A stretch of DNA of 33,472 nt. Source: Fusobacterium sp. DD2 (GTDB lineage: Bacteria; Fusobacteriota; Fusobacteriia; Fusobacteriales; Fusobacteriaceae). How positions within the stretch are numbered: position 1 is the stretch's first letter; each line of letters begins with the position of its first letter. The notes under the pieces are model-generated. The model saw nothing but the letters and a program-made list of their open reading frames with translations. It did no database searches and was not told the origin of the DNA. This document shows, piece after piece, positions 1 through 33,472 of this stretch. Both the position numbers and the translations under genes were made by a program. Where the stretch lies: positions 1-33,472 of the forward strand of contig NZ_JADRHM010000022.1 of NCBI RefSeq assembly GCF_018205345.1, read 5' to 3'.

Positions 1-15
1 ACCTACTCTTTTTAT

Positions 16-603
16 TTAATCTTTTAATATTTTTTCAAGTTCAGCTTCAAGTTTTTTAAGTGCATTTGCTCTGTGGCTGATCTTGTTTTTTACTTCAGGC
101 ATCTCAGCAAGTGTCTTTCCATACTCTTTTACGTAGAAATATGGATCATACCCAAATCCTGCACTTCCTCTAGCTTCTGTAAGAAGTTCTCCCTCTACTT
201 CACCTCTAAATGAATATGCTCTTCCATCAGGTTTTCCTAAAGTTACTACACTTACGAATTTACATTTTCTATTTGTCTTTCCTGCCATCTCTTTCATAAG
301 TTTCGCATTATTAGCTGCATCTGTTCCCTCTGGTGAAAATCTGGCAGAATAAACTCCAGGTGCACCATTTAATGCCTCTACACAAAGTCCAGAATCATCA
401 GCAATAGTAATCATATTTGTAAATTTTGCTATTTCCAGTGCTTTTTTAGCAGAGTTTTCTTCAAAAGTCTTACCATCTTCAATTACTTCAAGTATTTCAA
501 TACCATCTTTTATTGAGTATATTTCAACATTTGGGACTTCTGAAAAAATTGCCTTAATCTCATCTACTTTATGTTTATTTCCAGTAGCTAAAAATATCTT
601 CAT
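16..603 (-). CDS. rdgB: RdgB/HAM1 family XTP/dITP pyrophosphatase
   Basis: Hydrolyses non-canonical purine nucleoside triphosphates (XTP, dITP, ITP) to monophosphates and so cleans the nucleotide pool. Seen: an N-terminal LATGNKHKVDEI nucleotide-binding segment, ADDSGLCVEALNGAPGVYSA, a FGYDPYF motif and a C-terminal SHRANAL, all in the family order; about 195 residues is the usual length. I start at ATG 603 because AGGTGA lies 5 nt upstream and the family begins M-K-I-F-L-A-T-G-N; an in-frame GTG at 612 is possible but has no such site. The rph stop (605-607) lies inside the ribosome binding region, so the two are translationally coupled. rph and rdgB are neighbours in many bacteria. No terminator is visible in the 15 bases left after the stop. 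Confidence 0.96.
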   Translation of the reverse strand: MKIFLATGNKHKVDEIKAIFSEVPNVEIYSIKDGIEILEVIEDGKTFEENSAKKALEIAKFTNMITIADDSGLCVEALNGAPGVYSARFSPEGTDAANNAKLMKEMAGKTNRKCKFVSVVTLGKPDGRAYSFRGEVEGELLTEARGSAGFGYDPYFYVKEYGKTLAEMPEVKNKISHRANALKKLEAELEKILKD

Positions 604-604
604 T

Positions 605-1369
605 TTACTCACCTATAGTTTTATTTTGAATTTCAATAATCTCTTTAATTCCAACCTCTGCAAGATCTATTAATTCATTAAGTTGGGCTCTTGTATAAGT
701 TGCCTCTTCTCCTGTACCTTGTACCTCTACAAATTCACCTTTGCTGTTCATTATGATATTCATATCAACTTCAGCCATTGAATCTTCTGAGTATTTAAGG
801 TCCAACATAGGAGTTTGATTTACAATACCTACACTTATAGCTGCAACATTTGATTTTATAGGGTTTTCTTTTAATACTCCATCTTTCATAAGCTTTTTCA
901 TAGCAAGTGCAAGAGCTATAAATCCACCTGATATTGATGTAGTTCTTGTTCCTCCATCAGCCTGAATTACATCACAGTCAATTGTAACTGTTCTCTCTCC
1001 AAGTTTATCAAGGTCAATAGCAGCTCTTAGAGATCTACCTATAAGTCTTTGGATCTCCATTGTTCTTCCACTTAATTTACCTTTTGCTGATTCTCTTTGA
1101 TTTCTTTCACCAGTAGCTCTAGGAAGCATTGAGTACTCAGCAGTAAGCCATCCTTTACCCTGATTTTTTAGAAATGGAGGTACCTTTTCACTTACACTGG
1201 CTGTGCATATTACTCTTGTATTTCCAAATTCCATTAAAACTGATCCTTCAGCATAGATATTAAAATCCTTTGTCACCTTTATATTTCTAAGCTGATTGAC
1301 ATTACGTCCATCTTCTCTAAGTTTCAAAGTTCTCATATCCTCTTCAATTATCATCTCTTTAACTTCCAT
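605..1369 (-). CDS. rph: Ribonuclease PH
   Basis: Phosphorolytic 3'-5' exoribonuclease that trims tRNA 3' ends using inorganic phosphate. Seen: [15 protein letters not shown] near the N-terminus, STFAEGS-like ([15 protein letters not shown]), the [17 protein letters not shown] core and [10 protein letters not shown], all typical of the PH domain. ATG 1369 is preferred because AGGAG sits 6 nt upstream; an ATG at 1375 has the same AGGAG directly against it, which is too close. The protein (254 residues) carries a short extra N-terminal lead before the usual start. The msbA stop (1379-1381) overlaps the ribosome binding site, and the gene overlaps the rdgB leader, placing it late in the lipid A operon. 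Confidence 0.96.
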
Positions 1370-1378
1370 AAACATCTC

Positions 1379-3157
1379 CTAAACAAATTCTTCTTCTTTT
1401 TTTATTTTTAAATTTACTTTCTTACCTAACTGAACATCATAAAGTCTTCTATATATTCCATTTTTATCTAAAAGCTCCTGATGTTTTCCTATCTCTTTTA
1501 TCTCTCCATTTTCCATTACAACTATCTTATCAGCATTTATTATTGTTGAAAGTCTATGTGCTATTACAAAAGTTGTTCTATTTATCATAAGTTTATCCAG
1601 TGCATCCTGTACAAGTCTTTCAGATTGTGTATCAAGTGCTGATGTAGCCTCGTCTAATATCAAAATCTGAGGGTTTTGAATAAGTGCCCTAGCTATAGCT
1701 ATCCTTTGCTTTTGTCCTCCAGATAGAAGGGTTCCACGCTCTCCTACCTCTGTTTCAAATTTTTCAGGAAGTTCATTTATAAACTCAAAGGCATTAGCCA
1801 TCTTAGCTGCATTTTCTATCTCTTCTCTAGTTACATCACTTTTTCCAAAAGCAATATTTTCTGCTATTGTTCCAGAAAATAGGAAACTTTCCTGTGGTAC
1901 TACTGCAATACGATCTCTATATTTTTTTAGTGAAATATTCTTAATATTTTTACCATTGATCAGAAGCTCACCTTTTTGTGCCTCATAAAATCTTGGGATA
2001 AGATTAACTATTGTTGTCTTTCCGCTTCCACTTTTACCAACAAAGGCAACTACTTCTCCAGCTTTAACATCAAGATTTATATCTTTTAAAGCATAATTTT
2101 CGTCATCATTGTATGAAAAATAAAGATTTTTAAATTTCATATCATGTATCTCATTTTCCAATTGAGCCTCTGTTCCGTAAAAATCATTTTCCATTGGAAT
2201 ATCAAGTATTTCAAGAACCCTGTCTGCTGATGGAACTGATTCCTGAAGGTCATTATTTTTAGCTATAAGTCTTTTTAATGGCTGACTCATAAGTCCCAAA
2301 GCAGTAACAAATGAAATCAGATCTCCTGCTGACATTGTCTGAGCAACAATTATCTGATATCCTCCATAAGATGCTACTAAAATTACCATAAGTGTTGTGA
2401 TAAGCTCATTTATAGGTGATACTTTAGCTTTTATCTTCTTACTTCTATATGCTTTATTAAATTCATCCTGAGTAATAGTTTTAAACTTATCTATTATCAT
2501 ATTACTGTTGTTAAAAGCTTTTATTACAAATATTCCAGATAAACTTTCCTGAATATATGCAGTCACCTGTCCTGAAGTATCCTGTCTTACTCTTCCTGAT
2601 TTTCTAATCTTTCTTGTATATTTTCTCACAGTTCCTATTACAAGAGGCATTACAGTAAGAGATAAAAGTGCTAAGATCAGATCTACCTGAAACATTCTAA
2701 AAAGTAACGCTATAACAGTAATTCCCTCTTTTAACATCTCAAATAATATAAATCCAATTTTTCCAAGCATTGCAGAGTCTCCAGAGAGTCTTGCCATTAT
2801 ATCTCCAAGTTTATGCTTTCTGAAATATGATATGGGAAGCTTCTGCAGATGATCAAATACATCTACCTTTATCTCCCTGTTAATTGTCTCAGTTATAAAA
2901 TCTGAAGTAATATCTGAATAGTAACCTGCTGTAACTTTGATAACTGTAGCTACAAATATTGCTCCAACTACAATTACCATCATACGCATATCTCTATTTA
3001 CCAAAACGTCATCTATAAGATATTTACTTAGCCATGCAGGAACAGCACTTGCACCAGATGTAAGAAGTGACAAGACTATTACTCCCAGCATTGTCCACTT
3101 ATATCTCAAGCTGTATCTCATAAATGTGCTCAGGGATTTATTTTTTAATAAATTCAA
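1379..3157 (-). CDS. msbA: MsbA-like lipid A export ABC transporter (permease-ATPase)
   Basis: Half-transporter expected to dimerise and flip lipid A-core across the inner membrane. Seen: an N-terminal six-helix region (about residues 15-310), then an ATPase with Walker A GKSGSGKTT, signature LSGGQKQRIAIARA, Walker B ILILDEATSALD and a switch His in VIAHRLSTI; 592 residues is the normal half-transporter length. The start is TTG 3157, supported by AAAGGAG 9 nt upstream; the gene begins inside the last 20 nt of lpxB. The lipid A substrate is inferred from position directly after lpxB; by sequence alone it could be a general lipid or drug exporter. It is followed immediately by rph. Confidence 0.9.
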   Translation of the reverse strand: MNLLKNKSLSTFMRYSLRYKWTMLGVIVLSLLTSGASAVPAWLSKYLIDDVLVNRDMRMMVIVVGAIFVATVIKVTAGYYSDITSDFITETINREIKVDVFDHLQKLPISYFRKHKLGDIMARLSGDSAMLGKIGFILFEMLKEGITVIALLFRMFQVDLILALLSLTVMPLVIGTVRKYTRKIRKSGRVRQDTSGQVTAYIQESLSGIFVIKAFNNSNMIIDKFKTITQDEFNKAYRSKKIKAKVSPINELITTLMVILVASYGGYQIIVAQTMSAGDLISFVTALGLMSQPLKRLIAKNNDLQESVPSADRVLEILDIPMENDFYGTEAQLENEIHDMKFKNLYFSYNDDENYALKDINLDVKAGEVVAFVGKSGSGKTTIVNLIPRFYEAQKGELLINGKNIKNISLKKYRDRIAVVPQESFLFSGTIAENIAFGKSDVTREEIENAAKMANAFEFINELPEKFETEVGERGTLLSGGQKQRIAIARALIQNPQILILDEATSALDTQSERLVQDALDKLMINRTTFVIAHRLSTIINADKIVVMENGEIKEIGKHQELLDKNGIYRRLYDVQLGKKVNLKIKKEEEFV

Positions 3158-4226
3158 TTTCTTTTTCTCCTTTCACAAGGAAGTCTCCATAACTTTCTAC
3201 AATATTTTTTCCAGAAAGTTTTTCCCTTACCTCGAATATATTTTTTTGTGTCTGTTCTCTATTTTCATCAAAATGGCTTATAGCTCTTTCTATCTCTTCT
3301 ACATTGCATCTATCCTGTAAAAGTTCAGGGTATACTTCTCTATTTAAAGTAAGATTTGGAAGTGATACAAAGCCTATCTTTAATATATATTTAGCTATAA
3401 ATGCATTAATAAAACCTGTTTTATATATAACTGCTGTAGGTATTCCCATAAGGGCAAGTTCCAATGTCACAGTTCCAGAAGCTGCCACAGCAGATTTAGA
3501 AACTTTTACACACTCTGGAAGAGTTTTCTCTGTTTCAATTACAAGATTTTGGTATAATGTATCTCCCAGCCATTTCATATGATCCTTAGATGATAATTTA
3601 AGTAAAAACTTCTCCTTTGGGTTTCTCTTTACAAGTTCCATAAGTACAGGTGCTAGAGATGTTATCTCCTGCTTTCTGCTTCCTGGAAGAAGAAGAATAT
3701 GCTCATCTGTTCTCTCTTCAACTTTATATTTTTCTGCAAATGGATTTCCAAAATATATAGCATTTACTCCATGTTTTTTATAAAATTCCACTTCCCATGG
3801 AAAGATAACCATAATATGGTCTGCAAGTTTAAGTTTTTCTATTCTCTTTTCTCCCCATACCCATAATTTTGGCGGAATATAGTAAAATACCTCTATGTCT
3901 GGAATCTCTTTTTTTACAAGCTCCAGAAACTTAAGATTGAATCCTCCATAATCTACAAGGACTACCTTTTTTATATTCTCTTTTTTTATAAATTCAACAT
4001 ATTCAACAGCTTTCTTCTTTAAGAAACTATATTTTCTTATTATCTCTGTAAATCCCATAATTGCAAGTTCACTGATATCCTGAATCACGTGAACTCCTGC
4101 CTTTTTACAGTGCTCTCCTGCTACTCCATAAAATTCAACATCAGGATATTTATTTTTAACTGCATTTACAAGGTATGACAGATGCAGATCACCTGAGACC
4201 TCTCCTGTAGAAACAAAAAATTTCAT
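3138..4226 (-). CDS. lpxB: Lipid-A-disaccharide synthase
   Basis: GT19 glycosyltransferase that condenses UDP-2,3-diacylglucosamine with lipid X to form the lipid A disaccharide at the inner membrane. Seen: the N-terminal STGEVSGDLH motif, FYYIPPKLWVWGEKRI, LLLPGSRKQEI and the C-terminal acceptor/donor segment with SGTVTLELALMGIPTAVIY. Length 362 is slightly short against the roughly 380 of enterobacterial forms but nothing is broken. ATG 4226 has AGGAG 6 nt upstream. It lies 10 nt after lpxI, whose product is its substrate, and its end overlaps the msbA start by 20 nt. Confidence 0.96.
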   Translation of the reverse strand: MKFFVSTGEVSGDLHLSYLVNAVKNKYPDVEFYGVAGEHCKKAGVHVIQDISELAIMGFTEIIRKYSFLKKKAVEYVEFIKKENIKKVVLVDYGGFNLKFLELVKKEIPDIEVFYYIPPKLWVWGEKRIEKLKLADHIMVIFPWEVEFYKKHGVNAIYFGNPFAEKYKVEERTDEHILLLPGSRKQEITSLAPVLMELVKRNPKEKFLLKLSSKDHMKWLGDTLYQNLVIETEKTLPECVKVSKSAVAASGTVTLELALMGIPTAVIYKTGFINAFIAKYILKIGFVSLPNLTLNREVYPELLQDRCNVEEIERAISHFDENREQTQKNIFEVREKLSGKNIVESYGDFLVKGEKEIEFIKK

Positions 4227-4236
4227 TTCAATCTCC

Positions 4237-5040
4237 TTAACCTTTTATTCCAACTATAAAGATAGAATGAGTATGTGCAAGCTCAATGCACTCTTTCCTA
4301 TCTAAAAAGAGCATCTTTCCTGCCTCGCCAACTATTCCCTTAGCTCCTATCTCTACAAGTCTTTTTATAGTATCTATTCCAACAGCTGGAATATCCACTC
4401 TCATATCCTGCTGAGGTCTTGACATTTTTACAACTATACAACCTTTTCCAGCAAGTTCGCCACCTCTTATTATAGTCTTGTCAGTACCCTCTATTCCTTC
4501 TAAAGCCACAACAGATGCATCTTTACATACAACAGTCTGACCTGCATCTACAAGACTTAAAGCCTTTGCAGCTTCCTTTCCTATTTTTATCGTTTTTATA
4601 TCCTCTTCACTTGGTTTAATATCTGTATAACATCTATCCTCAAACATAAAATCTTTTATAAGATAGTTTTGAGGTAGAATCTTTATCCCATTGAGTTTAA
4701 AAAAAGCGATAACTGCAAAAAGGAGAGTCTCATCCTTTCTGTCTGGCAATTTTTCAAGAAGTTCCTCTCCGTATTTATCAAGTTTTAAATCCCTGAATAT
4801 TATTTCTTTTTCTACTTTTCCCAACATTACCACTTTATCAATTCCATTTAGAAGAAAATGTTTAACAATATTTCCAACCTCTCCTATATTGAAAGTTTTG
4901 AAATTAGCTGTTTTTTTAACATCTTCATCTATTGTATCAAAAAGTCCTATTGGAAAAACTTCTATATTCTTTGCGTGTGCCTCTTCTATAAAATAGAGAG
5001 GTAACTTTCCATTTCCAACTATAATCCCTATTTTCTCCAT
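4237..5040 (-). CDS. lpxI: UDP-2,3-diacylglucosamine pyrophosphatase LpxI
   Basis: Metal-dependent hydrolase that releases lipid X from UDP-2,3-diacylglucosamine; it replaces LpxH in many bacteria. Seen: an N-terminal IGIIVGNGKLPLYF segment and a C-terminal half with VVCKDASVVALEGIEGTD, RPQQDMRVDIPAVG and GIVGEAGKM, which are the recognisable conserved blocks of the former DUF1009 family; 267 residues is normal. The Asp in DMRVDIP corresponds to the region holding the catalytic Asp in characterised LpxI. The start ATG 5038-5040 overlaps the lpxA stop by one base (TAATG), with AGAGGA inside the end of lpxA, so translation is probably coupled. Confidence 0.95.
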   Translation of the reverse strand: MEKIGIIVGNGKLPLYFIEEAHAKNIEVFPIGLFDTIDEDVKKTANFKTFNIGEVGNIVKHFLLNGIDKVVMLGKVEKEIIFRDLKLDKYGEELLEKLPDRKDETLLFAVIAFFKLNGIKILPQNYLIKDFMFEDRCYTDIKPSEEDIKTIKIGKEAAKALSLVDAGQTVVCKDASVVALEGIEGTDKTIIRGGELAGKGCIVVKMSRPQQDMRVDIPAVGIDTIKRLVEIGAKGIVGEAGKMLFLDRKECIELAHTHSIFIVGIKG

Positions 5041-5813
5041 TATCTAGTGATTCCTCTTTTACTATTTCTTATGAAATCAAGGAAATAGTCTACGTTTTCA
5101 TCTCTTTCAATCTCTTCTTCAATCTGTGCTATTGCATCTTTTAATGGAAGTCCACTTCTGAATATAGTTTTATACACTTTTTTCAATTTTGAAATTTCCT
5201 CAGTTGAAAATCCCCTTCTTCTAAGTCCAACACTGTTTAACCCTCTAGCTACTGCTTTATTTCCTTCTGCCAATATAAATGGACAGATATCCTGGTTTAC
5301 AGCACTGGCTCCACCTATCATTGAATATGACCCAATTCTACAAAACTGATGCACTGGAGTAAGCCCTCCTATTATAGAGTGGCTATCAACAACTACGTGT
5401 CCAGCTAAAGTTACGTTATTAGCTAATATGCAGTCATCTCCAACTATTACATCATGGGCCACATGTACATAAGCCATTAGAAGATTACCATTTCCAATTC
5501 TTGTTTCCCATCTATCATCTGTACCTCTGTGAATAGTTACAAACTCTCTTATAGAGTTATTATTACCTATTATAGTCTTAGTTGGCTCTCCCTTATATTT
5601 CAAATCCTGAGATGCCTTACCAATAGAGGCAAAGGAATATATCGTGTTATTTTCTCCTATCTCAGTGATTCCTTCTATCACAACATGAGATTGCAGAACA
5701 GTGTTTTTACCAATCTTTACATCTTTTCCTATAACACAATAGGGTCCTATTTTTACTCCGTCTTCGATGATAGCTCCTTCTTCTACTATAGCAGTACTAT
5801 GAATATCTATCAA
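5040..5813 (-). CDS. lpxA: Acyl-ACP-UDP-N-acetylglucosamine O-acyltransferase
   Basis: First step of lipid A synthesis: moves a 3-hydroxyacyl chain from ACP onto UDP-GlcNAc. Seen: left-handed beta-helix hexapeptide repeats over residues 1-185, then a helical C-terminal region. HVAHD holds the catalytic His (about residue 120), and RGLNSVGLRRRGFS is the usual post-helix segment. The Gly in VARGLN aligns with the Gly that permits a C14 chain in E. coli LpxA, so a long 3-hydroxyacyl donor is likely (inference). The start is TTG 5813 with AGGGGG 8 nt upstream. It follows fabZ by 19 nt; FabZ and LpxA compete for the same acyl-ACP. Confidence 0.97.
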   Translation of the reverse strand: MIDIHSTAIVEEGAIIEDGVKIGPYCVIGKDVKIGKNTVLQSHVVIEGITEIGENNTIYSFASIGKASQDLKYKGEPTKTIIGNNNSIREFVTIHRGTDDRWETRIGNGNLLMAYVHVAHDVIVGDDCILANNVTLAGHVVVDSHSIIGGLTPVHQFCRIGSYSMIGGASAVNQDICPFILAEGNKAVARGLNSVGLRRRGFSTEEISKLKKVYKTIFRSGLPLKDAIAQIEEEIERDENVDYFLDFIRNSKRGITR

Positions 5814-5832
5814 ATCAATTGCCCCCTGTCCT

Positions 5833-6258
5833 TTATTTATCCATTATACAGAATGTAAAGTTAGCTTCAGCTGCCACTTTTCCATCTATATATGCTTTTC
5901 CTTGAGCTTTTACAAAGTTTCTTTTTATCTTTTCAACACCAACTTCATATACTATCTGGTCACCAGGTCTTACAGGAGTTTTAAATTTTGCTTTTTCTAC
6001 CCCAACAAAGTATGGAACCTTTCCTTCAATACCGTCCATTACTAACACTCCTAGACATTGAGCCATTCCTTCTACAATAAGTACTCCTGGCATAATAGGA
6101 TGTCCTGGAAAATGTCCTTGGAAAAATTCTTCATTTATAGTTACATTTTTTAACCCTTTTATAGTCTGCTCTTCCTTGTTTACTTCAAGAATTCTATCAA
6201 CTAATAAAAATGGGTATCTATGTGGTATTCTCTTCATTATTTCCATAATATCTAACAT
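5833..6258 (-). CDS. fabZ: 3-hydroxyacyl-ACP dehydratase FabZ
   Basis: Hot-dog-fold dehydratase of fatty acid elongation, acting on the 3-hydroxyacyl-ACP pool that also feeds lipid A. Seen: IPHRYPFLLVDRI near the N-terminus and GHFPGHPIMPGVLIVEGMAQ, in which His49 and Glu63 keep the 14-residue spacing of the catalytic pair; 141 residues is standard. ATG 6258 has AGGAGG 6 nt upstream, the best ribosome binding site in the operon. It sits between lpxC and lpxA, the usual arrangement in bacteria where acyl flux into phospholipid and lipid A is balanced. Confidence 0.97.
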   Translation of the reverse strand: MLDIMEIMKRIPHRYPFLLVDRILEVNKEEQTIKGLKNVTINEEFFQGHFPGHPIMPGVLIVEGMAQCLGVLVMDGIEGKVPYFVGVEKAKFKTPVRPGDQIVYEVGVEKIKRNFVKAQGKAYIDGKVAAEANFTFCIMDK

Positions 6259-6289
6259 ATGTTTCCTCCTAGGTATTTTATTTTATATT

Positions 6290-7114
6290 TTACAGATTTT
6301 TAATTAATTTTGCAAACTCTATATCCAGAGCGTGTCCTGCCTTTATAGCTATTATATGCGCCTTTAAAGGTCTATTTAATATTTTTAGATCTCCAATAAT
6401 ATCAAGCATCTTATGTCTTACAAACTCATCTTCAAATCTAAGTCCACCAGGATTTAATACTCCATCCTTTGTTACAACTATTGCATTGTCAAGAGTTCCT
6501 CCAAGTGCAAGATTATTTTTCTTAAGATATTCTATCTCATAGTCAAATCCAAATGTTCTTGCTGGAGCTATCTCTTTTTTATAAGTTTTTAAGTCCACTT
6601 CAAATTCTGCAAGTTGTGATTTTAAAAATGAATGTTCAAATCTTATTGCATAAGTTACCTTATATCCATCATATGGAAGAGCTACTATATTTTTATCTCC
6701 AACAGTAAGGTATACTGGTTTTTTAATAACTATAGGCTCAACTTCACTTTCAAGTTCTTTTATCTTTGCTTTTTCAAAAAGCTCAATAAAGACCTTGGCA
6801 CTTCCATCACAAATTGGAAGTTCATTCCCATTTAGTTCTACAACTAAATCAGTTATATTTGCAGCTGCAAGTGCTGATAGAAAATGTTCTATTGTGTATA
6901 CCTTTGCACCATACTCATTTTGAAGATTTGTTCCACGAGTAAGGTCAAATGTATTTATTATATCAAGAGAAATTTCATTTTCTCCCTCTTTTAAATCTAC
7001 TCTTTTAAAAACTATTCCACTGTCTCCAGGAAGCAGTCTCATTTTGATGTCTTCTCCTTTATGAAGTCCAACACCTGTATATTCTATCTCTGATGCTATT
7101 GTTCTTCTCTTCAT
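6290..7114 (-). CDS. lpxC: UDP-3-O-acyl-N-acetylglucosamine deacetylase
   Basis: Zinc enzyme for the committed step of lipid A synthesis. Seen: the expected start (KRRTIASEIEYTGVGLHKG), TIEHFLSAL with zinc ligand His77, RHKMLDIIGDL with His234 and Asp238, and GHALD with catalytic His261. Length 274 is shorter than the 305 of E. coli, which has a longer C-terminal tail targeted by regulated proteolysis; the tail here ends soon after the catalytic His, so that degradation signal appears to be missing (inference). AAGGAGG lies 4 nt before ATG 7114, and the pcrA stop is only 16 nt upstream. Confidence 0.97.
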   Translation of the reverse strand: MKRRTIASEIEYTGVGLHKGEDIKMRLLPGDSGIVFKRVDLKEGENEISLDIINTFDLTRGTNLQNEYGAKVYTIEHFLSALAAANITDLVVELNGNELPICDGSAKVFIELFEKAKIKELESEVEPIVIKKPVYLTVGDKNIVALPYDGYKVTYAIRFEHSFLKSQLAEFEVDLKTYKKEIAPARTFGFDYEIEYLKKNNLALGGTLDNAIVVTKDGVLNPGGLRFEDEFVRHKMLDIIGDLKILNRPLKAHIIAIKAGHALDIEFAKLIKNL

Positions 7115-7130
7115 TTTGCCTCCTTGTATA

Positions 7131-9308
7131 CTAAGCTTTTGTCAGAAATTTATCTGCAACAGCCATTGCTATCTCTTTTGTTCCACCAACAAAGTTAATT
7201 GTAACTTTCTTATCATTTACATCTTTTACTACCCCAAGACCGAATTTCTTGTGTGTAACCTTTTCTCCAACAGAATAAGGAAAATCCTTAGCTCTTTTAT
7301 TCAAATCTTCCATAGTGATAACTTTCTTAAATCCTTGTGTTCCACTGCTATAAGAATTCTTTGAGTAAGTTGTTGGTTTAGGCTCTACTACATTTGTCTT
7401 AGTAAGTTCTTTTGGTATCTCTTCTATAAATCTTGATGGTGTTCTGAAGAAATCCTCATTACCAAACATAAATCTTGAATTTGCATAACTTATATACAGC
7501 TGTTCTTCAGCTCTTGTTATTGCAACATAGCAAAGTCTTCTCTCCTCTTCTAGTTCACTTGGGTCAAACTCAACTTTTTTACCTGGGAAAAGTTCATCCT
7601 CTGCTCCAACTAAGAATACAACTGGGAATTCAAGTCCTTTTGAGTTGTGAATAGTCATAAGTTTTACATAGTCCTGTTCATCCTCTAAGTTATCAGTAGC
7701 ACTTACTAAAGATATATTTTCAAGATACTCTCTTAAAGTCAGATTTCCTACAACATTTTCCAACTCAACTATTGAGTTCTTAAGCTCATCAATGTTATCA
7801 AGTCTATTTTCAAAATCATCATAAGTTGCTTTAAGATAATCTCTATATCCTATTTTACTCAATACCTCATCATATAGCTCTGATACTGGAAGTTCAGCAC
7901 TTGATTGTATAAACTCATTCAGCATATTATAGAAATCCAAAAGTGTCATCTTAAGATTTGCACTTAATCCTGCTATTTCATGTGCTCTTCCTATTGCCTC
8001 AAATACTGATATATCCTGTTCCTTTGCAAATCCCTCTATCTTTTCAACTGATTTGTCCCCGATTTTTCTTTTAGGAACATTTAATATTCTATTAAGATTT
8101 AAGTTATCATCAACGTTATTTATAACAGATAGATATCCTACCATATCTTTAATCTCTGCTCTTTGATAGAACTGAACAGCTCCAAAAATCTTATAAGGGA
8201 TATTATCTCTTAAAAATCTTTCTTCAAACATTCTTGACTGTCCGTTAGTTCTGTATAAGATTGTAAAATCTCTATATCTTCTACCTAGTGCCTTTCCTTT
8301 TATTATCTCAAGGGCAACAAAGTCAGCTTCCTGTCTGGCATCTGTACACTGCTCAATAGTGATTACATCTCCCAAACCTTTTTTTGTCCAAAGTTTCTTA
8401 TCCTTTGCACTTTTATTATTTTTGATAACTGCATTTGCAGCATCCAGAATAATAGATGTAGAACGATAGTTTTCTTCCAATTTTACAACTTTTGCATCTC
8501 TATAATCCTTTTCAAAGTTAAGAATATTTTCTATATTAGCACCTCTAAATCCATATATACTTTGGTTTTCATCTCCAACTACACATAGATTTCTGTATTT
8601 TGCTGCTATCTTATTTACTATCTCATACTGAATTGTATTGGTATCCTGATACTCATCTACCATTATATATCTGTATTTATCCTGTACCTTTGCTAAGATA
8701 TCCTTTAAATCAAGTAATTTATTAGCATTGACTAGAATATCTGAAAAGTCCATAGCGTTATTCTGCTTTAAAGTCATGTCATATCTTCTGTAGATTTCAG
8801 CTATTATCTTCCCATTGTCAAACTGATTTAATTTTTCATATTCATCAGGTGTTATCTTATCCTCTTTAGATTTAGAAATTTTACTTACTAAATCTCTCTC
8901 TTTAATACTTTTATCATCTTTTCTTCCAATATCCTTTAAGATATTTTTAACCACTCTTTTCTGGTCATCTACATCATATATAGTGAAGTTTGGACTATAT
9001 CCAAGTCTGTCACCAAATACTCTTAATAATCTCAATGCAAATGAGTGAAATGTTGAAAGAGTAACTTTTTTACCATCTTCTCCTGCAAGGTCTTCAACTC
9101 TTTCCTTCATCTCTTTTGCTGCTTTATTTGTAAATGTAACAGCAAGTATGTTATAAGGAGAGATTCCCAGCTCCTTTATCATGTAGGCAATTCTGTAAGT
9201 TACAGTTCTTGTTTTACCAGAACCAGCTCCTGCAAGTATTAAAACAGGACCTTCAATTTTCTGGGCTGCCTCACGCTGTTTATCATTTAATTTATCTAAA
9301 ATACTCAT
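7131..9308 (-). CDS. pcrA: PcrA/UvrD-type superfamily 1 DNA helicase
   Basis: 3'-5' DNA helicase for repair and replication restart. Seen in order: Q-motif region, Walker A AGAGSGKTRTV (about residues 27-33), TFHSFALRLLR, Walker B VDEYQDTN, GDENQSIYGFRGA, EENYRST, MTIHNSKGLEFPVVF and YVAITRAEEQLYIS, then a C-terminal Tudor-like tail (VGEKVTHKKFGLGVV) of the type that contacts RNA polymerase in PcrA. I choose ATG 9308; AAGGAG is 12 nt upstream, while an in-frame TTG at 9320 directly abuts it. About 725 residues fits PcrA. It shares the strand and tight spacing of the lipid A genes although its function is unrelated. Confidence 0.95.
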   Translation of the reverse strand: MSILDKLNDKQREAAQKIEGPVLILAGAGSGKTRTVTYRIAYMIKELGISPYNILAVTFTNKAAKEMKERVEDLAGEDGKKVTLSTFHSFALRLLRVFGDRLGYSPNFTIYDVDDQKRVVKNILKDIGRKDDKSIKERDLVSKISKSKEDKITPDEYEKLNQFDNGKIIAEIYRRYDMTLKQNNAMDFSDILVNANKLLDLKDILAKVQDKYRYIMVDEYQDTNTIQYEIVNKIAAKYRNLCVVGDENQSIYGFRGANIENILNFEKDYRDAKVVKLEENYRSTSIILDAANAVIKNNKSAKDKKLWTKKGLGDVITIEQCTDARQEADFVALEIIKGKALGRRYRDFTILYRTNGQSRMFEERFLRDNIPYKIFGAVQFYQRAEIKDMVGYLSVINNVDDNLNLNRILNVPKRKIGDKSVEKIEGFAKEQDISVFEAIGRAHEIAGLSANLKMTLLDFYNMLNEFIQSSAELPVSELYDEVLSKIGYRDYLKATYDDFENRLDNIDELKNSIVELENVVGNLTLREYLENISLVSATDNLEDEQDYVKLMTIHNSKGLEFPVVFLVGAEDELFPGKKVEFDPSELEEERRLCYVAITRAEEQLYISYANSRFMFGNEDFFRTPSRFIEEIPKELTKTNVVEPKPTTYSKNSYSSGTQGFKKVITMEDLNKRAKDFPYSVGEKVTHKKFGLGVVKDVNDKKVTINFVGGTKEIAMAVADKFLTKA

Positions 9309-9358
9309 CAGTTTTTTCAACTCCTTCTAATAAACAATTATATCATAAATACTGCACT

Positions 9359-10588
9359 CTAATCAATTAAATAGTCCACGTGAATCATGACATCTTTTAT
9401 ATTTTCAAAATCAAGTATAAGTGACTCTCTTATACCATCTGCAAGGTTATGTGCATTGTATACTGTCATATCCTTTGGCACTCTTATGTGAAGGGACAAA
9501 AATATCTTATCTCCTGATTTTCTCATAAAGATATCATGTACATTTTTTACCTGGCTATTTTTTTCGATATATTCTTCAACACTATTTATAAATTCCTCAT
9601 CCTGTTTATCAAGTATAATATTAGAAGTTTCAAATATTATAGATACACCCTCTTTAAAAATAAGAAGTCCAACAATAACACTGACAATTATATCAAATAC
9701 AGGTGATACCCATATTGATAGTAAAATACCGATTATTACTCCACCTGATGAATACACATCACTTTTACTGTCTTTTGCATCAGCAATCAAAGCACTATTA
9801 TCAGTAGCTAATCCAACTTTCATCTTATATCTGTACATAAAAAATTTGACAACCATTGAAATCCCAGCCCAAAGTATTGTCATATATGAAGGAGTAGTCT
9901 CATAATCTCCGCTTATTAATATTCTTACACTTCCCTTTATAAGTTCAAAGGCAGTAATTAAAAGGAATAATCCCATCATATTCCCTATTATACTCTCTAT
10001 CTTTTCATGTCCATATGGATGTTCCTCATCTGCAGGTTTATTACTGAAATATATTCCAAGATATATAGCTGTTGAGCTTCCCACATCTGAAAGTGAATTG
10101 ACCCCATCTGAAATAAGGGCTCTTGATTCACCATATATTCCCCCTGCTATCTTTAAAACTGCCAGAAATATATTCTGAATAATAGATGAAAGAACAACTT
10201 TTTTCCCCTCTCTCATTCTCTCATTTTCCACAAGGATATTATCCAGTTCAAGACATCCATCTTTTTCTCTAAAACCATACTTTTTCAAAAATGAACCTAT
10301 GCTTTTATTGTTGCAAATTATCCTGTCTACATGCTTTTCTCTGGCGTGATTTACAACAAATTTTAAAATCTTTGTACCATAAGATTTATATCTCATTCCT
10401 GCTCTTACAAAAACCCTTTCAAGAGTGTAACTGTTATCCCCAACATTTACAAGAGCATATCCTATGATATTCCCATTTTCATGTATACAAAAATAACTTC
10501 CCTTCTCCTCATCAATAAAATCATGGTCCATTTCATGCAATTCTACTAAATCTTTTTTCATTTCATTAAAATTGAAAATTTTATACAT
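9359..10588 (-). CDS. GNAT acetyltransferase-like domain fused to a CDF cation-efflux transporter
   Basis: Two-part protein. Residues about 1-125 have a GNAT look: GNIIGYALVNVG, LERVFVRAGMRYKSYGTKIL (a degenerate acetyl-CoA loop) and a C-terminal FLKKYGFREKDGCLEL. Residues about 128-409 are a full-length cation diffusion facilitator with SDGVNSLSDVGSS in TM2, ADEEHPYGHEKIESI, ADAKDSKSDVYSS in TM5 and a cytoplasmic ferredoxin-like tail. The metal-site positions read Asn164/Asp168 and Asp273/Asp277, the N-D-D-D pattern linked to Mn exporters of the MntE type rather than the H/D-D-H-D of Zn exporters (inference). ATG 10588 has GGGGGT 5 nt upstream; the ffs 3' end lies about 17 nt upstream. Substrate unproven. 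Confidence 0.85.
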   Translation of the reverse strand: MYKIFNFNEMKKDLVELHEMDHDFIDEEKGSYFCIHENGNIIGYALVNVGDNSYTLERVFVRAGMRYKSYGTKILKFVVNHAREKHVDRIICNNKSIGSFLKKYGFREKDGCLELDNILVENERMREGKKVVLSSIIQNIFLAVLKIAGGIYGESRALISDGVNSLSDVGSSTAIYLGIYFSNKPADEEHPYGHEKIESIIGNMMGLFLLITAFELIKGSVRILISGDYETTPSYMTILWAGISMVVKFFMYRYKMKVGLATDNSALIADAKDSKSDVYSSGGVIIGILLSIWVSPVFDIIVSVIVGLLIFKEGVSIIFETSNIILDKQDEEFINSVEEYIEKNSQVKNVHDIFMRKSGDKIFLSLHIRVPKDMTVYNAHNLADGIRESLILDFENIKDVMIHVDYLID

Positions 10589-10605
10589 AATTGACCCCCA
10601 TTTAT

Positions 10606-10733
10606 AAAAAAAGCCATGAAAACCAAAGAGGCAGTATCATATACCCGTAACAAATGCCTTAGTGCTGCTTCCTCCCGGACCTGACACGGTTCGACACCGC
10701 TACGCCATACGATTCCTCTCCGATTTCCATGAC
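10606..10733 (-). ncRNA. ffs: Small bacterial signal recognition particle RNA (4.5S type)
   Basis: The minus strand carries the diagnostic SRP loop: GTGTCAGGTCCG, then GGAGGAAGCAGCAC, flanked by GGCGTAGCG and by CTAAGG. The 5' segment GTCATGGAAATC pairs with the 3' segment GGTTTTCATGGC, closing a single long hairpin of about 120 nt, and a run of seven T follows. This is the short, Alu-less form with the conserved tetraloop region that binds Ffh. The predicted 5' end (10733) lies 6 bases after a TATAAT box. Any reading frame across it is spurious. Confidence 0.95.
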
Positions 10734-10738
10734 AACTA

Positions 10739-10767
10739 ATTATAACAATAAAACTAAAATTCGTCAA
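10739..10767 (-). promoter_or_regulatory. ffs promoter (sigma-70 type)
   Basis: On the minus strand: TTGACG (10762-10767), a 17-base spacer and TATAAT (10739-10744), with the predicted RNA start 6 bases later. It begins 10 bases after the stop of the upstream gene. It is also the nearest strong promoter to the GNAT-CDF/lpx genes. Confidence 0.85.
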
Positions 10768-10776
10768 ACTTTTTTT

Positions 10777-12498
10777 CTACTTGAATATTTTATCTATAAG
10801 TTTTTCTGTAAAATCATCCTCTCCCTTGATATTAAACTTATCTAAAACATCCTGGATTTTATCTAAATATTTGCTCTGCTCATCAAATTGTCCTTCCAAC
10901 TGTTCTAGGGCTTTTTTATTATCAGTTGTCAAAGCTTTTCTATATTGTTCCAGATTTTGTCTTCCCTCTCTTAACATATCCTGAGTAATCTTATCTCTCA
11001 TATATCCCTTTTCTGAGTTAAGTGCTTTCATAATCTCTTGAGACAGGTTACTTTGAAGTTCAAGTTTACCTGAAGCTGAACTGTATTTGTATTTTACATT
11101 TCCAACTTTTACTTCACTTAATAAAGGTATAATCATATCTTTAAGGAATGGATTTTTTATTCTTAATTTTTGACTTATCTCATTACCATTTAATTTCATC
11201 TTGTGGATATACACATCACCTTTAAGGTATATGTTATCCCTTGTAAGGGTAATATTTTTCTTTAGTCCTGCCTGACCAGAAATTACATATTTATGAAGTA
11301 CCTCTAAATCCTCAAGGTCTGAGAAATCAAATTTTGAAATATCTATTGATATATCTCCTTCAAGTCTCTTTAGATTTATAACTCCATCAACTTCACCATG
11401 GCTCTTATCTGAATCAGCTTTTAATGAGAAATCAATATCATTTAGATTTTTAGATAATCTGCTAGAGATATTATTTATCTGTCCCTCTACAACTACTCCG
11501 TAAAGTTCTGTTTTTAATACTATCTCCTCAGCAAAGAACTCCCAAACATCCTCTTGTGTCATATCTTCATCACGTCTTAATTCAAGCTCTTTCATAAGAG
11601 TTCTGTATCTTTCTACAAATTCATCTATACTTTCTTTATATATATCATTTAAATAGAAGTTTACCAGTGAGTCTAAATCAAGTACAATTAACTGTCCTCT
11701 ATCTACTATCTCATTTACAGCACTCTCAAGACTTCTATCCATATCTTCATTTAGAATAATCTGTTGAAACTCATCTTTCATAGTCTCTCTATTTATAACT
11801 AATTCTTTACTTAGATTTTTAAAAGAGTGTGCAGCATTTCTTACTGCCTTTTCCATTCTTAATATCTGTAATGGATTTTTCTCCTTTGAAATCTTTTCAT
11901 AAGTGTCTTTTATAACCTTGTAGTCTGGTGTGTTTTCAAGAGATTTTATTCTTTTTTCCCAGTAGTGTTTTCTCTCATTTAAGACTCCTTCAGTATCCTC
12001 ATATTTTGCCTGAATCAAATCTTTTATAAGACCTTTACTTACATTTGCTCTGGCAGATATAAGTTCTTCTAAATCCTCTACTGCACTATTTTTAGCAGCA
12101 TCAAGATTTGGTACTTCTACAGGAGCAGTCTCATCATCTCTCACCATATCTCCTATACTTCCATCAGTAGTTCTGTCAGTCATAAAGTTTATTCCTGAAA
12201 ATTCAGCTTTGCTGATAAGAATCTTTTTATCCTTAAAATAGATATCGTAATCAGCTTCAAACTTATCAATTGACACAAAATTCTTTAATGTATTCTTTCT
12301 ACTTGTAAAATCAATACCTCTTATAATGATATTTTTAGAAAATGGTGAAAAATCAACTTCACTAATATCTACTTTTCCTTTATTAATTTCAGTTAATTTT
12401 ACTTCTAATACTTTTCTCACTATGAAGTTTCTTGCAAGAAATACTCCTGCAATAAGTCCCAATATTACAAGTACAGCTATCATCAACTTCTTTTTCAT
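10777..12498 (-). CDS. Uncharacterised single-TM envelope protein (TIGR03545/AsmA-like)
   Basis: Function unknown. Residues about 5-25 form one N-terminal transmembrane anchor (KKKLMIAVLVILGLIAGVFL) and the rest of the 573 residues would be periplasmic. The segment ISEVDFSPFSKNIIIRGIDF and later short beta-strand blocks recall AsmA/DUF748-type proteins, with a long charged helical middle (about residues 140-320). The overall plan looks like the family TIGR03545 of outer-membrane bacteria, but I assign that from memory and with caution. I start at ATG 12498, which has AAGGGGGA 4 nt upstream; a TTG at 12516 has no site. It overlaps the ribosome binding zone with the end of the ylmH-like gene, so the two are probably co-transcribed. 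Confidence 0.7.
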   Translation of the reverse strand: MKKKLMIAVLVILGLIAGVFLARNFIVRKVLEVKLTEINKGKVDISEVDFSPFSKNIIIRGIDFTSRKNTLKNFVSIDKFEADYDIYFKDKKILISKAEFSGINFMTDRTTDGSIGDMVRDDETAPVEVPNLDAAKNSAVEDLEELISARANVSKGLIKDLIQAKYEDTEGVLNERKHYWEKRIKSLENTPDYKVIKDTYEKISKEKNPLQILRMEKAVRNAAHSFKNLSKELVINRETMKDEFQQIILNEDMDRSLESAVNEIVDRGQLIVLDLDSLVNFYLNDIYKESIDEFVERYRTLMKELELRRDEDMTQEDVWEFFAEEIVLKTELYGVVVEGQINNISSRLSKNLNDIDFSLKADSDKSHGEVDGVINLKRLEGDISIDISKFDFSDLEDLEVLHKYVISGQAGLKKNITLTRDNIYLKGDVYIHKMKLNGNEISQKLRIKNPFLKDMIIPLLSEVKVGNVKYKYSSASGKLELQSNLSQEIMKALNSEKGYMRDKITQDMLREGRQNLEQYRKALTTDNKKALEQLEGQFDEQSKYLDKIQDVLDKFNIKGEDDFTEKLIDKIFK

Positions 12499-12508
12499 TA
12501 TTTCCCCC

Positions 12509-13279
12509 TTAAACAAATTTTTTTACAAAAATTCTCAGTTTTCCTTTTTTACTCTCCCCATTTTGTTTTTCAAAAATATATTTACCATTTTTTCTTATAG
12601 TTATAATATCTCCCTCTTTTATCTCAGCACTCTTATCTCTTACTTGAACATAGTTTATACTCACATCCCCATTATTGATGAGGTCAAGTCCTTTAGTTCT
12701 GGATAAATTAGCAACTGCAGATACCATATTATCAAGTCTTAAGGAGCTTACTGTTTCATTTATCTCTTCAAATTTTGACTGAGGAATACTGCTTCTGTCA
12801 ATCTCTTCTATCTCTACAGGATTTCTTCCTACTACATCAAGTTTTTCTTTAATAACAGCATATATCTCCTCTCCAGCTATACCGTAACAGGAGTCCTCTT
12901 CCACAATCAAATCACCCATAAGTTCTCTTTTAATTCCCAGTCCCATAATACTTCCAAGATAATCCTTATGTTCCAATGCTTTAAATTTTGATTTGTTAGT
13001 TATTTTAAAATATCTCACTGAAAATTCTAAAATATCTTTATACTCTTCAGGATATATCCCAATCATATTTTTTTCACAATTTTCATTTAGGCCACACAAT
13101 GCAAATCTGATATTTCCAATACTCATATCACTTACCTTTTTACAAAGCTGTGGTGGAAAAAAATACTTTGTATATACTGGATAGTCTATATTCTCGCATA
13201 ACTCAATATCATCACAGAGAGAAGCTATTAAAAACTCATCAATCTCTGAAAACATATTCTGAAATTTTTTCCTGTCCAA
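12509..13279 (-). CDS. YlmH-like S4-domain RNA-binding protein
   Basis: An N-terminal region of about 170 residues with GLGIKRELMGDLIVEEDSCY is followed by a C-terminal S4 domain (about residues 180-250: SLRLDNMVSAVANLSRTKGL, then DVSINYVQVRD and EGDIITIRKNGKY). This is the YlmH architecture; in Bacillus YlmH-type proteins bind ribosomes and act in ribosome-associated quality control, but in many genomes the gene lies by cell-division genes, which are absent here. Start TTG 13279 has GGAGGT 5 nt upstream. It is the first gene of the leftward set, divergent from pssA. Confidence 0.88.
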   Translation of the reverse strand: MDRKKFQNMFSEIDEFLIASLCDDIELCENIDYPVYTKYFFPPQLCKKVSDMSIGNIRFALCGLNENCEKNMIGIYPEEYKDILEFSVRYFKITNKSKFKALEHKDYLGSIMGLGIKRELMGDLIVEEDSCYGIAGEEIYAVIKEKLDVVGRNPVEIEEIDRSSIPQSKFEEINETVSSLRLDNMVSAVANLSRTKGLDLINNGDVSINYVQVRDKSAEIKEGDIITIRKNGKYIFEKQNGESKKGKLRIFVKKFV

Positions 13280-13312
13280 AGTCTACCTCCAATATATAGT
13301 AATATATCTTAT

Positions 13313-13318
13313 ATTATA
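13313..13318 (-). promoter_or_regulatory. Possible -10 box of the ylmH-like gene
   Basis: TATAAT on the minus strand, 34 bases before the TTG start. The best -35 candidates are poor (ATGAAA at 17 bases, TTGATG at 20), so this is only a suggestion. Confidence 0.4.
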
Positions 13319-13391
13319 CATTGAAATGGATTAAATTTCATCAACTTTTATTTTATTTTCATTTCTTAGTACCCCTTTTTTCACACTGATA

Positions 13392-13420
13392 TTGAAAAAA
13401 ACGTATTTTTATGTTAAAAT
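13392..13420 (+). promoter_or_regulatory. pssA promoter
   Basis: TTGAAA (13392-13397), a 17-base spacer and TAAAAT (13415-13420), 38 bases before the pssA start. AAGGAG follows at 13441-13446. Confidence 0.75.
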
Positions 13421-13457
13421 TCTGTAATATAACAAACGTTAAGGAGATGGATTTTAT

Positions 13458-14234
13458 ATGGTAAAAAGAAAATATATTGCTCCAAATGCAATTACAGCAG
13501 CGAACATGTTTTTAGGATATTTGAGTATCACTGCATCTATAAAAGGGGAATTTATTCAAGCTATATGGTTTATAATTTTAGCTATGGTATGTGATGGTTT
13601 AGATGGTAAAACTGCAAGAAAACTTGATGCTTTCAGTGAATTTGGTAAAGAGTTTGACTCTTTCTCTGACGCTGTATCTTTTGGACTTGCACCTAGTTTC
13701 TTAGTTTATACTACACTTTCTGCAATTAACCCAACAAACTCTTTCATACTGCCAGTTTCATTTATATATGCACTATGTGGGGTAATGAGACTTGTTAAAT
13801 TTAATATTGTTACAGTAGCATCTAATGAAAAAGATGACTTCAGCGGTATGCCTATTCCAAATGCAGCAGCTATGGTATGTTCATACTTACTTGCTTCTCA
13901 CTATCTACAAAAAAACTTCGGTATTGATATGTTTAATGTAGAGATATTTATGGCAATCACTGTTATTGCAGCTGTGCTAATGGTAAGTACTATTAAATTT
14001 AAAACTCCAGACAGAGCATTCTCATTTATACCTAAAAAACTTGGTGGAGTATTCATAATAGTAATAATTGCTACACTTAAATACAGTTTATTTGTTGTTT
14101 CATTCTTCTATGTATTACTAAACCTATCTCACTTTGTTACAAAGGTATTTGAAGGAAATCGTGATGATAACGATAAAGAACTTATTGATGTAATTGAAGA
14201 AGTAACAGATGAGGAAGAAGAAGAGAAAAAATAG
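13458..14234 (+). CDS. pssA: CDP-diacylglycerol-serine O-phosphatidyltransferase
   Basis: Makes phosphatidylserine, the precursor of phosphatidylethanolamine, in the inner membrane. Seen: the complete CDP-alcohol phosphatidyltransferase motif with Asp46, Asp49, Gly50, Ala53, Arg54, Gly63, Asp67 and Asp71 in CDGLDGKTARKLDAFSEFGK and the following FDSFSD; about six to seven hydrophobic helices; the GMPIPNAAA segment typical of the PssA branch. At 258 residues it is the Bacillus-like short form. The last 20 or so residues are almost all acidic (from NRDDNDKEL to EEEEEKK), an unusual soluble tail. ATG 13458 has AAGGAG 11 nt upstream. Confidence 0.95.
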   Translation: MVKRKYIAPNAITAANMFLGYLSITASIKGEFIQAIWFIILAMVCDGLDGKTARKLDAFSEFGKEFDSFSDAVSFGLAPSFLVYTTLSAINPTNSFILPVSFIYALCGVMRLVKFNIVTVASNEKDDFSGMPIPNAAAMVCSYLLASHYLQKNFGIDMFNVEIFMAITVIAAVLMVSTIKFKTPDRAFSFIPKKLGGVFIIVIIATLKYSLFVVSFFYVLLNLSHFVTKVFEGNRDDNDKELIDVIEEVTDEEEEEKK

Positions 14235-14256
14235 GATATTAACTTTTTATTCTTAT

Positions 14257-14283
14257 AAGGATGGCAACTGCCATCCTTTTTTT
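14257..14283 (+). terminator. Intrinsic terminator after pssA
   Basis: Perfect inverted repeat AAGGATGGCA / TGCCATCCTT (14257-14266 with 14269-14278) followed by a T run to 14283. It lies 22 bases past the pssA stop and 20 bases before the rpoN start, so rpoN is reached by read-through or by a promoter that overlaps the hairpin. Confidence 0.9.
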
Positions 14284-14303
14284 ACTAATGGAATGGTGAT
14301 TTT

Positions 14304-15533
14304 TTGGATTTTAAACTGAATTTGAAACAGGAACAGAAACTTATTCTTACCCAGGAGATGCAGACATCTATAAATATATTACAGATGTCTATGACAGATT
14401 TAAAAAAATATATTGAAAATGAAACTAAGTCAAATCCTGCTGTAGAGGTAGTCTATAAAAGTGGAAATCTCAAAAACAGAGATGAAGAGGAGAGTAATCC
14501 TCTTGATATATTAAGTGATGAGGAGACTCTAACTGATGTTTTAGAAGAGCAACTGAGGTATCTATCTCTTGATGATATTACAAAAGAGGTATGTATCTTT
14601 ATAATCAACAATCTGGATCACAGAGGATATCTGGGACTTCCTAAAGAGGAGATAATAAAATTCTTTGATATCTCTTCTATACAGCTTAAAAATGCTTTTA
14701 ACATCATCTATACTCTTGACCCTAAAGGTGTAGGAGCAGAAAATTTAAAAGATTGTCTTAAGATACAGCTAAGAGATAAGAACTATGAGGATAGTACAAT
14801 TTATAAAATAATTGATTATTATCTTGAGGATTTAGCACTTCAAAAATTTGATTCTATAGGAGAGGAACTTGGGATAGCTGGAGAAAAAGTCAAATCATAT
14901 CTCTACGATATCCAGAAACTCAATCCAATACCTGCCAGAGGTTACTATACAGGTTCAAATTCAAATTTTGTCATACCAGACGCAACTATATATACTGAAA
15001 ATGGAAAACTCCAGTTTAGTATAAATGAGGACCTCATGCCAAAGGTATATGTAAATACCTCATATAAAGCTGATACTCCTCAGGGAAAAAGATATTTAGA
15101 GCGTATTTCATATATAAGTAAAAGTATAGAAAGACGACGTGATACACTTAATAGACTTCTTGAAAATCTGATTTTAAAGCAGGAAGATTTCTTTTTTAAA
15201 GGTAAAAAGTTTTTAAAAACTCTTACAATGAAAGAGGTAGCTCATGATCTTGAGCTCCATGAATCAACTATTTCCAGAGCTGTAAATGATAAGTATCTGG
15301 ATACTCCTCAGGGAATAATATCTATGAAATCTCTATTTATACTTGATGCCAATGTAAACAGAATAAAAGATAAGATAGAGGAGATAATAGAAAATGAAAA
15401 TAGAAAATATCCATTTTCAGATACTCAGATTGCACAGCTTCTTGAAAAAGCAGGTTTTACAATAGCTAGAAGAACAGTTGCAAAATATCGTGAAGAAATT
15501 GGCTATGATTCAAGTAGAAAACGCAAAAAATGA
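14304..15533 (+). CDS. rpoN: RNA polymerase sigma-54 factor
   Basis: Directs RNA polymerase to -24/-12 promoters and needs an AAA+ activator. Seen: Gln/Leu-rich region I (KQEQKLILTQEMQTSINILQ), an acidic linker, core-binding region, helix-turn-helix (TMKEVAHDLELHESTISRAV) and the RpoN box ARRTVAKYRE near residue 388. At 409 residues it is on the short side of the family, mostly by a brief acidic linker. Start TTG 14304 fits the usual first residues; the ribosome site is weak (GGTGA 5-6 nt upstream), which would keep levels low. No sigma-54 activator is in this window. Confidence 0.95.
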   Translation: MDFKLNLKQEQKLILTQEMQTSINILQMSMTDLKKYIENETKSNPAVEVVYKSGNLKNRDEEESNPLDILSDEETLTDVLEEQLRYLSLDDITKEVCIFIINNLDHRGYLGLPKEEIIKFFDISSIQLKNAFNIIYTLDPKGVGAENLKDCLKIQLRDKNYEDSTIYKIIDYYLEDLALQKFDSIGEELGIAGEKVKSYLYDIQKLNPIPARGYYTGSNSNFVIPDATIYTENGKLQFSINEDLMPKVYVNTSYKADTPQGKRYLERISYISKSIERRRDTLNRLLENLILKQEDFFFKGKKFLKTLTMKEVAHDLELHESTISRAVNDKYLDTPQGIISMKSLFILDANVNRIKDKIEEIIENENRKYPFSDTQIAQLLEKAGFTIARRTVAKYREEIGYDSSRKRKK

Positions 15534-15536
15534 CCT

Positions 15537-15565
15537 TTGACACCTCTATTTTTTTATATTAAGAT
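15537..15565 (+). promoter_or_regulatory. Promoter of the small secreted protein gene
   Basis: TTGACA (15537-15542), 17 bases, TAAGAT (15560-15565). It begins 4 bases after the rpoN stop and 81 bases before the ATG at 15618. Confidence 0.7.
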
Positions 15566-15617
15566 AAACTATAAATGTTTTGTATCAAACTATATAAATA
15601 TATCAAAAGGAGTTGCT

Positions 15618-16151
15618 ATGTTTAAAAAATTATTGCTTGTATCTTTTTTTATTTTCAGCACTGTTTTTGCTTATGGACAAAGTGTTGAAAAATATCAAAA
15701 AACTAATGAAGTGGAGATACAGAAATCTATTTCAGATCTTAATAAACAAAATAAAAGTATCGCTGTTATTGCTGCTGATATTTTCTCAGCAGATGCTTTT
15801 TTACAGGCTATGCCTAATGCTAAAAAAGGAAAAGTAAATGAACTATTTTTATTACTTCCAGATGCTAAATTATTTAAAAATAATATTGCAGCTGTAAGTA
15901 CAAAAGTAAAAAATGTTTATGTAATATTCAGTAATAGTCCACTTACAGAGAAATATCTTGAAAATAGAAGTTATCCTGAATACTTAAATATTGGAGCGAT
16001 AGAACCTATAGACAACGTAAAAATCTACACTTTACCAATTGATAGAGGATTGGAAAGTCATATTGTAAAGGATTCTATGAATAAAAATGTTCTGGATACT
16101 GACCTATATAAATTGGTAGAAAAATCTGGACTATATATAATTCAGGAATAA
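15618..16151 (+). CDS. Secreted protein of unknown function
   Basis: I do not recognise the family. ATG 15618 has AAAAGGAG 5 nt upstream; an in-frame ATG-less extension to 15537 is discounted. Residues 1-19 form a signal peptide (FKKLLLVSFFIFSTVFA) with a likely cleavage after VFA. The mature 158 residues alternate short hydrophobic beta-strands and helices (SIAVIAADIFSADAFLQAM, VKNVYVIFSN) and lack Cys, so it is probably a soluble periplasmic or exported protein. It has its own promoter and terminator, and faces the adhesin gene tail to tail. Confidence 0.8.
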   Translation: MFKKLLLVSFFIFSTVFAYGQSVEKYQKTNEVEIQKSISDLNKQNKSIAVIAADIFSADAFLQAMPNAKKGKVNELFLLLPDAKLFKNNIAAVSTKVKNVYVIFSNSPLTEKYLENRSYPEYLNIGAIEPIDNVKIYTLPIDRGLESHIVKDSMNKNVLDTDLYKLVEKSGLYIIQE

Positions 16152-16170
16152 TATAAGAATAAATAAAAAT

Positions 16171-16205
16171 AAAGCTGATAGGAATAAATCCTGTCAGCTT
16201 TTTAT
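16171..16205 (+). terminator. Intrinsic terminator of the small secreted protein gene
   Basis: AAAGCTGATAGGA and TCCTGTCAGCTTT form a 13-pair stem with one G-T pair around an ATAAA loop, followed by T-rich sequence. Confidence 0.88.
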
Positions 16206-16222
16206 TTTTTTGTATAATAAGG

Positions 16223-16254
16223 AAAAAAAGATGCCGGCATAAAATACCGACATC
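16223..16254 (-). terminator. Intrinsic terminator of the adhesin gene
   Basis: On the minus strand GATGTCGGTA and TGCCGGCATC pair over 10 positions (two G-T pairs) around a TTTTA loop and are followed by seven T (16223-16229). It lies 36 bases past the adhesin stop and is back to back with the plus-strand terminator at 16171. Confidence 0.88.
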
Positions 16255-16289
16255 CCTTTTGGTATGTGAATTCTTAATAGAGTCTAACT

Positions 16290-16600
16290 CTATTTAAGAT
16301 CAAATCTCCATGATGCTCCAACTGAGTACATAGAAGAACTATGTGATCCTGGAGTAAGTGATACTTTAGCATTGATACGTAAGTCCTGTGTAGGTGCTGC
16401 CTGAACTCCAACTGCCACTGCCTGAGTACCTTCATATCCTCCAACTGCCACTGCCTGAGTACCTTCATATCCTCCAACTGCTGCTCCAACTGTAGCCTGA
16501 TTTACTCCAATTTCCATGAAGTTTATACCTGCCATAGCTGCTGCATTTGCAAGTCCTTTATTAACTTTAGTTTCAAGTTTTGAGATTCTTTGACTGTTTT
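16290..16600 (-). other. YadA-type membrane anchor domain of the adhesin
   Basis: A last coiled-coil neck (SQRISKLETKVNKGLANAAA) leads into GINFMEIGVNQATVGAAVGG, repeated GYEGTQAVAVG, DLRINAKVSLTPG and the terminal YSVGASWRFDLK, with aromatic C-terminal residues as expected for a four-strand-per-subunit trimeric barrel. Confidence 0.93.
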
Positions 16601-19600
16601 GTTGGATAGCTCCTTGCACTCCTTCTCTGAATTGTGCATTTTCAGCTCTCAAGTTGTCAATTGTCTTGTTCAATGTTCCACCATTTACAAGTTTTCCTTC
16701 GTCTTCTTTTGCTACGTGTCCACTTTCATCCAGTTCTGCTGTCTTAACTCCTGTGATTTCACCATTTTTAATAACAACAGTTCCAACTTTAAGTTCATTT
16801 GTTTCAAATTTATCTGTTGTAAGTTTTTCAGTTACAATCTCTTTTGTTGTTACCTTGTCAGCTTCTACCTCTTTAGCTTCAACCTTGTTTGCAACTTTTA
16901 TATTGTCCACTTTCAAGTCTTTAGCTAAATTGATATCAACTGTATGTTCTGATGTTCCAGAAGTTCCTGATGTTCCACCTGTTGTTGAACCTCCTGATGT
17001 TGGAGTTACTGGTTTACCGTCAAGAACTATGTTATTTTCACTACTTTCAAATTTCAGAGTATCTCCAAGTTTTACATGTAACTTCTTAACATGTCCATCT
17101 TTATCTTTTACATCAACAGCGAATCCTTTTCCTTGAAGTTTGTCATCAAGTTTTGTCTCAGTTACAAACTTGTCTACTTTTCCATCTTCACCCTTAATAC
17201 CTATACCATCTTTTCCGTTAACTCCAAGAGTTACATCATTTGTTCCATCAGTCAATGTTACTGTATCAAATTTTGGATTCTTAAGCATTGCAACTCTTAG
17301 TACTCCACTATCAACAAAAGTAGCAAGGTTATCACTAGAGTAAGTATCTGGATCGTAAACTGCCTTTTCCTTACCTTCGATATTTAGTTTTTCTCCAAGG
17401 TTCTTATGGATTACTTCTCCATCATTTCCTTCAAAGTCAAGTCCTGCTACTGCTACTGCCTGTAAGTCTCCAACTGTTGTTACAGTATTTATATCCTTAC
17501 CTTCAGCTTTCAGAAGTTTATCTTTTACTGCATTTTGAGCAAGTAGAACTTTTTCACTAGCAATTGCATCTTCTTTTGCCTTATCTAAGTCAGCTTTAGC
17601 AACATTTAATTCAGCTAATGCTTGTTGTCTAGATATTTCAGCATTTGTCAGGTTACTAGCTGCAATTTTTGCTGCTTCTTTCATACTTTCATTGTCAGGA
17701 TTGTCTTTAAAGTTTTTCTCTGCTTTTGCAAATTCACTCTTAGCTAATTTTAACATTGTTTCTGCTGTTGCCAATCTTCCTGTTTTTTCTGTTACCTTCT
17801 GCTCAGCTGTTTCAATTGGTGCTTTTTGTCTTGCTTTTGCTTCCGCTAATAGACCTTGTTTTTCTTTAACTGTCTTTGTTGCTATTGATACATCATCCAT
17901 CGCTACAAAATAATTATCTCTATTTTCTTTAGATGGATCCACTGTAAATTTAGCTTTTGCTATATTTAAAGCACCTTGTGCTGTACTTAAGGCATTTTCT
18001 GCATCAGTTACAGCATTTTGTGCAGCTATTACATCTGTATCATTTTTATCAAATGATTTCATAGCTTCTCTTATAATACCCTTAGTATTTCCTAATGTTG
18101 TAGCTACTTGAGTTGAACCGTCTGGATTTACTGCTGAGATATGGATATCTTTTTCATTTAGAGCAGTTCCTGTTGGATTTCCATCACTATCTATATCTCC
18201 TTTAGCATAGAAATGTCCATCATTTCCTTTTACTATACGGTTTCCAGCAGCATCTGTATAAACCATAGGTCCTGAAAGACCATCTCTTAAGCTGTTAACT
18301 TTATCTACTATTGATTTTCCATCAAGTCCGTCTGCTCCATTTGATCCTGATGTTCCACCTTGAAGATCTTTTTCAGTTATAATCTTAGTGAATCCGTCTT
18401 TTCCGTCTACTCCGTTTGTTCCATCTATTCCATTTTTAGCTATCAGATTTCCGTTATCATCAACTGTAATTACTGCTGATTTTCCATCTGTTCCATCCTT
18501 ACCATTGCTCATAACAAGACCTTCAAACTTAGGTTTCTTAAGCATTTCTATTCTCAGTACTTCTCCATCATTATGAGTAATCAGGTTATCTGCTGAATAT
18601 TGAGATGCTGTTTCTTTAATTTGATTTGAAGAATTTTCTGGTTTTGCATTCCATTCATTTGCTGCATCTTTCGAGATGTATTTAGCATCTGCCTTACCTT
18701 CAATGTTCAGTTTAGTTCCAAGATTTCTATGGATTACAGCTCCATCATTTCCTGCAAAGTCAAGTCCTGCAAGTGCTATTGTCTTCAGATCTCCCACTGT
18801 TGCCGCATTATTTAATCCATCTGTAGAACCTGTTAGAGTTTCAACTACCGCTTGTGCGTCCTTAACCGGATCGCTTGTCGGACTTGTAGGTTTCAATAAG
18901 CTTGCTACATTTCCTATCACTATAGGATTTGCACCATCTGGATTTACTGCTGAAATTTGGATATCTTTTGGATCCAATGCACTTCCTGTTGGTTTTCCAC
19001 TTGAATCTTTAACATAGTATTTATTGTCTGTTCCTTTTACAAGCTCATTTCCATCTTTATCTGTATATACCATTATTCCTGATGTTCCATCTTTCAGATC
19101 TTGTTCTGTTACTATCTTACTGAATCCGTCTTTTCCGTCTACTCCATTTGTTCCATCTATTCCGTTTCTAACTATTATGTTTCCGTTATCATCAACTGTA
19201 ATTACTGCTGATTTTCCATCTATTCCATCTGTTCCATCCTTACCATTGTTAACAACAAGTCCTTCGAAATTAGGTTTCTTAAGCATTTCTATTCTCAGTA
19301 CTTCTCCATCTTTATGAGTAATCAGATTATCTGCTGAATATTGAGATTCTGTTTCTTTAATTTGATTTGAAGAATTTTCCTCTTTTGCATTCCATTCATT
19401 TGCTGCATCTTTCGAGATGTATTTAGCATCTGCCTTACCTTCAATATTTAACTTAGTTCCAAGATTTCTATGAATTACTTCTCCATCATTTCCTGCAAAA
19501 TCAAGGCCTGCTACAGCTAATGTTCTTAAGTCTCCAATTGTTGCCGCTGTGTCTGTATTGTACTCATTTTTAACAAGTTTTCCTGTTACTGCCTGAGTTG

Positions 19601-22600
19601 CATCTACTCCACCTTCTGCAGTTCCAAGATTTTCATGTACAGTTTTCTTAGCATTTGCTATTGTATCTTTTGCATTTGCTATTACTGTTTCATCTTTTCC
19701 AGTACCTTTTGCTTCTTCTGTAGCTATTGTTTCTTCAGCTTCCTTAATAGAAGTATTAGTAATATTATCTTCTAAATCACTATCAAGTAATCCTTTTACA
19801 TTTCCTATTGCTGTAGGTGTTGTTGTCTCACCGTCTGGATTTAATGTTGAGATTTTAACCTTATCATTATCTATTGGCGACTTACCTGATTTAGGTTTTC
19901 CGTTTTCATCCACGTCTGATACAGCATAGAACTTACTATCTGTCGCTTTTGCTACACGATTTCCATCTTCATCTGTATAAACTACTGGAAGATCACCTGT
20001 TCTCAATGTAGATGCAAGATCTTTTTCTGTCACTATCTTAGTAAATCCATTATCTCCATCTCTTCCGTTTGCTCCAGTTGCTCCATCCAGTCCGTCAACT
20101 CCATTTCTTCCAGTTGTTCCATTTTTAATTACTAGATTTCCATCTTTATCTACAGTGATGATTGATGTCTTACCATCTTTACCATTTGCTCCATTGATTA
20201 CTAAATCTTTGAACAATGGTGACTTAAGCATTTCTATTCTCAATACTTCACCATCTGCATGTGTAATCAAATTCTCTGCTGAATACTTAGCTTTATTGCT
20301 GTTATCGTATTTAACTGTAGATATTCCTTCTATATTCAATTGAGTTCCAAGATTTCTATGGATTACCTCCCCATCATTTCCTACAAAATCAAGTCCTGCT
20401 ACAGCTATTGTTCTCAAATCACCTACTGTTGCTGCTGTGTCTGCATTTAACTCATTTCCAAGAAGTTTTTCTGTCACAACTTTTGCTGCTTTTATTCCTT
20501 CAGACTTAGTAGCTAATGCATTATATATACTATTTTTTTCATCATTTAATGTTTTCTCTGCCGCAGCTACTGCTTCTTTAGCATTTTTTAAATTTTCTTC
20601 TAATTGCTGTATATCTTCTTCATTTGGTGTAGCTTTTGCATCGTCTAATGCTTTCTGTGCTTTTTCTTCTGCATCCTTCTTCTCATTTAACTGAGTTTTA
20701 TAGTTTTCTATATTGTTATTTGTGATATTATCTGCAAGTCCACTATCAAGTAAACCTTTAACATTTCCTATTGTTGTAGGAGTTGTTGTCTTACCATCTG
20801 GATTTACTGTTGATATTACAACATTTTCTCTTTCTGTTCCACTTAATCCCTCTATTATATTTACTGGGTTCTGTCCTGAGTTTACCTCACCTGTTTCAGG
20901 GTTAATAGAAGTTTTATTGTAATATTTACCATCTACCTTAACTAAATCTTTTGTTTTTTCATCAATTGTTTCTTTAGCATAGTATTTTCCATCTACTTCT
21001 ACAAGACGGTTTCCATCTTTATCTGTATAAACCATTGTTCCTGATGTTCCAGAATTCATATCTCTTTCAGTTATAATCTTAGTCAGTCCATCTCTTCCGT
21101 CTTTTCCTGATGTTCCATCAATTCCTTTAAGTCCATCTCTTCCATTTACTCCATCTTTAACTACAAGGTGTCCATCTTTATCAACAGTTATGATAGCTGA
21201 TTTACCATCTTTTCCATTGATAACAATATCTCTGAAACTTGGAGATTTTAACATCTCTATCATGATAGTACCTTCAGTAGTCTCACGAGTTAATATATTT
21301 TCTGGAGAGAAATTTTTAACATCGTATGGTTCTGCAGGTTTTCCTTGAATTGTTAATGTTTCTCCCAATCCCTTATGAATTCCTTTAGGTGTTCCTTGAT
21401 TTCCTTTAAATACCATACCTGCTTTAGCAAGTGCCTGTAAATCCATAACTGTTGCAACATTATTTAAGTCTGCTCCTGATTTAGTTTTTAAAGTATCCAT
21501 TCCTTCTAATGCCTTGTCTTCAGTAACAGGCTCTGTAAATCCTAATCCACTTTTAACATTACTCAATGCTATTGCTTTAGTTGTACTTCCATCTTTATCT
21601 ACTGTAGAAAGTTTTACTGGATTAACAGGTTTTAAATTTGCAAGTGTTGGAGTTCCTGTTAATTCTCCTTTTTCATTTACTGAATCTGCCATATAGTATC
21701 TACCATTATTTGCTTTCTTATATTTTGTTTTTCCCTCTGAATCTGTAGCCTCCACATCTTCACGTTTATAGAAGTTGTTGTCTATATCTCTTACAAGACG
21801 ATTTCCATCTTTATCTGTATAAACAACTGTTCCTGCAAGTCCATCTCTTAAACCTTGGATTTTTTCATTGATTGTTTTTCCATTCAATCCATCTTTTCCA
21901 GATGCACCCTTATCTCCAGAAGTTCCATCACTAGTTAGACCGATATCCTCTTTAAGTTTATCCAGTTGTCCTTTGGTTACTGCTGTGTCTTTTCCTTCTC
22001 CACCTTTTAATCCAGAAAGTACCATGTTAGAGTCACCAGGAGTGCTTGTGTTAGAAAGTTTAAGTTCTCCTGCTTTCGGAGTCAATGTTATAGTCTCATT
22101 ATCTCCTTTTTCAAGATTTAAAGTTTCAAATTTTGGTGATTTAAGCATTTCTATTCTAAGAGTATCTGAACCATCCGTATGTGTAATCAGATTTTCAGCT
22201 GAATATAGATGATCATTTCCATTTCTACTTCCACTTCCAACAGAACTTGTTCTATATTCAATATCGCTACCAACAATATTATATGTTCCACTTAAAGGTA
22301 TAGGGCTTACCTTATCTGTATCATTACCTTTAATATTTATTCCAGCTTGAGCCAGTGCCTGTAAATCTCTTGCTGTAGCTGCTATATCAAGATCTGTTGT
22401 CTGAGTTAATAAAGATCCCACTACTTCATTTGCCTTGATATTTGTTATTGCATTAGGCTTACTATCTATATTTAAAGCACTCTTTACATTATTTAAAATA
22501 ACTGGATTTGTAGTAGCTCCATCTTTGGTATTAACAGCTGATATTCTTATTGTGTCTTTCGCCACCTTATGAAGATTACCTATCTCTAACTTAGTTGCAT

Positions 22601-25600
22601 CAGATTTTGGATTTCCGTTTTCATCTAACTCGCTATAATAGTTACCATCATTTGCTTTTGTATAACCTCTGAAATCGCTCTGCTTATAATATTCATTTCC
22701 TTCCTTAACTAGACGATTTCCATCTTTATCTGTATAGACCATTGTTCCAGCAAATCCATCTCTAATACCTTGAACTTTATCCAGAATAGATTTTCCATCA
22801 AGTCCATCTGCTCCTGCTGGTCCTGTACTTCCAGTTGATCCTGATGTTCCATCTTTTCCATTAAGTCCTAATTGAGATTTAAATTCATCAATCTCACCTT
22901 TTGTAACTGCTGAGCTTTTATCTTGTCCAGGTTTTAGTCCATTAAGAACAATATCTCCATTGTCACCAGATAATGTTAATTTGTCTGTTCCTGGTGTCAG
23001 TTTTATTTCACCTAAGTTTAAAGACTCAAATTTTGGTGATTTAAGCATTTCTATTCTTATAACTTCACCATCACTATGAGTAATCATATTTACATCTGAA
23101 TATGCTACATTATTAGCATTAGAACCCTCTGTAATGTATTGTACATCTTTTCTACCTTCAATACCCAGTTGGCTTCCAAGTGGTCTTTCAATTACTTTTG
23201 TATCATTTCCTTTAAAGCTTAATCCAGCTTTAACAATTGCCTGTAAATCTCTTACTGTACTTACTCTATTAAGTTCTGTATCTTTTGTTTTTGATAATAA
23301 TCCCTTAACCTGAGCATCTTTTATACTGCTTGTATTATTCATAGAATAATTATCAGTTAGGCCTAAACCACTAGCTATATTTCCAACACTTATAGGAGTT
23401 TTAGTATCATCTGTTGATTGTGGTTTTACTGCTGATATGATAATATCTGTCTGTTTCTGAGCACCTGCCATTAAAATATCCAATGTTTTTCCAGTTCCTT
23501 CATGTCCTGGTTTAACATGTCCATCCTCTATTGCAGTATCTTCATAATATTTACCATTTATCTCTGTTAAACCTTGTGTATTAGTATCAACATCTGCTTT
23601 TTTATAGTAATTATTGCTTACTTTTACAAGATGGTCTCCGTCACTATTTGTATAAACCATAGTTCCAGACATTCCATCTTCCAGTTGTTGTACTTTCCCT
23701 CCTACACTTCCATCAAGACTTCCTATCTTGTTTTCAAGTGCATTAAGTTCACCCTTTGTAACTGCTGAATCTGGAGTTTCCCCAGCTTTTAGTCCATTTA
23801 AAACAACCTTATCATTAGATGTATTTCCTTCCAGTGTAAGCGAATTAGATCCAGGTTTTAATGTAACTTTATTACTTACATCTTTTGCTAAAACTAGTGA
23901 AGAAAATTCAGGATTGTCACTTAATCCAACTTTAATAGTTCCGTCATTACCAGATTTAACATACTGAGTTTTCAGGTTCTTACCAACAAAACCTGTTTCC
24001 ACATCTCCAGATTTTACAGCTAAAGTACTTCCAAGTTGTTGTGTTCCACTGTCTTTATCTCCAGCAAAACTAATACCTTTATTTATAATTTTAGTATTTA
24101 GATTAATTGCATCCAACACATTTTTTGCTACACTCTCACCAGTAAGTGCTACAAAAGTAATATCGTTACCATCACTTTTAACCCATTTCTTCTTTGAAGC
24201 ATCATACTTTATATCTCCAATAAGCTTGCTTGCTTGTTCTACATTTACTGCATCATCAGGGTTAACTCCAGCCGCCAAGTTACTTATAGTTGTTTTGCCA
24301 TTCTTACCTCTTAAAGTTATCTTGTTTTTATTAACATCATCATATTTAACTACGACACCATCAAGACTTGCGATTTTATCATCCATCTGTTGAGTAGTAA
24401 CAACTGAAGTTGGTTGTCCATCTGGATGTTCTACTGTTATATTATCAAATGTTGGTGTATCACTCATCTTAAGTTCAACTACACCTATTTTTCCTTCGAA
24501 GTTAACCTTTTCGTGAGTGACAGGATCCTCATATTTTAAATCTGTAACTTTTCTACTTCCTGAGTGAGTACTTAAATTTTTTCCATCTCCTGCAAAAACA
24601 AGTGTCTGTCCTTGAACAATATTAGTAGCCCCTGAAATAGAGTCTATATGTAATTCTGGAACTTGCTCACCATTTACTTCTTTTGTTGTCATATGAGCTT
24701 TTCCACCAGTTACTCTCCATCCCCCTTTTAATCTTTCTATTGCATCTTTAACGTTGTTAATTTCTACATGTTTGAAATTATTATTGTCATTTAATGTAAC
24801 ACTAAAATGAAGTGGGTTGTCTGCTCCATTTTCTCCCATCAAAGCTCTATGAACATCAAACATTTGAGAACCATTTACTGCATCACTTGAAGTAGCTGTT
24901 ATGGCTCCAGATGCCACATTAGTAATCTTAGTTTTATCTACAGAGCCACCTGCTAATTCTACAAGATTTTTATTGATTGTACTGTCTGCATTTTTCGAAT
25001 ACTTAACTGCAAAATCAAGTTCTTTCTCATTCTTAGTGGCTTCTTCTTTAATCTTTTTAACGTCTTCATTAACAGTTGATTCTACTTTTTTTAATTGATC
25101 TTCAGTAGCAGCACGACCACTTACAATTGGTCCATCCCAATTTGTATTTGTTAAACCTGTTATAAATTTACCTGTTGTGCTTCCATCAACAGTTATGCCT
25201 CCAACGTTGATTTTATTCTTTAATTCCAGCTTAACATTAAAATCCTCCATACCATCTTTAGTAATTTTCAGGTTATCATCTGAAGTAAATCTTACAGTTT
25301 TTCCTTGTTTTATTACCGATGGTGAACGATCTTCATTAACTGCTAATTTCCATGTGTTATCTTTTATTTCCTTAATATTAGTTTCTGATGAATCAATTCT
25401 AGTTGTAATATCGTTTTTAACTTTATTTAACTGACCAAAGTTAACTGCATCCTTTGGATCTGCTCCATCTGCCAGATTTGTTATCTTTGTTCCGTTTGTT
25501 CCACCTTCAAGATTAATTTGCTGTTTATTTTTATCGCTATATGTAACAACTGGTTTTTCTCCACTCATATCCAGTCCTGATTTTTTCAGTTGTCCTACAT

Positions 25601-28600
25601 TTACTGCATCATTATCTGCTATTCCATCTGCCAGATTTGTAAGCACCACATTACTTATTCCTCGACTATCTGGTTTTTGCAGTCTGATTTTTACATTTTC
25701 AGAGTCTATGTAATTGTTTTTATGGGGTGCAGATCCAGTATCAACAGTATCAACTGTTGCAACAAGATTTTCATCTACATCTGTAACTTTGTAGAAATGA
25801 TAGTTATCTGTATTTTTATCTTTAGCATAAACAACTGGTGTTCCATCTGCTGTTACATATGCAGTTGCTCCATATTTTCCTTTTGCCCCCTCTTCAAACA
25901 CTTTAGGGATACTATTATAAGTTTCACCATTTCCCAATTTATATGAAGGCTTACCAATAGTGCTATTATCAGCTTTCATACCAAGTGCATTAATGACTGG
26001 TATTAGTTGTGAACCATTGATAGCATCAGTTGACTGAGGACTTATAGTTCCTTCACTGATATTACTTAATTTAGCCGGTGACTCAATTGTACCATTTTTA
26101 TTTAACGCTGAAATCTTAACAGTGTTAAGTAGTGAAGCATCAACAGCTTTATCTGGATGTCCATGTTCATCCAACCATTTAAAACCTTCACTAGTTTTAA
26201 CAACTATTTTTTCTTTGCCATCTGTGTCTGTTACTGTATATGCCATTGGAGAATTTGTTGAAAGAGCTATTACTGCTGAAGTCGTACTACCTCCCACGTC
26301 AGCAATATTTTGCTTTAGTTCCTTATACTGTTCATATGTGAGAACCTCTCCATTAGATGTTCCTGGTTTTACTCCAATTATTTTTCCATTATCATTAATC
26401 TTGATATTTCCAAATTGTGGAGTGCTTGATACATTGATTGTATAAGTTCTGCTATTCTTATCAAGATCCACTATAATATTATTATTGCCTTTAAATGTTA
26501 TATCTTCTCCTAATTTTACTGGAGTATCATTTGCAGTACTTCCATTTCCATCTCTAAATGTAATTGGACTTTGTGATTTTGCATCCAAATCAGTTAATGC
26601 TTCTGATACAGTATTTTTTCCAAGATATTCACCATTTGAAGATTCTACTGTTCCTCCTGTAATATTAAGATTTAAAGCATCCAATGCTGGTTTCAGTTGT
26701 TCATATACAACAACTTCTTTATCCTGTTCTCCACCTTTAACTCCAATTATTTTTCCATTATCATTTATTTTGATACTTCCAAATTGTGGAGTATCTACCA
26801 TAGAAATATGCAGCTTGTTACCAGATGTAGAACTATCTAAAGTTGTAACAACATTTTTCTCTCCTTCTACTTCAAGAGCATTTCCCAAATGAATAACCCC
26901 ATGTTTAGTACCTGAGGTATCAGTTACTTTTATTGTCCATCCTTTATCAATTAAATCTTTATTTGCTTTAATATTTCCTGCATTAGTTGCTATATTCGCC
27001 TTATTAGTTGCTATATTGCCTTGATTTTTTTGAATATTATCTTTATTTTCAGCTATAGCTCCTTCATTTGTTGTAATACGATTGCCTTGAGCAATGATTT
27101 CATTTCTATTTTTTTGAATATTAGCTTTATTGTCATCTGCTTGATTTTGTGCATTCTCTGCTTTAGTGTCTGCAGCTATAGCTTTTTGATCCACTCTCCA
27201 TAGCTGATCTCCATTTACTGCAGCCTTACTTCCTTCTTTTACCTCTCCTGGTGCTATATTTGCTATCTTATGTCCACCTGCATATATCATTCCAGGAATT
27301 TCATTTCCATAACCATCTTTTTCTCCAGCAGGAATATTTTTTGTGATACTTACGTTAAATGCCCCAGGATCGCCAATATATATCTCATCTGCATCAATTC
27401 TTGTAAATTTCGGATCTTTTGCATAGTTAATTGTAAGTCCATCAGCACTTTTATCAACTCTTAAATTTTTATTACCAATATTTTTTCTTTCAGTTTCTAC
27501 AGAAGTCAATGCAAAATCATTTGAACTACCTAAAGTATATGTTCCACTTATACCTGTATCACCCTTATATTTAAATATTGCCTTATCTAATGATAAAACG
27601 CTATCTGCTTTGGCCATACCTTTTGTATATTCATATATATCTCCACCTGTTACAGCATCTTTAGATCCTGCTTCAATAATTCCATGACCCATATTAGTGA
27701 TTTTTGCATCATGTACATTTATACCATCTGTTTCAAATGATATTGTTTGACCATTACCAGCAGCAATACTGTTTATTCCTTTAAGGTCTTTATTAAGTGT
27801 ATGGTTTACTACACCATTATCCTCTGTAGTAACCAAGATATTGTCATCACCTTTAAATGTAATCCCTTTAGCTAAAGTAGTAGTTTTGTCTGATTCTTTA
27901 TCAGCTTTATAGTGAAGTGCTAAATCTGATACTCCAAGTTTTTCTTTCCACTTGTCAGCATTGATATCATTTCCATCTTTATAGTCTGTTTTAGTTACAT
28001 AACTATCACCAAGTTTATTTATAAGTTTTTCTTTATCCAGTGACACTGTAAACTTGTCAGCTCCATCTAAATCACTTTTCTCAACTACTATTTCATCTTT
28101 TCCCTCTACTACAGGTTTAGCAGCTGCTATTGCTTTAGATACAGCATCTCCAGAAACTACCTTAGTTTCACCAGCTTCTACTTTTCCTTTATTTAAACTT
28201 AAGCTCATTTGTCCATTAGCAACAACATTTATATCACTGTCACCTTTTATTACAAATTCAGGATCATTCTTCAAATCTTTAGTTATTTTATTAGTTCCAT
28301 CTGAAAGTGTAATTTCCTTGTTTCCTAAAGAGCTTATTGCCCCAGATATAGTAGTTTGACCTGTTCCACCTATATCGTCATTTTTAACTGAAATCTCTCC
28401 ATTTTCATTCAGCTCAAAAGAATCTCCCAATACATTTTTACTTGTATTTGCAAGATTACTTAACACTTTATTTGTAGCATAAAGTTGAGAACCATTAATA
28501 GCATCTGTAGAATCAGCTAAAACTCTTCCAGCTGCCACATTTGTTATTGTACGTTCCTCTCCAGGTTTTCCTAAACTTAAAACTCTTGATTCTCCATTTG

Positions 28601-30101
28601 TAGTTGGATCTCCAACAAAATCACCATATTTAATTTTATCAATCATAACTGAAGTAACTTTTGATACAGTTCCTGTTTCTGCTCCATTACCTAAAGCTAT
28701 GCTATTTTTTTCAGTTGCTTTTGCTCCACTACCTATAGCTATGCTATTTTTTTCAGCTACATTTGCCCCACTACCTATAGCAATAGAATCGTTCATATTA
28801 TTATTTATCTTAGCATCTTTTCCTATTGCAATACTGTTTAAAGAACCTGCTCCAGTTGCTGCATTATCTCCTAAAGCTATTGAACTTGCTGCATTTCCTT
28901 TAGCTCCGAATCCTATTGCAACAGCATGTTTTCCAGCTTCTCCCTCATCAGCTCCTGATGTTGCAGCAGCATATCCTAGAGCAATACTGTCTATTCCTTG
29001 TGCGCCCTGATTTAGATAGTTATTCTTTTTAGCTGCTTCTATATCTTTTGCTATATTTTTCTGAGGGTAACCATCTGCTTCTAATTTATCTGCAATAGTT
29101 CCTATATCTTTTATTATTTTAGCAAAAGCCTGAGATTTCGCTTCTCCAGTTTTAGTTTTTGCAGTAGCTATATCAGCAATTACCTCTTTAAATGGATTAT
29201 CGTCACCACGAGGAATTGCAGTATCTCCCTTAAGAATATCATCCACTTTCTTTTGAAGTTCATCTACTGTTTTTTGATTAAATTTTTCATCTGCAATTTC
29301 CTGTCTAGCTTTGATATACATCAATTCTTTTTCAAGTTTTACATACTTATTATAGTTTGTAATCTTATCTATAGTTGCTTTTGCTTTTCCAGCTTCACCT
29401 TTACTTTTTTCAACAGATAGATATTGTATACCTCCACCTTCATTTAATCCGTCCATTTGAGTGTCAAAACGTTCTTCCAATGTTTTTAATTGGGCAACGT
29501 TAACAGCATCTGTATCAAGTGCTCCAGATGCTACATTTACTATACGACGCTCTCTACCTCTTGAACCAACAGAGATAACCCCTGTATTTCCAGATGTAGG
29601 TATTGATATTGCACCTTTTGATGCCCAAGGTGTTCTTTGAAGTTGCTCAAAAGTATAATCAGTTGCACTTTCAACTCCTAATGCAACAGAGTTTTCAAGA
29701 GTAGCCACTGCTCCCTTACCAAGTGCCATTGAGTTTATACCAGTTTCTTTTTCTCCTTCTCCTTCTACAACTTTTGCACCAAATCCAATTGCTGTAGCAT
29801 TTTCTATATTTGTATTTTTCTGTAAATCTTCAGCCCCAATACTTGCTTCGTTCCCTAATACTACTGAAGACTTAACTCCTGCAGCTATTTTTGTGTTATT
29901 TCCTAAAGATAGGTTATTTTCACTAGTTTCAATTGTAACCATATTACCAAAACTTAAATTTGAATTTCCGTAAGCGTTTGTCTGAGTTCCTATGACAATT
30001 GAATTTGCTCCCTGTACATATGAGTTAGTACCAAATATTGCTGAGTTTTCTCCCTCTACTACTGAAGCAGAACCAATAGAAATACTTTTTTCACTATCCA
30101 T
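16290..30101 (-). CDS. Giant trimeric autotransporter adhesin, main C-terminal part (stalk and YadA anchor)
   Basis: Reading frame of 4,603 residues with no signal peptide; it begins in the middle of a YadA-head repeat, so it is the continuation of the frame at 30059-31675 and not an independent gene. Joined, the protein would have about 5,128 residues. Order: rest of head (to 29690); neck with DAVNVAQL; a helical insert; a second head island (28680-29000); connector and stalk segments with TDAINGSQL/DAVNGSQM necks and three Trp-containing blocks (GWTIKV, NTWKLAV, GGWRVTG); a long heptad coiled coil; seven large modules (17050-23900) with collagen-like triplets; a pentad-repeat strip; and the YadA anchor ending in SWRFDLK. 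Expected on the outer membrane as a trimer. ATG 30101 is only the first in-frame Met; no ribosome binding site supports it. Confidence 0.9.
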   Translation of the reverse strand: MDSEKSISIGSASVVEGENSAIFGTNSYVQGANSIVIGTQTNAYGNSNLSFGNMVTIETSENNLSLGNNTKIAAGVKSSVVLGNEASIGAEDLQKNTNIENATAIGFGAKVVEGEGEKETGINSMALGKGAVATLENSVALGVESATDYTFEQLQRTPWASKGAISIPTSGNTGVISVGSRGRERRIVNVASGALDTDAVNVAQLKTLEERFDTQMDGLNEGGGIQYLSVEKSKGEAGKAKATIDKITNYNKYVKLEKELMYIKARQEIADEKFNQKTVDELQKKVDDILKGDTAIPRGDDNPFKEVIADIATAKTKTGEAKSQAFAKIIKDIGTIADKLEADGYPQKNIAKDIEAAKKNNYLNQGAQGIDSIALGYAAATSGADEGEAGKHAVAIGFGAKGNAASSIALGDNAATGAGSLNSIAIGKDAKINNNMNDSIAIGSGANVAEKNSIAIGSGAKATEKNSIALGNGAETGTVSKVTSVMIDKIKYGDFVGDPTTNGESRVLSLGKPGEERTITNVAAGRVLADSTDAINGSQLYATNKVLSNLANTSKNVLGDSFELNENGEISVKNDDIGGTGQTTISGAISSLGNKEITLSDGTNKITKDLKNDPEFVIKGDSDINVVANGQMSLSLNKGKVEAGETKVVSGDAVSKAIAAAKPVVEGKDEIVVEKSDLDGADKFTVSLDKEKLINKLGDSYVTKTDYKDGNDINADKWKEKLGVSDLALHYKADKESDKTTTLAKGITFKGDDNILVTTEDNGVVNHTLNKDLKGINSIAAGNGQTISFETDGINVHDAKITNMGHGIIEAGSKDAVTGGDIYEYTKGMAKADSVLSLDKAIFKYKGDTGISGTYTLGSSNDFALTSVETERKNIGNKNLRVDKSADGLTINYAKDPKFTRIDADEIYIGDPGAFNVSITKNIPAGEKDGYGNEIPGMIYAGGHKIANIAPGEVKEGSKAAVNGDQLWRVDQKAIAADTKAENAQNQADDNKANIQKNRNEIIAQGNRITTNEGAIAENKDNIQKNQGNIATNKANIATNAGNIKANKDLIDKGWTIKVTDTSGTKHGVIHLGNALEVEGEKNVVTTLDSSTSGNKLHISMVDTPQFGSIKINDNGKIIGVKGGEQDKEVVVYEQLKPALDALNLNITGGTVESSNGEYLGKNTVSEALTDLDAKSQSPITFRDGNGSTANDTPVKLGEDITFKGNNNIIVDLDKNSRTYTINVSSTPQFGNIKINDNGKIIGVKPGTSNGEVLTYEQYKELKQNIADVGGSTTSAVIALSTNSPMAYTVTDTDGKEKIVVKTSEGFKWLDEHGHPDKAVDASLLNTVKISALNKNGTIESPAKLSNISEGTISPQSTDAINGSQLIPVINALGMKADNSTIGKPSYKLGNGETYNSIPKVFEEGAKGKYGATAYVTADGTPVVYAKDKNTDNYHFYKVTDVDENLVATVDTVDTGSAPHKNNYIDSENVKIRLQKPDSRGISNVVLTNLADGIADNDAVNVGQLKKSGLDMSGEKPVVTYSDKNKQQINLEGGTNGTKITNLADGADPKDAVNFGQLNKVKNDITTRIDSSETNIKEIKDNTWKLAVNEDRSPSVIKQGKTVRFTSDDNLKITKDGMEDFNVKLELKNKINVGGITVDGSTTGKFITGLTNTNWDGPIVSGRAATEDQLKKVESTVNEDVKKIKEEATKNEKELDFAVKYSKNADSTINKNLVELAGGSVDKTKITNVASGAITATSSDAVNGSQMFDVHRALMGENGADNPLHFSVTLNDNNNFKHVEINNVKDAIERLKGGWRVTGGKAHMTTKEVNGEQVPELHIDSISGATNIVQGQTLVFAGDGKNLSTHSGSRKVTDLKYEDPVTHEKVNFEGKIGVVELKMSDTPTFDNITVEHPDGQPTSVVTTQQMDDKIASLDGVVVKYDDVNKNKITLRGKNGKTTISNLAAGVNPDDAVNVEQASKLIGDIKYDASKKKWVKSDGNDITFVALTGESVAKNVLDAINLNTKIINKGISFAGDKDSGTQQLGSTLAVKSGDVETGFVGKNLKTQYVKSGNDGTIKVGLSDNPEFSSLVLAKDVSNKVTLKPGSNSLTLEGNTSNDKVVLNGLKAGETPDSAVTKGELNALENKIGSLDGSVGGKVQQLEDGMSGTMVYTNSDGDHLVKVSNNYYKKADVDTNTQGLTEINGKYYEDTAIEDGHVKPGHEGTGKTLDILMAGAQKQTDIIISAVKPQSTDDTKTPISVGNIASGLGLTDNYSMNNTSSIKDAQVKGLLSKTKDTELNRVSTVRDLQAIVKAGLSFKGNDTKVIERPLGSQLGIEGRKDVQYITEGSNANNVAYSDVNMITHSDGEVIRIEMLKSPKFESLNLGEIKLTPGTDKLTLSGDNGDIVLNGLKPGQDKSSAVTKGEIDEFKSQLGLNGKDGTSGSTGSTGPAGADGLDGKSILDKVQGIRDGFAGTMVYTDKDGNRLVKEGNEYYKQSDFRGYTKANDGNYYSELDENGNPKSDATKLEIGNLHKVAKDTIRISAVNTKDGATTNPVILNNVKSALNIDSKPNAITNIKANEVVGSLLTQTTDLDIAATARDLQALAQAGINIKGNDTDKVSPIPLSGTYNIVGSDIEYRTSSVGSGSRNGNDHLYSAENLITHTDGSDTLRIEMLKSPKFETLNLEKGDNETITLTPKAGELKLSNTSTPGDSNMVLSGLKGGEGKDTAVTKGQLDKLKEDIGLTSDGTSGDKGASGKDGLNGKTINEKIQGLRDGLAGTVVYTDKDGNRLVRDIDNNFYKREDVEATDSEGKTKYKKANNGRYYMADSVNEKGELTGTPTLANLKPVNPVKLSTVDKDGSTTKAIALSNVKSGLGFTEPVTEDKALEGMDTLKTKSGADLNNVATVMDLQALAKAGMVFKGNQGTPKGIHKGLGETLTIQGKPAEPYDVKNFSPENILTRETTEGTIMIEMLKSPSFRDIVINGKDGKSAIITVDKDGHLVVKDGVNGRDGLKGIDGTSGKDGRDGLTKIITERDMNSGTSGTMVYTDKDGNRLVEVDGKYYAKETIDEKTKDLVKVDGKYYNKTSINPETGEVNSGQNPVNIIEGLSGTERENVVISTVNPDGKTTTPTTIGNVKGLLDSGLADNITNNNIENYKTQLNEKKDAEEKAQKALDDAKATPNEEDIQQLEENLKNAKEAVAAAEKTLNDEKNSIYNALATKSEGIKAAKVVTEKLLGNELNADTAATVGDLRTIAVAGLDFVGNDGEVIHRNLGTQLNIEGISTVKYDNSNKAKYSAENLITHADGEVLRIEMLKSPLFKDLVINGANGKDGKTSIITVDKDGNLVIKNGTTGRNGVDGLDGATGANGRDGDNGFTKIVTEKDLASTLRTGDLPVVYTDEDGNRVAKATDSKFYAVSDVDENGKPKSGKSPIDNDKVKISTLNPDGETTTPTAIGNVKGLLDSDLEDNITNTSIKEAEETIATEEAKGTGKDETVIANAKDTIANAKKTVHENLGTAEGGVDATQAVTGKLVKNEYNTDTAATIGDLRTLAVAGLDFAGNDGEVIHRNLGTKLNIEGKADAKYISKDAANEWNAKEENSSNQIKETESQYSADNLITHKDGEVLRIEMLKKPNFEGLVVNNGKDGTDGIDGKSAVITVDDNGNIIVRNGIDGTNGVDGKDGFSKIVTEQDLKDGTSGIMVYTDKDGNELVKGTDNKYYVKDSSGKPTGSALDPKDIQISAVNPDGANPIVIGNVASLLKPTSPTSDPVKDAQAVVETLTGSTDGLNNAATVGDLKTIALAGLDFAGNDGAVIHRNLGTKLNIEGKADAKYISKDAANEWNAKPENSSNQIKETASQYSADNLITHNDGEVLRIEMLKKPKFEGLVMSNGKDGTDGKSAVITVDDNGNLIAKNGIDGTNGVDGKDGFTKIITEKDLQGGTSGSNGADGLDGKSIVDKVNSLRDGLSGPMVYTDAAGNRIVKGNDGHFYAKGDIDSDGNPTGTALNEKDIHISAVNPDGSTQVATTLGNTKGIIREAMKSFDKNDTDVIAAQNAVTDAENALSTAQGALNIAKAKFTVDPSKENRDNYFVAMDDVSIATKTVKEKQGLLAEAKARQKAPIETAEQKVTEKTGRLATAETMLKLAKSEFAKAEKNFKDNPDNESMKEAAKIAASNLTNAEISRQQALAELNVAKADLDKAKEDAIASEKVLLAQNAVKDKLLKAEGKDINTVTTVGDLQAVAVAGLDFEGNDGEVIHKNLGEKLNIEGKEKAVYDPDTYSSDNLATFVDSGVLRVAMLKNPKFDTVTLTDGTNDVTLGVNGKDGIGIKGEDGKVDKFVTETKLDDKLQGKGFAVDVKDKDGHVKKLHVKLGDTLKFESSENNIVLDGKPVTPTSGGSTTGGTSGTSGTSEHTVDINLAKDLKVDNIKVANKVEAKEVEADKVTTKEIVTEKLTTDKFETNELKVGTVVIKNGEITGVKTAELDESGHVAKEDEGKLVNGGTLNKTIDNLRAENAQFREGVQGAIQQNSQRISKLETKVNKGLANAAAMAGINFMEIGVNQATVGAAVGGYEGTQAVAVGGYEGTQAVAVGVQAAPTQDLRINAKVSLTPGSHSSSMYSVGASWRFDLK
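16411..16476 (-). repeat. Perfect 33-bp tandem duplication within the anchor
   Basis: Bases 16411-16443 and 16444-16476 are identical, adding an extra copy of the 11 residues VAVGGYEGTQA inside the most conserved part of the adhesin. Confidence 0.97.
16785..16905 (-). repeat. Seven-fold five-residue repeat before the final neck
   Basis: The protein reads NKVEA KEVEA DKVTT KEIVT EKLTT DKFET NELKV: a strict five-residue period with a hydrophobic residue in position 3 and Ala/Thr in position 4 or 5. The bases have diverged, so the protein pattern is under selection. Confidence 0.85.
17490..18060 (-). other. Ala-rich helical insert in the last stalk module
   Basis: About 190 residues rich in Ala, Lys and Glu (AAQNAVTDAENALSTAQ, ETAEQKVTEKTGRLATAE, LNVAKADLDKAKED) between IREAMKSFD and VTTVGDLQ. 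It looks like long amphipathic helices, possibly hairpins. Shorter relatives sit at the same place in the modules at 19550-19790 and 20440-20745. Confidence 0.8.
18490..18770 (-). repeat. Near-identical 281-bp block, copy 1
   Basis: Aligns without gaps to 19231-19511 with about 21 mismatches by eye; both encode the KYISKDAANEWNAK segment, which is found in no other module. Confidence 0.9.
19231..19511 (-). repeat. Near-identical 281-bp block, copy 2
   Basis: Partner of 18490-18770; similarity continues on both sides, pointing to recent duplication of a whole module. Confidence 0.9.
20056..20125 (-). repeat. Collagen-like Gly-X-Y stretch
   Basis: Nine consecutive triplets (GTT GRN GVD GLD GAT GAN and so on) without proline. 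Others lie at 21095-21165 (eight), 21885-21935 (six), 22790-22868 (nine, including the only GPA), 19130-19170 and 18390-18430 (about five each). Confidence 0.85.
22790..22868 (-). repeat. Collagen-like Gly-X-Y stretch with GPA
   Basis: Nine triplets: GLN GKD GTS GST GST GPA and then GAD GLD GKS. The tandem GST and flanking GTS triplets suggest slippage growth. Confidence 0.85.
26378..26800 (-). repeat. Duplicated beta-type stalk block
   Basis: TPQFGSIKINDNGKIIGVK (about 26740-26795) recurs as TPQFGNIKINDNGKIIGVK (about 26378-26432), each followed by a VVYEQLK/LTYEQYK segment; the bases are also closely similar. Confidence 0.85.
26938..27140 (-). repeat. Asn-core heptad coiled coil (I-x-x-N-x-x-N)
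   Basis: About nine heptads of the form IxxNxxN (IQKNQGN, IATNKAN, IATNAGN, IKANKDL), ending in a Trp (DKGW) that starts the next connector. Neighbouring heptads share a 21-base DNA repeat at 26982-27023. This is the N-at-d coiled-coil type known from trimeric autotransporters. Confidence 0.85.
28681..28790 (-). repeat. 42-bp tandem repeats of a YadA-head unit
   Basis: Successive copies begin at about 28681, 28723 and 28765 and encode SIAIGSGAxxxEKN; the first two differ at only a few bases. They form part of a second head island at 28680-29000. Confidence 0.85.
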
Positions 30102-31675
30102 TGATACAGCAATGCCATTGCATTTTTTGACATCGCTTTTGATGATAATCCAAGTGCCACAGCATTTTCTTTGTCAGCATATGAATAAGAACCAATTGCA
30201 AAAGAGTTATCAGCTAATGAAAAAGCTCCTTTACCTAAAGCAATTGAGTTATTTCCAAGTCCAACTGATGAAGTCCCAATTACAATAGCATTATTGTTAT
30301 CATTAGATTTTATTATATCATAGACTCCATTTTTCTCTCCAAGTTGTGCTCCTAGTCCATTTTCAACAAACTTATCCAATTCTTCTATATATCCTGTACT
30401 TGTACCCTTATTTTCTACAATTTGATTATACTCTTCTTGGCTAATCTTATGTGAATTTTTTAACTCCTCTGCAACCTGTTGAATACTCTTATTTTCCTGT
30501 GCTGCTATAGCTGCTATTCTTATGTTCTTTGTAATATAGTCCTCTGCAGTTCCTGCATTACTCTTTATTTGGTCAAACCAACTTGACCTGGCTGCATTAT
30601 TCTCATTTATTCTTTCATTTTCAGCCTCTGTAGATGTTTTAATCCAATCAGCCATTCCTTCAGTATTGTGTGTTGTTTCTAATTTAACTCCTTCTTCTTT
30701 ACTGGTATCTTTTGTAATCATCTTAGTATTTGCAAAAACATTACGTCCTATTGCAATTGATCCTTTTCCCCCTGAGTATGCTTTATAACCATAACCCATA
30801 CCACCTTCATTCAATACCTGAACCTCATTTCCTGTTCCTACTGAATTTGAAGCAAAAATATTTGTCTTATTACCAAGTGCAATAGACCCCTCTCCTTCAG
30901 CCCTACTTAAAGTACCTAAAGATGTTGATCCTTTTCCTAGGGCAAATGCCAATGTACCCATTGATGTTGCACCATCTCTAAAAGCTACTGATCTACTTCC
31001 CAGTGCAATTGCCCCTTTACCAGAAGAAACTGTTGGCGAATAAATTCTCTGTCCTGCTTTACTTTGATCTTCTAGACTATTTGTCACGAAACCATAATGT
31101 GCTCCATTTGGGTCGATTTGTTTATATATTTCTCCAAAATAATTATCATAGTCATGTTTAGTAATCCATTGTTTATAACTGGCATTGTCATCTGAACCTA
31201 TCACAATTGAAGATGAATTCAGTGCATAAACATTGGCCCCAACAGCTACTGATTGTGAATCTGCCCATGACTGAGCACCTACTACAACTGACTGGTCTGC
31301 TCTTGCATGAGCAAGATTCCCAATAGCAATTGCCTCGGTTCCATTTCCTTCTCCCCTTGCATTTGATCCAATAAGTACCTGATTTCTAGCCCATGACTGA
31401 CCCCACTGATCAGTTTTTTTCCCAAGCCCATTCGGTTCACCTGTAGATCCAGGATTCAAAGCAATCGATCCATCTACTTTTACATTTTCATCAGCCACTC
31501 CATTAGGACCAATAATTACCCATTTTGCATTTACTACTTCCGGCATCATAAAAAAAGCACCAGTAATCATAAAAGCAACTATAGTACCACTGGTTATAGT
31601 TATCTTTTTCTTCATACTGCTCTTAATCCATTTTTCTACTCTTGCTAAATAATTACTATCATTCTTCCTAATCAT
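30059..31675 (-). CDS. Giant trimeric autotransporter adhesin, N-terminal part (leader and YadA head)
   Basis: ATG 31675 has AGGAG 6 nt upstream; a GTG at 31714 and an ATG at 31699 are in frame but lack a site. The first 50 residues are an extended signal peptide: charged lead (RKNDSNYLARVEKWIKSSM), KKKITI, then a hydrophobic stretch ending near VVNA. Then come many 14-residue YadA-head repeats of the NSxAIGxxAxA kind (AIAIGN, SVAVGA, SIVIGS, AIALGS, SIALGN, SIAIGR), broken by a helical insert (about 30340-30710). The frame leaves the head pattern at residue 524 and ends after 14 unrelated residues. If translated alone it would be a leader plus head with no membrane anchor. Confidence 0.85.
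   Translation of the reverse strand: MIRKNDSNYLARVEKWIKSSMKKKITITSGTIVAFMITGAFFMMPEVVNAKWVIIGPNGVADENVKVDGSIALNPGSTGEPNGLGKKTDQWGQSWARNQVLIGSNARGEGNGTEAIAIGNLAHARADQSVVVGAQSWADSQSVAVGANVYALNSSSIVIGSDDNASYKQWITKHDYDNYFGEIYKQIDPNGAHYGFVTNSLEDQSKAGQRIYSPTVSSGKGAIALGSRSVAFRDGATSMGTLAFALGKGSTSLGTLSRAEGEGSIALGNKTNIFASNSVGTGNEVQVLNEGGMGYGYKAYSGGKGSIAIGRNVFANTKMITKDTSKEEGVKLETTHNTEGMADWIKTSTEAENERINENNAARSSWFDQIKSNAGTAEDYITKNIRIAAIAAQENKSIQQVAEELKNSHKISQEEYNQIVENKGTSTGYIEELDKFVENGLGAQLGEKNGVYDIIKSNDNNNAIVIGTSSVGLGNNSIALGKGAFSLADNSFAIGSYSYADKENAVALGLSSKAMSKNAMALLYQWIVKKVFLLVLLQ
30112..30128 (-). other. Frame break in the adhesin gene with an upstream slippery heptamer
   Basis: The upstream frame reads SKNAMA then leaves the pattern; the downstream frame reads IAVSMDSEKSISIG. 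One extra base between 30112 and 30113 would give SKNAMAIAVSMDSEK, an unbroken 13-14-residue head repeat. Ten bases upstream is A-AAA-AAT (30122-30128) in the upstream frame: a -1 slip there also enters the downstream frame. A small GCAAT-GGC-ATTGC hairpin follows at once. Confidence 0.85.
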
Positions 31676-31801
31676 AATATTCTCCTGCAAATTTTCCATT
31701 AATACTTCACACACAAATACTACAATCGCTCCAAATGTTTTAACTCTTTGTTAAAAAAATTCTCCATTTTTTGTTTTATAAATTTTTTTCTAAAAATATA
31801 A

Positions 31802-31828
31802 ATAGTGCTAGTCCCCCACTAACACTAT
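31802..31828 (-). promoter_or_regulatory. Stem-loop with a five-G loop in the adhesin leader
   Basis: On the minus strand ATAGTGTTAGT and ACTAGCACTAT pair over 11 positions (one U-G) around GGGGG, about 127 nt before the start codon. Only a loose T-rich tail follows. Confidence 0.6.
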
Positions 31829-31945
31829 CTATTCTGCTGACCTATCTAAGAGATTTTGAGTGATTTTTATATTTTGCATACCTAGTAATAAATACTCTTA
31901 GAAATATAAAGATGATATCGCTTCCTATATTTTTTATATATAACT

Positions 31946-31976
31946 AAAAAAGTTAAACTTAAATAATAACTTTTTT
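31946..31976. repeat. AT-rich inverted repeat
   Basis: AAAAAAGTTA (31946-31955) and TAACTTTTTT (31967-31976) are perfect inverted arms of 10 bases with 11 between. Confidence 0.6.
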
Positions 31977-31990
31977 CTTCCATAGATATA

Positions 31991-32067
31991 TCAACTATAC
32001 CTCAACAAGTGTTAAATTATATAGTTGGTAGACACTCTTTTATATTTCCTTAACAACTCAACTATAC
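31991..32067. repeat. TCAACTATAC decamer repeats
   Basis: TCAACTATAC occurs at 31991-32000 and 32058-32067, with an inverted partial copy (TATAGTTG) at 32020-32027. The spacing is 67 and about 20 bases; it could be an operator set. Confidence 0.45.
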
Positions 32068-32135
32068 TTTGGTATAAATAACCTTAACAAAACACAAAGT
32101 CCCATTTTTTTCTTTCCCAATATTATATAGATTAT

Positions 32136-32147
32136 TAAGGCGCCTTA
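32136..32147. promoter_or_regulatory. 12-bp palindrome TAAGGCGCCTTA
   Basis: A perfect, GC-centred palindrome in very AT-rich surroundings, just upstream of a TATAAT (32122-32127, minus strand). Confidence 0.5.
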
Positions 32148-32241
32148 TACTGTTCTGTTCTCTTAAATGTGATAGTTCAAAATAACTTTGTCAAAAATTA
32201 TGTTCATTTTATATAGATTTTCTACTCAATCCCACTCTTAA

Positions 32242-32754
32242 CTATTTTTTTGCTGATTCATCTTTATTTTCTGGAAATTCAGCTTTTAAAGCATCATTAA
32301 GTTTATACTTATTAACTAAATTATTATAGTATTCAGCTAATTTTTCATTTTGTTGTTGATTTACAATAGCATATCTGATTTGATCACGTAAATCTTTTAA
32401 TTCTTTTCCACCTAATTTGTCTTTATTATCTTTATAAACTTTTTCAATCTGTTCGTCAGTTACTTTTATTCCGTTTCCAACTGTTTTTTGAAGATAATAA
32501 GCTATAGCTGCTTCATCTTTAACAAATTGTAATTCAAATTTTTCTTTTTCATCAAGTTTTGCATTTTGAATTTCTTTTAAAACAGCTTTACGAACTAATA
32601 ATTGAGCTGCCACATTTGGATCTCCATTAGTAAGTTCTCTTTCTAGTTTGTCAAGTGTCACTGGTGTGTTCACACTTGTTTCTTTTTTATCTTGACATGC
32701 TGTCATCCCTAGTAATAAAACTCCTGCTGTTAATAAAACAAATTTCTTATTCAT
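32242..32754 (-). CDS. Lipoprotein resembling the N-terminal chaperone arm of SurA/PrsA foldases
   Basis: ATG 32754 has AGGAG 8 nt upstream. Residues 1-20 are a lipoprotein signal ending in LLLGMTAC, with Cys20 as lipid site (the Met at -3 is unusual). The mature 150 residues are helical and charged; VTDEQIEKVYKDNKDKLGG followed by LRDQIRYAIVNQQQNEKL is the pattern seen in the helical domains that flank the isomerase unit of SurA/PrsA-type proteins, but no parvulin domain is present, so it is not expected to isomerise prolines. It lies upstream of the adhesin on the same strand, separated by 566 bp. Function unknown; a chaperone role is inference. Confidence 0.75.
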   Translation of the reverse strand: MNKKFVLLTAGVLLLGMTACQDKKETSVNTPVTLDKLERELTNGDPNVAAQLLVRKAVLKEIQNAKLDEKEKFELQFVKDEAAIAYYLQKTVGNGIKVTDEQIEKVYKDNKDKLGGKELKDLRDQIRYAIVNQQQNEKLAEYYNNLVNKYKLNDALKAEFPENKDESAKK

Positions 32755-32836
32755 ATTTTTTCTCCTCTCAAGCATTATTTTTAACTGATATTTTGTCAAT
32801 TTTTTGTTACAAAAATACCACATTCATTTCTAGTAG

Positions 32837-32865
32837 ATTTTACCACAGTTTCACATAGTTGTCAA
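32837..32865 (-). promoter_or_regulatory. Promoter of the SurA-arm-like lipoprotein
   Basis: On the minus strand TTGACA (32860-32865), exactly 17 bases, TAAAAT (32837-32842), 82 bases before the start codon. A second TTGACA lies at 32794-32799 but has a poor -10. Confidence 0.85.
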
Positions 32866-32958
32866 CACTATAAAAGAGTTTTAATTGTGCAATAATTGTA
32901 TAATAGAATTTAAAGTATACTATTTCAGTGCATTTTAGATATATAGCAAATTTATTTC

Positions 32959-32987
32959 TTGACAAAAATATATTCGTATACTAGACT
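32959..32987 (+). promoter_or_regulatory. Promoter of the 149-residue lipoprotein
   Basis: TTGACA (32959-32964), 17 bases, TAGACT (32982-32987), then AAGGAG at 33008-33013. Confidence 0.75.
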
Positions 32988-33022
32988 GTATTGAAGTATA
33001 GATTTATAAGGAGAAGGATATT

Positions 33023-33472
33023 ATGAAGAAAATGGCAGTATTATGTCTTTTAGCAGCTTCTGTATTAAGTGGATGTATAGCAAGTGACATTCGTCCAAGA
33101 TCAGCTTACAATCAGCATCTTAAAAATATCGCACTTGAGGTAGACAGAGTGGATAGAGGTGCAATACATGTAAAAATTGAAAATAATACAGACAAACCTG
33201 TAGTAGTAGACTGGGAGAAAAGTTACATCAATGGTAAGAAAATTGTAAAAGATATGACAAGGGATCTCAATAAGCCAATTCCTGATACTGAGCTTATGCC
33301 TCATTCAGATATGCACGTTACTTTGTATCAAAGAGATAATATCTATTACAGAGACCCAGTATTATATACTCCTGGAGGATATCAGACTAAGCAGATTGAC
33401 TACCCTGCAGTTGTAAAAATACTAATTGACAATGTCTACAATGAAAAAGAAGTTCATTTCAACGGAAGATAA
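33023..33472 (+). CDS. Small outer-envelope lipoprotein of unknown function
   Basis: ATG 33023 has AAGGAG 9 nt upstream. Residues 1-18 are a clear lipoprotein signal with lipobox VLSGC (Cys18). The mature 131 residues read as alternating beta-strands (IALEVDRVDRGAIHVKIEN, KPVVVDWEKSYING) and suggest a small beta-sandwich, a shape shared by YcfL-type and similar envelope lipoproteins, but I cannot assign the family. Asp at +2 is absent (Ile follows Cys), so in an enterobacterial sorting rule it would go to the outer membrane; that rule may not hold here. The gene is complete, its stop being the last three bases of the window. Divergent from the other lipoprotein. Confidence 0.85.
   Translation: MKKMAVLCLLAASVLSGCIASDIRPRSAYNQHLKNIALEVDRVDRGAIHVKIENNTDKPVVVDWEKSYINGKKIVKDMTRDLNKPIPDTELMPHSDMHVTLYQRDNIYYRDPVLYTPGGYQTKQIDYPAVVKILIDNVYNEKEVHFNGR

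Follow-up and report, generated by a model that had tools for sequence, protein, structure and literature searches.

A GNAT domain joined to a predicted manganese exporter of the CDF family in Fusobacteriota

CDF transporters are in general homodimers that export metal against an incoming ion. Published abstracts place the regulation of CDF exporters in their metal-binding C-terminal domain. Parts of PMC5703985 describe ND-DD as the A site of bacterial CDF clade 1, shown to be Mn-selective, and report only a limited correlation between A-site composition and metal. Passages of PMC1868760 single out Mn-CDFs by a DxxxD motif in TM5; these proteins carry D, not N, at the first ligand position of TM2. 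A GNAT-fold protein with a controlling role is PanZ (PanM), which according to part of PMC4410942 controls PanD in a CoA-dependent manner.

Here we describe a gene of Fusobacterium sp. DD2 (contig NZ_JADRHM010000022.1) that joins a GNAT domain to a CDF transporter. It was analysed within a window of 33,472 nucleotides, the whole stretch of DNA under study. The protein is already in databases and its parts are ordinary; their combination is a distinct, conserved architecture. In the literature searched (titles and abstract starts of open-access papers) we found no description of a GNAT-CDF fusion, and the terms 'acetyltransferase' and 'Fusobacter' are absent from the main texts of PMC5703985 and PMC1868760. 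The copy of Cetobacterium somerae (L183, NZ_CP092520.1), located on a 705-kb second replicon, is annotated as 'GNAT family N-acetyltransferase' only and its transporter half is unnamed. Naming by the GNAT half, as in this one relative, could cause the exporter to be missed in fusobacteria.

Domain architecture and metal site

An earlier note on this DNA had read the gene as a GNAT domain fused in one frame to a manganese-type CDF exporter. The fusion is borne out by an open reading frame of 409 aa with Pfam domains of both kinds (Table 1). Residues ~1-117 adopt the GNAT fold and residues ~125-406 form a complete CDF transporter with the usual C-terminal domain. Pfam detects Acetyltransf_1 (PF00583) at residues 15-106 (E 6e-11, 43.1 bits, cut-off 20.7), Cation_efflux (PF01545) at residues 134-326 (E 1.6e-43, 149.2 bits, cut-off 26.6) and ZT_dimer (PF16916) at residues 330-405 (E 2e-21, 76.1 bits). 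Two curated models, PF01545 and TIGR01297, place the protein among the CDFs; the latter, the NCBIfam model of the CDF superfamily, scores 226.5 bits against a cut-off of 82.35, and the listed equivalogs all score under theirs.

Table 1 Position of the fusion gene, its parts and its neighbours in the window
Feature	Coordinates	Strand	Basis
GNAT-CDF fusion gene, 409 aa, stop codon included	9359..10588	(-)	single ORF, ATG start; same architecture in 77/98 Fusobacteriota genomes
N-terminal GNAT domain, residues 1-117	10238..10588	(-)	Pfam PF00583/PF13508/PF13673; AF2 model and PDB matches
CoA pyrophosphate loop R66-Y-K-S-Y-G71	10376..10393	(-)	R66 and G71 invariant in 74/74
Predicted continuous helix 118-152, GNAT to TM1	10133..10237	(-)	AF2 whole-protein model
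CDF transmembrane domain, residues 134-326	9611..10189	(-)	PF01545 E 1.6e-43; YiiP/ZnT fold matches
A-site half in TM2, N164-S-L-S-D168	10085..10099	(-)	alignment to FieF D45/D49
A-site half in TM5, D273-S-K-S-D277	9758..9772	(-)	alignment to FieF H153/D157
C-terminal dimerisation/metal domain, residues 330-405	9374..9601	(-)	PF16916; FieF alignment; conservation
4.5S SRP RNA gene (ffs), upstream of the fusion ATG (context only)	10622..10721	(-)	RF00169, 58.3 bits
UvrD/PcrA-type helicase gene, downstream, then lpxC and fabZ (context)	7131..9320	(-)	Pfam; neighbour in part of related loci

Structure prediction and structure searches agree with this division. Folded alone by AlphaFold, residues 1-125 gave a confident model (pLDDT 87.8, pTM 0.81; 6 alignment rows) that matches GNAT structures over nearly its full length, with a Z score of up to 14.4 for GCN5 (122 residues, 2.3 Å). 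The N-terminal part thus belongs to the GNAT superfamily by Pfam cut-off and by fold, as the earlier note had proposed; a non-GNAT fold was not found. The whole-protein model (mean pLDDT 80.3, pTM 0.52; a shallow alignment of 14 rows) predicts residues 118-152 as one unbroken helix running from the GNAT domain into TM1; for the CDF part, the structure search gave YiiP and ZnT as matches. On the sequence, we regard the GNAT-CDF architecture as practically certain. The earlier note also treated a metal-sensing C-terminal tail as usual for CDFs; what stands of this for the fusion is that its CDF unit keeps the usual metal-binding C-terminal domain.

When the protein is aligned with FieF of E. coli (chain 2qfi), N164, D168, D273 and D277 occupy the positions of D45, D49, H153 and D157, so the paired CDF ligands of TM2 and TM5 are present and the proposed N-D-D-D site is supported. 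D168 and D277 are invariant in all 74 aligned fused proteins. In the same alignment, D187, H190 and H194 fall at positions that we take to be site B of FieF, and H351, H367, H403 and D405 at those presumed to be site C. Within the fused family the A site reads NDDD in 59 of the 74 proteins, HDED in 14 (L058, L059, L061, L062, L065-L073 and L081) and HDDD in one (L074), the N/H and D/E changes mostly occurring together. The C-site quartet is HHHD in 39, HDHE in 32 and a rarer form in 3. Such an A-site switch within one fused clade suggests a change of metal or of incoming ion, and because both A-site and C-site types vary, the metal may differ within the family.

For the DD2 copy, the manganese-type assignment of the earlier note is partly upheld. 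Its A site has the ND-DD composition given for clade 1 in parts of PMC5703985 (a comparison of motifs, not a clade placement) and the DxxxD of TM5 that parts of PMC1868760 ascribe to the Mn-CDF group (D273-SKS-D277). That group has D at the first TM2 ligand where the DD2 copy has N164, and we do not assign the protein to it. The MntE equivalog model (NCBIfam NF052621) reached 119.4 bits of the 500 required, and the protein is not classed as MntE. Neither the window nor 15 related loci showed a Mn riboswitch (at gathering threshold) or a gene linked to metals. From the sequence, Mn2+ seems on balance the probable main substrate of the DD2 copy; the weight given to it is held down by the N for D in TM2 and by the limited site-metal correlation, and the assignment does not extend evenly to the relatives with H-D-E-D sites.

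Distribution, ancestry and genomic neighbourhood

A search for the same fusion across Fusobacteriota, as the earlier note had suggested, covered 98 genomes including that of the window. Fused frames occur in 77 of them, one per genome (L001 and L034-L109). The other 21 genomes lack the fusion: 16 have CDF matches that are all unfused and more distant, and 5 have none. The GNAT assignment across the fused loci comes from the alignment and from Pfam in a sample of 32 relatives, 31 of which matched at E 0.01 or better. One locus (L100) is cut by a contig end and another (L075) has no in-frame GNAT start; the remaining 75 loci yielded 74 distinct proteins for alignment, including L060, itself cut at the N-terminus by a contig end. 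In L075 (genome G063) the GNAT part shares the reading frame of the CDF part and lacks an in-frame start codon; a run of seven A close to an ATG of another frame is suggestive of either a frameshift or an error in the sequence. Four members of genome family f4, presumably the Leptotrichiaceae, have a shortened N-terminus (L103, L104, L107 and L108).

A tree of the CDF part separates 66 fused from 37 unfused rows by one branch with 100/98 support, and this split is present in 100% of 200 bootstrap trees. For the tree, nine of the 74 proteins were dropped as near-duplicates, L075 was added and L100 excluded; it was rooted at the midpoint and did not include second CDF copies from genomes that carry the fusion. 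A long-branch warning covers, among others, the branch between the two groups and L081. On the fused side the tree tracks the genome families. Divergence of the GNAT part covaries with that of the CDF part (Mantel Spearman 0.71, n=73; all 500 permutations gave lower values), for which shared ancestry alone could suffice. Because the fused CDFs form one clade, a single fusion event early in Fusobacteriales is probable on these sequences, and the most economical history has a single such event in an ancestor of the order, followed by vertical inheritance and whole-gene loss in some lineages.

Outside the phylum, a profile of the GNAT part (A1) was run against samples of 9, 398, 299, 148 and 151 genomes, the listed genomes of the third overlapping those of the second. 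The search was strict (1e-8 to 1e-10, large samples) and scored many genomes only partly, so that absence there is not implied. None of the matches listed for the 398-, 299- and 148-genome samples exceeded 189 aa, a length that cannot hold both a GNAT and a CDF part; the 151-genome sample gave zero profile matches and is hence without a positive control. Among the matches from the 9-genome sample, two frames of 397 and 312 aa were judged by eye to be other proteins with a GNAT part, one nucleoside-phosphorylase-like and the other likewise non-CDF. A 288-aa frame of genome G098 also matched the profile in this sample. An Azospirillum plasmid match over 93% of the query (one of 8 listed out of 751 matching plasmid records) runs across two annotated genes and was set aside.

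The fusion gene of DD2 is preceded by the SRP RNA gene, the sole RF00169 match in this genome. A nucleotide-profile scan placed an SRP RNA on the same strand no more than 400 nt upstream, or slightly overlapping, in 53 of the 77 fused loci; among the other 24, two have at most 103 nt of upstream sequence and four carry the SRP RNA about 2.6 kb away. None of 13 unfused CDF loci had an SRP RNA upstream. This adjacency occurs in two families of the order and is commoner than a downstream pcrA. The RNA is of the small type in the DD2 window; an Rfam search of 15 loci showed the large type in ten and the small in one. The best promoter-like site on the fusion strand (11 of 12 matches) precedes ffs, but such sites are as many as in shuffled sequence and the SRP hairpin is followed by a run of seven T; we do not claim a shared transcript. 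Downstream, the start of a pcrA homologue lies within 1.5 kb in 31 of the 76 loci besides the window, a count in which three of the remaining loci were too short to judge and L049, with overlapping frames, was missed by the script. Some f4 genomes have a U32-peptidase or DUF389 gene after the fusion. The neighbours do not reveal a metal or an acetylation pathway. A very long frame, of some 4,600 codons, lies elsewhere in the window, at 16293-30101 (-).

Conservation and possible role of the GNAT domain

The CoA loop of GNAT proteins usually follows the motif R/Q-x-x-G-x-G/A. The earlier note had called this loop degenerate in the fusion and had raised a dead sensor on that ground. As worded, this ground is not supported: R66 and G71 do not change across all 74 fused proteins, and position 69 varies. 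At this position, presumably the glycine of the usual loop, the DD2 copy and 42 others have S, 26 have G and 5 have other residues; 26 of the 32 f4 sequences carry G and with it a canonical loop. Seven columns of the GNAT part are conserved in at least 90% of the 74 proteins: Y44 (69), I/V59 (69), R66, G71, F100 (69), K103 (K in 68, R in 5) and the invariant F106. Position 101 is L or F in all 74, where YxKxGF has what we take to be the usual catalytic tyrosine. Many active GNATs lack this tyrosine.

Pooled over 11 close pairs, omega was 0.14 for the GNAT domain, 0.09 for the transmembrane domain and 0.07 for the C-terminal domain, with one GNAT pair at 0.52. These values indicate that the GNAT domain is constrained by purifying selection, less so than the transporter part. 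For comparison we used RimI-type proteins of the same genomes (50 loci fetched, 41 used, 39 genomes also with an aligned fused protein). Across these 39 genomes, 16 of 139 RimI-type columns reach 90%, including several Y, an E and an N, vs 4 of 119 in the fused GNAT (Y44, R66, G71 and F106); the contrast is rough, since the control includes matches below the family cut-off, is slightly more conserved overall (mean pairwise identity 0.37 vs 0.31) and has its activity assumed from family. The fused GNAT is not RimI itself, scoring 24-28 bits against a cut-off of 86.4. The DD2 genome holds another RimI-family match of 78.6 bits, itself under that cut-off.

Fold and CoA loop without an evident catalytic set would suit a CoA-binding regulator better than a one-substrate enzyme. 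A sensor without catalysis, one of the earlier proposals, is therefore still favoured, by way of the few conserved columns and the missing tyrosine and not by way of loop degeneracy. The main rival, which we judge less likely, is that the domain is an active acetyltransferase tethered to the membrane. Such an enzyme would modify either a small molecule or a protein target, perhaps its own transporter, and the CDF part would provide location or metal-dependent control. The complete fold with its CoA loop, the invariant R66 and G71, the purifying selection, the glycine at position 69 in most f4 sequences and the conserved Y44 and K103 would all fit an enzyme, but none of the conserved columns, whether four or seven, is a usual general acid or base, and the tyrosine is absent throughout. 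Moreover, the GNAT part of the DD2 copy is only ~19-30% identical to those of f4 members, and RimI-family matches distinct from it occur in 94 of the 98 genomes at 1e-12 (54 of 98 over the family cut-off).

The fast divergence of the domain, the shortened N-termini in f4 and the many substitutions at position 69 would be expected of a structural or assembly module that has lost CoA binding and aids folding, dimerisation or placement of the transporter. We consider a purely structural role improbable, because it does not predict the conservation of the CoA loop, in which R66 and G71 stay invariant amid varying neighbours. Least probable by far is that the gene makes two independent proteins, by an internal start or proteolysis, or that the fusion is a prediction artefact. 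Residue 125 is M in the DD2 copy and in 5 others of 42 sequences outside f4, and the GNAT frame of L075 has no start of its own; the same position is K in 26 of these 42, and the predicted helix runs on through it. A separate GNAT gene beside a CDF gene starting near residue 125 was looked for, and no such pair was seen among the 77 loci.

The reading that we favour, a CoA-binding regulatory (PanZ-like) domain, is thus a plausible though tentative one on sequence grounds. Its counterpoints are that the fold is about as similar to those of GCN5, RimI and aminoglycoside acetyltransferases as to that of PanZ (Z scores within ~1 of each other), and that Y44 (69 of 74) and K103 are conserved polar residues compatible with a catalytic role. 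In the proposed mechanism the CDF part would be an exporter of a divalent metal, most likely Mn2+, and the GNAT domain would sit in the cytosol beside TM1. There it may bind CoA or acyl-CoA without needing a fixed acetylation substrate and, by analogy with PanZ and PanD, could tune transport or dimer assembly via the helix continuous with TM1. Metal export would then be set by CoA or acyl-CoA status as well as by the metal sensed by the C-terminal domain. We put forward as a still more tentative proposal that Fusobacteriales set the export of Mn2+ (or Fe2+) by CoA-thioester status via a pseudo-acetyltransferase on TM1, alongside C-terminal metal sensing. If true, this would tie fermentative acyl-CoA metabolism directly to metal homeostasis, and a conserved CoA-binding-type domain in cis, kept across the order, would represent a second input into metal export.

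Comparison with known systems

The fusion GNAT shares its fold and, apart from the variable position 69, its CoA loop with RimI/GCN5-type acetyltransferases, of which the RimI-type members in the same genomes differ by their larger conserved set (16 vs 4 columns). Stand-alone GNATs of 128-129 residues (L123 and L124) were the top two GNAT-profile matches (E ~1e-13) in 398 genomes of Clostridium polyendosporum's phylum. They have the same F-F-K-x-x-G-F end as the fusion GNAT, no CDF attached and flanking genes that look cheR-like and mogA-like by eye. PanZ is likewise a minimal GNAT of ~127 residues and resembles the fusion GNAT with Z 13.9 over 113 residues (2.3 Å). Among the 50 Foldseek rows listed, the highest target-normalised TM (0.69) belongs to 4cry_B; we take 4crz and 4cry to be PanD-PanZ entries. 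PanZ differs in being a separate protein with another partner and 15% identity, and a CoA role of the fusion GNAT would be by analogy. FieF/YiiP and MntE (SLC30) resemble the fusion in the CDF transmembrane domain, the TM2/TM5 A site, the B-site positions and the C-terminal dimer domain. The A site is N-D-D-D in the fusion vs D-D-H-D in FieF, and the fusion alone adds an N-terminal GNAT domain.
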